Assembly (NCBI GenBank): GCA_902806205.1
Contig: CADCVR010000058.1
Location: forward strand, 1-64,000
Reading direction: 5' to 3'
Origin: an uncultured Solirubrobacteraceae bacterium
GTDB lineage: Bacteria; Actinomycetota; Thermoleophilia; Solirubrobacterales; Solirubrobacteraceae
DNA length: 64,000 nucleotides
Made by a program: the position numbers and the translations under genes. The notes beneath the pieces were generated by a model. The model worked only from the letters and a program-made list of their open reading frames with translations. It had not been told where the DNA came from and made no database searches. Positions within the stretch are counted from its first letter, which is position 1; each line of letters starts with the position of its first letter. Shown here piece after piece: positions 1-64,000 of this stretch.

Positions 1-320
1 GCCGGGGCCGGCCCGGGGCGGCGGGGGCTCCGACAGGGGCGGCGGGAGCCGGCACGGCGGCAGGCCAGCCGGGCGCCGCGACGGCGTCGGCGGCGGGTGG
101 AGCGGCCGCGGGTGGGTCGTCGGCCGGCGCGACCGTCAACGTCAATCAGGCCGACGCTACCCAGCTCGAGGCGCTCAACGGCGTGGGCCCTGCGATCGCG
201 GCGAAGATCGTGGAGTGGCGCACCCAAAACGGGCCGTTCAAGTCCGTCGAGGATCTCACCCAGGTTCCCGGTATCGGCCCGAAGAAGCTCGAGGCGATGC
301 GTGCGCAGGTCGTGACGTGA
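1..320 (+). CDS. comEA: ComEA-type DNA-binding protein, C-terminal part (5' truncated by window)
   Basis: The frame is open from the window edge to TGA at 318-320. About 45 residues of Ala/Gly-rich linker precede a helix-hairpin-helix domain with VNVNQAD, LEALNGVGP, KIVEWR and LTQVPGIGPKK, the usual ComEA tail. Such proteins bind double-stranded DNA at the membrane surface during uptake; the N-terminal membrane anchor would lie outside the window. The stop overlaps the GTG start of comEC, so the two are translationally coupled. Family assignment is firm from the double HhH motif and the neighbour. Confidence 0.9.
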   Translation, partial: RGRPGAAGAPTGAAGAGTAAGQPGAATASAAGGAAAGGSSAGATVNVNQADATQLEALNGVGPAIAAKIVEWRTQNGPFKSVEDLTQVPGIGPKKLEAMRAQVVT

Positions 321-2740
321 CCCAAACGTGGGTGACGCTCGTTCGCGGCGGTCAGGCGTGGGGCGGGACGGTGGCGGCGACCGTGGCGGCGGCCGTCATC
401 GCCCGGCCGCTGCACGTGGGGCTCTTTGCGCTCGTCGTCGGTCTCCTGCTGGGGCCGCGCGCGCCGGCGGTGGCCGCGGTGCTCGCCGCCGGGGCGCTTG
501 CTCTGGCCGTCCTGCTTTCGATCGCTTCGCGTCGGCGCCGCGGAGGAACCGCGCCCGCGCAAGCCGCGGAGCCGGCAGACGTCGTGTTGTCGCGCGCGGC
601 GCCCGGGGCCCTGCTGCGCCGGGGCGCGCCGGTCGCCGTGGCCGCGGCCGTCCTCGTGCTCCTGGGTGCAGCCGTCGCCGGCGCGCGGAGCGAGGCGCTC
701 GAGCGCAGCCGGCTCGGTCCGGAGCTCGGCCGGTCGATCTCCGTGCGCGTCGTGGTCGAAGAGACGCCCCGCCGCTCGCGTTACGGCGGGTGGTCGGCAC
801 TCGTCGGGCTCCGCGGGGAACCCGTCCTCCTGCGCGTCGCGCAGGCCTCGCCGGGTGCCCTGCCGGTCGCTGGGACGGTCCTCGCGGTCGACGGAGGCCT
901 GCGCGCGGCTGGTGAGTTCGCGGCCCGACGCCACGCCCACGCCGAGCTGCGGGCGCCCGAAGCGGTTGTCGCCGGACGGCGCGGCGGAGTGGCCGGCGTG
1001 CTGGACGGCATCCGCACACGGGCTGAGCTGGCGCTCGATCGCGGATTGCCGCCGGTGGCGGCAGGCCTGCTCCGCGGGATGGTTCTCGGCCAGGACGACG
1101 CGTTGCCCGACGAGACCCGGGAGGCGTTCCGCGCCGCGGGTCTGAGTCACCTCGTAGCGGCCAGCGGCACGAACGTGGTGCTGCTCGCCGCCCTCGCGAT
1201 GGCGCTCGGCACGGTGCTCGGACTCGGCCTCTCCGGTCGGCTCTGGCTGGTCCTCGCCCTGATCGTGATCTACGTCCCGCTGGCCGGCGGAGGTGCATCG
1301 ATTCAGCGGGCGGGGATCATGGGCGCCGCGGCGGTGGCGGCCGGGCTCGTCGGACGGCCGGCGTCGCGCTGGTACGCCCTGGGCCTGGCGGCGGCGCTGA
1401 CGCTGGTGCTCGACCCACGGGCCGCAGAGGAGCCGGGCTGGCAGCTGAGCTTCCTTGCCGTGCTGTCACTTCTGCTGTTCGCACGGCGCTGGCGCCTCGC
1501 CCTGACGCGTCGCGGCGTCCCGCGGGCGCTGGCCGAGGTGACCGCGATGACCGCTGCCGCGACGCTGGCGACGGCGCCGGTGATCGCTGCGCACTTCGAA
1601 GAGGCGTCACTGGTCGCGATACCGGCGAACGTGCTTGCCGCACCTGCGGTCGCGCCCGTGATGTGGCTCGGTGTCGTCGGAGCGGCCGTCGGTCAACTGC
1701 TCGCGGTCGGCGGTCCGGTCGCCACCCTCGCGGGCCTCGCGGCGGACGGACTCGACGCGCTCGCGGGCTTCCCGCTCGGCTACGTCGCCTGGATCGCGAC
1801 GACCGCCGCCGGGGCGCCGGGAGCCGTCGTCGAGGTCGGACCGTGGGTGGTCCTGCCGGCGGTCGCACTGCTGTTGCTCGTGGTGACGTGCCGGCGCGTC
1901 CGCCGGCAGGCGCCGGCGGTCTCGGTCGTGGGCGCAGCGCTCTGGATCGGGCTGGCGCCGCCGCCCGCGGCGCCGGCGGGTGTCCCGGCCGGGTTCCGCG
2001 TGACGTTCCTCGACGTCGGCCAAGGGGACGCCACTCTCCTGCAGGACGGCGAGCGGTCGGTCCTCGTCGATGCGGGGCCGCCCGAGGCAGGGATCGTCGA
2101 GCTGCTTCGGGGGGCCGGCGTGCGGCGCCTTGACTTGTTCGTCGCAACCCATGCCTCGGCCGACCACGAGGGCGGCGCGGCGGCCGTGGTGTCCGCTTTG
2201 CCGGTCGACTTGATCCTCGACGGGCGCGACGGCGTGTCCACCGGAGGCGGGGACGCGATGGCGGCGACAGCACGGGCACGCGGCATTCGGCTGATGGCGG
2301 CACGCGCGGGGCAGCAGCTGCGGCTCGGCGGACTGCGCCTGCGCGTCCTCTGGCCGCGCCCGGAGGCGCCCGCGCTGCACGCAGGAGCCGATCCCAACGA
2401 GCGGGCGGTGGTGCTCGAGGCCGAGGCGCGCGGCGCACGTGCCCTGCTGACCGCCGATGCGGAGTCCGAGGTGCTCTCGCGTCTCGAGCTCCGCCCCGTC
2501 GACGTGCTCAAGGTCGCCCATCACGGCAGCGCCGATCCCGGTCTGCCGGCGGTGCTCGACCGGCTGCGCCCGCGCGTCGCGGGCATCGAGGTGGGCGCCG
2601 CAAACGCCTACGGTCACCCAGCCCCCTCGACGCTCGCGGCCTTGGCCCCTGTGCCCGTCGTCGTGCGGACCGACCGTGACGGCACCGTTCGCCTCGACCG
2701 GAGCGCGACGGGGCGCTGGGAAGTTCGTGCCCACGCGTAG
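317..2740 (+). CDS. comEC: ComEC/Rec2-type competence channel with metallo-beta-lactamase domain
   Basis: The protein of 807 aa is taken from GTG 317, which overlaps the comEA stop. The N-terminal third is hydrophobic with several membrane segments. The central Competence domain shows LLRGMVLGQDD, HLVAASGTN and GWQLSFLAVLSL. The C-terminal metallo-beta-lactamase-like part has DVGQGD near residue 565, THASADHEGG near 610 and LKVAHHGS near 732. ComEC forms the inner-membrane channel for single-stranded DNA, and in many bacteria this C-terminal domain is thought to degrade the non-transported strand. Length and domain order are normal for the family. Confidence 0.93.
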   Translation: MTQTWVTLVRGGQAWGGTVAATVAAAVIARPLHVGLFALVVGLLLGPRAPAVAAVLAAGALALAVLLSIASRRRRGGTAPAQAAEPADVVLSRAAPGALLRRGAPVAVAAAVLVLLGAAVAGARSEALERSRLGPELGRSISVRVVVEETPRRSRYGGWSALVGLRGEPVLLRVAQASPGALPVAGTVLAVDGGLRAAGEFAARRHAHAELRAPEAVVAGRRGGVAGVLDGIRTRAELALDRGLPPVAAGLLRGMVLGQDDALPDETREAFRAAGLSHLVAASGTNVVLLAALAMALGTVLGLGLSGRLWLVLALIVIYVPLAGGGASIQRAGIMGAAAVAAGLVGRPASRWYALGLAAALTLVLDPRAAEEPGWQLSFLAVLSLLLFARRWRLALTRRGVPRALAEVTAMTAAATLATAPVIAAHFEEASLVAIPANVLAAPAVAPVMWLGVVGAAVGQLLAVGGPVATLAGLAADGLDALAGFPLGYVAWIATTAAGAPGAVVEVGPWVVLPAVALLLLVVTCRRVRRQAPAVSVVGAALWIGLAPPPAAPAGVPAGFRVTFLDVGQGDATLLQDGERSVLVDAGPPEAGIVELLRGAGVRRLDLFVATHASADHEGGAAAVVSALPVDLILDGRDGVSTGGGDAMAATARARGIRLMAARAGQQLRLGGLRLRVLWPRPEAPALHAGADPNERAVVLEAEARGARALLTADAESEVLSRLELRPVDVLKVAHHGSADPGLPAVLDRLRPRVAGIEVGAANAYGHPAPSTLAALAPVPVVVRTDRDGTVRLDRSATGRWEVRAHA

Positions 2741-2791
2741 GAGCTGTTGGTCGATCCCCCGGTGGTCAGACGCCAAGGTTCACAGGCTCTT

Positions 2792-2882
2792 CATGTCCGA
2801 CTTCAGAAGCTCCGTGCATCCAGGCGCCTCTCCGCGCCGATCCAGCCCGGATCCCGCGACGGAACTTCACGAACCGGTGCAC
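2792..2882 (+). repeat. Short (deleted) copy of the palindrome-ended dispersed repeat
   Basis: This roughly 91-bp stretch between comEC and holA matches both ends of the 165-bp repeats at 10914-11078 and 11725-11888. The left part carries GAAGCTCCGTG and CATCCAGGCGCCTC. The right part carries GATCCAGCCCGGATC, GCGACGGAACTTC and ends in GGTGCAC. The GC-rich middle of the longer copies is missing. The two ends are imperfect inverted repeats of each other. The copy ends two bases before the holA -10 hexamer. Confidence 0.6.
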
Positions 2883-2883
2883 C

Positions 2884-2889
2884 TAAACT
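2884..2889 (+). promoter_or_regulatory. Leaderless-type -10 hexamer of holA
   Basis: TAAACT ends 7 nt before the holA ATG and there is no Shine-Dalgarno in between. A transcript would start at or next to the start codon. No convincing -35 is visible. Confidence 0.55.
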
Positions 2890-2896
2890 CCGCTGG

Positions 2897-3868
2897 ATGA
2901 GCGCTTGGAAGCCCGCTTACCTCGTCTACGGCGACGACCACGGTCGCATCGCCGAGCGACGCGCCAACCTGCGGCGCAAGGCGGAGCAGGAGGCCGGCGC
3001 CCACGGCGTCGAGGCGTTCGAGGGAGACGCGGCGGCGCCGGAGGCAGTGGCGGCGGCGGTGAGCGCGATGACGTTCTCGATCGGACACCGGTTTCTCGTC
3101 GTCGACGGCGTGGAGCGCTGGAAGGACGCCGACGTCAGGGAGCATGTCCTTCCGGCGCTCAAGACCCTGGACTCCGCGACGACGGTCGCGTTCTTCGGCC
3201 GCGACGACGGACGGGTCAAGACCCCCGCAGCCTTGATCGGCGCGGTCAGGAAGAACGGCGGCGTCGTGCGGGAGGAGGTCAGGCTCAAGGCGAAGGAGCT
3301 TCCGGGCTGGCTGGTGGAAGAGGCCGGGAAGCTCGGGCTGACGCTCGACAACACCGGGGCGCGGGTGCTCGTCGACTCCGTCGGCGAGCGCCAGCAGCGG
3401 CTGCTGCGCGAGCTCGAGAAGCTCGCCATCGAGCACGGTCCGGGGGCGCAGCTGGGGGAAGAGGCGATCGTCGCGGCTGCGGCGCCGTCGGCCGAACGGC
3501 AGGTCTGGGGGCTCATCGACGCGCTCGTGGCCCGGGAGCACGCCCGGGCCACCCGAGCCTTTCTCGAGCTGCGCGAGCAGGGTGAGTCGCTGCCGCGGCT
3601 GGTTCCGCTGATGGCCCGGCGGGTGCGCGAGGTGCTCGTGGTCGCGATACGGCTCGAGGCGGGGGAGTCACCGGCGCAGGTGAAGGCGGCGCTGAAGCTG
3701 GCGCCGTGGGCCGCCGACCGGCGCGTCAGGGAGGCGCGGTCGACGAACGCCGAAGCGTTGCGCGCAGCCCTCGAGGCGCTCGCCGGCCTCGAGTTGGCCT
3801 CGCGCGGGATGTCGGATGTCTCGGAGGACACGGCGGCGCTGCGGACGCTCGACGTGATCGCTGGGTAG
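2897..3868 (+). CDS. holA: DNA polymerase III subunit delta
   Basis: The 323-aa protein starts AWKPAYLVYGDD and contains FLVVDGVERWKD, FFGRDDGRVK and ERQQRLLRELEKLA, matching the HolA clamp-loader delta fold. It also has the C-terminal collar region with ERQVWGLIDALV. Delta opens the beta sliding clamp so that the clamp loader can place it on primed DNA. ATG 2897 is chosen because a TAAACT hexamer lies just upstream and the frame before it encodes low-complexity sequence derived from the repeat. comEA-comEC-holA-rpsT is a common order in many bacteria. Confidence 0.92.
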   Translation: MSAWKPAYLVYGDDHGRIAERRANLRRKAEQEAGAHGVEAFEGDAAAPEAVAAAVSAMTFSIGHRFLVVDGVERWKDADVREHVLPALKTLDSATTVAFFGRDDGRVKTPAALIGAVRKNGGVVREEVRLKAKELPGWLVEEAGKLGLTLDNTGARVLVDSVGERQQRLLRELEKLAIEHGPGAQLGEEAIVAAAAPSAERQVWGLIDALVAREHARATRAFLELREQGESLPRLVPLMARRVREVLVVAIRLEAGESPAQVKAALKLAPWAADRRVREARSTNAEALRAALEALAGLELASRGMSDVSEDTAALRTLDVIAG

Positions 3869-3963
3869 GACGTATCCGCTTGACTGCCGCCTTGGCCTGA
3901 TGGCGTAACACCGGTGACGGGCGGCGTCGTAGGGGAGCGGACCGGCGGCAGGCCGCGGGGGTG

Positions 3964-4230
3964 CTACTCGGTGGCGCCGGCGCGCAGGCGGGCGGCGCGG
4001 GACTTCTTGCGGGCGCCGGTGTTGCGGTGCAGTGCGCCGCGCTTGACGGCCTTGTCGATCGTCTGGACGAGCCGGCGGTGCTCGACATCGGTCACGGCGT
4101 CGTCGCCCGCGGCGACCGCGACCTCGAGGCGACGGAAGTACGTCTTGACCGTGGAGGTGTAGCGGCGGTTCTCGAGGCGCTCGCGTTCGGCTCGAAGGAT
4201 GCGCTTCTTCTGGGATGCGATGTTGGCCAT
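3964..4230 (-). CDS. rpsT: 30S ribosomal protein S20
   Basis: The 88-aa basic protein begins MANIASQKKR and contains RRYTSTVKTYFRRLE, then AVKRGALHRNTGARKKSR, the diagnostic S20 pattern. It binds 16S rRNA in the small-subunit body. It is convergent with holA. The start at 4230 is fixed by the conserved N-terminus. A TATCCT hexamer lies 12 nt upstream on the minus strand. Confidence 0.97.
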   Translation of the reverse strand: MANIASQKKRILRAERERLENRRYTSTVKTYFRRLEVAVAAGDDAVTDVEHRRLVQTIDKAVKRGALHRNTGARKKSRAARLRAGATE

Positions 4231-4242
4231 GGGCGACGGCGG

Positions 4243-4248
4243 AGGATA
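4243..4248 (-). promoter_or_regulatory. Probable -10 hexamer of rpsT
   Basis: On the minus strand TATCCT ends 12 nt before the rpsT ATG, giving a leader of only a few bases. No Shine-Dalgarno precedes the ATG. Confidence 0.4.
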
Positions 4249-4577
4249 GCGGCTCCTCGGCGCGGGCAACCGTGCGCCTCGCGCCTCCGGCGGTGGCGTG
4301 CCGGCGCGCCGTCAAGATGGGTCGTCTCACGGATTCGCTGCCGGCGAGCGACGCCCCGGACGGCCCGCGGCACGACCCGATCGCTCGACGATCCACCCGA
4401 TTGCCATCGCGGTCGTGCGGCTGCGGCTCAGACCGACGGCCGCCGCCGTCGGTGCTCTGCCCGACCGCCCATCGCCGGGGCTGCCTCGCCGAACAACCCA
4501 TCTAGACGATTGATCTTCACGAGGTGGGCCCGTCGATCGGCGGTCGGGTGGATGGCTGACGCCGCACGATTTCCGCA

Positions 4578-4598
4578 GCCGATCCTGTACGGATCGGC
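4578..4598. repeat. Perfect inverted repeat upstream of murJ
   Basis: GCCGATCC and GGATCGGC are exact reverse complements separated by TGTAC, about 90 bp before the murJ start. No T-tract follows, so a terminator is unlikely. An operator or a cruciform is possible. Function is unknown. Confidence 0.5.
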
Positions 4599-4662
4599 AA
4601 GGGATCGGGTGGTGTCAGGTGCCAGCCGAAACGTCGAGCGGGCGGCACCGGATCGGTGGAAT

Positions 4663-4677
4663 CACTCATCTAGAGTG
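4663..4677 (+). promoter_or_regulatory. murJ -10 hexamer embedded in a small palindrome
   Basis: TAGAGT at 4671-4676 ends 9 nt before the murJ ATG without a Shine-Dalgarno. The hexamer sits inside CACTC-N5-GAGTG, a 5-bp-arm palindrome that could let a protein control the promoter. The palindrome role is inference. Confidence 0.45.
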
Positions 4678-4685
4678 CCGCCGCG

Positions 4686-6353
4686 ATGCCGGATCAGCAC
4701 TCCGTCGCACCCGCCTCCGGGGACGACCCGGCCGTCGCGGCGGCGGCGGAGGGCACGGCATCAGCGCCCGGGGCCACCCGGGGTGTGGGGCGCAACACCG
4801 CGATCTTCTCCGTCGCCACAGGGCTTTCGCGCGTCGCCGGCCTGATCCGCGAGGTCGTCGTGCGGGGATACTTCGGCACGACGGGCGCCGCCTCGGCGTT
4901 CACCGTCGCCTTCCAGGTGCCGAACCTCATCCGCGGGCTGTTCGCCGACGCGGCGCTGTCGGCCGCCTTCGTCCCCGTCTTCACCGAACTCCTGGAAAAG
5001 GATCGCCGGCCGGACGCCTTCCGCCTGGCCTCGACGCTGCTGCTCGTCATCATCGCCGCGCTCGGGGCGATCACCGCGGTGTTCATCCTCGGCGCGGGCA
5101 CGGTGATGCCGCTGTTCCTGCCCGGGGACGAGTTCGACCGGGAGCTGATCGAGCTGACCGTCGGCCTGTCACGCGTGATGTTCCCGATCGTCGTGCTGCT
5201 CGGAATCAACGGGCTCGTCGTCGGGATCCTCAACGCCTACGGGCAGTTCTCGATCCCGGCGCTGGCCCCGCTGCTGTGGAACGCGGTCATCGTCGCCACG
5301 CTCGTGGCGGTGCACGGCCTCTTCGAGGGCAACGACCGGATCTACGCCTACGCGATCGGCGTGCTCGCCGGCACCGTGCTGCAGCTCGCCATCGCACTTC
5401 CCGGTCTGCGGCGCCTGGACTTTCGCCTCGTGCCGTCCTTCTCGATTCGCGACCCGCTGATTCGTCGGGTCCTGGTCCTCATGCTCCCGGTGACCATCGG
5501 CCTCGGGATCATCAACTTCGACCTGCTGATCAACTCGATCATCGGCGCACTGATCTCCGAGCAGACACCGGCTGCCATCGACGCCGCCTTCCGCGTCTAC
5601 ATGCTGCCCCAGGGCATGTTCTCCGTCGCGGTGGCCACCGTGCTGTTCCCGACGCTCTCCCGGCTGGCCGCCCGCCGCGACTTCGACGGCCTGCGCAGCA
5701 CGATGGGCACCGGGCTGCGCCAGATCTTCCTGCTGCTGGTCCCGGCCGCCGTCTTCTCCGCCGTGCTCGCCGAGCCGATCGTCCGGCTGCTCTACGAACG
5801 CGGCGAGTTCGGGCCCGCCTCGACCGACACGGTGGCCCTGGCGCTGTTCTGGTTCTCGTTCTCGCTTCCCTTCGCCGGCGCGAACCTCCTGCTGACGCGG
5901 ACCTTCTTCTCGCTGCAGGAGCCGTGGCTGCCCACGGGGCTCGCCGCGGGGAACCTCGCCATCAACACGGTGGTGTCGCTGCTGCTCTACCGGCCGTTCG
6001 GCATCGCGGGCGTCGTGATCGGCACGGCCGTGGCGAGCCTCGGCATGACCCTGGGCCAGTACGTTGTGCTGCGGCGCCTGCTCGGGGGCGACCTGGAGGG
6101 GGCGAAGACCCTCCGGGCGCTCGGGCAGATCGCCGCCGCGGCAGCGCTGATGGGCGCCATGACCTGGGCCGGCCACACCAGCATCCAGGAGCTGCTCGGC
6201 GACGCGTTCGTCGCGCAGATCGTCGCCGTCGGCGGCGCCGCGGCCATCGCGGCGGCCGCCTACGCAGGAGCAGCGCTGCTGCTGCGGGTCGAGGAGGCGC
6301 AGCGCATCGAGCGCTTCATCCTCGCCCGCCTCCGCGCCCGTCGCGCCGCCTGA
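4686..6353 (+). CDS. murJ: Lipid II flippase MurJ (MviN family)
   Basis: The 555-aa polytopic membrane protein has about 14 hydrophobic segments. It carries the MviN signatures LSRVAGLIREVVV, FQVPNLIRGLFADAALSAAFVPVF and the late FGIAGVVIGTAVA. An Ala-rich soluble stretch of about 35 residues precedes the first membrane helix. MurJ moves lipid II across the cytoplasmic membrane for peptidoglycan synthesis. The acid/base residues expected in the early helices (the Arg in GLIREV and Asp in LFADA) are present. Length is normal for the bacterial core protein. Confidence 0.94.
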   Translation: MPDQHSVAPASGDDPAVAAAAEGTASAPGATRGVGRNTAIFSVATGLSRVAGLIREVVVRGYFGTTGAASAFTVAFQVPNLIRGLFADAALSAAFVPVFTELLEKDRRPDAFRLASTLLLVIIAALGAITAVFILGAGTVMPLFLPGDEFDRELIELTVGLSRVMFPIVVLLGINGLVVGILNAYGQFSIPALAPLLWNAVIVATLVAVHGLFEGNDRIYAYAIGVLAGTVLQLAIALPGLRRLDFRLVPSFSIRDPLIRRVLVLMLPVTIGLGIINFDLLINSIIGALISEQTPAAIDAAFRVYMLPQGMFSVAVATVLFPTLSRLAARRDFDGLRSTMGTGLRQIFLLLVPAAVFSAVLAEPIVRLLYERGEFGPASTDTVALALFWFSFSLPFAGANLLLTRTFFSLQEPWLPTGLAAGNLAINTVVSLLLYRPFGIAGVVIGTAVASLGMTLGQYVVLRRLLGGDLEGAKTLRALGQIAAAAALMGAMTWAGHTSIQELLGDAFVAQIVAVGGAAAIAAAAYAGAALLLRVEEAQRIERFILARLRARRAA

Positions 6354-6393
6354 GCACGCCGCCGGGTCCACGGGGAGACAGGCCGCGGCCAAC

Positions 6394-6399
6394 TACCCT
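6394..6399 (+). promoter_or_regulatory. Leaderless-type -10 hexamer of lepA
   Basis: TACCCT ends 11 nt before the lepA ATG and no Shine-Dalgarno is visible, so lepA probably has its own nearly leaderless transcript despite lying only 57 bp behind murJ. Confidence 0.4.
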
Positions 6400-6410
6400 C
6401 CAGCGCACGC

Positions 6411-8225
<1,815 letters not shown>

Positions 8226-8330
8226 GAGCGACGGCCGCGCTCAAGACGCGTCGCGATGTGCTCGACCACGCGCGGCCAGAATTATCGGCACCCGGGTTTG
8301 GCGAACGGCGCGGAAGGGAAACGCGATCGC

Positions 8331-8702
8331 ATGGCGCCAATCTGGCTTGTCGCGCTCGGAGCGCTGTGGACCGTAGCGGCCGTGTTCGTCGTCGCCTGCT
8401 GCAAGTCGGCGGCTGACGGCGACGAACGGGGATGGCATGAAGGGCCCTCACCGTCGGACGGGGCGCCGGGTCATTCTCGCGGCAGGTTCGGGTGGCTGCC
8501 GCGCCCAGGTTCCTCGGCCCTTCGAGAGGGAGTCTTCTACGCGCGGCGGCGCAGCAGCCTGAGCATCGCGGTTCCTCGCGGTTGGGTGCAGAGTGTCCGA
8601 AGGGCTTCCCGGTCTGGGCCCACGAGGTCTCGGTTCCGTGTGTCGGTGCACGCCCTGCATCCCCGTCTGATCGAGCTGCGACCCCACGATTCGCAGCTCT
8701 AG
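8331..8702 (+). CDS. Small single-pass membrane protein, unknown function
   Basis: ATG 8331 follows a purine-rich GGAAGGGAAA sequence (from 8311), a plausible ribosome-binding site. The first 25 residues are one strong hydrophobic helix (IWLVALGALWTVAAVFVVACC) followed by KSAADGDERG. After about residue 45 the sequence becomes Arg/Ser/Pro-rich and looks less like a natural protein. The true product may therefore be shorter, or the gene may have lost its stop by frameshift. I do not recognise a family. The N-terminal part is the best-supported portion. Confidence 0.45.
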   Translation: MAPIWLVALGALWTVAAVFVVACCKSAADGDERGWHEGPSPSDGAPGHSRGRFGWLPRPGSSALREGVFYARRRSSLSIAVPRGWVQSVRRASRSGPTRSRFRVSVHALHPRLIELRPHDSQL

Positions 8703-8745
8703 AACCTTCCGCTTGCGTTGAACGCGGGACGGGTACGGCGCTCGC

Positions 8746-9534
8746 ATGGCCTCCGTCAAGTCCCGGGTCGCCCTCGCCGGCGGCAAGTACCTCCTCACGC
8801 ACCCGCGGTCGCGCATCACGCACGTCGTCGTCCGCTTCGCCCGGAAGCGCATCGCGAAAAAGCTCGCGAGGACCACCCACGCCGACGCCATCCCCGCCAC
8901 CCGGGGCTCGCGCCTGACGACCGTGGCCGGGATCGCCGCCGTCGCCGGCGGCATCGTCCTCGTCGTCCGGAGGACCACGAAGCCCGCGGAAGCATCGTCC
9001 TCCGTCAACTTGCCGGAGCCCTACGCCCCCTTCCCGCCCGCGCAAGGTCCGCCGCCCGAGACGGAAAGCGCGCCGCTCGAGACGGCCGGTCCGCCGCCCG
9101 AGACGGAAAGCGCGCCGCTCGAGACGGCCGGGGCGCCGCCCGAGACGGAAAGCGCGCCGCTCGAGACGGCCGGGGCGCCGCCCGAGACGGAAAGCGCGCC
9201 GCTCGAGACGCAAAGCGAGCCGCCCGAGACGGCCGATGCACCGCCCGTCAGCCCGACGATCAGCCCGGCCGCCGAGGCCGCTGCCGTCGCGGCGACCGAC
9301 AACCTGGGCGACAGCGACGACGAGATCGTCGCCCGTGTCGAGGCCAAGCTCTTCGGCGGCGCGCCCGGACTCGTCAAGGTCGAGGTCTCCGGGGGTGTCG
9401 TGACGCTCAGCGGCCCGGTCGACGACGAGGAGGCAGAAGGCCGCTTCGTGCGTGACGCCGAGCAGGTCGAGGGCGTCAAGGCCGTTCGGTCCGAGCTGCA
9501 GACCGCGGGCGCCGAGCCCGGCTCGCCGTCCTGA
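8746..9534 (+). CDS. Membrane-anchored BON-domain protein with tandem Pro/Glu repeats
   Basis: The 262-aa protein has a basic N-terminus and one hydrophobic helix near residues 58-74 (TVAGIAAVAGGIVLVV). Next come four tandem 14-residue units at residues 101-156 built on PPETESAPLETAG. A C-terminal BON domain at about 187-247 carries DDEIVARVEAKL, VEVSGGVVTLSGPVDDE and VEGVKAVRSEL. BON domains bind phospholipid or other envelope ligands. The repeats look like a spacer that holds the BON domain away from the membrane. The precise role is unknown. The antiporter follows immediately. Confidence 0.8.
   Translation: MASVKSRVALAGGKYLLTHPRSRITHVVVRFARKRIAKKLARTTHADAIPATRGSRLTTVAGIAAVAGGIVLVVRRTTKPAEASSSVNLPEPYAPFPPAQGPPPETESAPLETAGPPPETESAPLETAGAPPETESAPLETAGAPPETESAPLETQSEPPETADAPPVSPTISPAAEAAAVAATDNLGDSDDEIVARVEAKLFGGAPGLVKVEVSGGVVTLSGPVDDEEAEGRFVRDAEQVEGVKAVRSELQTAGAEPGSPS
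9046..9213 (+). repeat. Four tandem 42-bp repeats in the BON-domain gene
   Basis: Four in-frame 42-bp units begin GGTCCGCCGCCCGAGACGG or a close variant. They differ mainly at the first codons (GGTCCG against GGGGCG) and at the last codon of unit 4. The near identity suggests recent slippage or unequal exchange, and copy number may vary between strains. Confidence 0.9.
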
Positions 9535-9677
9535 CGGCGTCGCTCGCCGTCCTTGCGGCCGGCCCAGGCCTGACGTGGGCCGAGCCGGCGGCGCTCGGCT
9601 TCCTCGCGCTCGGTCTGATCGTCTCCGTCGGCATCCTCGCCCGGGCGACCGAGGAGGGTCGCTGGTGGTCGAGCGCG

Positions 9678-10862
9678 ATGGTCTACACGGCGCTCGGCCT
9701 CGGCGCGGCGGCGTCGATCCACGTTCTCGGGGTCGACTGGCTCGAGGTCGAGGAGGACATCGCGGTCATCGAGCACGTCGCCGAGGCCGCCGTCGTCGTC
9801 ACGCTCTACGCGACGGGCCTGCAGATCGACCGGGAACTCAAGCTCGTCGCCTGGCGCAGTGTCCTGCTGCTGCTCGGCGTGGTGATGCCGTTGACGATCG
9901 CCGCCGTCACGCTGCTGGGCGTCGGCCTGCTCGGCCTGTCGCTCGGCGCCGCGCTCGTCCTCGGCGCGGCGCTGGCACCGACCGACCCGGTGCTGGCCGG
10001 TGACGTCGGTGTCGGTCCGCCGGGAGAGGACGAACCCGAGGCGCGCTTCTCCCTCACCGCTGAGGCGGCGTTCAACGACGGACTCGCCTTCCCGTTCCTG
10101 CTCGCCGGCCTGTTGATCGCGAGCGAAGGAGGCACGGGCTGGGTCGGCTCCTGGGCGCTCGTCGATGTGCTCTACAAGATCGTCGCGGGCGTGGCGGTGG
10201 GCATTCTCATGGGCGGGCTCGCCGCTCGGCTGGCGCTGCCGCTGCGGACGGAAGGCCGCCTCGGGAACGACCTCGACGGCTGGCTCGCCGTCGCCGTGGC
10301 GCTCGCGGTCTACGGCGTGGCGCAGGTTCTGGGCTCCTACGGCTTCCTCGCGGCGATCTGCGCCGGCCTCGCGTTCCGCCGCTACGAGCACGACCACGAC
10401 AAGCACCACGAGCTCCATGCGGGAGCGCAGCGCATCGTGCAGTTGCTCGAGCTCGGGACGATCGTGCTCGTGATGAGCATGGTGACGCTGTCGGGGCTCG
10501 GCGTCCCGGGCTGGGAGGGATGGCTCGTCGGAGTGCTGCTCGTGTTCCTCATCCGACCGGCGAGCGCGGTCGCGATACTGCGGCCGCGCTGGATGGCCTC
10601 CCAGGAGGAGCGTGGGTTCGTCGCCTTCTTCGGCGTTCGCGGCCTCGGCTCGATCTACTACGTGGGCGCTGCGCTCGGGACGGGGGTGCTCAGCGCGGGC
10701 GAGGCCAGGACGGTCCTCTGGACGGTCCTGGCCGCCGTGCTGGTCTCCGTGCTGGTGCACGGCGTGACCGCCAACGCGGGCATCCGCGGCCTCGAGCACC
10801 GCGCGCACGCCGACAGGAGTGCGTCGTCGGAGGGCTCCGCGCCGGTACCGCGCGCCGCCTGA
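9678..10862 (+). CDS. Na+/H+ antiporter of the CPA1/NhaP type
   Basis: About 11-12 hydrophobic segments include the ion-binding core with LGAALAPTDPVLA and LTAEAAFNDGLAFPF. A late FFGVRGLGSIYYV motif is typical of NhaP-type exchangers. 9678 is the first ATG. However, the same frame is open from 9456 and residues encoded from about 9575 form another hydrophobic helix (AALGFLALGLIVSVGILA) of the kind expected at the N-terminus. No ATG, GTG or TTG lies upstream in frame. CTG at 9531 overlaps the TGA of the BON gene and may be the true start, giving about 443 aa. Confidence 0.85.
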   Translation: MVYTALGLGAAASIHVLGVDWLEVEEDIAVIEHVAEAAVVVTLYATGLQIDRELKLVAWRSVLLLLGVVMPLTIAAVTLLGVGLLGLSLGAALVLGAALAPTDPVLAGDVGVGPPGEDEPEARFSLTAEAAFNDGLAFPFLLAGLLIASEGGTGWVGSWALVDVLYKIVAGVAVGILMGGLAARLALPLRTEGRLGNDLDGWLAVAVALAVYGVAQVLGSYGFLAAICAGLAFRRYEHDHDKHHELHAGAQRIVQLLELGTIVLVMSMVTLSGLGVPGWEGWLVGVLLVFLIRPASAVAILRPRWMASQEERGFVAFFGVRGLGSIYYVGAALGTGVLSAGEARTVLWTVLAAVLVSVLVHGVTANAGIRGLEHRAHADRSASSEGSAPVPRAA

Positions 10863-10913
10863 CGTGGCGCCCGCTCCCCCGGATCCGCGCTCCGTCGCGG
10901 ACGCAGGCACTCA

Positions 10914-11078
10914 GTGCTCCGATTCCGGAGTTCCGTGGCAGCATCCGGGCGCCTCGCCGGGGCCGTGACGCCCGGCGACGGCCCCGCAAGAACGCCCGGT
11001 ACGAGCAGGGCCGTCGCCGAACGCCACGGCGCGACGAATGCATCCCGGGTCCTGCGACGAACGTACGAAGCGGAGCAC
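10914..11078 (+). repeat. Palindrome-ended dispersed repeat, copy A (165 bp)
   Basis: The element starts GTGCTCCG and ends CGGAGCAC. Its outer ~36 bp are imperfect inverted repeats of each other, continuing through TTC...GTTC...GCAG...CCGGG. The interior can fold into a hairpin (GGGGCCGT paired with ACGGCCCC). It is about four-fifths identical by eye to the copy at 11725-11888 in the same orientation. It carries no reading frame. TCA lies immediately outside each end, a possible 3-bp target duplication. Its right end abuts the stop codon of the MOSC gene. Confidence 0.8.
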
Positions 11079-11720
11079 TCAGGAGGCAGTGGTCGCCGTG
11101 CGCGCCTGCGCCCAGGCCGTCACGACCGGGTTGAGCGCCGGCAGGCCGAGCAGTTCGCCGGCGCGTTCGCGCTCGAAGAGGAGGATCGCCATGACCCCGG
11201 CGACGGTCGGGGCGCCCGGGAGCCGGTCGGAGACCGCGATCGGGTCGCCCGCGGCGACCGCCCCGGACTCGAGGACACGGAAGTACGCGCCGCAGCGCCC
11301 CGCCCGCGCGAAGCGCTTGACCATGCCGGGCAGCCCGATGCGGTGGGCGAGCGTCGCGCACGGGATTCGCGGGCCCGTTGCCTCCAGGAGCGCCGTGCCG
11401 ACCCGCCAGCGCTCGCCGACGACCACCGCGTTGGCGTCGACGCCCTTCGTCGTGAGGTTCTGGCCCAGGACGCTCGCGTCGACGTGCAGCCCGAGCTCGG
11501 CGCTCCACCACGCGGCGTCCTCTACCGCGTAGGCGTAGACGGCCTGGTGGTGCCCGCCGTGGTACTTGCGGTTGTGCTGGTCGTCGCCCTCGAGGCCGAG
11601 CGGACCGGCCGGCACGCGCGCGGCGCCGACCGGCGTCTTGGCGATCGCCGAGCGCCACGGGCGCCCGCGCTTCTCGCCGATGAGGGTGGCGCGGCCGACG
11701 TTCACCTCGGTGACGTGCAT
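11079..11720 (-). CDS. MOSC domain-containing protein (YiiM-like)
   Basis: The 213-aa protein shows RGRPWRSAIAKTPV, GLEGDDQHNRKYHGG and QAVYAY at the N-terminus, then LGQNLTT. A Cys in GPRIPCATLA sits where the MOSC family keeps its conserved cysteine. MOSC proteins handle molybdenum-cofactor sulfur chemistry, and YiiM-like members are linked to reduction of N-hydroxylated compounds. The substrate here is unknown. The ATG is preceded by GGAGGG, which is contributed by the end of repeat copy B. The gene lies exactly between two direct copies of the repeat. Confidence 0.87.
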   Translation of the reverse strand: MHVTEVNVGRATLIGEKRGRPWRSAIAKTPVGAARVPAGPLGLEGDDQHNRKYHGGHHQAVYAYAVEDAAWWSAELGLHVDASVLGQNLTTKGVDANAVVVGERWRVGTALLEATGPRIPCATLAHRIGLPGMVKRFARAGRCGAYFRVLESGAVAAGDPIAVSDRLPGAPTVAGVMAILLFERERAGELLGLPALNPVVTAWAQARTATTAS

Positions 11721-11724
11721 CTAG

Positions 11725-11888
11725 ACCCTCCGGTTCTGAAGTTCGGTGGCAGCATCCGGGCGCCTCGCCGGGGCGTGACGCCCAGCGGTGGCCCCGCAGG
11801 TGCGCCCGGCACGAGCGGGGTCGTCTGCGAACGCCACGGCGCGGCGATCCATCCCGGATGCTGCGACGAAACTTGTGAATCGGAGCAC
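11725..11888 (+). repeat. Palindrome-ended dispersed repeat, copy B (164 bp)
   Basis: This copy has the same orientation and structure as that at 10914-11078. The block from GTGGCAGCATCCGGGCGCC through the next 9 bases is identical in both. The left end reads ACCCTCCG, degenerate relative to GTGCTCCG, and the right end is CGGAGCAC. On the minus strand the left end supplies the GGAGGG in front of the MOSC start codon. No clear flanking duplication is seen. Confidence 0.8.
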
Positions 11889-11898
11889 GAGGGAGTCC

Positions 11899-11904
11899 TA
11901 GCAT
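11899..11904 (+). promoter_or_regulatory. Leaderless-type -10 hexamer of the SDR gene
   Basis: TAGCAT ends 8 nt before the ATG at 11913. It lies just outside repeat copy B. Confidence 0.5.
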
Positions 11905-11912
11905 CCGCCGCC

Positions 11913-12692
11913 ATGGATCTCGGACTTCGAGGCACCGTCTGCATCGTCACGGGCGCGAGCAGGGGCATCGGCCGGGCGACCGCGGAGCGCCTGGCGGCCG
12001 AGGGTGCCCAGGTCCTGCTCGTCGGTCGAGACCGCGAACGGCTGGAGGCGGCCGCCGAAGCCGTCGGCGGGGTGGCCTTCCCGGCCGACGTGACCGACCC
12101 GGGCGCCGCCGCCGCGATCGTCGCGGATGCCGAGGCGCTCGGGCCGGTCGGCGTGCTCGTGAACAACGCAGGCACCTCGTTCGCCCGCCCGGTCGCCGAG
12201 CTGACCGACGCGGACTGGCGCGCGCAGCACGACATCCACGTGATGGCGCCGATGCGGCTCATGCGCGAGGCGGCGCCCCGGATGGCCGCGGCCGGAGGCG
12301 GGCGGATCGTCAACGTATGCTCGAGCGCGGGCAAGCGGCCGTCGCTCACGAACGCCGCCTACTCGGTCACGAAGGCCGCGCAGCTCTCGCTGTCGCGGGT
12401 CTGGGCGGACCTCCACGCCGCCGACGGGGTGCTCGTCAACGCGGTGACGCCCGGACCGGTGAGCTCAGAGCTGTGGCTGGGGCACGGTGGCCTGGCCGAT
12501 CAGACGGCGGCCGCGCGCGGCGTGACCCGGGAGGAGGCGCTCGCCGCGCAGGCGGGCAAGGTCCCGCTCGGCCGCTTCGCCGAGCCGGGGGAGGTCGCCG
12601 ACGTCATCGTCTTCCTCTGCTCCGCCCGCGCCTCGACGGTGACCGGCGCGGCGTGGTCGGTGGACGGCGGCGCCGTGGCGATCATCGTCTGA
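11913..12692 (+). CDS. SDR family NAD(P)-dependent oxidoreductase (FabG-like)
   Basis: The 259-aa classical short-chain dehydrogenase has the dinucleotide motif TGASRGIGRA near residue 13, NNAG, a catalytic Ser in CSSAG and the YSVTK active site. The C-terminal TVTGAAWSVDGG is the usual FabG-like end. The substrate cannot be told from sequence. ATG 11913 is the start next to a TAGCAT hexamer. Open frame upstream of it only reads through the repeat element and is not coding. Confidence 0.9.
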   Translation: MDLGLRGTVCIVTGASRGIGRATAERLAAEGAQVLLVGRDRERLEAAAEAVGGVAFPADVTDPGAAAAIVADAEALGPVGVLVNNAGTSFARPVAELTDADWRAQHDIHVMAPMRLMREAAPRMAAAGGGRIVNVCSSAGKRPSLTNAAYSVTKAAQLSLSRVWADLHAADGVLVNAVTPGPVSSELWLGHGGLADQTAAARGVTREEALAAQAGKVPLGRFAEPGEVADVIVFLCSARASTVTGAAWSVDGGAVAIIV

Positions 12693-12696
12693 CGGA

Positions 12697-14082
12697 TCAG
12701 AGCACCGAGGCGAGCCGTTCGACTCCCTCGGCCATCCGCTCCGGGGGCTCCCCGGCGAAGGTCAGGCGCAGGTGCGGGCCGGGTGCCTCGCCGGGGAACC
12801 AGCGGCGCCCGGCGGAGACGACGACTCCGGCGGCCGCGGCGCGGCGCGCGACGTCGTCGTCGTGGCTGCCGTCGGGCAGCCGCGCCCAGAGGTGGAACCC
12901 ACCCCGGGGCAGGCAGGCGAGCTTCAGTTGCGGCAGATCTCGTTCGAGTGCACCCGCCAGCGCGTCGCGCCGCTCGCGCAGGCCCGCACGCAGTCGCCTT
13001 CGGTGCGTGCCCCAGCCGGGAGAGGAGACGAGGTCGAGCGCCGCGTGCTGGAGCGGACCGGAGACGAAGAAGTCGTCGACCACCCGGGCCGCGCGCAACC
13101 GGGTGCCGGCCGCGCCGCGGGCCGCCACCGCCGCGACCCGCAGCCCGGGGGCGGCGCTCTTGGTCAGCGATCGCAGGTGCACGACGTGGCCGTCGGGGTC
13201 ATCGCCGACGAGCGGCGCGGGCGCCGCGCCGTCGATCACCAGATCGCGCGCCGAGTCGTCCTCGACGAGGAACGCGCCGGCGGACGCGACCGCCGCCGTG
13301 ACCGCGCCGCGCCGCTCCGGCGCCAGCGTGGCTCCGTGCGGGTTTGCGAACGCCGGCTGGACGTAGACCAGTCGGGCGCCCGTACGGTCGAGCGCGGCGG
13401 CGAGCAGCTCGGGGCGAACGCCGTCGCCGTCGGCGGGCACCGGGACCGGGCGCAGGCCGGCAGTGCGTGCGGCCGCCAGGGCACCCCCGTACGTCGGCGA
13501 CTCCACGAGCACCGCGTCGCCCGGGGTGCCGAGCGCCCGGAAGACGGTGCCGAGCGCGGACTGGCCGCCCGAGCAGATCACGACGTCGTGGCCGGTGAGG
13601 CCGCCGCCGGCGGCGCGGGCGAACCACGCCCGGAGCTCCGGAAGGCCCTCGACCGGCAGTCGGTCCCACGCGCCCGGCCGTCGCGCCGCCCGAGCCAGAG
13701 CGGCACCGAGCGCCGCGACGGGCTGGAGTGCAGGCTCCATGTAGCCCGTCGAGAGGACGACGGCGCCGGGGCGCCCGAGCGCCAGCAGCTCGTCGAGGCC
13801 GCCGGTGTCGACCGGCGGGCCGGCGAGCGCGACCTCCTGCCAGGACAAGTCCGCGACGGCGGCACCGGGCGCAGGCGCCGCCACGAACGTACCCCGGCCC
13901 GGCCGGGGCTCGACGATGCCTTCCCCCGCCAGTCGTGCGATCGCCCGCTGCACGGTGACCGGCGAGGCGCGATGGACGGCCATGAGCTCCCGGACCGACG
14001 GCAGCCGGCTTCCCGGTGGCAGCGCCGCGGCGGTGGAGCGGATCTCGGCCGCGATCCGGGCTTCGGTGTTATCCTCGACCAT
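12697..14082 (-). CDS. MocR-type transcriptional regulator (GntR winged helix plus aminotransferase-like domain)
   Basis: The 461-aa protein has an N-terminal winged-helix domain at about residues 8-68 (LPPGSRLPSVREL, VTVQRAIARLAGEGIVEPRPGRGTFV). A fold-type I aminotransferase-like domain follows, with SGGQSALG, FANPHG and the PLP lysine K308 in RSLTKSAAPGLR. MocR proteins sense PLP or amino compounds and usually control a divergent gene. Here that is the EamA exporter, whose ATG overlaps this ATG on the opposite strand. Control of the exporter and of itself is inferred from that layout. Confidence 0.92.
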   Translation of the reverse strand: MVEDNTEARIAAEIRSTAAALPPGSRLPSVRELMAVHRASPVTVQRAIARLAGEGIVEPRPGRGTFVAAPAPGAAVADLSWQEVALAGPPVDTGGLDELLALGRPGAVVLSTGYMEPALQPVAALGAALARAARRPGAWDRLPVEGLPELRAWFARAAGGGLTGHDVVICSGGQSALGTVFRALGTPGDAVLVESPTYGGALAAARTAGLRPVPVPADGDGVRPELLAAALDRTGARLVYVQPAFANPHGATLAPERRGAVTAAVASAGAFLVEDDSARDLVIDGAAPAPLVGDDPDGHVVHLRSLTKSAAPGLRVAAVAARGAAGTRLRAARVVDDFFVSGPLQHAALDLVSSPGWGTHRRRLRAGLRERRDALAGALERDLPQLKLACLPRGGFHLWARLPDGSHDDDVARRAAAAGVVVSAGRRWFPGEAPGPHLRLTFAGEPPERMAEGVERLASVL

Positions 14083-14098
14083 GAGTATCCGGAGTAAC
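14068..14098. promoter_or_regulatory. Candidate operator/promoter overlapping both divergent starts (mocR / eamA)
   Basis: GTTATCC (14068-14074) and GGAGTAAC (14091-14098) form an imperfect inverted repeat centred on the two overlapping start codons. TATCCT at 14070-14075 would serve as a -10 for the plus-strand gene. With no free intergenic DNA, both transcripts would have to be leaderless or to start inside the opposite gene. Operator function is inference. Confidence 0.4.
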
Positions 14099-14983
14099 GC
14101 TACCGGACTGGTCCGGGTGACGCCTCAGGCCCGCCTCCCCCGGGGACTCGCCCTCGGATCCCTCGGCGTCGTGGCCTTCTCGTTCTCGCTTCCGGCCACG
14201 AAGCTCGCGGTCGCCGACCTCGACCCGTGGTTCGTAGCGTTCGGTCGCGCCGCCGTCGCCGGGCTCCTGGCCCTGGCGGTCCTGTGGGCCGGGCGTGCAC
14301 CGCGGCCGACTCGCGGGCAGTGGCGCCGCCTCGCGTTCGTCGTCGTCGGCGTGGTCGTCGGCTTCCCGCTGTTGACCTCACTGGCCCTGCGCGACCTCCC
14401 GGCGGCGCACGCCATCGTGATGATCGGCCTGCTTCCCGCCGCGACGGCGGTGGCGGCGGTCCTCCGGGCGGGGGAGCGTCCCGCGCTCGGGTTCTGGCTG
14501 GCCGCGGGCGCCGGCACCGCCGCGGTGGTCGCGTTCGGGGCGGCGGGTGGTGCACAGGGGCTCGAGCCCGCGGACCTCGGACTGCTGCTGGCGGTGGCCC
14601 TCTGCGGCGTGGGCTACGCGGAGGGCGCGGTGGTCGCTCGGGCACTCGGCGGCGCGCGCACGATCTGCTGGGCGCTCGTGCTCGCCCTGCCGCTCACGCT
14701 GCCGGTCGCCGCGCTCACCGCGGGCGGCCTCGAGGCGTCCGCCACGGCGTGGATCGGCTTCACCTACGTCGCGCTGATCTCCATGTTCCTCGGCTTCTTC
14801 GCCTGGTACGCCGGCCTTTCCCGCGGCGGCGTGGCTCGCATCGGACAGGTGCAGCTCGCCCAGCCCGTCCTCAGCCTCGGCTGGGCGGCGCTCGTGCTCG
14901 GTGAAGCCGTCAGCGGTTCGGAGGCGGTGACGGCCGCCGTGGTGCTGGCCTGCGTCGTCGCGACCCAGCGGGCGCGCGCGTAG
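14081..14983 (+). CDS. EamA/DMT family transporter
   Basis: The 300-aa protein has about ten hydrophobic segments in two EamA repeats. Recognisable parts are LGVVAFSFSLPATKLAV, AAHAIVMIGLLPAATAV, the second-half FTYVALISMFLGFFAWYAGL and GQVQLAQPVLSLGWAALVLGE. It is likely an exporter of an amino acid or other small metabolite. ATG 14081 is supported by TATCCT five bases upstream. GTG 14117 is an alternative that would avoid the overlap with the MocR start. A pairing of MocR with EamA is common. Confidence 0.88.
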   Translation: MSIRSNATGLVRVTPQARLPRGLALGSLGVVAFSFSLPATKLAVADLDPWFVAFGRAAVAGLLALAVLWAGRAPRPTRGQWRRLAFVVVGVVVGFPLLTSLALRDLPAAHAIVMIGLLPAATAVAAVLRAGERPALGFWLAAGAGTAAVVAFGAAGGAQGLEPADLGLLLAVALCGVGYAEGAVVARALGGARTICWALVLALPLTLPVAALTAGGLEASATAWIGFTYVALISMFLGFFAWYAGLSRGGVARIGQVQLAQPVLSLGWAALVLGEAVSGSEAVTAAVVLACVVATQRARA

Positions 14984-14986
14984 GAT
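14981..14986 (+). promoter_or_regulatory. Leaderless-type -10 hexamer of hadA
   Basis: TAGGAT ends 7 nt before the hadA ATG. Its first three bases are the TAG stop of the transporter gene. Confidence 0.5.
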
Positions 14987-14993
14987 CGCGGCG

Positions 14994-15434
14994 ATGGCCC
15001 TCTCGACGGACGCGGTCGGCAAGACGTACCCGCCCGTGACCTACGCGGTGGGCCGAGAGAAGGTCAGGGAGTACGCGCTCGCGGTCGGGGAGCGCGACCC
15101 GCTGCACCTCGACGTGGAGGCCGCTCGCGCGGCGGGCTACGCCGATCTCGTGGCGCCGCCGATGTTCGCGGTCGTCTACGCCGCCCCCGCGATGGGGCCG
15201 GCGATCTTCGATCCGCACGTCGGCATGAACTTCGCCCTCATGGTCCACGGCGGGCAGGAGTTCGCCTGGGGGCCCCTGGTCGTCACGGGTGACGAGGTCG
15301 TCACGTCGGTCACCGTCAAGCGCATCGAGGAGCGCGCAGGCGTGGGCTTCTTCGTCTTTGAGTCCGTGTCGACCAACCAGGACGGGCACACCGTGTGCGT
15401 CGGCACGTGGACGAACATCGTGCAGGGAGTCTGA
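14994..15434 (+). CDS. hadA: FAS1-like dehydratase, (3R)-hydroxyacyl-ACP dehydratase subunit HadA type
   Basis: The 146-aa hot-dog-fold protein has TYPPVTYAVGREKVREYA, DPLHLDVEAAR and LVAPPMF, the pattern of the actinobacterial HadA/MaoC-N family. HadA lacks its own catalytic hydratase motif and pairs with a HadB-like partner to dehydrate (3R)-hydroxyacyl thioesters in fatty-acid elongation. The partner follows with no intervening base, which supports a heterodimer. The exact acyl substrate is unknown. Confidence 0.85.
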   Translation: MALSTDAVGKTYPPVTYAVGREKVREYALAVGERDPLHLDVEAARAAGYADLVAPPMFAVVYAAPAMGPAIFDPHVGMNFALMVHGGQEFAWGPLVVTGDEVVTSVTVKRIEERAGVGFFVFESVSTNQDGHTVCVGTWTNIVQGV

Positions 15435-15830
15435 GTGCCCATGAACTTCGAAGCGGGAGCGCAGCTGCCCGACCTGAAGGTCACGCCGGACAAGTATCTC
15501 AGCGTCCGCTACGCGGGAGCGTCGGGCGACTACAACCCGATCCACATCGACGAGGAGTTCGCCAAGGCCGTGGGCCTGCCGGGACGCATCCTTCACGGTC
15601 TGTTCTCGATGGCCCTCGTCGCGCGGGCGCAGACCGAGGCCGCGGGCGGTCCGGCCTCGCTCAAGCGCCTGTCGGTGCAGTTCCGCGGCATGGGCTTCCC
15701 CGAGCAGGAGATCGTCGTGACGAGCACCGTGGCCCGTGTCCGGGACGGCGTCGCCACGGTCCACGCCCTGGCCGAGCAGGGCGGCAACGTGATCGTCCAC
15801 GACGCGGAAGCCGAGCTCGAGCTGCCGTAG
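15435..15830 (+). CDS. hadB: MaoC family dehydratase, HadB-type catalytic subunit
   Basis: The 131-aa hot-dog protein has the hydratase-2 motif YAGASGDYNPIHIDEEFA, supplying the Asp/His pair, followed by GLPGRILHGLFSMAL. GTG 15435 directly follows the hadA stop and ATG 15441 is an alternative. GGGAG at about 15425 can serve as the ribosome-binding site for either. With hadA it forms a two-subunit (3R)-hydroxyacyl dehydratase. Confidence 0.87.
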   Translation: MPMNFEAGAQLPDLKVTPDKYLSVRYAGASGDYNPIHIDEEFAKAVGLPGRILHGLFSMALVARAQTEAAGGPASLKRLSVQFRGMGFPEQEIVVTSTVARVRDGVATVHALAEQGGNVIVHDAEAELELP

Positions 15831-15897
15831 GATCAGGGGCTCAGGACGCGCGGGTCCGGGCGGCACACCACTTGAGCACGCGCCCGCGCGCCCCTCG

Positions 15898-15903
15898 TAC
15901 CAT
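15898..15903 (+). promoter_or_regulatory. Leaderless-type -10 hexamer that decides the hrcA start
   Basis: TACCAT overlaps the upstream ATG at 15902 and ends 7 nt before GTG 15911. The transcript would begin at the GTG, making the earlier ATG untranscribed. Confidence 0.5.
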
Positions 15904-15910
15904 GGGGCCG

Positions 15911-16942
15911 GTGAACCTCAGCCCGCGACAGGAGCTCCTGCTGCGCAAGGTCGTCGGCGCCTACCGCGCCACGGGCCTGCCCGTGGGCTCCAAGGCCCTG
16001 GCGGCCGACGCGGAGCTCGACTGCGGGTCCTCGACGATCCGCCACGAGCTCGCGATGCTCGAAGAGCACGGGCTGCTCGCGCACCCCCACACCAGCGCGG
16101 GCCGGGTGCCGACCGACGCGGGGCACCGCTACTACGTCGACCGGCTGCTGCCGACGGCGCTGGAGCCCGTCGCGCCCGGAACGGGCCTCGAGCTGCAGCT
16201 CATCCGCCGCGAGGTCGACGAGGCGATGCGCGTCACGACCGAGACGCTCTCCCAGGTCACGAACCTGCTGGCGATCGTCTCCGCGCCGCCGATCAACACG
16301 GCGACGATCCGCCACATCGAGGTGCTGCTGCTGCAGCCCCAGGTCGTCATGGTCGTCGTCATCACCTCCACGGGCGGGGTGACCAAGCGCGTCTTCGGCT
16401 TCGAGTCGCCCGTGGACCCGGGTCTGGTCACCTGGGCGGCCGAGGAGCTCAACGGACGCCTGAACGGGGTGGGCCTCGGCGCCCGGACGCTGCGCTCGCG
16501 CCTGAGCGACCCCTCCCGCGGCGGGACGGAGCGCACGTTCCTCGAGGCGCTGAGTCCCGCCTTCACCGACCTGGCCGCCACCGCGGAGGACGCGCTCTAC
16601 GTCGACGGTGCCGCCCGCCTGCTGACCGAGCACCGCTTCCAGGACCTCACCCAGATCAACGCGCTGATGGGGATGCTCGAGCGGCGCGTCACGCTGCTCG
16701 GGGTCCTGCAAGCCGCCCTCGGGGATCGCGACGTGCGCGTGCGCATCGGCTCGGAGAACGAGGTGCCCGCGCTCCAGGGCCTCTCGGTCATCGCCGCGGG
16801 CTACGGCCTGCCGACGCAGCCGCTCGGGACCGTCTCGGTCATCGGCCCCGTCCACATGGACTACGGCGTGGCGATCCGCTCCGTCCGAGAGGCGGCGCTG
16901 CAACTCTCCCACTTCATCGAGGACGTATACGACATCGCATGA
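15911..16942 (+). CDS. hrcA: Heat-inducible transcription repressor HrcA
   Basis: The 343-aa protein begins MNLSPRQELLLRKVVGAY, with the winged helix containing STIRHELAMLEEHGLLAHPHTSAGRVPTD split over that region. It ends with the GAF-like domain carrying GSENEV and GYGLPTQPLGTVSVIGP. HrcA represses chaperone genes through CIRCE operators. GTG 15911 is chosen over ATG 15902 because a TACCAT hexamer overlaps the ATG and the family N-terminus begins at this point. No CIRCE sequence is seen near this gene. It overlaps dnaJ by 4 bp. Confidence 0.94.
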   Translation: MNLSPRQELLLRKVVGAYRATGLPVGSKALAADAELDCGSSTIRHELAMLEEHGLLAHPHTSAGRVPTDAGHRYYVDRLLPTALEPVAPGTGLELQLIRREVDEAMRVTTETLSQVTNLLAIVSAPPINTATIRHIEVLLLQPQVVMVVVITSTGGVTKRVFGFESPVDPGLVTWAAEELNGRLNGVGLGARTLRSRLSDPSRGGTERTFLEALSPAFTDLAATAEDALYVDGAARLLTEHRFQDLTQINALMGMLERRVTLLGVLQAALGDRDVRVRIGSENEVPALQGLSVIAAGYGLPTQPLGTVSVIGPVHMDYGVAIRSVREAALQLSHFIEDVYDIA

Positions 16943-18063
16943 GCTCCACCGCCAATCCCGACCCGTACAAGGTCCTCGGCGTCGAGCGCGGCGCCGACGA
17001 GCCGACCATCAAGAAGGCCTTCCGCAAGCTCGCCCGCGAATTGCACCCCGACGTCAACGCGCACGACCCCGAAGCCGAGACGAAGTTCAAGGAGGCCGCC
17101 GAGGCCTACGAGATCCTCAACGACGCCGACCGCCGCGCGACGTACGACCGCTACGGCCACGAGGGGCTGCGCTCGGGCGGCAGCGCGCCGAACTTCGACG
17201 GTTTCGGCTCGATCTCCGATCTCTTCGACGCGTTCTTCGGCCGTGGCGGCCGGAGCGGGCCGGGCGGACCCACCCAGGGCGGTGACATCGGCGTCCAGGC
17301 CGACGTGACGCTTGCGCAGGCCGCGAAGGGCGCCTCGGTCGAACTGAGCTTCGAGGCCGTGGAGCGCTGCGAGAAGTGCCACGGCAACGGGGCGGAGCCG
17401 GGGACGCCGATCGACACCTGCGAGCGCTGCGCGGGGCAGGGCCGGCTGCAGGCCGTACAGCGCACGCCGTTCGGCCAGGTCGTCCAGACCGTCGACTGCG
17501 ACGTCTGCCACGGTGACGGCCGCGTCCCGCAGTCGCCGTGTGAGCGCTGCGACGGCCGCGGGCTGGAGGTCGGCCGGCGGACCGTCAGCGTCGAGGTGCC
17601 CGCCGGTATCGCCGACGGGCAGCGCATCCGCCTGACGGGCCGCGGGCACGCCGGGGAGCACGGTGGCCCGCCCGGCGACCTCTACGCCGTCGTCCACGTC
17701 ACGCCCGACCCCCGCTTCGTGCGCGACGGCGACGACCTGGTCACGGTGCTCGGCGTGGCCGCGCCGCTCGCGGCGCTCGGCACCACCGAGGAGGTCGAGA
17801 CGCTCGACGGCCCCGTCGACGTCGAGGTGCCCGCGGGCACGCAGCCCGGAACGGTCCTCCGGGTCCGCGGCGCGGGCATGCCGGCGCTGCGCCGCCAGGG
17901 CCGCTCGGGTGACTTGCGCGTCGTGGTCGACGTCGTGGTGCCGCGCAAGCTCAGCAAGCGTCAGAAGAAGCTCCTGCGCGAGATCGCCGACTCGATGACC
18001 GAGGAGAACCTGGGCTCCGACGAGTCCGTGGTCGCCAAGCTGCGCCGGCTGTTCTCCCAGTGA
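16939..18063 (+). CDS. dnaJ: Chaperone protein DnaJ
   Basis: The 374-aa protein has a J domain at about residues 9-73 with the HPD motif at 36-38, a short Gly/Phe-rich linker, and four zinc-finger motifs (CEKCHGNG, CERCAGQG, CDVCHGDG, CERCDGRG). The C-terminal substrate-binding domains contain GDLYAVVHV and GDLRVVVDVVVP. DnaJ delivers unfolded clients to DnaK. dnaK is not nearby, so this is the copy coupled to hrcA by an ATGA overlap. Confidence 0.96.
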   Translation: MSSTANPDPYKVLGVERGADEPTIKKAFRKLARELHPDVNAHDPEAETKFKEAAEAYEILNDADRRATYDRYGHEGLRSGGSAPNFDGFGSISDLFDAFFGRGGRSGPGGPTQGGDIGVQADVTLAQAAKGASVELSFEAVERCEKCHGNGAEPGTPIDTCERCAGQGRLQAVQRTPFGQVVQTVDCDVCHGDGRVPQSPCERCDGRGLEVGRRTVSVEVPAGIADGQRIRLTGRGHAGEHGGPPGDLYAVVHVTPDPRFVRDGDDLVTVLGVAAPLAALGTTEEVETLDGPVDVEVPAGTQPGTVLRVRGAGMPALRRQGRSGDLRVVVDVVVPRKLSKRQKKLLREIADSMTEENLGSDESVVAKLRRLFSQ

Positions 18064-18887
18064 TCCGCCTGGCGATCTGCGTCCGGCGCGAGGACGCGGA
18101 GGTCGCCCTGGCCGAGCTGCTCGCCTTCGCCCCGCGCGGCGTGGAGGAGGTCGACCGGGGCGAGCGCGTCGAATACGCGGTGTACGGCGCGCCGGGCGAG
18201 CTGCCCGGGCTGCCCGATCTGAAGGCGGCCGTCGGCCCGGCGCTCGTCGAGGTCGTCACCTCCGAGGTCGCCGACGACGTCGGCGAGCGCTGGCGCGACT
18301 TCCACCGGCCCGTCGAGCTCGGCCGCGGCGCCGCGCGCCTGCATGTCCGCGCCCCGTGGCACCCGGCGCCCCCGCCCGGGATCCGCGACGTCGTGATCGA
18401 CCCGGGCCAGGCGTTCGGCACGGGCGCGCACGACACCACCCGTCTTTGCCTGGAGCTCCTGCTCGAACTCGAGCCCGGCGGCGCGATCACCGACGTGGGC
18501 TGCGGCTCGGGGGTGCTGGCGATCGCCGCCGCCAAGCTCGGGTTCGGCCCGGTCAGCGGACTGGACCACGAGCGGGAGTCCGTCGCGGCCACGAAGGCCA
18601 ACGCCACGGCCAACGGCGTCACCGTCGCGGTCGCGCGCCACGACCTGCTCCACGACGGGCCCGCGCCCGGCGCGCCCATCGTCATGGCCAACCTGCTGCG
18701 TCCGCTCCTGCTGCAGGTCGCGCGCGACGGCTTCGCCGGCGGCTCGGTGCCGCGAATCCTGATCGCCTCCGGGCTGCTCGCCCGGGAAGCCGGCGAGGTC
18801 GCCGCGGCGTTCGCCGCCTCCATGGGCCTGCGCGAGACCGAGCGCCGCCTCGGCGGTGAGTGGGCCGCGCTCCTGCTGCGGCAATGA
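18060..18887 (+). CDS. prmA: Ribosomal protein L11 methyltransferase
   Basis: The 275-aa protein starts at GTG 18060, overlapping the dnaJ stop by 4 bp. The PrmA signature DPGQAFGTGAHDTTRL is followed by SAM-binding motif I DVGCGSGVLAIAAAKLG and the NPPY-like motif IVMANLLRPLLL. It trimethylates L11 at lysines and the N-terminus. hrcA-dnaJ-prmA is a widely conserved order. Confidence 0.93.
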   Translation: MIRLAICVRREDAEVALAELLAFAPRGVEEVDRGERVEYAVYGAPGELPGLPDLKAAVGPALVEVVTSEVADDVGERWRDFHRPVELGRGAARLHVRAPWHPAPPPGIRDVVIDPGQAFGTGAHDTTRLCLELLLELEPGGAITDVGCGSGVLAIAAAKLGFGPVSGLDHERESVAATKANATANGVTVAVARHDLLHDGPAPGAPIVMANLLRPLLLQVARDGFAGGSVPRILIASGLLAREAGEVAAAFAASMGLRETERRLGGEWAALLLRQ

Positions 18888-19092
18888 GACCCCCTGTAGC
18901 CGTGGGTTCTCGGCGCTCAGCCTCCGACCACGCGTCCTCGGCCTCCTGCGTGCGCCCGGCCCCGGTTCGGGTGCTGCGTCGGTCGCTCGAATGCCCCCCC
19001 ATGCTGACGCGTCCGAGCGAACAGCGCGCGGGCCATGGGACCCATGAGGACGTGGCCACCTCGCCCGGCGACGGCCTCGTCAAGGTCGCCCG

Positions 19093-20004
19093 ATGAGCAT
19101 CCGCAGCGATGTGACCTTCCCGTCGGCCGGCGAGCGGTGCGCCGCCCACCTCTACGCCCCGGCGGGTGGGTTGAGCCGGGAATCGCCCGCGCCCTGCGTC
19201 GTGATGGCCCACGGCTTCTCGACCACCCGGGACGACGGCCTGCCCGCCTACGCGACGGCGTTCGCCCAGGCCGGCTTCGCGGCGCTCGTCTTCGACTACC
19301 GCCACTTCGGCTCCTCCCCGGGCGCGCCGCGGCAACTGCTCGACATCGGTCGCCAGCAGGACGACTACCGCGCGGCGATCGCCTACGCGCGCGGCCTTCC
19401 CGGGATCGACCCCGACCAGATCGCGCTGTGGGGGACGAGCTTCTCCGGTGGCCACGTGCTCGTCGTCGCGGCCGGAGACCCGAGGCTCGCCGCCGTCGTG
19501 TCGCAGGCGCCGTACACCGACTCGATCCCGACGCTGGCGCTCGCGCCGCCGAGAAACGCGCTGCGCGGCGCAGCCGAGGGCCTCCTCGACGCGATCGGTG
19601 CGCGGTTCGGCCGCCCCGCGCACTACATCCCGGCCGTCGCGCCGCCCGGCGGCTTCGCGGTGATGACCCAGCCCGGGGCCGTCGCGGGCTTCGAGGCCAT
19701 CGTCCCGCACGGCTCGCGCTGGGAGAACCGCGTCGCCGCGCGGATCGTCGTCGACCTCACCTTCTACCGCCCGATCCGCCACGCCGGGAAGCTCCGGATG
19801 CCGCTGCTGGTGAGCGTGTGCGACGCCGACCGTGTCACGCCGCCCGCGCCGGCCGCCGCCGTCGCCGAGCGCGCGCCCCGCGGCGAGCTCATCCGCTACC
19901 CCTACGGCCACTTCGACATCTACTCAGACCCGAAGCCGAAGGCCGACCAGGTGGCCTTCCTCTCGCGCCACCTGAGCACGGCCGGGGCCCCCGCCGTCCA
20001 CTGA
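19093..20004 (+). CDS. Alpha/beta hydrolase of unknown substrate
   Basis: The 303-aa protein carries CVVMAHGFSTTRDDGL with the oxyanion region, the nucleophile elbow ALWGTSFSGGHV with Ser116, a late Asp in VSVCDADRVTP and the catalytic His in YPYGHFDIY. The elbow reads GTSFS, not strict GxSxG. The 205 bp before it hold no convincing gene. No clear ribosome-binding site or -10 hexamer precedes the ATG. Esterase, peptidase or dienelactone-hydrolase-like activity is possible. Confidence 0.85.
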   Translation: MSIRSDVTFPSAGERCAAHLYAPAGGLSRESPAPCVVMAHGFSTTRDDGLPAYATAFAQAGFAALVFDYRHFGSSPGAPRQLLDIGRQQDDYRAAIAYARGLPGIDPDQIALWGTSFSGGHVLVVAAGDPRLAAVVSQAPYTDSIPTLALAPPRNALRGAAEGLLDAIGARFGRPAHYIPAVAPPGGFAVMTQPGAVAGFEAIVPHGSRWENRVAARIVVDLTFYRPIRHAGKLRMPLLVSVCDADRVTPPAPAAAVAERAPRGELIRYPYGHFDIYSDPKPKADQVAFLSRHLSTAGAPAVH

Positions 20005-20043
20005 CGGCGGTTGGCAGCGCAGCGCCGCGGAGAGGTGACCCGC

Positions 20044-21393
20044 ATGGCTCACCACGTCGTCATCGCCGGAGGCGGGTTCGGGGGCTTCTACGCCGCTCGC
20101 ACCCTCGAGAAGGTCCTTCCCGCCCACGCGGGGCGGGTCACGCTCGTCAACGACGTCAACTTCATGCTCTACACGCCGCTGCTGCCCGGCGCGGCGGGCG
20201 GCACGCTCGAGCCGCGGCACGTCGTGGTGCCATTGCGCGAGGAGCTCAAGACCACCGCGCTGCGCCTCGGCTGGGTCGTGGGCGCCGATCCCGACCGCCG
20301 GACGATCGCGATCCGATCGCTCGAGGGCCGCCGCGCGGAGCTGCGCTACGACCAGCTCATCGTCGCGCTCGGCTCGGTGTCCAGGACGCTGCCGATCGAG
20401 GGGCTCGCAGAGCACGCCCTCGGCTTCAAGGCCCTGCCCGAGGCGATCGAGCTGCGCAACCGTGTCCTGCGCTGCCTGGAGACGGCCGAGACGCTCGAGG
20501 ATCCCGTCGAGCGCGCGGAGTGGCTGACGTTCGTCTTCGTCGGCGCGGGCTACGCGGGCCTGGAGGGCCTCGCCGAGCTGCAGGACTTCGCCGCGGAGCT
20601 CATCGCGCTCTACCCGCGCTGCCGCATGCAGGGCATGCGCTGGATCCTCGTCGAGGCCAAGGACCGCGTGATGACCGAGATCGATCCCGGCCTGGCGGCG
20701 TTCGCCACGCGCGAGCTGCGCTCCCGCGGCATCGAGATCAAGACGAGCACCACCCTCGAGCAGGTCACGCCGCGCTCCGCGACCCTCTCGGGCGGGGAGC
20801 TGGTCGCGACGCGCACGGTCGTCTGGACCGCGGGAGTCAAGCCGCACCCGGTCGTCGCGGCGCTCGGCCTGGAGACCGATCGCGGCGGGCGCATCGTCGC
20901 CGATCGAACGCTCCGTGTCGCCGGCCGCGACGACGTGTGGGCGATCGGAGACGCCGCCGCCGTCCCCGACCCCGCGCAGCGCTACCAGGCGCCTTGCCCT
21001 CCGACGGCGCAGCACGCGATCCGCCAGGGCCGCCTCGTCGCCAGGAACGTCGCCGCCACGCTCGGGACGGGCAAGGTCAAGCCGTTCACCTACAAGACGA
21101 AGGGCGTCTTCGTCGACATGGGCCAGTTCGAGGCCGTCGCCTCGACGATGGGCATCACGTGGCGCGGGCGCCCCGCCTGGGGACTGGCCCGCACCTATCA
21201 CCTGGCGATGATGCCGGGCGCGAAGCGCAAGCTGCGCCTGCTGACCGACTGGAACGTCCAGCTGCTCTTCGGCCGTGACGGCTCCGAGCTCGGCCGTCTC
21301 GGCCACCCGCCGCGACTCGAGGAGCCCTCGAGCGGGGGAACGCCGTCAGACCCCACCGGGTCGGGCGGCACCGGGACGGCGGCAGCGGCGTAG
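20044..21393 (+). CDS. ndh: Type II NADH dehydrogenase (NDH-2)
   Basis: The 449-aa flavoprotein has the N-terminal FAD motif VVIAGGGFGGFYAARTLE, the NADH-binding motif FVFVGAGYAGLEGLAEL and the C-terminal FAD contact VWAIGDAAAVPDP followed by CPPTAQHAIRQG. NDH-2 passes electrons from NADH to quinone at the membrane without pumping protons. ATG 20044 is preceded by GGAGAGGTG. The last 40 residues are a Gly/Ser/Thr-rich tail. Confidence 0.91.
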   Translation: MAHHVVIAGGGFGGFYAARTLEKVLPAHAGRVTLVNDVNFMLYTPLLPGAAGGTLEPRHVVVPLREELKTTALRLGWVVGADPDRRTIAIRSLEGRRAELRYDQLIVALGSVSRTLPIEGLAEHALGFKALPEAIELRNRVLRCLETAETLEDPVERAEWLTFVFVGAGYAGLEGLAELQDFAAELIALYPRCRMQGMRWILVEAKDRVMTEIDPGLAAFATRELRSRGIEIKTSTTLEQVTPRSATLSGGELVATRTVVWTAGVKPHPVVAALGLETDRGGRIVADRTLRVAGRDDVWAIGDAAAVPDPAQRYQAPCPPTAQHAIRQGRLVARNVAATLGTGKVKPFTYKTKGVFVDMGQFEAVASTMGITWRGRPAWGLARTYHLAMMPGAKRKLRLLTDWNVQLLFGRDGSELGRLGHPPRLEEPSSGGTPSDPTGSGGTGTAAAA

Positions 21394-21437
21394 ATCCCCC
21401 ATCGCGGTCGTGGCCAGGATGCCGTCCGAGCGTCATC

Positions 21438-21443
21438 TATCAT
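21438..21443 (+). promoter_or_regulatory. Leaderless-type -10 hexamer of yqeY
   Basis: TATCAT ends 8 nt before GTG 21452, supporting that start and independent transcription of the yqeY-phoH-ybeY-era cluster. Confidence 0.5.
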
Positions 21444-21451
21444 GGGTCGCA

Positions 21452-21883
21452 GTGACGCTGGCCGACCGGGTGAAGTCCGACGTGACCGCCGCCATGAAGG
21501 CGGGCGAGAAGGAACGAGTCGCGGCGCTGCGCCTGGTGCTGTCCGAGCTGCAGAAGGCCGCGAAGGACGGCGACGGCGACGAGCTGGCGGTCCTGCGGCG
21601 TGAGCGCAAGCGCCGCGTCGAGGCGGCACGGGCGTTCCGGTCCGGCGAGCGGCCGGAGCTTGCGGCCTCCGAGGAGTCCGAAGCCGCGATGATCGCCGCC
21701 TACCTGCCCGCCGAACTCGGCGACGACGAGCTGCGCGCCCTCGTCGCGCGCGCCGTCGAGGCGAGCGGGGCGAGCTCGGCGAAGGACATGGGCCTGGTGA
21801 TGCGGGTCGCGATGGCGGAGGTCGACGGGCGCGCCGACGGCAAGCGGGTGGCGGCCATGACAAAGGAGCTCTTGAGTACGTGA
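21452..21883 (+). CDS. yqeY: GatB/YqeY domain-containing protein
   Basis: The 143-aa protein begins MTLADRVKSDVTAAMKAGEKERV. It continues with LRLVLSELQ, the long charged helix RERKRRVEAARAF and the C-terminal SAKDMGLVMRVAMAEVDGRADG, the typical YqeY pattern shared with the tail of the GatB amidotransferase subunit. It may bind tRNA; its role is not established. GTG 21452 is selected from the family N-terminus and the TATCAT hexamer. The stop overlaps the phoH start by 4 bp. Confidence 0.88.
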   Translation: MTLADRVKSDVTAAMKAGEKERVAALRLVLSELQKAAKDGDGDELAVLRRERKRRVEAARAFRSGERPELAASEESEAAMIAAYLPAELGDDELRALVARAVEASGASSAKDMGLVMRVAMAEVDGRADGKRVAAMTKELLST

Positions 21884-23934
21884 GACGGCAGATCGAGGTG
21901 TCCAACGAGGTGGCGGCCGCGCTGAGCGGTGCGGGTGACCAGATGCTGCGCACGCTGGAGGGCCAGGTCGGTTGCGACCTGTTCCTGCGCGGCAACGTCG
22001 TCACCCTCGACGGCGACGCGGAGGCCATCGGTGCGGCCCAGAACATCGTCCACGAGCTCGTGCAGCTCGTCGAGGGCGGCCACGACATCGACCCGGGCAC
22101 GATGCAGTCGGTCACCTCGGCGATCGACGGCGCCGTCCGGGCCACGGACGTTCTCGACGACGTCATCTGGCGCCACCGCGCGACGCGCGTGGCCCCGAAG
22201 ACCGTCAACCAGAAGCGCTACACGGACGCCATCAAGCGCTCCACGGTGACCTTCGCCATCGGTCCCGCCGGCACCGGCAAGACGTTCCTGGCCGTCGCGA
22301 TGGCCGCGGCCGCCCTCTCACGCAAGGAGGTCAGCCGGATCATCCTGACCCGCCCGGCCGTCGAGGCGGGCGAGCGCCTGGGCTTCCTGCCCGGCGACCT
22401 GATGGCGAAGATCGACCCGTACCTGCGCCCGCTGTTCGACGCGCTGCAATCCATGTTCGAGGCCGAGAAGGTCGCGATGATGATGGAGAAGGGGATCATC
22501 GAGGTCGCTCCGCTGGCGTTCATGCGCGGGCGCGCGCAGCCCGTCGACCGGCAAGTGCTCACGCCGACCGGCTGGCAGGCGATCGGGACGCTGCGCATCG
22601 GTGACCTGGTGACGGGCTCCGACGGCCGGCCCACGCCGGTGCTCGGCGTCTTCCCCCAGGGCCGCCGGCCGGTCTTCGAGCTTCGTGCGCAGGACGGCGC
22701 GGCGACGCGCTGCTGCGCCGAGCACCTGTGGACGGTTCGCACGCCCGACGACCGCGGGCACGGCAGGGCCGGGCGGACGCTGCGCACGGACGAGATGGTC
22801 GGCCACCTGCGCCGCGGCCACGAGCACCGCTTCGAGCTCCCGGTCGTCTCCTCGCCGGTGGAGCTCGAGCCGCAGGACGTCCCGCTCGACCCGTACGCGC
22901 TGGGACTGCTTCTCGGGGACCGGGGCATCACGCTGAGGAGGACGCCGTGCTTCTCGACCGCCGACCCCGAGCTCGCCGACACGCTCGAGGTAGCGCTTCC
23001 GGGCATCGAGCAGGAGCGCAAGAGCAAGGTCGACTCCGTGTTGCAGAACGTGGACGGCCGGCGCGGCGGGGTCCTCGTCGCCAACCCCGCCACGGCGGCC
23101 CTGCGCGAGCTGGGCCTCGCCGAGACCCGATCTGCGACGAGGTTCGTGCCTGGGCAGTACCGCCGCAACGCGCCCGAGGTGCGGTTGGCCGTGCTCCAGG
23201 GCCTGCTCGACGCCGGCGGCGGGCCGGTGAGTCACGCCGGCTGCAGTCGCGGTGTGCAGTACGTCACCTGCTCTCGGCGGCTTTGCGACGACGTCGTCTA
23301 CCTGGTCCGCTCCCTCGGCGGCGTGGCGTACTCACGCACGCCGATCGCGAACGGCCGAGCGCCCGGGAAGGCGCGCGGACGCGAGGCCCGTCACCGCAGC
23401 GACGTGTTCGTGCTCGATATCCGCCTTCCCGAGGGCATCGCGCCGTTCCGCGCGTCTCGCAAGGCGGCGCTGTACGACGAGCACGGCGGCGGCCGACCCA
23501 AGCGGTTCGTGGAGAGCATCGAGCCGGTCGGTGAGGCGGAGACCGTCTGCATCCAGGTCGGCGCGCGAGACTCGCTCTACGTGACCGACGACTTCCTTGT
23601 CACCCACAACACGCTGAACGACTCCTTCGTCATCCTCGACGAGGCGCAGAACACGACCCCCGAGCAGATGAAGATGTTCCTGACGCGCCTCGGCTTCAAC
23701 TCGAGGATGGTCGTCACGGGTGACGTGACCCAAGTCGACCTCCCGCGCGACCAGCGCTCGGGCCTCGTCGTCGTCGGAGAGATCCTCGAGGACGTGGAGG
23801 GCATCGACTTCGTGCGCTTCACGGGCGACGACGTGGTCCGCCACCGCCTCGTCCAGCGCATCGTCGAGGCCTACGGAGAGCACGCGGAGCGTTCGGCCAC
23901 CGAGCTGCGCCCGGCCGGCGGCCGCCGGGCGTAG
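21880..23934 (+). CDS. phoH: PhoH family ATPase interrupted by an in-frame intein
   Basis: The 684-aa precursor starts at GTG 21880 (4-bp overlap with yqeY). The host protein is residues 1-218 plus 578-684, 325 aa, the normal PhoH length. An N-terminal KH-like part precedes the Walker A GPAGTGKT at 128-135, then TRPAVEAGERLGFLPGD and VAPLAFMRGR. After the insert come TLNDSFVILDEAQN (Walker B) and VVTGDVTQVDLP. PhoH-like proteins are P-loop ATPases tied to RNA metabolism and usually sit beside ybeY, as here. The insertion lies directly before the Walker B strand, so activity should depend on protein splicing. Confidence 0.95.
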   Translation: MRRQIEVSNEVAAALSGAGDQMLRTLEGQVGCDLFLRGNVVTLDGDAEAIGAAQNIVHELVQLVEGGHDIDPGTMQSVTSAIDGAVRATDVLDDVIWRHRATRVAPKTVNQKRYTDAIKRSTVTFAIGPAGTGKTFLAVAMAAAALSRKEVSRIILTRPAVEAGERLGFLPGDLMAKIDPYLRPLFDALQSMFEAEKVAMMMEKGIIEVAPLAFMRGRAQPVDRQVLTPTGWQAIGTLRIGDLVTGSDGRPTPVLGVFPQGRRPVFELRAQDGAATRCCAEHLWTVRTPDDRGHGRAGRTLRTDEMVGHLRRGHEHRFELPVVSSPVELEPQDVPLDPYALGLLLGDRGITLRRTPCFSTADPELADTLEVALPGIEQERKSKVDSVLQNVDGRRGGVLVANPATAALRELGLAETRSATRFVPGQYRRNAPEVRLAVLQGLLDAGGGPVSHAGCSRGVQYVTCSRRLCDDVVYLVRSLGGVAYSRTPIANGRAPGKARGREARHRSDVFVLDIRLPEGIAPFRASRKAALYDEHGGGRPKRFVESIEPVGEAETVCIQVGARDSLYVTDDFLVTHNTLNDSFVILDEAQNTTPEQMKMFLTRLGFNSRMVVTGDVTQVDLPRDQRSGLVVVGEILEDVEGIDFVRFTGDDVVRHRLVQRIVEAYGEHAERSATELRPAGGRRA
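22534..23610 (+). other. Class 3-type intein (359 aa) within phoH
   Basis: Residues 219-577 separate MRGR from TLND, which are contiguous in normal PhoH. The insert starts with Ala219 where most inteins have Cys or Ser. Block A-like LTPTGWQAIGTLRIGDLV follows. Block B has CCAEHLWTV, giving His282 and Trp284. Block F has VCIQVGARDSLYVTDDFLVTHN split around Cys557. Block G ends Thr575-His576-Asn577, and the +1 residue is Thr578. Trp, Cys and Thr at these places are the WCT triad that defines class 3 inteins, which splice through a branched Cys intermediate. The middle carries two degenerate LAGLIDADG motifs. Confidence 0.92.
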
Positions 23935-23943
23935 GAAGGGCGC

Positions 23944-24324
23944 TTGCTCGAGGTGGAGGTCACCGGAACGGCGGCGGGCGCGCCGCCCGACGCCGAGATC
24001 GAGCGTCTGGTGGGGATCGCGCTGGCCAGTGCCGACATCGAGGACGGGCACGTGGCGATCGCGTTCGTCGGCGCGGAGCGCATCACCGTGCTGAACTCCG
24101 AGCATCGCGGCACGCGGGCCCCGACCGACGTGCTCTCCTTCCCGATCGACGGGGACGGCGACCCTCTCGGTCCCCGCGAGCTCGGAGACGTCGTCATCTG
24201 CCCCGAGCACACCGAAGACCTCGCCGAGGCGATCGTCCATGGAGTGCTCCACCTGGCGGGCATGGATCACGAGACCGACGATGGCGAGATGCTCGCGCTC
24301 CAGACCGAGATCTTGCTGTGGTGA
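23944..24324 (+). CDS. ybeY: Endoribonuclease YbeY (rRNA maturation factor)
   Basis: The 126-aa protein ends with the zinc site HGVLHLAGMDHE and has RGTRAPTDVLSFP earlier, diagnostic of YbeY. It acts in 16S rRNA 3'-end maturation and ribosome quality control. TTG 23944 is chosen because AGGAAGGG lies just upstream. It lies between phoH and era as in many bacteria and overlaps era by 4 bp. Confidence 0.95.
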   Translation: MLEVEVTGTAAGAPPDAEIERLVGIALASADIEDGHVAIAFVGAERITVLNSEHRGTRAPTDVLSFPIDGDGDPLGPRELGDVVICPEHTEDLAEAIVHGVLHLAGMDHETDDGEMLALQTEILLW

Positions 24325-25241
24325 GCGGGCCTGCGCACGGAGGTCGAAAGGCCGTCCTCCCCCCGCACGCGGGCTTCGTCGCGCTCGCGGGCCGGCCCAA
24401 CGTCGGCAAGTCGACGCTGGTCAACGCGATGGTCGGCCGCAAGGTCGCGATCGTCTCCGACAAGCCGCAGACCACCCGGCGTGCCATCCGCGGTGTGGCC
24501 ACGGGCCGCGACGTGCAGCTCGTGCTCGTCGATCTCCCGGGTGTGCAGCGCCCGCGCGACGCGCTCACCGAGCGGATGCAGCGCCGGGTCGAGGCCGAGC
24601 TCAAGGACGCTGATACGGCGCTCATGGTGCTCAACGGCGAGGAGGGGATCGGCCAGGGAGACCGCTGGATCGCCTCGCTGCTGGCCGCCGCGCCCGTGCC
24701 CGTGGTGATCGCGGTGAACAAGATCGACCGCCTGGACCCGCCGCGCCTGATCACCGTCCTGAGCGCCGCGGCCGAGCTCGGCATCGCCGACGACATCTTT
24801 CCCGTCAGCGCCCGCAAGGGCGAGGGCGTCCTCGAGCTGCGCACCCACCTCGGCACGCTCGTCCCCGAGAGCCCGTTCTTCTTCCCGCCCGAGGACGGCT
24901 CGGATCAGAGCCCCGAGCAGCTCCTGGCCGAGCTCGTCCGGGAGCAGGTGCTGCGGCGCACCTTCCAGGAGGTCCCGCACTCCGTGGAGGTCGTCGTCGA
25001 CGAGATCACCGTCGTCCGCGATGACCTGACCCGCGTGCACGGCATGATCTGGGTCGAGGCGGAGTCGCAGAAGGGCATCCTCATCGGGGCCCACGGGAAG
25101 ATGATCAAGCAGATCGGCACCGCAGCCCGCAAGGAGCTTCAGCGCGAGCTGGACACCCGGGTCCACCTCGACCTCTCGGTGCGCGTGCGCAAGGGCTGGC
25201 GCGGCGACGAGCGGGCGCTGGACCGGCTCGGCATCGAGTAG
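24321..25241 (+). CDS. era: GTPase Era
   Basis: The 306-aa protein has G1 GRPNVGKST, the Era-specific KPQTTRRAIRG switch, G3 DLPG (here DLPGVQRP) and G4 NKID. The C-terminal KH domain is visible in KGILIGAHGKMIKQIG. Era binds the 3' end of 16S rRNA and checks 30S assembly. Two adjacent GTG codons at 24318 and 24321 are possible. 24321 is preferred because it gives the GTGA overlap with ybeY used repeatedly in this region. Confidence 0.95.
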   Translation: MSGPAHGGRKAVLPPHAGFVALAGRPNVGKSTLVNAMVGRKVAIVSDKPQTTRRAIRGVATGRDVQLVLVDLPGVQRPRDALTERMQRRVEAELKDADTALMVLNGEEGIGQGDRWIASLLAAAPVPVVIAVNKIDRLDPPRLITVLSAAAELGIADDIFPVSARKGEGVLELRTHLGTLVPESPFFFPPEDGSDQSPEQLLAELVREQVLRRTFQEVPHSVEVVVDEITVVRDDLTRVHGMIWVEAESQKGILIGAHGKMIKQIGTAARKELQRELDTRVHLDLSVRVRKGWRGDERALDRLGIE

Positions 25242-25279
25242 CAAGCGGCGGGGGGTGACGACTCCCCCGACGCGGGGCC

Positions 25280-25375
25280 TCAGCGGCCGCGCACTTCGAT
25301 CTGGCGGGTCGGGCCGTGCGCGGCCGCCAGCCGGCGATCAGTCGTGATCAGGACCGCGTCCTCGAGCGCGCATCC
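25280..25375 (-). pseudogene. C-terminal remnant of a PIN-domain (VapC-like) protein
   Basis: On the minus strand the 31 codons after the ArsA stop stay in the same frame and read LEDAVLITTDRRLAAAHG, then IEVRGR and a stop. The D-x-x-LIT-x-D-RRLA pattern is the typical last helix-strand of PIN ribonucleases. No start or upstream PIN portion exists; the rest seems replaced by the end of the ArsA gene. The call rests on a short match and is tentative. Confidence 0.4.
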
Positions 25376-26338
25376 TCAGAGCTTGCCGGCGAGCTCGGCT
25401 CCCAGCGCCGCGACCTGCTCGCGCCCGAGCGTCGGGGCCGGCACGAACGGCAGCGTCACCACCGCGGCGACGGCTTCGCGGCGCAGCCGCGCGAGCTGGG
25501 ACTGCTGGGCCTGTGTGCGCACGGTCTCGCTGCGGGCGGCCCGGCGGGCCGGCCCGGGGACCGCTGCCCCCGCCGCCTCGAGCCTGTCGAGATCAGCCGC
25601 GGTCCAGCGCCGCTTGAGCAGCGCGTTGACGACGATCGCGTCGAGGGGACGGCGCAGCTCGCTTGCCACGAGCGCTTCGAGCTCGAGCGTCTCGGTCACG
25701 GGCAGCTCACCCGGAAGGGCGACGGCCACGAACGCCGAGCGCGAGGGATCCTCGACGGTGTCCCGGACGCGGCCGGCCTGGGACGCGATGGGGCCGACCC
25801 GCGCCACGTCCGCGAACGTCCGCGCGGTCCGCAGCAGCCCGATCCCGTGGCCGGAGGCGGGCAGGTCGACGACCACCACGTCGTAGGGCGGGGCCTTCTT
25901 GTCCCAGCGGTTGGCCTGCGCGAGCTCCCACACCTTCGTCACGGTGACGATCTCGCGCACCCCGGGCGCCGCGGCGGCGAAGTACTGGAACACCTGCGAG
26001 CGCGTGAGCAGCTCGGCCAGGGACTTGGACGGCAGCTGCGCGGCCAGCCATTCGCGCAACGAGCGATTCGGGTCGATCGAGGTGGCCCACAAGCGCTCGT
26101 CCAGCGCGACCTCCTCGCCGTTGGCCGGCACCGACCGCGGATCGCCCGACTCACGGGCGAAGAGTGCCGGAAGACGGCGCTGGGCGCCGACCTCGCAGAC
26201 GATCGTCCGGCGGCCCGCCGCGGCCAGGGCCATGCCGAGCCCCGCGGCGACCGTCGTCTTGCCCACGCCGCCCTTGCCCGTGACGAAGATGAGCTCGCGT
26301 GACAGCAACGGGCTGGTGGTGAGGCTCGCCGCTGACAC
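25376..26338 (-). CDS. ArsA/Get3-like P-loop ATPase
   Basis: The 320-aa protein has the deviant Walker [10 protein letters not shown] near residues 21-29, TIVCEVGAQ, the switch-like [13 protein letters not shown] and [10 protein letters not shown] near the end. This is the actinobacterial ArsA-like family, which lacks the arsenite-binding cysteines of true ArsA. Such proteins probably act in protein targeting or redox sensing; the role here is unknown. GTG 26338 starts the gene, divergent from hisIE across about 85 bp. Many actinobacteria have these genes in pairs, but only one is here. Confidence 0.85.
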
Positions 26339-26408
26339 AGTTCGTCGGGGGAAGGTATCGCCCGAAGACGAGGGCAGCGCTTCTGCGGCCGCGTCGCCCA
26401 GCGCCGCC

Positions 26409-26414
26409 TAAGCT
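26409..26414 (+). promoter_or_regulatory. Leaderless-type -10 hexamer of hisIE
   Basis: TAAGCT ends 8 nt before the hisIE ATG, with no Shine-Dalgarno. Confidence 0.5.
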
Positions 26415-26422
26415 GTTCGGCG

Positions 26423-27016
26423 ATGGAGATCGCCTACGACGAGCAGGGGCTGGTTCCCGTCGTGGTCCAGGACTGGGCCACGGGCGAGGTCCTGACGCTG
26501 GCCTACGCCAACGCGGAGGCCGTCGAGCGAACCCGCGACACCGGGGAGCTGCATCTGTGGTCGCGATCGCGCGACGAGCTGTGGCACAAGGGCGGGACCT
26601 CGGGCAACACCCAGGCCGTCCGGGCGCTGCGCGTGGACTGCGACGGCGACGCGCTGCTCGCCCTCGTCGAGCCCGCCGGCCCGGCCTGTCACACCGGGCA
26701 GCGCACCTGCTTCTTCACCGGCGACATGACCCTGGCGCCTCACGAGGTGCTGCCGGGGCTGGAGCGCACCCTCGCCCAGCGCGCCCTCGAGCGGCCCGTG
26801 GGCTCCTACGTCGTGCAGCTGCTCGACGATCCGGCCCTCGCGGGTGACAAGGTGCGCGAGGAAGCCGAGGAGGTCGTGCGCGCGGTGCACGAGGAGAGCG
26901 ACGAGCGCGTCGACGAGGAGGCCGCCGACGTCCTCTTCCACCTCATGGCACTGCTGCACGGGCGCGGCCACGCCCTCGCCGGCCCCGAGGGCGTGCTGCG
27001 TGACCGTCGCCGGTAG
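26423..27016 (+). CDS. hisIE: Bifunctional phosphoribosyl-AMP cyclohydrolase / phosphoribosyl-ATP pyrophosphohydrolase
   Basis: The 197-aa fusion has a HisI part (residues 1 to about 105) with [27 protein letters not shown] and the metal-binding [11 protein letters not shown] HisE part follows with [11 protein letters not shown] and [12 protein letters not shown] plus [11 protein letters not shown]. It carries out steps 2 and 3 of histidine synthesis. The two domains are separate proteins in most actinobacteria. The 3' end overlaps trpE by 17 bp, linking histidine and tryptophan synthesis in one transcript. Confidence 0.94.
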
Positions 27017-28481
27017 CTCCGCCTTCGCGGTCGAGCCGTCGCTCGAGGAGGTCCGTGCGCTGGCGGACGAGCACAACCTCGTTCCGCTGCGCCACTCGTT
27101 CATCGACGACTGCGAGACGCCCGTCGCGGCGTTCCTCAAGCTGCGCGGCGCCAAGCCGGAGTCCCCCGCCTTCCTCTTGGAGAGCGCGGAGAAGGGGCAG
27201 CGCGTCGGGCGGTGGTCGTTCATCGGGGTCCGCCCTCGCGAGGTGCTCCGCTGGAGCCTCGGCGACCCGGGAGACCCGTACGCCATCGCCGCCGACGCCG
27301 TCGCCCGCGTCACCCAGGCCCAGTTGCCCGAGCTCCCACCGTTCGCCGGCGGCGCCGTCGGCTTCTTCGGCTACGACCTGGTGCGCACGGTCGAGACCAC
27401 CCTCGGCGCGCCCAACCCCGATGCGCTCGGGCTGCCGGACATGGCGCTCATGCTCTCCGACGTGCTCGTCGTCTTCGACCACCTCAAGCACACGCTCTCC
27501 GTCATCACCCACGTCGACGCCCACGGCGACCTCGAGGCCTCCTACGCGGAAGCCGTCGCCACGATCGCGAAGGTCCGGCGGCTGCTCGCGGGCCCGGTGC
27601 CCACGGTGGGCGAGGCGCATCCACCGCGCCCCGTGCCGACGTTCGCGCCGAACATGGAGCGCTCGCAGTTCGAGGCGATGGTGGAGCGCATCGTGGCCTA
27701 CTGCCACGCGGGCGACACCTTTCAAGTTGTCCCGTCCCAGCGCTGGTCGGGTGCGATCGAGGGCATCGACCCGTTCTCGGTCTATCGCGGCCTGCGCGTC
27801 GTCAACCCGTCGCCGTACATGTACTTCCTGGACTTCCTGGACTTCCAGGTCGCGGGAGCCAGCCCGGAGCCGCTGCTGACGGTGACGGGCCGCGACGTGT
27901 CCACGCGGCCCATCGCGGGGACCCGCCGGCGCGGCGCCACCCCCGCGGAGGACACGGCGCTCGCCGCGGGGCTCCTCGCCGACGAGAAGGAGCGCGCCGA
28001 GCACGTCATGCTCGTCGACCTCGGCCGCAACGACCTCGGCCGCGTCTGCGACTTCGGCACGGTCCACGTCGACTCGTTCATGGCGGTGGAGCAGTACTCG
28101 ACGGTCATGCACATCGTCTCGAACGTCTCCGGGCGCCTGCGCGAGGAGATCGGGCCGATGGACGCCCTGCGGGCGGTGCTGCCGGCCGGCACCCTGTCGG
28201 GCGCCCCGAAGGTCCGGGCGATGGAGATCATCGATGAGCTCGAGCCCGTCAAGCGCGGCGGTTACGGCGGCGCGATCGGCTACCTGTCCTACGCGGGCGA
28301 CCTCGATACCTGCATCCACATCCGCACCGTGGTCATCGCCGACGGCGTGGCCCACATCCAGGCGGGCGGCGGGACCGTGGCCGACGCGCAGCCCGCCTAC
28401 GAGTGGGAGGAGTCCGTCAGCAAGGCCCGGGGGGTCAAGGGCGCCATCGAGCTGGCTGCGCGGCAGCCCGAGTGGCCATGA
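27000..28481 (+). CDS. trpE: Anthranilate synthase component I
   Basis: The 493-aa protein begins at GTG 27000 inside the end of hisIE. The N-terminal regulatory domain includes [18 protein letters not shown]. The catalytic chorismate-binding domain includes [64 protein letters not shown] and [10 protein letters not shown]. It makes anthranilate from chorismate using ammonia from TrpG. It overlaps trpG by 4 bp. The LLES element is consistent with tryptophan feedback control. Confidence 0.96.
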
Positions 28482-29044
28482 GCCCCAGTGTCCTCGTCGT
28501 CGACAACTACGACTCCTTCACCTACAACCTCGTCCAGTACCTCGGCGAGCTCGGGGCGCAGGTCGAGGTCGTGCGCAACGACCAGGCCGCGGTGGACGCC
28601 ATCATCGCCGGTCGCCCGGACCGCGTGGTGGTCTCGCCGGGCCCGTGCACTCCCGACGAGGCGGGGATCTCCGTCGAAGCGATGCGCCGGATCCCCGAGG
28701 CGGGCATCCCCACCCTCGGCGTCTGCCTCGGCCACCAGGCGCTCGCCCAGGCCTTCGGCGGGCGCGTGGTGCGCCACGAGCCCGTGCACGGCAAGACCAC
28801 GGAGATCGAGCACGACGGCACCGGGCTCTACGCCGGGCTGCCGAGCCCGCTGACCGTCGGGCGCTACCACTCGCTCGTCGTCTCCGAGTCCGACCTGCCG
28901 GCCTGCCTCGTCGCGACAAGCCGCGGCGGCGGGGTCCTGATGGGCCTGCGCCACGCCGATCTGCCCGCCGAGGGGGTGCAGTTCCACCCCGAATCGATCC
29001 TCACCGACGGCGGGAGGCAGCTGCTCGGCAACTTCCTCAGGTGA
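28478..29044 (+). CDS. trpG: Anthranilate synthase component II (glutamine amidotransferase)
   Basis: The 188-aa class I amidotransferase has VDNYDSFTYNLVQYL, SPGPCTPDEAG, the nucleophile Cys83 in GVCLGHQALAQAFGG and the His/Glu pair in VQFHPESILT. It hydrolyses glutamine and channels ammonia to TrpE. ATG 28478 is set by the ATGA overlap with trpE and the conserved N-terminus. The same subunit may also serve p-aminobenzoate synthesis. No other pabA is visible in the window. Confidence 0.95.
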   Translation: MSPSVLVVDNYDSFTYNLVQYLGELGAQVEVVRNDQAAVDAIIAGRPDRVVVSPGPCTPDEAGISVEAMRRIPEAGIPTLGVCLGHQALAQAFGGRVVRHEPVHGKTTEIEHDGTGLYAGLPSPLTVGRYHSLVVSESDLPACLVATSRGGGVLMGLRHADLPAEGVQFHPESILTDGGRQLLGNFLR

Positions 29045-29121
29045 TTGCTCAATACGTCGCCTTGAGGCATTTGGACGCATGTTCGTTCCTGACGTCTGCG
29101 TCACGCGATGGGAACCTCGGT

Positions 29122-29155
29122 TAGCATCGCGGCCATACTCGATCCTTGAGGAGGG
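29122..29155 (+). promoter_or_regulatory. Promoter hexamer and strong ribosome-binding site of the liv operon
   Basis: TAGCAT at 29122-29127 is a likely -10. GAGGAGGG at 29148-29155 lies 8 nt before TTG 29164 and fixes that start. This leadered arrangement contrasts with the leaderless-type starts elsewhere in the window and fits a highly translated binding protein. Confidence 0.5.
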
Positions 29156-29163
29156 ATTGCACC

Positions 29164-30450
29164 TTGTTCATTCGTTCGAAGGCGGCCCTCGCCTTCGCCA
29201 TTCCGGCGCTCGTCACAGGCCTCGCGGCCTGCGGTGACGACGGAGACACCGCAGCTAAGAGCACCCCCAACGCCCCCGCCGCCGGCGGCGGGCAAGCCAC
29301 GGGGGAGGTCAACGTCTACTCGAGCCTCCCGCTGCAGGGTGCCTCGAAGGACCAGACCAACGCCATGGTCGACGGCATCAAGCTCGCGCTCGAGCAGGCC
29401 GACAGCAAAGCTGGCGGCGTGACCGTCAAGTACGAGTCGCTCGACGACTCGACGGCGCAGGCGGGCACCTGGGATCCCAACCAGGTCGCGTCCAACGCGC
29501 GCAAGGTCGCCCAGGACAGGAAGGCCGTCGCCTACATCGGCGAGTTCAACTCGGGCGCCTCGGCGCTCTCGATCCCGATCCTGAACCAGGTCGGCATCGC
29601 GCAGATCTCGCCGGCCAACACCGCGGTGGGCCTCACCACAAACGAGCCGGGGTCGGAGAAGGGGGAGCCCCAGAAGTACCAGCCCACGGGCAAGAAGACC
29701 TACTCTCGCATCGTCCCGCGCGACACGATCCAGGGCGCGGCCCTCGTGACGCAGATGAAGAGCGACGGCTGCACGAAGGTCGGCGTCGCCAACGACAAGG
29801 AGGTCTACGGCGCAGGCTTGGCGCGCCTGATCGAGATCAAGGCCAAGGAGCAGAACCTGACGATCACCTCCAACGCGGGGATCCAGAAGGACGCGGCCAA
29901 CTTCCGCGGCGTGGCCTCGAAGCTGAAGAGCGAGGGCGCAGACTGCTTCGTCTTCGCGGGCGTGACCGCCAACGGCGGTATCCAGATCTACAAGGACGTG
30001 GCGGCCGCGCTGCCCGACGCGAAGCTGTACGGCCCCGACGGCGTCTGCGAGTCCGGGTTCACCAACCCGGAGAAGAAGGGCATCCCGGAGAGCGTGGGCA
30101 AGCGCTTCAAGTGCACCGTGGCGACGCTCGACCTGACCTCCTACCCGGGCGGCCAGCAGTTCCTCAAGGCGTTCTCCGAGGCCTACGACGAGGACAATCC
30201 CGATCCGTACGCCATCTACGGCTACGAGGCGATGCGGCTTGTGCTCGACACGATCGAGGCGGCCGGGCAGGCCGGCACGACGCGTGAGGGCTTCCTCGCG
30301 CAGCTGTTCAAGACGAAGGACCGTGACTCGGTCCTGGGCACGTACTCGATCGACGAGAACGGCGACACGACGCTGACCGACTACGGTCTGTACACGGTCG
30401 GCCCCGACGGCGACCCGAAGTACGAGTCGACGATCAAGGCCGCGAGCTAA
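29164..30450 (+). CDS. livJ: Branched-chain-type amino-acid ABC transporter, substrate-binding lipoprotein
   Basis: The 428-aa protein has an N-terminal signal with lipobox LAAC and Cys23, then a Thr/Pro/Gly linker. A type I periplasmic-binding fold follows (VNVYSSLPLQGAS, YIGEFNSGASALSIPILN, YGYEAMRLVLDTIEAA). It should be anchored outside the membrane and deliver its ligand to the LivHM-GF complex encoded next. The ligand class is inferred from the family. The setting inside the trp cluster makes an aromatic amino acid worth considering. TTG 29164 is chosen from the strong GAGGAGGG. Confidence 0.9.
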   Translation: MFIRSKAALAFAIPALVTGLAACGDDGDTAAKSTPNAPAAGGGQATGEVNVYSSLPLQGASKDQTNAMVDGIKLALEQADSKAGGVTVKYESLDDSTAQAGTWDPNQVASNARKVAQDRKAVAYIGEFNSGASALSIPILNQVGIAQISPANTAVGLTTNEPGSEKGEPQKYQPTGKKTYSRIVPRDTIQGAALVTQMKSDGCTKVGVANDKEVYGAGLARLIEIKAKEQNLTITSNAGIQKDAANFRGVASKLKSEGADCFVFAGVTANGGIQIYKDVAAALPDAKLYGPDGVCESGFTNPEKKGIPESVGKRFKCTVATLDLTSYPGGQQFLKAFSEAYDEDNPDPYAIYGYEAMRLVLDTIEAAGQAGTTREGFLAQLFKTKDRDSVLGTYSIDENGDTTLTDYGLYTVGPDGDPKYESTIKAAS

Positions 30451-30472
30451 CCGGCGACCGCACGTCCGGCAT

Positions 30473-30513
30473 GCGGCGTGACGGGGTCCGCAGGATCGAC
30501 CCCGTCACGCCGC
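30473..30513 (+). terminator. Strong intercistronic stem-loop between livJ and livH
   Basis: GCGGCGTGACGGGGTC (30473-30488) and its exact reverse complement (30498-30513) form a perfect 16-bp stem with a 9-base loop. Only CTTT follows, so it is either a weak terminator or an mRNA-stabilising hairpin. Such elements behind binding-protein genes commonly raise binding protein over permease. The function here is inferred. Confidence 0.75.
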
Positions 30514-30557
30514 GCCGGCTTTCAGCCCACTCCACCGACTACTACTAGGTAACCGTC

Positions 30558-31625
30558 GTGGCCACGACTGACGCGCCGCCGCTGCCCTCCGCCGCCGCGC
30601 CCGCGCGCAACATCTTCGCCGAACTGCTCTCGAAGTACGGGCTCTTCGCGGTCCTGCTCGCCCTGCCGGTCTTCTACGGCATCAAGGACCTTCGCGACCA
30701 GGGCGACCTCTCGCCCCTGGCCACGAACATCTTCCAGGGTCTGTCCAACGGCTCCATCTGGGCGCTGATCGCCGTGGGGTACACGCTCGTCTACGGCATC
30801 ATCGAGCTGATCAACTTCGCCCACGGCGAGAACTTCATGATCGGGTCGTTCGTCTCGGCCGGCCTGTGGGGCACGCTTGGCCTCACGCTCGCGACCGGCC
30901 CGCTCGGCCTCGTGCTCGGCCTGCTGCTCACGCTGATCGTCGCGATGGTCACCTGCGGCTCGCTGAACGTCATGATCGAGAAGGTGGCCTACCGGCCGTT
31001 GCGCAGCGCCCCCAAGCTCGCGCCGCTGATCACCGCCGTCGGCTTCTCGTTCATCCTGCAGAACGTCGGCCTGCTGTGGCTCGGCGGCTCGCCCGCCGGG
31101 GTACCCGACCTGCTCCGGGCGCAGGACGAGGTCGCGACGATCATCGGCATCCGCGTGCAACGCGCTGACATCCTCGCGATCCTCGTGACGATCCCGCTCG
31201 TGATCGCGATGGTGACGTTCATCAACAAGAGTCGCCTCGGCAAGGCGATGCGGGCCACCGCGCAGGATCCCGACGCCGCACGGCTGCAGGGCATCAACGT
31301 CGACACGACGATCTCCTTGACCTTTCTGATCGGCGGCATGCTCGCCGGGGCGGCCGGCCTCATCTACGCGCTGTACCAGACGACCATCTGGTTCTTCCAG
31401 GGCTTCCAGGCCGGCCTGATCGCCTTCACCGCCGCGGTCATGGGCGGCATCGGCAATCTCAAGGGCGCCGTCCTCGGCGGCCTGATCATCGGCGTCATCC
31501 AGCAGATCTCCGACAGCCGCATCGGCTCGGAGTGGACTCCGGCGATCGTGTTCGGGTACCTCGTGCTGGTGATGGTGTTCCGCCCGCAGGGGCTCATCGG
31601 AGAAGAGACGAGGGAAGCGGGCTGA
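30558..31625 (+). CDS. livH: Branched-chain-type amino-acid ABC transporter permease (LivH)
   Basis: The 355-aa protein has about eight membrane segments. LivH signatures are NGSIWALIAVGYTLVYGIIELINFAHGE, split across the first helices, and the cytoplasmic loop RLGKAMRATAQDPDAARLQGINVD, which contacts the ATPase. An extra N-terminal helix (residues 25-35 onward) precedes the usual start of homology. GTG 30558 starts it, and its stop overlaps the livM ATG by one base. Confidence 0.93.
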   Translation: MATTDAPPLPSAAAPARNIFAELLSKYGLFAVLLALPVFYGIKDLRDQGDLSPLATNIFQGLSNGSIWALIAVGYTLVYGIIELINFAHGENFMIGSFVSAGLWGTLGLTLATGPLGLVLGLLLTLIVAMVTCGSLNVMIEKVAYRPLRSAPKLAPLITAVGFSFILQNVGLLWLGGSPAGVPDLLRAQDEVATIIGIRVQRADILAILVTIPLVIAMVTFINKSRLGKAMRATAQDPDAARLQGINVDTTISLTFLIGGMLAGAAGLIYALYQTTIWFFQGFQAGLIAFTAAVMGGIGNLKGAVLGGLIIGVIQQISDSRIGSEWTPAIVFGYLVLVMVFRPQGLIGEETREAG

Positions 31626-32805
31626 TGGCCGTCGCCAGTCCCGCACAGAGCACGCCGGCGCCCAAGCGCTATTCGCTGGAGGGCGGCCTGCCGCCCGTGG
31701 CGGGCAAGGTGCTCTTCGTCGCGCTGGCGGTGTTCGCCGTCTTGCTGCCGCTGCTGCTCGACCCGATCTCCAGCCTGCTCAGCGACTGCATCATCGCGCT
31801 CGCGTTCGTGATCATGGCCCTCGGTCTCAACGTGGTGGTCGGCTTCGCGGGCCTGCTGGACCTGGGCTACGTGGCGTTCTTCGCGATCGGCGCCTACGCG
31901 GTCGGGTGGTTCGCGTCGGGGTTCTTCGTCGACGCCAACGTGTACGTCGGCGTCTCGGGGTTCGTGCTCAACCTCCCGGGGATCCACACGAACTTCCTGA
32001 TCGTGCTCCTGGCGGCGATGATCCTGTGCGCGATCGGCGGCATCCTGATCGGCTTGCCGACCCTGCGCCTGCGCGGGGACTACATCGCCATCGTCACCCT
32101 CGCCTTCGGCGAGATCATCCGCGTATTCGCGGTCAACGGCGACCAGATCGCGCTGCCGTTCGGCGACGCGAACCTCACCGCCGGGCGCCAGGGGATCACC
32201 CCCGTCGACCAGATTCAGCTCCCGTTCCTCCCCCAGTTCACCCAGCTCGACCTGCGGCCGTGGTACTGGCTCGTGCTCGCGCTCGTGTTCGTCACGCTCT
32301 TCGTCGTCATCCGCCTGCGCGACTCCCGCCTGGGCCGCGCGTGGATCGCGATTCGCGAGGACGAGGTGGCCGCTGCCTCCATGGGTGTCCCGCTCGTGAA
32401 GACCAAGCTGTACGCCTACGCCGTCGGGGCGGCGATCGGCGGGGTCTCCGGCGCCTTCCAGGCTTCCTACCTCAACACGGTCAACGCCGACCAGTTCGCG
32501 TTCTCGTTCTCGATCTTCGTCCTGGCGATGATCATCCTGGGCGGGCTCGGATCGGTCTGGGGCGTCGTCTTCGGCGCCGTCCTGCTGTCGTTCATCAACT
32601 CCTACCTGATTCCCGACGTCCTGCGAACGGTGCCCAAGAGCCTCGGCCTGGAGTTCGAGCTCACCGACCTCGGCTTCGGGATCTTCGGCTTCCTGCTGCT
32701 GATCGTGATGGTGCTGCGACCCGAAGGCCTGCTTCCCGAGAAACGCCGTCAGATCGAGCTGACCGAAGGGGTCGGCACGGGGGAGAGCACGTTCGAGGTG
32801 CGGGC

Positions 32806-32809
<4 letters not shown>
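31625..32809 (+). CDS. livM: Branched-chain-type amino-acid ABC transporter permease (LivM)
   Basis: The 394-aa polytopic protein carries LGLNVVVGFAGLLDLGYVAFFAIGAYAV, spanning two helices, LPTLRLRGDYIAIVTLAFGEIIR, and the coupling loop RLRDSRLGRAWIAIREDEVAA. These are LivM hallmarks. It has a longer periplasmic loop (around 32170-32260) than the core family. TGATG overlap with livH and ATGA overlap with livG indicate coupled translation. Confidence 0.93.
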
Positions 32810-33627
<818 letters not shown>

Positions 33628-33630
33628 CCC

Positions 33631-34341
33631 GTGGCGCTCCTCGACGTCGAAGACATCGCCACCTACTACGGGAACATCCAGGCGCTCAAGAGCATCTCGC
33701 TCACGGTCGAGGAGGGCGAGATCGTCACCCTCATCGGCTCCAACGGCGCCGGGAAGTCCACGACGCTGCGCTCGATCTCGGGCCTGTCGCCGCCGCGCGC
33801 CGGCTCCATCAGGTTCATGGGGGAGGAGATCTCCGGCACTCCGCCGCAGCAGATCGTCGCCAAGGGCATCTCGCAGTCTCCCGAGGGCCGCAAGTGCTTC
33901 CCGCGCATGACGGTCCGCGAGAACCTCGACCTCGGGGCCTACCTGCGTCAGGAGAAGGGCGCGATCAACGAGGACATGGAGCGCGTCTTCGACCTCTTCC
34001 CGCGGCTCAAGGAGCGCGAGAAGCAGAAGGCGGGCACCATGTCCGGCGGGGAGCAGCAGATGCTCGCGATCGGTCGCGCGCTGATGGCCAGGCCGAAGCT
34101 CCTGCTGCTCGACGAGCCCTCGATGGGCATCGCTCCCATCCTGGTGGATCGGATCTACGAGACGATCGCCGAGATCAACAAGCAGGGCATGACGATCCTC
34201 CTGGTCGAGCAGAACGCGAACTACGGTCTCGGCGTCTCGGACCGCGCCTACGTCCTGGAGACGGGAACGGTGGCGCTGGCCGACACGTCGGCGTCCCTTC
34301 GCGAGAACCCCGACGTGCAGAAGGCCTACCTCGGAACGTGA
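33631..34341 (+). CDS. livF: Branched-chain-type amino-acid ABC transporter ATP-binding protein (LivF)
   Basis: The 236-aa ATPase has Walker A GSNGAGKST, ISQSPEGRKCFPRMTV, the signature MSGGEQQMLAIGRAL, Walker B LLLLDEPSMG and LVEQNANYGL. With LivG it forms the asymmetric ATPase pair of the importer. GTG 33631 lies three bases after livG. The stop overlaps the next small gene by 4 bp. Confidence 0.94.
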   Translation: MALLDVEDIATYYGNIQALKSISLTVEEGEIVTLIGSNGAGKSTTLRSISGLSPPRAGSIRFMGEEISGTPPQQIVAKGISQSPEGRKCFPRMTVRENLDLGAYLRQEKGAINEDMERVFDLFPRLKEREKQKAGTMSGGEQQMLAIGRALMARPKLLLLDEPSMGIAPILVDRIYETIAEINKQGMTILLVEQNANYGLGVSDRAYVLETGTVALADTSASLRENPDVQKAYLGT

Positions 34342-34580
34342 CCCTCCCCTTCGCGCTCATCGGCGCAACCGCGCTGTACCTCCTCTTCGTCTGGCTGGCC
34401 AGCGCGATCGCCGCGGCCTACCTGTCCGAGCGGAAGGGCTACACGGAGAAGCCCGGGCTGGCAGCCGGGCTGCTGCTCACGGTCGTCGGTCCGCTCATCT
34501 TCCTGGTCATCCCGGCGAAGAAGGGCTCGGCCTGGAAGCGCTTCGGCCCGTTCGGCAGCACCCTGCGCGACTCGTCGTGA
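34338..34580 (+). CDS. 80-residue two-helix membrane protein coupled to livF
   Basis: GTG 34338 overlaps the livF stop (GTGA). The product has two hydrophobic helices (FALIGATALYLLFVWLASAIAA and LAAGLLLTVVGPLIFLVIP) joined by YLSERKGYTEKPG, with a basic C-terminus. Its position as the last gene of the liv operon suggests a small transporter-associated subunit, but that is inference. I do not recognise a named family. Size, hydrophobicity and coupling argue that it is real. Confidence 0.75.
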   Translation: MTLPFALIGATALYLLFVWLASAIAAAYLSERKGYTEKPGLAAGLLLTVVGPLIFLVIPAKKGSAWKRFGPFGSTLRDSS

Positions 34581-34586
34581 GCGCAG

Positions 34587-34592
34587 TAGGCT
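34587..34592 (+). promoter_or_regulatory. Possible -10 hexamer of trpD
   Basis: TAGGCT ends 13 nt before the trpD ATG, so trpDC may have its own start site in addition to readthrough from the liv genes. Confidence 0.35.
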
Positions 34593-34605
34593 CGCTCGAG
34601 CTGAG

Positions 34606-35637
34606 ATGCCGCTCGAGGTCCTGACCCAGGCGATCGATCTGCTCGCCTCCCGCGCGGACCTCTCGGCGGAGCAGGCGGGTGCCGTGCTGGCCGAGATCAT
34701 GGCCGGCAACGCGTCGGACGCGCAGATCGCCGCGTTTCTCATCGCCCTGCGCACGAAGGGCGAGACCCCAGGCGAGCTCGCGGGCCTCGCGCGCACGATG
34801 CGCAAGCTCGCCACCCGGGTGCCGTGCGCGCGCGAGGACCTGGTTGACACCGCCGGAACCGGCGGCGGGCGTCTCACGTTCAACGTCTCGACCACCGCGG
34901 CGCTGATCGCCGCGGGCGCGGGCTGCGCGGTGGCCAAGCACGGCAACCGCTCCGCCACGAGCTCCTCCGGGTCCGCCGACGTCCTCGAGGCGCTCGGCGC
35001 GCGCATCGACCTCGCGGCGGAGGCGGTGGCGCGGTGCGTCGAGGCCACCGGCTTCGGCTTCATGTTCGCTCCCGCCCACCACGCCGCGATGCGCTGGGTG
35101 ATGCCCGTGCGCCGGGAGCTGGCGGTCCGCACGATCTTCAACTTCCTCGGCCCGCTCACCAATCCGGCGGGAGCACGGCGCCAGCTGATCGGCGTCTCGG
35201 ATCCGCGGATGCTCGACGTCATGGCCCAGGCGCTGGCGCGACTGGGCTGCGACCGGGCGCTGGTAGTGTCGAGCGACGATGGTCTGGACGAGATGAGCAC
35301 GTCCGCCGCCACCCGGGTGGTCGAGGTCAACGGCACCGACGTCCGGCGCTACACGGTGACGGCCGGCGACGTGGGCCTGCCCTCGGCCGAGGCGGGATCG
35401 CTCACCGGCGGCAGCCCGGCCGAGAACGCGCGCGTCACCCGCCAGATCCTCGAGGGCGAGCCCGGCCCGCAGCGCGACATCGCCGTGCTCAACGCGGGCG
35501 CGGCGATCTACGCCGCGGGGCGCGCCGCCGACCTGGCGGGCGGCGTCGCCGCCGCCCAGCAGGCCGTCGACGCCGGCCGGGCCGCAGGCGTGCTGGAGCG
35601 CTACGTCGCCCTCTCACACGAGCTGGCTCCCGCATGA
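34606..35637 (+). CDS. trpD: Anthranilate phosphoribosyltransferase
   Basis: The 343-aa protein has the N-terminal helical domain with GNASDAQIAAFLIALRTKGET. The PRPP-binding loop is DTAGTGGGRLTFNVST, followed by AKHGNRSATSSSGSADVLEALG and FNFLGPLTNPA. The Asp that commonly follows GTGG in this family is absent. It attaches phosphoribose to anthranilate. It is the first trp gene after the liv block and overlaps trpC by 4 bp. Confidence 0.94.
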   Translation: MPLEVLTQAIDLLASRADLSAEQAGAVLAEIMAGNASDAQIAAFLIALRTKGETPGELAGLARTMRKLATRVPCAREDLVDTAGTGGGRLTFNVSTTAALIAAGAGCAVAKHGNRSATSSSGSADVLEALGARIDLAAEAVARCVEATGFGFMFAPAHHAAMRWVMPVRRELAVRTIFNFLGPLTNPAGARRQLIGVSDPRMLDVMAQALARLGCDRALVVSSDDGLDEMSTSAATRVVEVNGTDVRRYTVTAGDVGLPSAEAGSLTGGSPAENARVTRQILEGEPGPQRDIAVLNAGAAIYAAGRAADLAGGVAAAQQAVDAGRAAGVLERYVALSHELAPA

Positions 35638-36431
35638 ACGTGCTCGAGCGCATCGTCGAGGCCACCCACAAGGAGGTCCGGCGCCGCCGCGAGGAGGTTC
35701 CGCTGTCCGAGCTTGAGGCGCACCTCGCCGTCCGCGGCGACGACCGGCCGTTCTCCGAGGCGCTCACCCGCCCGGGCATCTCGGTCATCGCCGAGCACAA
35801 GCGACGCTCGCCCTCGGCGGGCGAGATCCGCAAGGGCTCCACGGTCGAGGAGATCGTCGCCGCCTACGAGCGCGGGGGCGCGGCCGCGCTGTCGATCCTC
35901 ACGGAGGGCCCGCACTTCGCCGGCTCCCTGGACGATCTGCGTGCCGCGCAGGATTCCTGCCGGCTGCCGATCCTGCGCAAGGACTTCCTCGTCGACGTCT
36001 ATCAGGTGTACGAGTCGGCGGCCTGGGGCGCGGACGCGATCCTGCTCATCGTCGCCGCCCTGGACGACGACGAGCTCACGCTCCTGCATCGCGAGGCACT
36101 CACGCTGGACCTCGACGTCCTGGTGGAAGTCCACGACGAGGAGGAGCTCTCCCGGGCGTTGGAGGGGCTCGACGCCGACGTCATCGGCATCAACAACCGC
36201 GACCTCACCGACTTCTCCGTCGACGTGCAGCGCACCTACGACCTGCTCAGCGACGTGCCGGCGGGCAAGACCGTCGTGTCCGAATCGGGTTTTCACGACC
36301 GAGCGCAGCTCGAGGACCTCGAACGTGTCGGCGTCGACGCGGTGTTGATCGGTGAGAGCCTGATGCGCGCGCCCGACCCCGCGGACGCCCTTCGCGACCT
36401 CACCGACCATCACGACAGCGAACCGCTTTAG
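35634..36431 (+). CDS. trpC: Indole-3-glycerol phosphate synthase
   Basis: The 265-aa TIM-barrel protein has VIAEHKRRSPSAGEI (catalytic Lys), LSILTEGPHFAGSL, LPILRKDFLVDVYQV, ALDLDVLVEVHDEEEL-like TLDLDVLVEVHDEEE, IGINNRDLTDF and VSESGFHDRAQ. It closes the indole ring in tryptophan synthesis. ATG 35634 is set by ATGA overlap with trpD. The htrA gene follows after 57 bp. Confidence 0.94.
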   Translation: MNVLERIVEATHKEVRRRREEVPLSELEAHLAVRGDDRPFSEALTRPGISVIAEHKRRSPSAGEIRKGSTVEEIVAAYERGGAAALSILTEGPHFAGSLDDLRAAQDSCRLPILRKDFLVDVYQVYESAAWGADAILLIVAALDDDELTLLHREALTLDLDVLVEVHDEEELSRALEGLDADVIGINNRDLTDFSVDVQRTYDLLSDVPAGKTVVSESGFHDRAQLEDLERVGVDAVLIGESLMRAPDPADALRDLTDHHDSEPL

Positions 36432-36488
36432 CCTGGCTTCAATCGCCGCCAAGCTCAGCTTCACGTCCGCCGCCCACCCTTGAGGCGC

Positions 36489-37679
36489 ATGGAGACGCGG
36501 ACCCTCATCCCTGTGGCCGTCACCTCGGCGGTGCTCGGCGGCGGCGTCGTCGCGATCGCGGTGGCCGTCCTCGGCCTCGGCGCCACCTCGGAGACCACCA
36601 CGATCGTGCAGCAGGCACCCATGGCGATGAGCCGGAGCACCGTCCGCTCCGAGGGCGGGCTCACCGCCCGCGACCTCTACAAGCGCGACTCCCCCGGAGT
36701 CGTCTTCGTCAAGGCCGACGTCGTCCAGGGTGCCGAGGACTCCTCGCCGTTCGACCTCGGCTCTCCGCGGGCCGAGCCCGGAGACGCGACGGGCTCGGGG
36801 TTCGTCATCGACCGCTCGGGCAACATCCTCACCAACGCCCACGTCGTCGACGGCGCCGTCAAGGTCATGGTGCAGCTCGCCGACCAGAAGACGGTCGAGG
36901 CGCGGGTCGTCGGCCGCGACACCTCCTCCGATCTCGCGCTGCTGAAGATCGACCCGGACGGCCTGGCCCTGCGGCCGCTCGAGCTCGGCTCGGCCAAGGA
37001 CACCCAGGTCGGCGACCCGGTCATCGCGATCGGCAACCCGTTCGGCCTCGATCGCACGCTCACCACGGGAGTCGTCTCCGCGCTCCAGCGCCAGATCACC
37101 GCGCCCAACGGGTTCACGATCACCGACGTCATCCAGACCGACGCGGCGATCAACCCGGGCAACTCGGGCGGCCCGCTGATCGACGCCGCGGGCCGCGTCA
37201 TCGGCATCAACTCGCAGATCGAGGCCGGCTCCGGGGGTGGCAACGTCGGCATCGGCTTCGCGGTTCCGATCGACACCGCCAAGCAGATCCTCCCCGCGCT
37301 CAAGCAGGACGGCACGGTCGAGCGGGCCTACCTCGGCATCACCTCGCTGACCATCGACGGCTCCGTCGCGGCCGCGAGCCTCCCGACCGAGCGGGGGGTG
37401 CTCGTGCAGACCGTCCAGCAGGGCAGCCCGGCCGAGAAGGCCGGCATCCGTGCCGGGGGCCTGTCGGGACAGCTGCCCGACGGCACGACCATCGAGCTCG
37501 GGGGCGACATCATCAAGCGCGTCGCGGGCAGCCCGATCCGGACCTCCGACGAGCTCGCCAGGATCGTCGCGGCCCAGAAGCCCGGCAGCGTCGTGACGGT
37601 CGAGCTCCTCCGCGGCAAGGAGCGCCGTTCGGTGAAGGTCAAGCTCAGCTCACGCCCGAACGCCTCCCGCGGAGGCTGA
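36489..37679 (+). CDS. HtrA/DegP-type membrane-anchored serine protease with PDZ domain
   Basis: The 396-aa protein has one N-terminal transmembrane helix (residues 8-32) and then a trypsin-like domain. The triad is His118 (LTNAHVVDG), Asp148 (SSDLALLKI) and Ser226 (NPGNSGGPL). A PDZ domain follows at about 290-390 with YLGITSL and GSPAEKAGIRAGG. It should act on misfolded proteins outside the membrane. TTG 36480 is an alternative start three codons upstream. Its place between trpC and trpF is unrelated in function. Confidence 0.93.
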   Translation: METRTLIPVAVTSAVLGGGVVAIAVAVLGLGATSETTTIVQQAPMAMSRSTVRSEGGLTARDLYKRDSPGVVFVKADVVQGAEDSSPFDLGSPRAEPGDATGSGFVIDRSGNILTNAHVVDGAVKVMVQLADQKTVEARVVGRDTSSDLALLKIDPDGLALRPLELGSAKDTQVGDPVIAIGNPFGLDRTLTTGVVSALQRQITAPNGFTITDVIQTDAAINPGNSGGPLIDAAGRVIGINSQIEAGSGGGNVGIGFAVPIDTAKQILPALKQDGTVERAYLGITSLTIDGSVAAASLPTERGVLVQTVQQGSPAEKAGIRAGGLSGQLPDGTTIELGGDIIKRVAGSPIRTSDELARIVAAQKPGSVVTVELLRGKERRSVKVKLSSRPNASRGG

Positions 37680-37697
37680 GCTCCGCCTCACCCGCTC

Positions 37698-37703
37698 TAC
37701 GAT
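37698..37703 (+). promoter_or_regulatory. Leaderless-type -10 hexamer that decides the trpF start
   Basis: TACGAT overlaps an in-frame ATG at 37702 and ends 7 nt before GTG 37711, so the GTG is the likelier start. Confidence 0.5.
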
Positions 37704-37710
37704 GCGAGGT

Positions 37711-38369
37711 GTGTCCCGCGCGCCCCGCATCAAGATCTGTGGCATCACGAGCCCCGGAGACGGGGAGCACGCAGTCGAGGCGGGGGCCTGGGCGATCGGC
37801 ATGGTCTTCTGGCCTGGTTCGCCCCGGGCCGTCACGGTCGACACCGCCGCGCACATCGCGGCGCCGCTGCGCCGCCGCGCGGAGCTGGTCGGCGTCTTCG
37901 TCAACGCGACCCTCGACGAGGTCGTCGGGACCGCGGAGGCCGTCGGGCTGACGTGGATCCAGCTGCACGGGGACGAGGGGCCGGCGTTCTGCGAGGCCGC
38001 GGCACGGCGCGCCGGGGTGAAGGTCCTCAAGGCCGCGCGCGTGCGGGCGAAGTCCGACGTCCAGGCCATCGACGTCTTCCGCAACGTCGACGCGCACCTC
38101 CTGGACGCGTTCCGCCCCGGCGAGCCCGGCGGCACCGGCGAGACGTTCGAGTGGGGATTGGCCGGCGAGCGGCGCTCCGCCCTGCCGCTCATGCTGGCGG
38201 GCGGGCTCACCCCGGGGAACGTCGCGGCGGGCATCGCCCGGACGCGGCCGTGGGCGGTCGACGTCTCCTCGGGCGTGGAGGCCGCTCCGGGGGTCAAGGA
38301 TCCCGGCAGGGTCGAGGCCTTCGTCGCGGCGGTGCGGGCCACCGCCCCGGAGCCGGTGGAGTCCGCGCC

Positions 38370-38373
<4 letters not shown>
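37711..38373 (+). CDS. trpF: Phosphoribosylanthranilate isomerase
   Basis: The 220-aa TIM-barrel protein begins [16 protein letters not shown] with the catalytic Cys in KICGIT. It contains [37 protein letters not shown] and [15 protein letters not shown]. It isomerises phosphoribosylanthranilate. GTG 37711 is preferred over ATG 37702, which falls within the -10 hexamer TACGAT. It overlaps trpB by 4 bp. Confidence 0.94.
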
Positions 38374-39544
<1,171 letters not shown>

Positions 39545-39548
<4 letters not shown>

Positions 39549-40405
39549 GCGCGCCGGAAGCCCGGCGAGTGCCGTTCGGAACCCACCCCTCGGGCACTCA
39601 TCAGCACTCGGCGGCTGGTGGGGAGCAGCGCATCGCCGCCGCGTTCGGCAAGCCCGGGCGCCGCGCAGCGCTGATGCCCTACCTCATGGGCGGCTTCCCG
39701 GACCTCGACCGCTCCCGTGGGATCGGGGAGGCCTACGCCGACGGCGGCGCCGACCTCGTCGAGCTCGGCGTCCCGTACTCCGATCCGCTTGCCGACGGTC
39801 CCGTCATCCAGGCCGCCGGCACGCGCGCCCTGCGCTCCGGCGCGACGCTCGACGGCGTGCTCGGCGTGTGCGAGGCGCTCGCGCCGCGGCTGCCGGTGGT
39901 GCTCATGGTCTACGCGAACGTCGTCTACGCGCGCGGGGTGCAGGCGTTCACCGCGGCCCTGCGCGACGCAGGCGCCAGCGGGCTGATCGTGCCCGACCTG
40001 CCGCTGGAAGAGGCGCCGCTCGTGCTCGAGGCCTGTGACGCCTCCGGCCTGGCGCTGGTGCCGCTGGTCGCGCCGACCTCTCCCGACGAGCGCATGGGCC
40101 GCATCGGCGCTCGCGCCCGCGGCTTCCTCTACACCGTCTCGGTGACGGGGACCACGGGGGAGCGCGTCGCGCTCGAGGACGCCTTCGGCCCGATCGTCAC
40201 GCGGGCCAAGGCGCACACGCACGTCCCCGTCGCCTTGGGCTTCGGCATCGCCACGCCGGAGCAGGCGCGTGCGGCCGCAGACGCCGGCGCCGACGGCGTG
40301 ATCGTCGGCTCGCGCCTCGTGCGCGCCGCCGCCGAGCACGCCGACGACCCGGCCGGAGCGGTGCGCGACATCGTCGCCGGCTTGGCCGCGGGCCTCCACG
40401 CATGA
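39545..40405 (+). CDS. trpA: Tryptophan synthase alpha subunit
   Basis: The 286-aa TIM-barrel protein has [33 protein letters not shown] with the catalytic Glu and Asp, [27 protein letters not shown] and [10 protein letters not shown]. It releases indole from indole-3-glycerol phosphate into the TrpB tunnel. The first 25-30 residues ([18 protein letters not shown]) extend beyond the family start. This is the last gene of the trp cluster. Confidence 0.95.
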
Positions 40406-40445
40406 GCCGAATCCATCCGCCCGACCGTGTGTTGCACTCCGTGTG

Positions 40446-42491
40446 ATGCGCACGACGGACCGCCCCGTCTGCCTCTGCGCGCTGCTGGCGGTGACGGCGC
40501 TCCTGCTGTCGGCGGTCCCGGCGGCCATGGCGGCGCCCGGCGACCTGGACGCGAGCTTCGGCGGGACCGGCATCGTCAAGCGCTCGGGCTCCGGCGTCGA
40601 CGCGGCCGTCCAGGCCGACGGCAAGGTCGTCCGGCTCACCCGGGAGTTCGAGATCGCGCGCTACACCGTCGACGGGAGGCTCGATCCGACGTTCGGCACG
40701 GGCGGCGTCGTCACCGCGCCCGGCGGCAACGGGGATGCGATCATCGTCCAGCCCGACGGCCGGATCGTCGCCGTTGGCGATCGCACCGACGGATCAGACA
40801 CGAACTTCCTGGTGCGGCGCTATCTTCCCGACGGAACCCGGGACGCCGGCTTCGGGACCGACGGAGCCGTGGCCACCCCGATCGCGGCCTCCGGCGGCGC
40901 TGATCGTGCCTTGGCGGTGGCCGTCGCGCCTGACGGCAAGCTCGTGGTGGCCGGGTGCACGAGCCCGATGGCCTCCTGTGGTGCGCCCGGATCCAGCGCG
41001 AGCTCGGACACCGCGGTGGCCCGCTACACCGCGGACGGCGCGCTCGATCCCAGCTTCGACAGAGACGGCAGGGTCACGGTCGTCGTCGGCGCGGGCGATC
41101 GCGGCGACCAGGCCAACGGCGTGGCGGTGCGTCCCGACGGAGGCGTCGTCCTTGGGGGCACGGCCGACACCCGGATCGACGCCGGCGGCCCCGTCGACGA
41201 GGACTTCGCGGTGACGCAGCTCTCCCCGGGCGGCCAGCGCGACCTCACGTACTCCGACGACGGGATCGCGACCGTCGGCATCGAGCTCGGCGGCGAGCGG
41301 CGGGACGACGGGCGAGCAGGCGTGGCGCTCCAGCGCGACGGCAAGGTGCTGATCGCCGGCCAGAGCGGGCCGTCGAGCACCGTGTCGTCCTTCGCCGTGG
41401 CGCGGCTGGACTCCGGGGGCGCGCTCGACCCGGGTTTCGGCGCGGGGGGAGTCGCGCGTACGGGCGTCGGCTCCACAAGCGCCGGCGTCGCCCGCGGCCT
41501 GGCGCTCCAATCCGACGGCAAGGCCGTGCTCGTCGGCCACGACGGCCAGGAGAGGGGCATCCTCGCCGTCCGCTACACGACCGCGGGCGCCGTCGACCCG
41601 ACGTTCGGCAACCACGGCCAGGTCGTCGTCGCCGGCGAGGACGCACCGGCCGTCTCGGTCAGGACCGACGCCGACGATCAGCCGATCCTCTCCGGGGGGA
41701 CGGGCGTGGGCTTCGTCGCCCGGCTCGCCGGCGACGACCGCGCGGATCTGGGCTTCAGATCCTTTCCGAGGCCGGCGATCCTCTACACCGCGCCCGGTTC
41801 GGACAGCGGTCTGTTCTTCATCCACAACCGCGGTCCGAAGGGCGCCAGGGCGGTGACCCTCGATTCCTCGATCCCCGCGGGAGCGACCGTCTCGTCGCTC
41901 ACCACGACGCAGGGCAGCTGCGCGCTGACGGCCCGGATCGCCTGCGCGCTCGGAGACCTGCCGGCCGGCGGCGAGGCGCAGGTGCGCTTCCGGTTCGCGG
42001 TCGAGTCAGGGGGCCGCTATTCGTTCCTCGGCACGGTCGACAGCGCCACCGTCGACCCCGCCCGCACGAACAACAAGTTCGATGCCGGAACCTTCTTCGC
42101 CAGCCGCCTGGGCCGTCCGCTTCCGCCCCCGCAGCCCCCGCCCGCGCCCGACATCAGCAAGCCGCGGCTGACGTCCGTCCGGCTCGCACGCCCGTCGTTT
42201 CGCCGCAGCCGCGGATCGACCCGGCTGACCTTCACCCTCTCCGAGGCCGCCGAGGTCCGGGTGACGTTCTCCGGCGTGGCGCGCGTACGCGGCCGCGAGC
42301 GCCTCGTCCGTATCCCCGGGGCACTCGTCCTCGACCGGCAGCGCGGACGCAACGGGCTGACCTTCACCGCCCGCCTCGCCGATCGCGCGCGGCGGGTCGC
42401 GCCCGGGCGTTACCGGGTCGCCTTGGTCGCCTCCGACCGCGCCGGCAACCGCGCCGCCGCCGTTCGGCGGACGTTCACGATCCGGCGGTGA
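40446..42491 (+). CDS. Secreted delta-60 repeat protein
   Basis: The 681-aa protein has a signal peptide ending near AMAAPGDLD. About seven delta-60 style repeats have LDxxFGxxG cores (LDASFGGTG, LDPTFGTGG, LDPSFDRDG, LDPGFGAGG, VDPTFGNHG) alternating with VQPDGRIVAVG-like strands, forming a probable beta-propeller. An Ig-like/DUF11-like domain (about 430-550), a Pro-rich hinge and a basic beta-rich C-terminal domain follow. It probably sits at the cell surface; no function is known. GTG 40443 is an alternative start. Confidence 0.85.
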   Translation: MRTTDRPVCLCALLAVTALLLSAVPAAMAAPGDLDASFGGTGIVKRSGSGVDAAVQADGKVVRLTREFEIARYTVDGRLDPTFGTGGVVTAPGGNGDAIIVQPDGRIVAVGDRTDGSDTNFLVRRYLPDGTRDAGFGTDGAVATPIAASGGADRALAVAVAPDGKLVVAGCTSPMASCGAPGSSASSDTAVARYTADGALDPSFDRDGRVTVVVGAGDRGDQANGVAVRPDGGVVLGGTADTRIDAGGPVDEDFAVTQLSPGGQRDLTYSDDGIATVGIELGGERRDDGRAGVALQRDGKVLIAGQSGPSSTVSSFAVARLDSGGALDPGFGAGGVARTGVGSTSAGVARGLALQSDGKAVLVGHDGQERGILAVRYTTAGAVDPTFGNHGQVVVAGEDAPAVSVRTDADDQPILSGGTGVGFVARLAGDDRADLGFRSFPRPAILYTAPGSDSGLFFIHNRGPKGARAVTLDSSIPAGATVSSLTTTQGSCALTARIACALGDLPAGGEAQVRFRFAVESGGRYSFLGTVDSATVDPARTNNKFDAGTFFASRLGRPLPPPQPPPAPDISKPRLTSVRLARPSFRRSRGSTRLTFTLSEAAEVRVTFSGVARVRGRERLVRIPGALVLDRQRGRNGLTFTARLADRARRVAPGRYRVALVASDRAGNRAAAVRRTFTIRR

Positions 42492-42517
42492 GCGGCAGTC
42501 GGGCCGCATTGCTCTTG

Positions 42518-42523
42518 TAGACT
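42518..42523 (+). promoter_or_regulatory. Leaderless-type -10 hexamer of the 54-residue membrane protein
   Basis: TAGACT ends 9 nt before ATG 42533, with no Shine-Dalgarno. Confidence 0.5.
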
Positions 42524-42532
42524 CGCCGCCTC

Positions 42533-42697
42533 ATGGGTCTCGTCGCAGCCACCACCGTCGGCCTGGTCATCTGGATCGTCCTCTGGGCCCTCGGGACCAA
42601 GGCGATCGACTCGTTCATGATCACGGTCGTGATCGTGATGATCGGCGTCGCGGCCCGCATGGTCGCGCCGTCGCTCCCGGGCAACCGGAAAGCCTGA
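42533..42697 (+). CDS. 54-residue two-helix membrane protein, unknown function
   Basis: ATG 42533 to TGA 42697 encodes MGLVAATTVGLVIWIVLW, then ALGTKAIDSF, then MITVVIVMIGVAARMVAP and a short basic tail. This is a helix-turn-helix membrane hairpin with a clean TAGACT promoter hexamer. Such small proteins are easily missed in annotation. The next gene begins 24 bp downstream, and co-transcription with the binding lipoprotein is likely. No family recognised. Confidence 0.7.
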   Translation: MGLVAATTVGLVIWIVLWALGTKAIDSFMITVVIVMIGVAARMVAPSLPGNRKA

Positions 42698-42720
42698 ACC
42701 GGCCGGCGCCACCGCCCGCG

Positions 42721-43944
42721 ATGCGCCCGCGCCTGGCCGCGACGGTGGCCACCATGCTGGTCCTCGGCCTGCCGGCGTGCGAGCGCGCCGCCGAGCGGGC
42801 GGGAGACACGGGGTCGACGACCCTGACGGTGTACGCGAGCCTGCCGCTCCAGGGCCCCACCGGACCGGAGTCCGAGGCGGTGGCCAACGGCGCGCGCCTC
42901 GCGCTGCGCGAAGCCGGCGGCAAGGTCGGCGGCCTGATCGTCAAGTTGGCGGTACTGGACGATTCGACCCCGAGAGCCGACGGATGGGACCGCGAGCAGA
43001 CAGCCGAGAACGCGCGGGCGGTCGTCCGCGACCGCACGGCGATCGCCTACCTCGGCGATGGCCCGTCCGGTGCGACCGCCATCTCGCTGCCCATCCTCAA
43101 CGCGGCCGGGGTGCTGCAGGTCAGCCCCACGAGCGGCTACCAGGGGCTGACGGGCGGCCGGGACGCCGAGCGGGGCGAGCCCGAGAGGTTCTACCCCTCG
43201 GGGGTCCGGACCTTCGCGCGTCCGGTGCCCAGCGATGCGGTGCAGGCCAGGGCGCTGCTCGCGGGCCTCGACGGCGAGCGGTGCCGCCGCTTGCAGGTGC
43301 TCGACGATCGCGGCGTGGGCGGGCGCGGCCTGGCCGCCGCGGTCGAGCGACTGGCGACCGCCGCCGGCATCGAGGTCCTCAGCCGCGAAGGGCTGCCCGA
43401 GGCAGGCGACGCTTCCGAGCCGGCAGCGACCGTCGTCGAGCGCGGCGCGGACTGCGTGCTCTTCGCCGGTGCACTCGCCGACGGGGTCCCGGCGCTCTTC
43501 GACGCGCTCCACGCCGCCGATCCCCGGCTCGAGCTCTTCGGAGGCGACGACCTGGCCACCGACTCCTTCGCCCGCGCGCTCTCGGCGGGCACGCAGGCGC
43601 GGACGCACCTGACCGCGCCGCCGGGCGTCCTGGAGCCGCTTCCCGGTGTCCAGGCGTTCGTCCGGGGCTATCGCGAGACGTTCGGGATGCCGGCGCGCAC
43701 CGGCGCCATCTACGGCTACGAGGCCATGCGTCTCGTGCTCGCGGCGATCGAGCGCGCCGGCCCGCTGGGCAACGACCGTGCCGCGGTGATCGGTGCGCTG
43801 TTCGAGCTGGGCGAGCGCCAGAGCCCGCTCGGGCCGTACCGCATCGGTTCCGACGGGAACTCCACGCGCACCGCCTACTCGCGTCTCGGGGTCCGCGACG
43901 GCCGGCTCGTACGGCTGGGGACGGCGTCCTTCGGCCCGGGCTGA
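42721..43944 (+). CDS. Solitary ABC-type substrate-binding lipoprotein, LivJ paralogue
   Basis: The 407-aa protein has a short signal with lipobox LPAC (Cys20). A type I binding fold follows that parallels the LivJ at 29164: VYASLPLQGPTGPES, LDDSTPRADGWD, AIAYLGDGPSGATAISLPILN and YGYEAMRLVLAAIE. No permease or ATPase genes accompany it. It may feed the LivHMGF complex with a second ligand or act as a sensor. Relation by duplication is inferred from the shared motifs. Confidence 0.88.
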   Translation: MRPRLAATVATMLVLGLPACERAAERAGDTGSTTLTVYASLPLQGPTGPESEAVANGARLALREAGGKVGGLIVKLAVLDDSTPRADGWDREQTAENARAVVRDRTAIAYLGDGPSGATAISLPILNAAGVLQVSPTSGYQGLTGGRDAERGEPERFYPSGVRTFARPVPSDAVQARALLAGLDGERCRRLQVLDDRGVGGRGLAAAVERLATAAGIEVLSREGLPEAGDASEPAATVVERGADCVLFAGALADGVPALFDALHAADPRLELFGGDDLATDSFARALSAGTQARTHLTAPPGVLEPLPGVQAFVRGYRETFGMPARTGAIYGYEAMRLVLAAIERAGPLGNDRAAVIGALFELGERQSPLGPYRIGSDGNSTRTAYSRLGVRDGRLVRLGTASFGPG

Positions 43945-43993
43945 GCGGCCGGGTGCCTTCTTGCCGGCTTGAAGCCGGGTTCATCTGCCCGGG

Positions 43994-43999
43994 TACCCT
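43994..43999 (+). promoter_or_regulatory. Leaderless-type -10 hexamer of ftsH
   Basis: TACCCT ends 6 nt before the ftsH ATG. TTGAAG 19 nt upstream is a possible -35. A GCCGGCTT/AAGCCGG hairpin at about 43963-43978 lies in the same gap and may end the upstream transcript. Confidence 0.5.
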
Positions 44000-44005
44000 G
44001 TACGG

Positions 44006-46288
44006 ATGGCAGAAGACCCTCGTCGACCCTCCGACGATCAGCGCCACGCCTCCGACCACCAGCGGCTTGCCGCGGACGACGGGCGCAGCCAGTCCCCCGA
44101 CCGCAAGAAGGAGCCGACGCGCACCCCCTGGCGCGTCGACCCCGCCGCCGACGGGCGCGGGAAGCCCGACGCGCCCAAGGGGCCGATGGGCGGCATGAAG
44201 TGGCGCCCTCTCCTGGTCGCCGTCGTGCTGGTCCTGGCCCTGAACTTCTGGTTGTCGACGCTGCTGCCGGGCGGCGACCGCCCCACCCGCATCTCCTACA
44301 ACCCGACCTTCGTCGAGCAGGTGGAGAACGGCAACGTCAAGGAGATCTCCTCACGTGGGGAGACGATCTCCGGCGAGTTCAAGCGCGAGGTCGACCCGCC
44401 GGGCGAGGCCAAGCCGAACATCGAGTTCACGACCGAGGTCCCGACGTTCGCCAACGCCGACCAGCTCTCGCGGATCCTGCAGGAGAACAAGGTCGAGATC
44501 AACGCCGAGCCCCCGACGGCCGGCCGCTCGCTGCTGGCGAGCTTTCTCATCTCGCTGCTCCCGACGCTGCTGATCATCGGCGTCCTCGTCTACATCATCC
44601 GGAAGGCGTCCGCGGGAGGCGCGGCGGGCATGGGGGGCTTCGGGCGCTCCAAGGCCAAGCGCGTCGACCAGGACGCCAACCAGCTGCGCACGACCTTCGA
44701 CGACGTCGCGGGCATCGATGAGGCCGAGGACGAGCTGAAGGAGATCGTCGACTTCCTCAAGAACCCGGAGAAGTACAAGGCACTCGGAGCGCGCATCCCG
44801 AAGGGGGTCCTGCTGTCGGGCCCGCCCGGGACGGGCAAGACGCTGCTGGCGCGCGCCATGGCCGGCGAGGCCGACGCGGCGTTCTTCACCGCCAGCGCGG
44901 CGGAGTTCATCGAGATGATCGTCGGCGTCGGGGCATCGCGCGTGCGTGACCTGTTCGAGCAGGCCAAGAAGGCCGCGCCCGCGATCATCTTCATCGACGA
45001 GCTCGATGCGATCGGCCGCTCCCGCGGCGGCGGCAACGCGATGGGCGGTCACGACGAGCGCGAGCAGACGCTCAACCAGATCCTCACCGAGATGGACGGC
45101 TTCGACCCGTCGATCGGTGTCATCGTCCTGGCGGCCACGAACCGTCCTGAAGTCCTCGATTCCGCCCTGCTGCGTCCGGGCCGCTTCGATCGGCGCGTCA
45201 CCGTGCAGCCGCCGGACAAGGTCGGCCGCGAGGCGATCCTCAAGGTCCACACGCGCTCGGTGCCACTCGAGGGTGAGGTCGATCTGTCCGGCATCGCGTC
45301 CTCGACTCCCGGCATGGTCGGTGCGGACCTCGCGAACCTCATCAACGAGGCCGCACTGCTGGCCGCCCGGCGTGGGCACAAGCGCGTCGACCGCCAGGAT
45401 CTGGGCGACGCCCTCGAGCGGGTGGTCCTCGGCGCCGAGCGCAAGGTCGTGATGAGCGAGGAGGAGCGGGAGCGCACGGCCTATCACGAGGCCGGCCACG
45501 CGCTGGTCGGCATGCTCACCCCGGGCGCGGACCCCGTGCGCAAGGTCTCGATCATCCCGCGTGGCATGGCCCTGGGCGTGACCATGAGCGCGCCGGAGGC
45601 CGACCGCTTCAACTACGACCAGGGGTACCTGCGCTCGAAGATCCTCGTCGCGCTCGGGGGGCGCGTGGCCGAGGAGGTCGTCTACGGGAACATCACCACG
45701 GGCGCCGAGTCGGACATCCAGCAGCTCACGGGCATCGCCCGCGGCATGGTCACGCGCTGGGGCATGAGCGAGGCGATCGGGCCGATCGCCGTCGACGGGC
45801 AGAGCCCGAACGGCATGCTCCTGCCGGGTGCGGCGGAGACGTCGCAGGCGACGCAGGAGCTCATCGACCACGAGGTCCGCCGGATCGTCGACGAGGCCCA
45901 CCACGACGTGACGATGCTCCTGACCGAGCACCGCGACCAGCTCGAGTCGCTGACGCGGACCCTGCTGGAGGACGAGACGCTCGACGAGGACCAGTCCTAC
46001 GCCGCCGCGCGCGTCCCGCATCCCACTCCGGCCGAGCGCCAGGCGATCCGCGACGAGCGGGACTCGGCCCGCGCCGCGTTGGGCCCGGGCGCTTCCAGCA
46101 CCCCGGAGGGCGACCACCCCGACGGCGGCGGCACGGTGCCCGAGGAGGAGCGCCCCGGGCTCGAGATCGCACCGCGGCCGGGCATCGGAGACGACACCCG
46201 GGCGATCCCCGAGCCGACGCGCTTCGACGGGCCGGCCGGGCTCGAGCTTCCGGAGAAGCCGCAGCTGAGCTCCGATCGCGAACGGTGA
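44006..46288 (+). CDS. ftsH: ATP-dependent zinc metalloprotease FtsH
   Basis: The 760-aa protein has a hydrophilic N-terminal extension of about 65 residues, TM1 at 67-86, an extracytoplasmic domain, TM2 at 176-198, and an AAA domain with Walker A GPPGTGKT near 272-279 and Walker [12 protein letters not shown]. The zinc motif HEAGH is at 494-498. FtsH degrades membrane and regulatory proteins. The pore-loop segment reads EMIVGVG (Ile305), where many FtsH proteins have Phe. The C-terminal 100 residues are Pro/Glu/Gly-rich. Independent TACCCT promoter upstream. Confidence 0.96.
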
Positions 46289-46384
46289 TCGCAGGCGTCG
46301 GCGTCGACCTCAAGCGCCTCACGTGGGACGGGCACACCGTAAGGTGGTCGAGGCGCTGCTCGACCCGCGTGTCCTTGCGACCGT

Positions 46385-47290
46385 CTAGCCCAGTGCGCTC
46401 TGGAGCGCGGGATGCAAGTCCGGCCGCGTGAACGCGTAACCCCCGGCGAGCGGGCGCTCGGGCACCGCGCGCTGCCCTCGGGTGACGACCTCGGCCATCT
46501 CGCCGAAGAGCAGCTTGACCGCGAAGGCCGGGACGGGGGCGACGCTCGGGCGGTGCAGCGCCTTGCCGAGTGCCGTGGAGAACTCCTTGTTCGTGACCGG
46601 CTCGGGCGCCGCGCCGTTGTAGGCGCCGCTCCAGCGCGGATCGTCGAGGGCCTTGAGGTACAGGCCGACGATGTCGTCGACGTGAATCCACGGCATGTAC
46701 TGCCCACCCCCGGCGACGGGTCCGCCGATCCCCGCCTTGAACGCCGGCAGCATCGTCTTCAGCGCGCCGCCCGCCGCGTCGAGCACGACGCCGGTGCGGA
46801 TCTTCACGACCCGCAGGCCGAGCCCCGCGGCGAGGTCGGCCTCGCGCTCCCAGCGGACGCAGACGCCGGCGAGGAAGTCGTTGCCGGCCGGAGCCGACTC
46901 GGGCACGCGTTCGTCGCCGTGCGGGCCGTAGTAGCCGACCGCGGACGAGGAGACGAGCACGCCCGGCTTGGGCTCGGCCGCGGCGATGCCGGCCACCAGG
47001 TTGCGCGTGCCCTGCTCGCGCGAGGCGAGGATCGTCTCCTTCGCCTTGGCGCTCCAGCGTTGCGCCACCGGCTCGCCGGCGAGGTGGACGACCGCGTCGC
47101 GCCCCGACAGGGCGCCCGCGGGCGCGGGGCCCGCGGTCGAGTCCCAGGCGACGGCATCGACTCCCAGCGCCGCCTTGGCCTTGGCGGGGTTGCGCGAAAG
47201 CACGGTGACGGTGTCCCCGCGGGCGTCGAGGGCCGCGACGAGCTTCGTTCCGATGAGTCCGGTGGCGCCCGTGATCGTGATGTTCATCAT
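46385..47290 (-). CDS. TIGR01777-type NAD-dependent epimerase/dehydratase (YfcH/SulA-like)
   Basis: The 301-aa extended SDR has the N-terminal TGATGLIGTKLVAAL, VVHLAGEPVAQRW, SSSAVGYYGPHGDE with a YY in place of the usual YxxxK, RTGVVLD, MPWIHVDDIVGLYLKAL and the C-terminal AFAVKLLFGEMAEV-like region. This matches the TIGR01777 family, sometimes linked to cell division inhibition but biochemically uncharacterised. ATG 47290 or the adjacent ATG 47287 may start it. It is convergent with ftsH. Confidence 0.88.
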   Translation of the reverse strand: MMNITITGATGLIGTKLVAALDARGDTVTVLSRNPAKAKAALGVDAVAWDSTAGPAPAGALSGRDAVVHLAGEPVAQRWSAKAKETILASREQGTRNLVAGIAAAEPKPGVLVSSSAVGYYGPHGDERVPESAPAGNDFLAGVCVRWEREADLAAGLGLRVVKIRTGVVLDAAGGALKTMLPAFKAGIGGPVAGGGQYMPWIHVDDIVGLYLKALDDPRWSGAYNGAAPEPVTNKEFSTALGKALHRPSVAPVPAFAVKLLFGEMAEVVTRGQRAVPERPLAGGYAFTRPDLHPALQSALG

Positions 47291-47432
47291 GGGGGCTACG
47301 CGCCACCGGGAAGGATGGGATCAGGTCACGACCCGGCAGCGCCCCACGGCTCCTTTAAGTTTCGGCGGAGGACGCACGGGCGGCCGGCGCGACGACTGGC
47401 CAGGCGATCTCCCGGGCAGGCCCTACCGGGTC

Positions 47433-48248
47433 ATGGCCGCGACCGCCGTCTGGAGACGCGCGCTGGACCTGCCCGCGCCGGCCGCGCTCGTGCGCGACGA
47501 CTGGGCGCGGCGCAACGCCGAGCTCGAGGCGGTGCTGCGCGACGGACCACCGCGCGACTACCTGCGCCACCCGTCGGTCGCCTTCCAGATGTTCGTCGGC
47601 GAGCACCACGCCGTGCGGGAGCTGCCGTACGTGACCGATCGGCTGGGCGGCGATCGGGCGCTGCTGGCCGAGCCGGCGGCGGGCGACCCGCCGACCATGG
47701 TGCTCGACGACGGCACCGTGACGTCGTCGAACACCGTCCACCACGTCTTCCACCTGCTGCGCTACGAGCAGGCGACGGCGCGCGCGCCGGCCGAGCACGA
47801 CGTCGTCGTGGAGTGGGGCGCGGGCTACGGCAACCTCGGGCGCCTGCTGCGCGCGCGGCACGGCGGAGCGCCGACGCTCGTGCTGATCGACACGCCGGTC
47901 TTCTCGGCGCTGCAGCATCTGCACCTCTCCGCGGTGCTGGGCGCCGACGCGGTGGTGCTGCACCAGGAGCCGGGAGCGCCGGTCGTCGCCGGGCGCGTCA
48001 ACGTCGTGCCGCTCGGGCTCGTCGCGGCACTCGCCGTCCGGGCCGACCTGTTCGTCTCCACCTGGGCGCTGAACGAGAGCACGCAGGCCGCGCAGGCCCT
48101 GGTCCTGGAGCGCGAGTGGTTCGGCGCGCCCGCGCTGCTGCTCGCCTTCCACCGCGGCGACCCGCTCGAGCCGGCGGTTCTCGCGGCGGGTGCCGAGCCC
48201 CTCCCGCTCGGCTCCTGGATGCCCGGGCAGCACTACTTCGTGCGCTGA
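47433..48248 (+). CDS. Putative SAM-dependent methyltransferase (sugar O-methyltransferase-like)
   Basis: The 271-aa protein has HHVFHLLRYEQAT then VVVEWGAGYGNLGRLLRARHGG, a SAM motif I, followed by LVLIDTPVFSALQHLHLSAVLG and VSTWALNESTQAAQ. This layout resembles putative sugar O-methyltransferases with a GxGYG motif and an I-D-L/T-P strand. ATG 47433 is the first good start. Upstream open frame reads antisense to the epimerase and is not coding. Substrate unknown. Confidence 0.72.
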   Translation: MAATAVWRRALDLPAPAALVRDDWARRNAELEAVLRDGPPRDYLRHPSVAFQMFVGEHHAVRELPYVTDRLGGDRALLAEPAAGDPPTMVLDDGTVTSSNTVHHVFHLLRYEQATARAPAEHDVVVEWGAGYGNLGRLLRARHGGAPTLVLIDTPVFSALQHLHLSAVLGADAVVLHQEPGAPVVAGRVNVVPLGLVAALAVRADLFVSTWALNESTQAAQALVLEREWFGAPALLLAFHRGDPLEPAVLAAGAEPLPLGSWMPGQHYFVR

Positions 48249-48287
48249 GGAGCTCCGGGGCACGGCCGCAGGCGCACCGCGGTCGTC

Positions 48288-48293
48288 TACCGT
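48288..48293 (+). promoter_or_regulatory. Leaderless-type -10 hexamer of the second SDR gene
   Basis: TACCGT ends 7 nt before ATG 48301. Confidence 0.45.
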
Positions 48294-48300
48294 CCGAAGC

Positions 48301-49203
48301 ATGAGCGGCTGGAGCGAGGCGCGGATACCCGACCAGACCGGCAGGCGCGTCGTCGTCACCGGCGCGAACTCGGGGATCGGCTTTCACGCCGCGCGCGAGC
48401 TGGCGCAGCACGGTGCGCGGGTCGTGCTCGCGGTGCGCGACGAGTCCAAGGGGGTCGAGGCTGCGCGCGAGATTCCCGCCGAGGTGGAGGTGCACCGTCT
48501 CGACCTCGCCGACCTCGACTCCGTCCGCGCGTTCGCCGCCGCCTGGGACGGCCCGCTCGACCTCCTGATCAACAACGCGGGACTCATGGCACCGCCGCTG
48601 CGGCGCACCGCGCAGGGCTTCGAGTCGCAGTTCGGGACGAACCACCTGGGGCACTTCGCGCTCACGGGGCTCCTGCTCGGCGCGCTGCTGAAGACCGAGC
48701 GCCCGCGCGTGGTCACCGTGTCCTCGGTCGCCCACCGCATGGGCAGGATCCGCTTCGACGACCTGCAGAGCGAGCGGAACTACCGGCCGTGGCCGGCCTA
48801 CGGCCAGTCCAAGCTCGCCAACCTGCTGTTCTGCTTCGAGCTGCAGCGGCGTTCCGACCGCGCCGGGGCGAGCCTCACCAGCGTGGCCGCCCACCCGGGG
48901 TACGCCGCGACGAACCTGCAGACCGGCACCTCGAGCCGGCTCCAGGACCTGCTCATGGGCGCGGCCAACAAGGTCATCGCCCAGTCGGCGCACGCCGGCG
49001 CCCTCCCGACGCTGTTCGCCGCCGTCGAGCCGCTGCCGGGCGCGGTCTACATCGGGCCGGATGGTCCCGGTGAGATGCGCGGGGCCCCGCAACTCGTCGA
49101 CGCCGCTTCGGCGGCCAAGGACGCACAGACCGCCGCGGCGCTCTGGTCGGTGAGCGAGGAGCTCACCGGCGTGAGATTCGACTTCGGCGGCGCGGTGGCC
49201 TGA
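48301..49203 (+). CDS. SDR family oxidoreductase (retinol-dehydrogenase-like)
   Basis: The 300-aa protein has VVVTGANSGIGFHAARELA, RLDLADLDSVRAFA, NNAGLMAPP, FGTNHLGHFALTGLLL, VSSVAHRMG and the catalytic YGQSKLAN. This is the WW-oxidoreductase/retinol-dehydrogenase-like group of classical SDRs, distinct from the FabG-like gene at 11913. The substrate is unknown. ATG 48301 fits the TACCGT hexamer. Confidence 0.9.
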   Translation: MSGWSEARIPDQTGRRVVVTGANSGIGFHAARELAQHGARVVLAVRDESKGVEAAREIPAEVEVHRLDLADLDSVRAFAAAWDGPLDLLINNAGLMAPPLRRTAQGFESQFGTNHLGHFALTGLLLGALLKTERPRVVTVSSVAHRMGRIRFDDLQSERNYRPWPAYGQSKLANLLFCFELQRRSDRAGASLTSVAAHPGYAATNLQTGTSSRLQDLLMGAANKVIAQSAHAGALPTLFAAVEPLPGAVYIGPDGPGEMRGAPQLVDAASAAKDAQTAAALWSVSEELTGVRFDFGGAVA

Positions 49204-49220
49204 CCCCCGCGGGCCGTCGC

Positions 49221-49226
49221 TAGGGT
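49221..49226 (+). promoter_or_regulatory. Leaderless-type -10 hexamer of polA
   Basis: TAGGGT ends 9 nt before ATG 49236, with no Shine-Dalgarno. Confidence 0.5.
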
Positions 49227-49235
49227 CAACGCTCC

Positions 49236-51833
49236 ATGGCCGAGTCGCCCGACGAGCTCTACCTGATCGACGGCAACTCGCTGGCCTACCGGGCGTTCTT
49301 CGCCCTCCCGGAGTCGATCGCGACCTCCACGGGCTTTCCGACCAACGCGATCTTCGGCTTCGCCAGCATGCTGGTGAAGCTGCTGACCGAGCACGGCTCC
49401 AAGCCGACCCTCGTGGTGTGGGACAAGGGCCACTCGGGGCGCAAGGACGTCTACGCGGACTACAAGGCGCAGCGGACCTCGCGACCCGACCTGCTCAAAC
49501 AGCAGTGGCCGCACATCGTCGAGCTCTGCGAGGCCTTCGGCTACCCCAGCGTCTCCGTCGAGGGGTACGAGGCCGACGACGTCATCGCCTCGATCGCGGA
49601 GCGCGCCCGCGAGGTCGGCGTGCCGACGGTGATCGTCACGGGTGACCGCGACGCCTTCCAGCTCATCGGCGACGACGGCCTCGTGAAGGTCATGGCCACG
49701 GCGCGCGGGATCACCGACACCAAGCTCTACGACCGCCAGGCGGTCATCGACCGCTACGGCATCGCGCCCGAGCTCGTCCCCGACTTCTACGGCCTCAAGG
49801 GCGACACCTCGGACAACATCCCGGGAGTGCCCGGGATCGGCGACAAGACCGCGTCGGACCTTCTGCAGAAGTTCGGCGACCTCGAGACCGTCCTGGCCTC
49901 GATCGACAAGATCTCCGGCGCGAAGCGCAAGGACAACCTGGCCAACCACGCCGACGACGCCCGCGTCTCCAAGCGCCTGGCGACGATCCAGCGTGACATC
50001 CCCGTGCCGATCGATCCGACCGCGGAGCTCACGCGCGCGCCCGACCGCTCCAAGTTGCGCGAGGTCTTCCGCCACTTCGAGCTGCGCGACCCGCTGCGCC
50101 GCCTGGAGGAGGCGCTCGGCGATGCCGACGCCGCCGCCCCCGCTCCCGTGGCCGAGACGACCATGGCCGCGACGGTCCGCGAGGCGCCGCTGGCCTCGCT
50201 GGCCGGTGCGCTGCCCGCGGGCGCGGAGATCTCCGTGGCGGTCAAGGCGCCCGCGGCGCCGGAAGGCGAGCTCTTCGCCGCCGAGCCGACGTGGCGCTGG
50301 GCGGTCTGCACGGACGCGAGCCCGCCCCTGCTGCTCGCGGGCACGTGCGAGCGACCCGAGGACCTCGTCGCTGCCCTGGCCGACCGGCCGGTGATCGCGC
50401 ACGACGCAAAGCGGCTCGGGGTCGTCCCGCCGCTCCTGGTCCACGACACGCTGCTCGGCGCCTACCTCCTGGAGCCGGCGCGGCGCGGGTACCCGTTCCG
50501 CGAGCTCGTCGAGGAGCGAGGCTTCGCCGCGCAGGTGGACGACCCGACGGCCGCCGACGCGCTGCTGACCGCCGCGCTGGCGGGCTGGCAGCGCGGGCAG
50601 ATCGCCGAGCGCGGCCTGGAGCCGGTCATGGCCGGGATCGAGCTCCCGCTCGTCGTCGTGCTGCGCGCGATGGAGCAGGCCGGCGTGCGCCTCGAGAAGC
50701 AGCAGTTCGCGGTCATCAAGCGCAAGGTCGACGACGAGATCGCCACGCTCGAGCGCGAGGTCTGGGATCTCGCCGGCGAGGAGTTCGTGCTCGGCTCCCC
50801 CCAGCAGCTCGGCCAGGTCCTCTTCGAGAAGCTGGGCCTGACGAAGAAGCGCAAGGGCAAGACCGGCTTCTCCACCGACGCGCGCGTGCTCCAGGCGATC
50901 CGGGGCGAGCACCCGGTCGTGGCGAAGATCGAGCGGTGGCGTGAGCTCAACCAGCTCTCGAAGACCTACCTCGACGTCTTGCCGCAGCTCACGGACTCCG
51001 AGGACCGCATCCACACGACGTTCATGCAGGCCGCCGCGCAGACCGGCCGGCTGGCGAGCACGGACCCGAACATGCAGAACGTCCCCGTGCGCACCGAGCT
51101 CGGGCGGGAGATCCGCGGCTGCTTCGAGGCGGCGCCCGGCAACCTCCTGCTCTCCGCGGACTACTCGCAGGTCGAGCTGCGGGTGCTCGCCCACGTCGCC
51201 GGCGAGCCCGTCCTCGAGGAGATCTTCCTGCGCGGGGAGGACGTGCACACCGCCACGGCGGCCCAGGTGTTCGGCAAGGAGCCGGGCGACCTGACGCCGA
51301 TGGACCGCTCCAAGGCGAAGATGATCAACTACGGCATCGTCTACGGCTTGAGCGACTACGGCCTGGCCGACCGGCTGAACATCGCCCGCGAGGAGGCCAA
51401 GGCGTTCATCGACGCCTACCTGGAGCGCTTCGCCCACGTGCACGCGTTCATGACCCAGACGATCGAGCGGGCGACCGAGGAGGGCCACGTCACGACCCTC
51501 TACGGACGCCGCCGGCAGATTCCCGAGCTCAAGGCGCGCAATTGGCAGGTCCGCACGCTGGGCGAGCGCCTCGCGGTCAACACGATCATCCAGGGCACCG
51601 CGGCCGACGTGATGAAGCTCGCGATGATCGGCTCCCACCAGGCGCTCGAGCGCGAGGGACTGGCCACCCGGCTGATCCTGACGATCCACGACGAGCTGCT
51701 CTTCGAGGGCCCCGAGGCCGAGATGGATCGCGTCCGGTCCCTGGCCCAGCGCGAGATGACCGCGCCCTGGCCGCACCTCCCACCGCTCGCGGTCGACGTC
51801 GGCGTCGGGCGCAACTGGATGGACGCGAAGTAG
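49236..51833 (+). CDS. polA: DNA polymerase I (5'-nuclease and polymerase, proofreading domain apparently inactive)
   Basis: The 865-aa protein has a 5'-3' nuclease domain (LIDGNSLAYRAFFALP, DYKAQR, GYEADDVIAS, VTGDRDAFQL, GLKGDTSDNIPGVPGIG). A middle exonuclease-like domain of about residues 320-460 lacks a visible DxE motif. The polymerase domain has SADYSQVELRVLAH, RSKAKMINYGIVYG, RRQIPEL and the catalytic TIHDELLFE. It repairs and fills gaps and removes primers. TAGTG at the end overlaps the next gene by one base. Confidence 0.96.
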   Translation: MAESPDELYLIDGNSLAYRAFFALPESIATSTGFPTNAIFGFASMLVKLLTEHGSKPTLVVWDKGHSGRKDVYADYKAQRTSRPDLLKQQWPHIVELCEAFGYPSVSVEGYEADDVIASIAERAREVGVPTVIVTGDRDAFQLIGDDGLVKVMATARGITDTKLYDRQAVIDRYGIAPELVPDFYGLKGDTSDNIPGVPGIGDKTASDLLQKFGDLETVLASIDKISGAKRKDNLANHADDARVSKRLATIQRDIPVPIDPTAELTRAPDRSKLREVFRHFELRDPLRRLEEALGDADAAAPAPVAETTMAATVREAPLASLAGALPAGAEISVAVKAPAAPEGELFAAEPTWRWAVCTDASPPLLLAGTCERPEDLVAALADRPVIAHDAKRLGVVPPLLVHDTLLGAYLLEPARRGYPFRELVEERGFAAQVDDPTAADALLTAALAGWQRGQIAERGLEPVMAGIELPLVVVLRAMEQAGVRLEKQQFAVIKRKVDDEIATLEREVWDLAGEEFVLGSPQQLGQVLFEKLGLTKKRKGKTGFSTDARVLQAIRGEHPVVAKIERWRELNQLSKTYLDVLPQLTDSEDRIHTTFMQAAAQTGRLASTDPNMQNVPVRTELGREIRGCFEAAPGNLLLSADYSQVELRVLAHVAGEPVLEEIFLRGEDVHTATAAQVFGKEPGDLTPMDRSKAKMINYGIVYGLSDYGLADRLNIAREEAKAFIDAYLERFAHVHAFMTQTIERATEEGHVTTLYGRRRQIPELKARNWQVRTLGERLAVNTIIQGTAADVMKLAMIGSHQALEREGLATRLILTIHDELLFEGPEAEMDRVRSLAQREMTAPWPHLPPLAVDVGVGRNWMDAK

Positions 51834-52273
51834 TGGACCGCACGACCGCGGTCCTCGCCACCGCCGCGGCGGGAGGCCTGATCGCCCTGCAGGCACCGAT
51901 CAACGGGCGCTTCGGCCGCGAGATCGGCTCGCTGCCGGCCGCGAGCGTCTCCTTCGCGTTCGGGCTGGCCGTCCTGCTGGCGCTCGTCGCCGTCCGCGGC
52001 GAGGTCGCCCGCATCGGTGAGGCGGTGAACGTCCCGTGGTGGTATCTGACGGGCGGGATCCTCGGCGCGGTCTACGTCACCACCGTGCTCGTGACGGTCG
52101 GCACGCTGGGCGCCGGGCCGGTGGTGGCAGCCACGATCGCCGCGCAGCTCTCGGTGTCGCTCGTCGTCGACCAGTTCGGGTGGCTCGGCGTGGCGCGCGA
52201 CCCGATCACCGCCGGCCAGATCATCGGGGTGGTGCTGCTGGCGCTCGGGGTCTTCCTGATCGTGCGTGAGTAG
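51833..52273 (+). CDS. DMT family transporter (DUF606/YdcZ type)
   Basis: The 146-aa protein has four to five hydrophobic helices. LIALQAPINGRFGREIGSLPAASVSFAFG is split over the first two helices, then PWWYLTGGILGAVYVTTVL, ATIAAQLSVSLVVDQFG and GQIIGVVLLALGVFLIV. This is the small half-size DMT family. GTG 51833 shares one base with the polA stop, so it is translated with polA. Substrate unknown. Confidence 0.85.
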   Translation: MDRTTAVLATAAAGGLIALQAPINGRFGREIGSLPAASVSFAFGLAVLLALVAVRGEVARIGEAVNVPWWYLTGGILGAVYVTTVLVTVGTLGAGPVVAATIAAQLSVSLVVDQFGWLGVARDPITAGQIIGVVLLALGVFLIVRE

Positions 52274-52351
52274 CGGCGCGCGGCGTCCGCGGCGTGCTCG
52301 CCACTCAAAGAGCGGACGATAAGGCTGCCCGGGGCCGGGTATCGGAGGGCC

Positions 52352-52918
52352 GTGGAGAAGCCGGAGCAGCTCGCGCTCATCGTCGTCGACGTCCTGAGCG
52401 ACTACGAGCACCCTGACGCCGACCGGCTCGTGGAGAGCAGCGAGGAGGCCGTTCCCAGGATCGCCTCGCTCGTCGAGGCCGCGCGGGAGCGTGACGTCCT
52501 GACCGTCTACGTCAACGACAACTTCCAGGACTGGACGCTCGACCGCCGCACGCTCCTGGAGCGGGTGACGGCCGGCCCGCACCGCAGGCTCGTCGAGCCC
52601 CTGGCTCCCCGCGACGACGTCGCGTTCGTGCTCAAGGGCAGACACTCGATCTTCTGGGAGACGTCGCTGGAGTTCCTGCTGCGCCAGCACGGGGTCGAAC
52701 GCCTCGTCCTCTGCGGGCAGGTGACCGAGCAGTGCATCCTGTACTCCGCGCTGGACGCCCACATCCGCCAGTTCGCGGTGACCGTCGCCCACGACGCCTG
52801 CGCGTCGATCCACCGCGATCTCGCCGAGGCGGCACTGCGCCTCATGGAACTCAACATGCACGCCCGGATCGCCACGGGCGACGAGGCGCTGGACCCGGCG
52901 CCTGCGCGCGCCCGGTGA
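52352..52918 (+). CDS. Isochorismatase-family cysteine hydrolase
   Basis: The 188-aa protein has the triad expected of the family: Asp13 in LIVVDVLSDYE, Lys in VLKGRHSIFWETSLE and Cys in CGQVTEQCILYSALDAHIR. Members hydrolyse amides such as nicotinamide or carbamoyl compounds. The particular substrate is not clear. GTG 52352 is preceded by GGAGGG only about two bases away, a short spacing. Confidence 0.87.
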   Translation: MEKPEQLALIVVDVLSDYEHPDADRLVESSEEAVPRIASLVEAARERDVLTVYVNDNFQDWTLDRRTLLERVTAGPHRRLVEPLAPRDDVAFVLKGRHSIFWETSLEFLLRQHGVERLVLCGQVTEQCILYSALDAHIRQFAVTVAHDACASIHRDLAEAALRLMELNMHARIATGDEALDPAPARAR

Positions 52919-52932
52919 CCGGTCCGTCCCGG

Positions 52933-54087
52933 TCAGCCCAGAGCCGGAGCGCCTTCGCGGGTGGCGGTAGGGACAGTTCGCGCGGAGCGCTCGAGCGCGA
53001 ACTGCGGATCGGCGATCTCGAAGTACCGGGTGAAGCTCCATTCGATGAGCTTCGGGCGGCTCACGACGTCGAGCACCCTGTCCAGGACCGGGGAGGGGTT
53101 GACGCGCCCGAAGAGGTCTTGGGTGCGCAGCAGCCAGCGGAACTTCCAGGCGTGCCGGTCGGAGAACGCGGCGTACCGTTTCAGTGCCTCCGCGCGCGAG
53201 AGGCGCCCGTCGAGCACGGCGCGGAGCTCGCGACCCGCGGCGAGGCCGAAGTAGAACGCGGTGCGGATGCCTTCCGCGGAGAGCGGAAGGCAGTGGCCGG
53301 CCGAGTCGCCGACGAAGAAGACGCCGTCCTCGGTGGCCGCGCGCAGCTCGTGCGGGATCCAGTTGCCGTGGTACTCGTTGGGCTCCATGGAGAGATCGCG
53401 CGTGAGCTGGACCGTCTCCTCCTTGACGTGCTTGCGCGGGTCGAACGAGCCGACGCCGATACGAACCTCGTCGGTGGCGGGGAACGCCCAGCCGTAGCCC
53501 GCCGGGACGTACTTCGGGTCGAACCAGAGCTCGAGGTCCTCGCCGGTGGCCGGCGGGTGGACCTCGAGGCCGCGCGACAGCCGTGCGTCGGGTGGCTGGA
53601 TCGCCTCCGGGGCGTTGGAGAGCGTCCGGCGCCAGCCCAGCGCGTCGACGATCAGCGGCGCGGTGAGGTCACCACGGTCGGTGTGGACGACGTCGCCCGT
53701 GCGCCCGTCGACCTTCGCGGTCTCGAACGTGGTCTCGTCGCCCTGGTCGCGCAGCAGCGCGCACAGCTCGCGGTAGTCGAAGGTGGAGAACGTGAACGGC
53801 AGGCGCCACGAGTAGGACTTCTTCGGGCGGTGCACCAGGAGGTGGGTGAAGGTCTGGCGGATCGAGCCCTCCAAGTTGAGGTTCGTCAGCCACTGCGTCG
53901 GCGCGGCGCAGGCCGACGTCTGGCGCTCGCCGATCTCGTAGCGGTCGATCATGAGCACGCGCCGACCGCTGCCCTGCAGCTCCCGGGCGACGCTGAGGCC
54001 CGCGAAGGAGGCCCCGCAGATCAGGACGTCGTACTCGCCGCTCAGGGGGGTCCGGTCGTCCCCGCGCTTGGTGGCTCGAACCGGCAT
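52933..54087 (-). CDS. FAD-dependent oxidoreductase, geranylgeranyl-reductase-like
   Basis: The 384-aa flavoprotein has DVLICGASFAGLSVAREL with the FAD dinucleotide motif, VLMIDRYEIGE, a middle motif RGLEVHP and the second FAD motif FFVGDSAGHCLPLSAEGIRTAF. The layout is that of geranylgeranyl reductase-like enzymes, which saturate isoprenoid chains, although the substrate is not proven. ATG 54087 is preferred to upstream GTG 54129 because TAGACT lies 8 nt before it. It is divergent from rpsA. Confidence 0.86.
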   Translation of the reverse strand: MPVRATKRGDDRTPLSGEYDVLICGASFAGLSVARELQGSGRRVLMIDRYEIGERQTSACAAPTQWLTNLNLEGSIRQTFTHLLVHRPKKSYSWRLPFTFSTFDYRELCALLRDQGDETTFETAKVDGRTGDVVHTDRGDLTAPLIVDALGWRRTLSNAPEAIQPPDARLSRGLEVHPPATGEDLELWFDPKYVPAGYGWAFPATDEVRIGVGSFDPRKHVKEETVQLTRDLSMEPNEYHGNWIPHELRAATEDGVFFVGDSAGHCLPLSAEGIRTAFYFGLAAGRELRAVLDGRLSRAEALKRYAAFSDRHAWKFRWLLRTQDLFGRVNPSPVLDRVLDVVSRPKLIEWSFTRYFEIADPQFALERSARTVPTATREGAPALG

Positions 54088-54095
54088 GGGATGGG

Positions 54096-54101
54096 AGTCT
54101 A
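54096..54101 (-). promoter_or_regulatory. Leaderless-type -10 hexamer of the FAD oxidoreductase
   Basis: On the minus strand TAGACT ends 8 nt before ATG 54087. Confidence 0.5.
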
Positions 54102-54140
54102 CGGGGGGCGGGGAGCCCGCACCGGCCACCCTGGACGCGC

Positions 54141-54146
54141 TAGCAT
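54141..54146 (+). promoter_or_regulatory. Leaderless-type -10 hexamer of rpsA
   Basis: TAGCAT ends 10 nt before ATG 54157, with no Shine-Dalgarno. Confidence 0.5.
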
Positions 54147-54156
54147 CCTCGGACTG

Positions 54157-55791
54157 ATGACCACCATCTCACCTACTTCCGAAGCCAAGGTCGTCGAGGG
54201 TTCCGACGGCCTGCTGCTCGAGATCGACGGGCAGATCGTCCCGAACTACGACGCCACGTTCTCCCTCTTCGAGGAGGGGGAAGTCGTCTCGGGCCTCGTG
54301 GTTCGCATCGACAAGGACGAGGTCCTCGTCGACATCGGCTACAAGAGCGAGGGGGTCATCCCCTCCAACGAGCTTTCGATCCGCAAGGGCATCGACCCCT
54401 CCGAGGAGGTCGAGCTCGGCGAGGAGGTCGACGCGCTGGTCCTCATCAAGGAGGACCAGGACGGCCGCCTGATCATGTCGAAGAAGCGCGCGCGCTTCGA
54501 GAAGGCATGGCGCCGCATCGAGGCGGCCGCCGAGAGCGGCGAGCCCGTCGAGGGCACCGTCATCGAGGTCGTCAAGGGCGGCCTGATCATCGACCTGGGC
54601 GTGCGCGGCTTCCTGCCCGCGTCGCTGGTCGACATCCGCCGGGTGCCGGACCTCGACCAGTACATGAGCACGAAGATCGAGTGCAAGGTCATCGAGCTCA
54701 ACCGCTCGCGCAACAACGTCGTCCTCTCACGCCGCGCGGTGCTCGAGGAGGAGCGCAAGGAGCAGCGCCAGGAGATCCTGGACCGCCTGCAGCCCGGGCT
54801 CGTCGTCGAGGGGCAGATCTCGAACATCGTCGACTTCGGCGCGTTCGTGGATCTCAACGGCATCGACGGCCTGATCCACATCTCCGAGCTGTCCTGGTCG
54901 CACGTCAACCACCCGTCGGAGATCCTGAACATCGGCGACACCGTCGCGGTCAAGGTGCTCGACATCGACCGCGACCGCCAGCGGATCTCCCTGGGGCTCA
55001 AGCAGACCCAGGAGGACCCGTGGCAGCGCGTCGTCGACACCTACCGGGTGAGCGACGAGCTCGAGGGCAACGTGACGAAGGTCGTCACCTTCGGCGCGTT
55101 CGTCGAGATCCTCGACGGGGTCGAGGGGCTCGTGCACATCTCCGAGCTGGCCAACCACCACGTCGAGAACCCGCGCGAGGTCGTCTCGCCCGGCGACCCC
55201 GTTCGCGTGAAGATCCTCGAGATCGACTCCGAGCGCCGCCGCCTGTCGCTGTCGGTCAAGCGCGTGGAGGGCCAGGTGCTCCCGATCCGCGACCTCTCCG
55301 CCGAGGACCTCGGCAACCTCGACGACGTACCGTCGCTCGGGCTCAGCGAGGACATCTTCACCGAGGGTCAGGCCGCGGCGGCCGCGACGTTCGGTGACGG
55401 TGCGCTGGTGAGCCCGGCGGACGCCGGAGTCGGCGACGCCGACGCGGTCGACGCTGCCGGCGCCGGAGAGGCGCCCGAGGCGGAGATCCCCGCCGAGGCG
55501 CCCGAGGCGGGTACCACCGCCCCGGCCACCCCGGGTGCGTCCGTGGCCGAGCCGGACACCGCCACCCCGGCCCAGGAGCCGCAGACCGCCGAGGAGGACG
55601 TCGCCTCCGCCGTGCCCGAGGCCGCAGCGGCGGCCGACGCGCCTGGAACCGACGAGGCCGGCGCGCCTACGGCCGCTGGCGCCGACGAGGACGGCACCCG
55701 TGCGGCCGCCGGCGACGACGCCGCCGCGGCCGCAGCCGCCGAGGCCGCCGGCGCGCCCGAGGCCGAGGCCGAGGCGCCGACCGAGCAGTGA
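54157..55791 (+). CDS. rpsA: 30S ribosomal protein S1
   Basis: The 544-aa protein has four S1 RNA-binding domains beginning near VVSGLVVRIDKDE, VEGTVIEVVKGG, VEGQISNIVDFGAFVDL and LEGNVTKVVTFGAFVEI. The last two carry the classic GLIHISEL/GLVHISEL. Four domains are typical of actinobacteria. The final 130 or so residues are an acidic, Ala/Glu/Pro-rich tail with no fold. S1 helps load mRNA. In a genome with many leaderless starts its importance may be limited to leadered messages (inference). Confidence 0.95.
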   Translation: MTTISPTSEAKVVEGSDGLLLEIDGQIVPNYDATFSLFEEGEVVSGLVVRIDKDEVLVDIGYKSEGVIPSNELSIRKGIDPSEEVELGEEVDALVLIKEDQDGRLIMSKKRARFEKAWRRIEAAAESGEPVEGTVIEVVKGGLIIDLGVRGFLPASLVDIRRVPDLDQYMSTKIECKVIELNRSRNNVVLSRRAVLEEERKEQRQEILDRLQPGLVVEGQISNIVDFGAFVDLNGIDGLIHISELSWSHVNHPSEILNIGDTVAVKVLDIDRDRQRISLGLKQTQEDPWQRVVDTYRVSDELEGNVTKVVTFGAFVEILDGVEGLVHISELANHHVENPREVVSPGDPVRVKILEIDSERRRLSLSVKRVEGQVLPIRDLSAEDLGNLDDVPSLGLSEDIFTEGQAAAAATFGDGALVSPADAGVGDADAVDAAGAGEAPEAEIPAEAPEAGTTAPATPGASVAEPDTATPAQEPQTAEEDVASAVPEAAAAADAPGTDEAGAPTAAGADEDGTRAAAGDDAAAAAAAEAAGAPEAEAEAPTEQ

Positions 55792-55801
55792 GCCGGCGCC
55801 C

Positions 55802-56392
55802 GTGCCGGTCCCCTTCGTCGGCCTGACCGGGGGACTCGGCGCCGGCAAGTCGACCGCCCTGGCCGCTCTGGGGCGGCTGGGGGCGGTGACGCTGTCCACG
55901 GACGCGGTCGTCCACGAGCTCTACGCGGGCGACGCGGTCCGCGACGCGGTGGTGGAGCGCTGGGGGCCCGGAGTGGCGCCCGGCGGCGCCGTCGACCGTG
56001 ACGCGATCGCCCGGCAGGCGTTCGCCTCCCCCGGGGAGCGCTCGTGGCTCGAGGGACTCATCTGGCCCCTCGTCGGTCGGCGCGTCGTCGAGTTCCGCGC
56101 CGCGGCGGACGCCGCGACGCCGCCGCCGCGGGCGGCCGTCGTCGAGACACCACTGCTCTTCGAGTCGGGCATGAACGCGATCTACGACGCCACGATCGCC
56201 GTCATCGCCCCGGAGGACGTCCGCGCCGCCCGCGCGGCCGCCCGCGGGCACGCGGCCGTCGACGAGCGCGCCAAGCGGCAGCTCACCCAGGAGGAGAAGG
56301 CGGCTCGTGCGTCGTACGTGGTCGCGAACGGCGGGACCCTCGAGGAGCTCGAGTCGGCCCTGGCCGCCGTCCTTGCTTCACTGACCCCATGA
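55802..56392 (+). CDS. coaE: Dephospho-CoA kinase
   Basis: The 196-aa protein has the P-loop GLTGGLGAGKSTALAAL, the substrate motif LSTDAVVHEL, PLLFESGMN and a C-terminal QLTQEEKAARASYVVANGGTLEEL. These are the CoaE landmarks. It phosphorylates dephospho-CoA in the last step of CoA synthesis. GTG 55802 is 10 bp after rpsA. An ATGA overlap joins it to the transglycosylase. rpsA-coaE is a conserved actinobacterial pair. Confidence 0.93.
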   Translation: MPVPFVGLTGGLGAGKSTALAALGRLGAVTLSTDAVVHELYAGDAVRDAVVERWGPGVAPGGAVDRDAIARQAFASPGERSWLEGLIWPLVGRRVVEFRAAADAATPPPRAAVVETPLLFESGMNAIYDATIAVIAPEDVRAARAAARGHAAVDERAKRQLTQEEKAARASYVVANGGTLEELESALAAVLASLTP

Positions 56393-57123
56393 GCTCCCGC
56401 ACGCCGACCGCCGCTCGCACCCCGCGGGTACCGCGCGCGCCGACCGCCCGGTCGGGGGGTGCGGGCCGCAAGCCGTCGCCGGGACGGGCGGGCCGCTCCC
56501 CGCGCCTGACCGCCGATCAGCGCCGGCGCCGGGCCATCGGTCGCCGGCGCGCCCGGGTGCTGGCGCTCCTGGTCGTCGCGGTGCTCGGGGCGGGAGGCCT
56601 CGCGCTGGCCTCCGGGGTCTTCGACACCGCCGTGCGCGAGATCGCGTTCCCCCTGCGCCACGAGGACATCATCCGCCAGCAGGCCGCCGGCAAGGGCATC
56701 GACGCGGCGCTGATCGCCGGGGTCATCTACACGGAGTCGCGCTTCCGGGACGGTCAGGTCTCGAGCGCGGGGGCCCTCGGGCTGATGCAGATCACGCCGG
56801 CCACCGCACGGGACATCGCCCGCAAGTCGGGCGGCACCCTCTTCGAGATCGACGATCTCGCCACCGCGCAGGTCAACATCGCCTACGGCGCGTACTACCT
56901 GCGCTACCTGCTCAACCGCTTCGGCGGCGACGAGGCCCTCGCGCTCGCGGCCTACAACGGCGGCGAGGGCAACGTGGACCGCTGGGTGAAGGCGGCGACG
57001 CAACGCGGTGAGCGCTTCCGGGTCTCGCGCATCCCGTTCCCGGAGACGCGGGAGTACGTCGGCCGCGTACGCGAGGCCGAGCGGCAGTACCGCGCGCGGT
57101 ACCCGCGCGAGCTGGGGCTCTGA
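56389..57123 (+). CDS. Membrane-anchored lytic transglycosylase (SLT domain)
   Basis: The 244-aa protein has a very basic, Arg/Pro-rich cytoplasmic tail of about 55 residues and one membrane helix (VLALLVVAVLGAGGLALASG). The SLT domain carries GVIYTESRFRDG (catalytic Glu), SSAGALGLMQITPATA, IAYGAYYLRYLL and LAAYNGGEGNVDRW. It cleaves peptidoglycan glycan strands. ATG 56389 overlaps the coaE stop by 4 bp. Confidence 0.92.
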   Translation: MSSRTPTAARTPRVPRAPTARSGGAGRKPSPGRAGRSPRLTADQRRRRAIGRRRARVLALLVVAVLGAGGLALASGVFDTAVREIAFPLRHEDIIRQQAAGKGIDAALIAGVIYTESRFRDGQVSSAGALGLMQITPATARDIARKSGGTLFEIDDLATAQVNIAYGAYYLRYLLNRFGGDEALALAAYNGGEGNVDRWVKAATQRGERFRVSRIPFPETREYVGRVREAERQYRARYPRELGL

Positions 57124-57257
57124 CCGGAGTGGCCGCCGGGGACGGGTGACCGCCAGGGGTCGATGCGGGGGTCTGGCACCCGGATCCGCCCCCTCGCGGG
57201 CCGCCGGGCCTACAACAACCCCGCGAACGGCGGACAAGGGCTGACCTGGACGGCCTC

Positions 57258-57263
57258 TATCGT
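57258..57263 (+). promoter_or_regulatory. Leaderless-type -10 hexamer of uvrB
   Basis: TATCGT ends 8 nt before ATG 57272. The 148-bp gap before it has no palindromic CGAAC-N4-GTTCG LexA site, unlike uvrA. Confidence 0.5.
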
Positions 57264-57271
57264 TCCTGCCG

Positions 57272-59308
<2,037 letters not shown>

Positions 59309-59346
59309 GCGTCACCGCCGTCCCCGGCGGCGAGCTCCCCAAGCGG

Positions 59347-60153
59347 ATGCCCGGCTCGCCGACGGCCCTGGACGAGCTCAGGGCGGCCCTGTCGGACTGG
59401 TACGCCGCGAACCGGCGCGACCTGCCCTGGCGGCGGACCTCCGATCCCTACGCGATCCTCGTCTCCGAGGTCATGCTGCAGCAGACGCAGGTGGCGCGGG
59501 TGGTACCGCGCTTCGAAGCGTGGCTCGAGCGCTGGCCGACGGTCGCGTCGCTCGCGGCGGCCCCGCGCGGGGCGGTGCTGGGCGCGTGGGTCGGCCTGGG
59601 GTACAACGCGCGGGCGCTGCGCCTTCACGCGGCGTGCGCGCTCGTCGCGCGGGAGGGGTGGCCGACGACGGTCGCGGGGTTGGGCGCGCTGCCGGGCGTC
59701 GGCCCCTACACCGCCGCGGCCGTCGCGTCGTTCGCGTTCGGCGAGGCGGTGGCGGCGGTCGACGTGAACGTCGCGCGGGTCGCCGCACGGCTGGGTGCCG
59801 GGACGCCCCAGGAGCTCCTCCCGGCCGGGGCCGCCGCGGACTTCAACCAGGCGATGATGGAGCTCGGCGCGACCACGTGCCGCGCCCGCAGCGCCGCCTG
59901 CGCGGACTGTCCGCTCGAGGCGTGGTGTGCCTCGGCCGGGCGGGTGGAGGTGCCCGCCCGGGCACCCTCCGGCGCCGGCCGCCCGCGCTTCGAGGAGACC
60001 AACCGGTGGGTCCGCGGCCGGATCGTCGCGGCGCTCGCGGCGGGCGACGAGCTGCCGCGCGAGATCCCGCCGGAGCGCCTGGCGCCGGCGCTCGACGAGC
60101 TCGTCCGCGAGGGGCAGGTGACACGTCACCGACGGGGGCTTTCGCTAGGCTGA
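59347..60153 (+). CDS. mutY: A/G-specific adenine glycosylase (MutY), short form
   Basis: The 268-aa protein has the catalytic Glu41 in SEVMLQQTQV, the helix-hairpin-helix LPGVGPYTAAAV with Asp139 in VDVNVARV, and a 4Fe-4S cluster at C178-x6-C185-x2-C188-x5-C194. It removes adenine opposite 8-oxoguanine. The usual C-terminal NUDIX-like domain that reads 8-oxoG is absent. Only about 70 residues follow the cluster, with a winged-helix-like end. ATG 59347 is the first usable start after uvrB. Confidence 0.9.
   Translation: MPGSPTALDELRAALSDWYAANRRDLPWRRTSDPYAILVSEVMLQQTQVARVVPRFEAWLERWPTVASLAAAPRGAVLGAWVGLGYNARALRLHAACALVAREGWPTTVAGLGALPGVGPYTAAAVASFAFGEAVAAVDVNVARVAARLGAGTPQELLPAGAAADFNQAMMELGATTCRARSAACADCPLEAWCASAGRVEVPARAPSGAGRPRFEETNRWVRGRIVAALAAGDELPREIPPERLAPALDELVREGQVTRHRRGLSLG
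60146..60151 (+). promoter_or_regulatory. Possible -10 hexamer of the DivIVA-like gene
   Basis: TAGGCT lies at the very end of mutY, about 45 nt before the candidate start region. GAAGGAG at 60191-60197 could then act as a Shine-Dalgarno on the leader. Confidence 0.35.
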
Positions 60154-60196
60154 CGCGCTCGCCGCCCGCCGGGTGGTCCAACGTCTCCGCGAAGGA

Positions 60197-61162
60197 GTGA
60201 GTGCTCTGGCTCTCGACCGTCAGGCCATCGAGAAGAAGGACTTCCCCATCGGCCGCCGGGGCTACGAACCCGAGGCGGTGGATCTCCACCTCGAGACCCT
60301 CGCGGGCGAGGTGGAGCGCCTGCAACGCGAGCTGGACCGCGCCCAGCGCGGCGCCGCGACCGGCGGCACCGCGCCCCGATCGACCCGCTCAGGGGGCACG
60401 CAGTCGCTGGCGCTGGCCGCGTCGGAGCAGGTGCGCCTGATCGTCGAGGCCGCCGAGACCTCCGCCGCCGACATCGAGCGGTCGGCCGAGGAGGAGGCCG
60501 CCCGGATCCGCGCCGACGCCGACTCCGAGGCCCGCCGCACCCGCGACGAGGCGGTTGCCCGCTCGCAGGACCACGTCGGCAGCGTCGGCACGGCGACGTC
60601 GTCCATGCTCCAGCGGGTCGACGCCATGGAGAACGAGCTCGAGGCGCTGCTCGAGAGCCTGCGGACCGGCACCAACCGTCTGGCGGCGGATCTGTCGCTC
60701 CTGCAGGGCAACCTCGGAGACCTCTACGGCGCGGCGGGCAGCACCCAGGCGCCGGCGCCACCGCGCCCGCAGGAACCGGAGCGCCTGGAGCCCCCGCCCG
60801 AGATGCCGGCGATCACGCCCAAACCCGTGACCCGGCACGAGATCGAGCCCGAGGTGCTCGACGTCCTCGTGGCCGATCCGGAGCTCGCCGACGACGAGCC
60901 CTTCGCGGCCCCGGCGGCTCCGGACCCCGCGGTGCCGGAGCCGGAGCCGGAGTCCGTGCCGCCCGTGACCGTCCCCGAGCCCGCCGAGGCGCCCGACCGC
61001 CCCCAGGGCAACGCCGACGTGGAGGGCGCGCGGCTCATCGCGCTGAACATGGCCCTCAACGGCCAGTCGCGTGAGGAGACCGACGCGTACCTCCGCGACA
61101 ACTTCGACCTCGACGACCGTGCCGCGCTGCTCGATCAGGTCTACGCCACCGTCGAGGGCTGA
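60197..61162 (+). CDS. DivIVA-domain coiled-coil protein
   Basis: The 321-aa product begins ALALDRQAIEKKDFPIGRRGYEPEAVDLHL, in two parts, the DivIVA N-terminal membrane-curvature domain. A long coiled coil at about 50-180 (SADIERSAEEEAARIRADAD) and an acidic Pro-rich linker follow. A conserved C-terminal helix pair contains LIALNMALNGQSREETDAYL. It probably marks poles or septa and organises growth. The start is uncertain: GTG 60197 lies inside the GAAGGAG motif, while CTG 60206 is 8 nt after it and would give ALDRQ directly. Confidence 0.82.
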   Translation: MSALALDRQAIEKKDFPIGRRGYEPEAVDLHLETLAGEVERLQRELDRAQRGAATGGTAPRSTRSGGTQSLALAASEQVRLIVEAAETSAADIERSAEEEAARIRADADSEARRTRDEAVARSQDHVGSVGTATSSMLQRVDAMENELEALLESLRTGTNRLAADLSLLQGNLGDLYGAAGSTQAPAPPRPQEPERLEPPPEMPAITPKPVTRHEIEPEVLDVLVADPELADDEPFAAPAAPDPAVPEPEPESVPPVTVPEPAEAPDRPQGNADVEGARLIALNMALNGQSREETDAYLRDNFDLDDRAALLDQVYATVEG

Positions 61163-61216
61163 CGGGGGAGAACGGCGACGTACCGCGGCGCGGCACGTGC
61201 GGCCGGCCGGACAGGG

Positions 61217-62032
61217 CTACTCCGGCACGCGATGCGGTGGCGGCCCCGCGAACGACAGGCGGTCCGTGCCTGCGGGCGCCGGCGCTTCCGAGATCACCAG
61301 GCGCAGGGAGCCTTCGAACGTGGACTGCCGGCGCAGGTGCCCGTGCTCGGCGTCCCAGGCCCCGGACTTCAGCGCGTCCGCGAGCCGCTCGACGAGGCGG
61401 GCCTCCTCACCGGGGCCGAGAACCGCCCACATGGACTGGGAGGCACGGACCGCCGCGTCGAGCAGTGCCTCCGGGCGCCGCCAGAACGCCTCGACGAATC
61501 CGTCGGCGCAGTCGCCCGGTGTGGGGATCTCCTCGACACGCGTGCGGCCCCCCAGGACGGCGGCCACCTCGGCGATGGCGGGGAAGCGTGGTCGCTCGAC
61601 GAGGAGCCCCTCGTGAAGGAACACCTGCTGCCAGGGCGGCAGGTGGTCGAGGTCGAAGGTGAAGATCACGACCGGGCCGCGGACCACCCGGCGCAGCTCG
61701 GTCAGGCCGGCCGCAGGCGGCTGCCAGTGGTGGATCGTCGTGCAGGCCATCCCTGCACCGAAGGAGTCGTCGTCGAAGGGCAGCGCCTCGGCCCGGCCGG
61801 CGAGGGCCGGTGCCGAACCCTCCGGGCGCTGGGCGCGCATCGTCGCGCTGGGCTCCACGGCCAGGACCCAGCGATCCCGCGGTTCGTAGGAGCCCGTGCC
61901 CGCGCCGACGTTCAGCACGGTGCGTGCGTCACCGAGCGCGGCGTGGATGCGGCTCGCGATCCGCGGGTCCGAGCGCCGGTGGCGTCCGTAGGTGCGGCCG
62001 TGCTGCTCGTAGTCGACGCGAGACCCACCCAC
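61217..62032 (-). CDS. Class I SAM-dependent methyltransferase
   Basis: The 271-aa protein has VLNVGAGTGSYEPRDRWVLAVEPSATM (SAM motifs I and II, split), AEALPFDDDSFGAGMACTTIHHWQ and LRRVVRGPVVIFTFD. This is the UbiE/Methyltransf_11 type. The substrate is unknown. GTG 62032 is supported by TAGGCT 7 nt upstream on the minus strand. Confidence 0.87.
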   Translation of the reverse strand: MGGSRVDYEQHGRTYGRHRRSDPRIASRIHAALGDARTVLNVGAGTGSYEPRDRWVLAVEPSATMRAQRPEGSAPALAGRAEALPFDDDSFGAGMACTTIHHWQPPAAGLTELRRVVRGPVVIFTFDLDHLPPWQQVFLHEGLLVERPRFPAIAEVAAVLGGRTRVEEIPTPGDCADGFVEAFWRRPEALLDAAVRASQSMWAVLGPGEEARLVERLADALKSGAWDAEHGHLRRQSTFEGSLRLVISEAPAPAGTDRLSFAGPPPHRVPE

Positions 62033-62039
62033 TCAGTCG

Positions 62040-62045
62040 AGCCTA
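62040..62045 (-). promoter_or_regulatory. Leaderless-type -10 hexamer of the methyltransferase
   Basis: On the minus strand TAGGCT ends 7 nt before GTG 62032. Confidence 0.5.
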
Positions 62046-62105
62046 CGTCGCGCGAAGCGGCGCCGTGCCGAGAGACGTCATGACCGTACCGGCAGCTCCA
62101 AGGCG

Positions 62106-63131
62106 CTACGGATCGACGAGCTGCAGCGTCCCGTCGGCCTTCGACGCGACGGCGAGGCGGCCCGTGGCGGTGTCCACGGCGACCGAGAGCGGGTTCCGGG
62201 CGGTTGCCACGGCCTTTCCCGCGACCGGCTTCGCCGGGCGCAGGTCGACCGGCACGACCTTCGCCCGCTCGCTGAGCGTCACCCACACCCTTCCGCGGCC
62301 CGGGTCGCCGGCCAGGCCCTCGGCCGTCCCGCCGAGTGGCAGGCGCGCACGGAAGCGCAGGCGCGGGCGCGTGTCGTAGACCACGAGCGCCTGGCCGCGT
62401 GTGTCGCTGATCGCGATGCGGCCCGCGGGGCCCACCACGACGTGCGACGGCCCGAGCCCGGCGCTCTGCGAGCCGCCGCCGGCAGGGCGGTCGCCCTCCG
62501 AGTACTGCTCGATCGTGTAGGAGCGCACGGCGTTGACGAAGAGCTTGCCGTCGACGCTCGCGATTCCGCCGGGCTGCGCGTCGACGGGCACGGTGCCGCG
62601 GACGCGGCCGTCGCGGACCACGGTCATCGTCGACCCGAACTCGTCGGCGGTGTAGCGTCTGGAGCCGATCGCGGTGGCGTCGTGGGGATTGTCGCCGACC
62701 TTCGTCGTGCGCGTCTTGCCGTTGCGCGGGTCAACTTCCACGAGCTGGTCGGTGTCCTCGCAGGGCACCAGGAACGGGCCGCCGGGCGCCGCCAGGGAGA
62801 CGTGCCGCGCCCTGCTCGGCAGGGGGACCTCGCGGAGCTTCCTGCCCGAGCGGTCGTCCACGAGCACGAGCCGGGGCGGGCCGTCGACGGCGACGGCGGC
62901 GATGTGGCTCTCCGGGTCGATCGCGACGCCCTGCGGATCCTTCCCCACCCGGACGATCTGGCCGGGTGGCGTGCCCTCGACGGGCGGCCCGGCCACGGGC
63001 TCGGCGGCCTGCGGCGGGTCGAGTTGCGGGACGGGACCCGCGGACTTCGGTGCGGGCTGCTCGGCCTTCGAGCCGCAGGCGGCGAGGGCGAGCGTGGCAG
63101 CGGCGACGATCACGGTGGCGGGGCGGAGCAC
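62106..63131 (-). CDS. YVTN/beta-propeller-type lipoprotein
   Basis: The 341-aa protein starts at GTG 63131 with LRPATVIVAAATLALAAC (lipobox LAAC, Cys near 20) and a Pro-rich linker. Repeated beta-propeller blades follow, such as DPQGVAIDPESHIAAVAV, QPGGIASVDGKLFVN, HVVVGPAGRIAISDT and NPLSVAVDTATGRLAVAS. Such lipoproteins bind or sense ligands outside the cell. No catalytic residues are recognisable. Frame upstream of the GTG reads antisense to the cupin gene and is not coding. Confidence 0.83.
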   Translation of the reverse strand: MLRPATVIVAAATLALAACGSKAEQPAPKSAGPVPQLDPPQAAEPVAGPPVEGTPPGQIVRVGKDPQGVAIDPESHIAAVAVDGPPRLVLVDDRSGRKLREVPLPSRARHVSLAAPGGPFLVPCEDTDQLVEVDPRNGKTRTTKVGDNPHDATAIGSRRYTADEFGSTMTVVRDGRVRGTVPVDAQPGGIASVDGKLFVNAVRSYTIEQYSEGDRPAGGGSQSAGLGPSHVVVGPAGRIAISDTRGQALVVYDTRPRLRFRARLPLGGTAEGLAGDPGRGRVWVTLSERAKVVPVDLRPAKPVAGKAVATARNPLSVAVDTATGRLAVASKADGTLQLVDP

Positions 63132-63144
63132 CCCTTGACGGTAC

Positions 63145-63606
63145 TCAGGACAGCGGTGGGCCGACGACCTCCATCCCCGCGTCACGTCCGAGGTCGCCGA
63201 ACGCCGAGGGGTCGACCGGTCCGGCGGGGAGCGCGGCGAAGCGGTCGAAGAACTGCTCCATTCCCGAGGGGGTGAAGAGGACCAGGATCTTGGCCGGCTG
63301 CGCGCCGACGTTCCGGAAGCTGTGCGGCGTGCCGCGCGGTACGAACACGAAGGAGCCGGCGGGCGCGCTCGCGATCTCCGCATCCAGGCGGAAGCGGAGC
63401 TCGCCCTCGAGCACGTACCAGGCCTCGTCCGCTTCCGCATGGACGTGCAGGGGCGGGCCGTCACCCGGAGCGACGACGTTCTCCAGCGCGGTGAGCGACC
63501 CGCCGGTCTGCTCGCCGCGCACCTTGAAGGTCAGCGGCCCGCCCGCCGGGCCCTGGATCGTCCGGCCTTCTCCGGGCCCTACTGCAAGTGGTTCCGTGGT
63601 GGACAT
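63145..63606 (-). CDS. Cupin domain protein
   Basis: The 153-aa protein has PGDGPPLHVHAEADEAWYVLEGELRF, with two His and a Glu as metal ligands, and later VPRGTPHSFRN, supplying the last His. These are cupin motifs 1 and 2. The PPLHVH layout resembles quercetinase-like and storage-type monocupins. ATG 63606 is preceded on the minus strand by GAGGAG. It is divergent from uvrA, with the SOS box in between. Confidence 0.87.
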   Translation of the reverse strand: MSTTEPLAVGPGEGRTIQGPAGGPLTFKVRGEQTGGSLTALENVVAPGDGPPLHVHAEADEAWYVLEGELRFRLDAEIASAPAGSFVFVPRGTPHSFRNVGAQPAKILVLFTPSGMEQFFDRFAALPAGPVDPSAFGDLGRDAGMEVVGPPLS

Positions 63607-63662
63607 CGTGGTCTCCTCGAGTTCTGTTCGCAACGTGCGGATGCGGGGGTACCCACGGCCTG

Positions 63663-63676
63663 CGAACGTCTGTTCG
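63663..63676. promoter_or_regulatory. LexA/SOS box upstream of uvrA
   Basis: CGAAC-GTCT-GTTCG is a perfect match to the Gram-positive/actinobacterial SOS box core CGAAC-N4-GTTCG, extended to 6-bp arms by G and C at 63662 and 63677. It lies 6 bp before the uvrA -10 hexamer, where LexA would block RNA polymerase. It may also affect the divergent cupin gene. Confidence 0.85.
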
Positions 63677-63682
63677 CTCGGC

Positions 63683-63688
63683 TAGGCT
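63683..63688 (+). promoter_or_regulatory. -10 hexamer of uvrA
   Basis: TAGGCT ends 12 nt before GTG 63701, just downstream of the LexA box. Confidence 0.5.
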
Positions 63689-63700
63689 TATGGACCCCTC

Positions 63701-64000
63701 GTGACCCGTTCGACCGACATCGTCGTCTCCGGCGCCCGTGAGCACAACCTCAAGAACGTCTCCGTGACGATTCCGCGAGACGCGCTGACGGTCATCACCG
63801 GCCTCTCGGGCTCGGGAAAGAGCTCCCTGGCCTTCGACACGGTCTACGCGGAGGGGCAGCGTCGCTACGTCGAGTCGCTGTCCGCGTACGCGCGCCAGTT
63901 CCTCGGGCAGATGGACAAGCCGGACGTCGACTCCATCGAGGGCCTGTCGCCCGCGATCTCGATCGACCAGAAGACGACGTCGAAGAACCCGCGCTCGACC
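63701..64000 (+). CDS. uvrA: UvrABC system protein A, N-terminal part (3' truncated by window)
   Basis: The first 100 codons begin at GTG 63701. They show [16 protein letters not shown], the first Walker [24 protein letters not shown] across residues 34-56, [19 protein letters not shown] and [13 protein letters not shown], diagnostic of UvrA. The rest lies beyond the window. UvrA dimers recognise DNA lesions and load UvrB, whose gene is 4 kb upstream. The LexA box indicates SOS induction. Confidence 0.96.

What the first reader, a model, noticed from the sequence alone, without database searches (positions are those of the whole stretch)
10914..11888. A roughly 165-bp dispersed repeat with ~36-bp terminal inverted repeats (MITE-like or structured element)
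Copies at 10914-11078 and 11725-11888 are about four-fifths identical by eye and lie in the same orientation. The ends GTGCTCCG...CGGAGCAC pair imperfectly over about 36 bp, and the core can form another GC hairpin. TCA flanks both ends of copy A. No reading frame is inside. A shortened copy lies at 2792-2882. This is not explained by any gene and may be a lineage-specific non-autonomous mobile element or an RNA-level element.
Basis: seen in the sequence. Interest (0 to 1): 0.65.

Follow-up and report, generated by a model that had tools for sequence, protein, structure and literature searches.

The report
Mobile hairpin element at gene ends
The repeat is a roughly 162-letter piece of DNA that folds into one long hairpin, has spread to many places in the genomes of a whole family of soil actinobacteria, and lands at the ends of genes so precisely that its first letter often completes the gene's stop codon; its fold has been preserved even where its sequence changed.

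Summary
The repeat is real. Copies A and B are whole-length members, and 2792-2882 a tip-deleted member, of a multi-copy, near-palindromic 160-165-bp element. The window's genome (GTDB genus Paraconexibacter, Solirubrobacterales) has about 11 whole and 15 shortened copies. There its ends are species-specific and flanked by a 3-bp TNA duplication in a CTNAG target. A covariance model finds the same element, same length and defined ends, in 28 of 232 genomes of the order (10 genera), elsewhere mostly at CTAG. 46 of 49 stem pairs carry changes on both sides. Mispaired transitions are G.U rather than A.C on one fixed strand, so a folded single strand (RNA or ssDNA) appears to have been selected. 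Elements sit at gene 3' ends: at 66 of 128 flanking gene ends the TAG stop is TA of the target plus the element's first G. Orientation to genes is unbiased and three unoccupied orthologous sites were found, favouring mobility over a fixed mRNA signal. No helper transposase was found. I read it as a MITE/ERIC/REPIN-like mobile hairpin, probably moved in trans by an IS630/IS5-type transposase: a new variant of a known kind.

The parts
10914..11078 (-). Copy A: whole-length hairpin element (165 bp). Strand given is the strand whose fold is conserved (orientation of alignments A1/A3, starting GTGCTCCG.TTCGTA)
   Evidence: 11 whole-length relatives at 84-94% identity in the genome; fold z -5.2
10911..10913 (.). 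Left 3-bp target duplication TCA of copy A (within C-TCA)
   Evidence: N of TNA equal on both sides in 8 of 11 informative copies, permutation p 0.008
11079..11081 (.). Right 3-bp target duplication TCA of copy A; also the stop codon (TGA on minus strand) of gene 11079-11720
10914..10949 (.). Outer arm 1 of copy A (terminal inverted repeat, GTGCTCCG...)
11043..11078 (.). Outer arm 2 of copy A (...CGGAGCAC)
10962..11030 (.). Inner stem and apical loop of copy A (arms 10962-10987 / 11005-11030); the part removed in shortened copies lies about here
11725..11888 (-). Copy B: whole-length element (164 bp), older; left tip decayed (ACCCTCCG), no clear target duplication (ACC/GAG)
2792..2882 (-). Copy C: shortened element (about 91 bp), upper part of the hairpin deleted at the same junction as other 92-93-bp copies of the genome
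11079..11720 (-). Host gene between copies A and B (MOSC-like by eye, not searched); both copies lie at its borders, at its stop codon (A) and upstream of its start (B)
   Evidence: the orthologous gene in G003 has neither element beside it

Best explanation
A family of short non-autonomous mobile elements (MITE/ERIC-like). Each is about 160-165 bp, one long imperfect palindrome with defined ends (GTG...CAC). SHOWN: it is dispersed in many copies, has species-specific end sequences, is flanked by TNA duplications in a CTNAG target in this genome and by CTA/TAG (a TA duplication inside CTAG, or a fixed palindromic flank) in other genera, is absent from orthologous sites of related species, and keeps its hairpin by compensatory change on a fixed strand. 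INFERRED: a DDE transposase supplied in trans (IS630-like for the TA-in-CTAG form, IS5/IS1031-like for the TNA-in-CTNAG form) recognises the ends and inserts it by staggered cuts. CTAG is rare inside genes and common at stop codons, so insertions fall at gene 3' ends, where duplicated TA plus the element's first G rebuilds a TAG stop; the insertion is nearly harmless. INFERRED: the strand-specific fold is kept because some step of the element's own life (excision or copying as single-stranded DNA, or a protein or nuclease acting on its transcript) works on the folded strand. The lack of any orientation bias relative to genes argues that this need belongs to the element rather than to a host mRNA.
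For: Multi-copy with intact ends and size series 165/117/92-93/54/46/40/20 bp. TNA duplication: 8 of 11 informative copies equal, 1 of 11 complementary, permutation p 0.008. Same element in 28/232 genomes, 10 genera, constant length and ends; about 30 near-identical copies in G099. Three unoccupied orthologous sites with the stop codon at the same codon position or within about one codon: G139/own, G198/own, G001/own; intervals lacking the copies in G003 and G002. Nearly all intergenic: 97 placed between genes, 1 inside a predicted gene. 66 of 128 flanking 3' ends have TAG = TA + element G. Covariation: 20/58 pairs within three Paraconexibacter species, 46/49 pairs over 24 genomes, 323 double-changed cells against 70-88 in slid controls. 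G.U 124 against A.C 21 at pairs whose majority is Watson-Crick, about 1:1 in slid controls; all 75 long copies have G.U > A.C. IS5-family elements of congener G007 insert as C-TAA[..]TAA-G, the same target. IS630-type elements duplicate TA and prefer CTAG (PMC2170065 and its reference to Tenzen and Ohtsubo 1991).
Against: No helper transposase with matching ends was found in this genome or in G099; DDE_Tnp_1 hits of this genome have other ends, and DUF4096, DDE_Tnp_4 and DDE_5 gave none. The genomes are mostly draft MAGs whose contigs break in such repeats, so absence is weak evidence. In other genera CTA/TAG is itself palindromic, so a TA duplication there cannot be told from a fixed flank; G107 has CTC/GAG flanks that look palindromic rather than duplicated. 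A plain DDE-moved MITE does not need its inner hairpin kept, so the conserved fold is not explained by this mechanism alone.
Confidence: 0.72

Rival explanations
1. REPIN/RAYT- or IS200/IS605-like element moved as a folded single DNA strand by a tyrosine (HUH) transposase that recognises the hairpin. The fixed folding strand and conserved stem are then the transposase's substrate, and CTA^ / TAG^ are its cleavage sites.
For: Fold conserved by compensatory change on one strand, as reported for REPINs (PMC3116915). Conserved CTA left and TAG right flanks in most genera without need of a duplication. No DDE helper found.
Against: In the window's genome the variable base of TNA is the same on both sides in 8 of 11 copies, which is a target duplication; HUH elements of the IS200/IS605 kind make none (own knowledge). 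The element is about 162 bp with long true terminal inverted repeats, not two 20-40-bp REPs with a GTAG tag. RAYT genes were not searched.
Confidence: 0.13
2. A host-used RNA or terminator element: a bidirectional 3'-end hairpin that stabilises or terminates mRNAs and spreads because it is useful.
For: Strong strand-specific covariation; located at gene 3' ends, 90 of 97 with at least one adjacent gene end; one site conserved between species G197 and G200.
Against: No orientation bias relative to the nearest upstream gene (49 sense, 41 antisense; tandem 28:24), which a strand-specific RNA signal should show. No T tract at the base was seen. Patchy distribution (28 of 232 genomes) and species-specific sites.
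Confidence: 0.1
3. Arm-to-arm identity is kept without selection by quasi-palindrome correction (template switching within the hairpin during replication), in an otherwise ordinary MITE.
For: Would also give coordinated changes in both arms. Large palindromes are known substrates for such correction (own knowledge). Mosaic and deletion products occur here.
Against: Correction should restore perfect complementarity and has no reason to spare G.U while removing A.C on one fixed strand (124 against 21). The same arm asymmetries (internal loops) persist in different species.
Confidence: 0.05

Closest known systems
ERIC / IRU (enterobacterial repetitive intergenic consensus, 127 bp)
   Same: Intergenic imperfect palindrome of similar size, dispersed, TIRs, TA at the termini, target duplication, no known helper, inserted near gene 3' ends in some cases (PMC2229807, PMC10969869)
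   Different: Different phylum and sequence; target is CTAG/CTNAG and the element builds the TAG stop; ERIC is not known to me to have this strand-specific wobble pattern over 10 genera
RUP of pneumococcus (107 bp, moved by IS630-Spn1) and Correia/NEMIS (TA duplication)
   Same: Short non-autonomous elements with TIRs and TA duplication, IS-encoded transposase in trans (PMC2229807)
   Different: Here no IS with the same ends found; the whole length is a conserved hairpin, not only the ends
REPINs with RAYT transposases
   Same: Mobile hairpins, intergenic, compensatory changes across the stem reported (PMC3116915)
   Different: REPINs are two short inverted REPs with a single-copy RAYT; here long TIRs, target duplication in one genome, and RAYT not tested
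IS5 family, IS1031 group; IS630 family
   Same: Candidate helpers: IS5 elements of congener G007 insert in C-TNA-G with a TNA duplication; IS1031 group uses 3-nt sites (PMC2516522); IS630 uses TA in CTAG (PMC2170065)
   Different: Their end sequences (for G007: GAAGCTGTCTCAATACC) do not match the element's ends
IS701 family of actinobacteria
   Same: Tip TAGTGCTCCGTTAGG in Paraconexibacter antarcticus shares AGTGCTCCG with this genome's element; target CTAG
   Different: 4-bp CTAG duplication and an extra TA before the shared octamer; homology stops after 9 bp, and other genera's elements have other tips

Membership tests
MITE (bacterial, general) | Short (<500 bp), non-coding, dispersed in several copies | tested here: met
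   160-165 bp, 11 whole copies in own genome, up to about 30 in G099; no coding role, near-complete palindrome
MITE (bacterial, general) | Terminal inverted repeats | tested here: met
   Arms pair over the ends in all whole-length copies
MITE (bacterial, general) | Target-site duplication | tested here: met
   TNA in this genome, 8/11, p 0.008; for other genera CTA/TAG, not decidable
MITE (bacterial, general) | Same ends as an autonomous IS that can move it | tested here: inconclusive
   None found in own genome for PF01609, PF13340, PF13359, PF13546 or by tip search in G099; draft assemblies
MITE (bacterial, general) | Insertion polymorphism between relatives | tested here: met
   Unoccupied orthologous sites; between species only, no strain pairs available
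IS630-moved MITE | TA duplication in CTAG and IS630 transposase (PF13358) with same ends | not tested
IS5/IS1031-moved MITE | TNA duplication and IS5 transposase with same ends | tested here: inconclusive
   Duplication fits in own genome; no DUF4096 or DDE_Tnp_4 gene there
REPIN/RAYT | Two inverted REPs of 20-40 bp with tetranucleotide tag, RAYT gene in genome, no duplication | tested here: not met
   Long continuous hairpin, ends GTG..CAC, duplication in own genome; RAYT gene itself not searched
Known Rfam RNA family | Match to a curated covariance model | tested here: not met
   None at gathering score in the window; none credible in 10 element loci
Intrinsic terminator | GC hairpin followed by T tract, oriented with the gene | tested here: not met
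   Flanks after the stem are TAG/TCAG..., no T tract seen; no orientation bias

The most novel reading that the evidence does not exclude
A mobile genetic element whose selected form is a folded single strand (RNA or ssDNA) of about 162 nt, conserved by covariation through a bacterial family, that inserts with a TA/TNA duplication exactly at stop codons and completes the TAG stop with its own first base; that is, a double-strand-type transposition signature combined with a single-strand-type structural requirement not described for MITEs.
Probability: 0.3. Interest if true: 0.75.

Novelty: new variant of a known kind. Interest (0 to 1): 0.6.

Why it matters
Bacterial MITEs are usually described within a species or a few relatives, with only the ends conserved. 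This one can be followed across 10 genera by structure alone, which separates what the element needs (fold, length, ends) from what drifts (sequence, tip, exact target). It gives a natural data set for asking whether short bacterial hairpin elements move or persist as folded single strands. Its stop-codon-preserving placement is a clear example of how a mobile element can be almost harmless to a compact genome. It also explains fragmentation of draft genomes in this group, whose contigs end in such elements.

Tried and rejected
(1) IS1182/IS4-like transposases in own genome as helper: ends GAGGCTGTCGCGCAAAG and similar do not match. (2) IS701 as helper because of the shared AGTGCTCCG tip: rejected as parent since its duplication is 4-bp CTAG with TA before the octamer in about 30 actinobacterial relatives. 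(3) Chance tip matches in G048 and G137 are not elements. (4) Exact tip pattern in genome contigs: 0 hits. (5) Viral contigs (two exact patterns), plasmids and phages (one copy each, distant blastn): no hits. (6) Rfam: nothing. (7) Orientation bias relative to genes, to support an mRNA role: none. (8) Base-level unoccupied sites for copies A-C: intergenic DNA too diverged in congeners, only interval lengths usable. (9) A first reading of one genome's match coordinates gave the wrong stretch and was redone by alignment.

Full report
OBSERVATION. Window 10914-11078 and 11725-11888 hold two copies of a 165/164-bp sequence, same orientation, 84% identical. Each folds as one hairpin with a free energy no dinucleotide shuffle reaches (z -5.2 and -7.0). 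In the window's own genome (G000, 3.38 Mb, 108 contigs) there are about 11 whole-length copies (93-98% identical among the younger ones) and about 15 shortened copies sharing the ends GTGCTCCGATTC...GAATCGGAGCAC. Shortened copies of 117, 92-93, 54, 46, 40 and 20 bp keep both ends and lack the upper hairpin; 2792-2882 is one of them.

TARGET DUPLICATION. Flanks read C-TNA[element]TNA-G. Among 11 copies with TNA on both sides the variable base is equal in 8 and complementary in 1 (permutation p 0.008). So TNA is a duplicated target, not an extension of the palindrome. Copy A has TCA/TCA; copy B is older and has lost the signature.

TAXON. Congener G007 is Paraconexibacter antarcticus (NZ_CP098502.1, same chromosome length), so the window is a Paraconexibacter (GTDB sense) draft genome, order Solirubrobacterales by established taxonomy.

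RELATIVES. The exact ends occur only in this genome among 232 of the order. But congener G001 has a 75%-identical element with different ends (GTGTCGCGAGTC...) and G005 a more diverged one. In these 15 copies 20 of 58 pairs show changes on both sides, 0 to 6 in slid controls. A covariance model (R1) then found whole-length hits (158-165 bp, model positions 1-164) in 28 of 232 genomes and 10 genera, E down to 1e-20 outside the genus, up to 12 per genome with a scoring cap. I fetched 79: all have defined ends, consensus CTA[GTGTCGCGAGTCGGAAGTTCG...CGAACTTCTGAATCGCGACAC]TAG. G099 has about 30 near-identical copies, many cut by contig ends, and every intact one is flanked by CTA/TAG.

STRUCTURE. 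In an alignment of 36 copies from 24 genomes, made from sequence and not fitted to the model's structure, 46 of 49 predicted pairs have changes on both sides, 89% of cells pair, and 323 cells are doubly changed against 97 in shuffles and 70-88 when partners are slid. At pairs whose majority is Watson-Crick there are 124 G.U against 21 A.C cells; slid controls give about 1:1. Comparing arms copy by copy, all 75 long copies have more G.U than A.C (570:66). Caveats: orientation of distant copies was set by the model, which prefers G.U, and some G.U pairs are inherited from a common ancestor; the within-genus set alone is less decisive. Taken together, a folded single strand of fixed polarity has been selected. 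RNA and ssDNA cannot be told apart from this.

PLACEMENT. With a simple codon-usage gene finder, 97 elements could be placed between genes (52 tandem, 38 convergent, 7 divergent) and 1 lay inside a predicted gene. At 66 of 128 flanking gene 3' ends the stop codon is TAG made of the target's TA and the element's first G. Among 79 non-own copies 53 have this on at least one side, against 25 of 61 background CTAG sites (Fisher p 0.003); CTAG is depleted inside genes (6 of 61). So most of the preference follows from CTAG avoidance in genes, with a modest excess. There is no orientation bias (49:41; tandem 28:24).

MOBILITY. Three pairs of species have an occupied and an unoccupied site: G139 ...RFLEQFA* (TAG) against own ...RFLGQFG* (TGA) at a pheS-pheT-like junction; G198 ...VMIEVP* against own ...VLVEL*; G001 ...WALPTG* against own ...WTLAS*. 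The reading frames end at the same codon or within about one codon, so insertion left the proteins nearly unchanged. For window copies B and C the orthologous intervals in G003 and G002 are shorter by about the element's length; copy A's neighbourhood is rearranged there. One site is shared by two species (G197, G200), showing that copies can also be inherited.

HELPER. Own genome: two DDE_Tnp_1 hits with unrelated ends, no DUF4096, DDE_Tnp_4 or DDE_5. Congener G007 has IS5-family elements inserted as C-TAA[...]TAA-G, showing that transposases with this target exist in the genus, and an IS701 element whose tip shares nine bases with this genome's element but whose duplication differs. IS630 elements duplicate TA and prefer CTAG (PMC2170065). 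I infer a trans-acting DDE transposase that is missing from the draft assemblies or lost. This step is not shown.

COMPARISON. Closest are ERIC, RUP, Correia/NEMIS and REPINs (PMC2229807, PMC10969869, PMC3116915). Shared: size, palindrome, intergenic placement, TA-type targets; for REPINs also compensatory stem changes. Different: a single hairpin conserved by covariation through 10 genera, G.U polarity, and the stop-codon-completing junction. It meets the tested general MITE criteria except the identified parent IS. It is not filed as a REPIN because a target duplication is present in this genome and the REP anatomy is absent.

VERDICT. Observation confirmed; interpretation partly right and too narrow. 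New variant of a known kind.

Noticed in passing
window 4502-4673: A second palindromic dispersed family (172 bp, ends ATGATTGATTCCACG / CGTGGAATCACTCAT, flanked by CTAG on both sides) with about 30 copies in the genome, many exactly at contig ends; fold z -5.7.
   Followed up: partly
L116 about 4960-5000 and L127 about 4830-5000 (own contigs C89, C19): A third palindromic family (GGGAGCGTCCGAAAACAAGT...GACGCTCCC, TNA-type flanks), in both places directly adjacent to a copy of the element studied here and followed by the same TTAGCTCAG.
   Followed up: partly
L128 5001-5185 (own contig C36): A chimera joining part of the 172-bp family to the middle of the 165-bp element, without ends of either.
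   Followed up: no
L300, L301, L302 (G107), L320 (G088), own 92-93-bp copies: Shortened forms of nearly the same length (91-93 bp, upper hairpin removed) recur in three genera and are multi-copy in two, as if the short form moves too.
   Followed up: partly
L111 5001-5020 (own C28:8014-8033); G099:C180:4636-4653: Minimal 18-20-bp end-to-end palindromes with the element's ends only, flanked by the target motif: possible last stage of deletion.
   Followed up: no
window 9034-9247: Imperfect tandem repeat of about 84 bp inside a coding region.
   Followed up: no
G007 (Paraconexibacter antarcticus) L144-L151: Eight near-identical 1436-bp IS701-family elements, perfect tips TAGTGCTCCGTTAGG, 4-bp CTAG/TTAG-type flanks; none in the seven other genomes of the genus.
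   Followed up: yes
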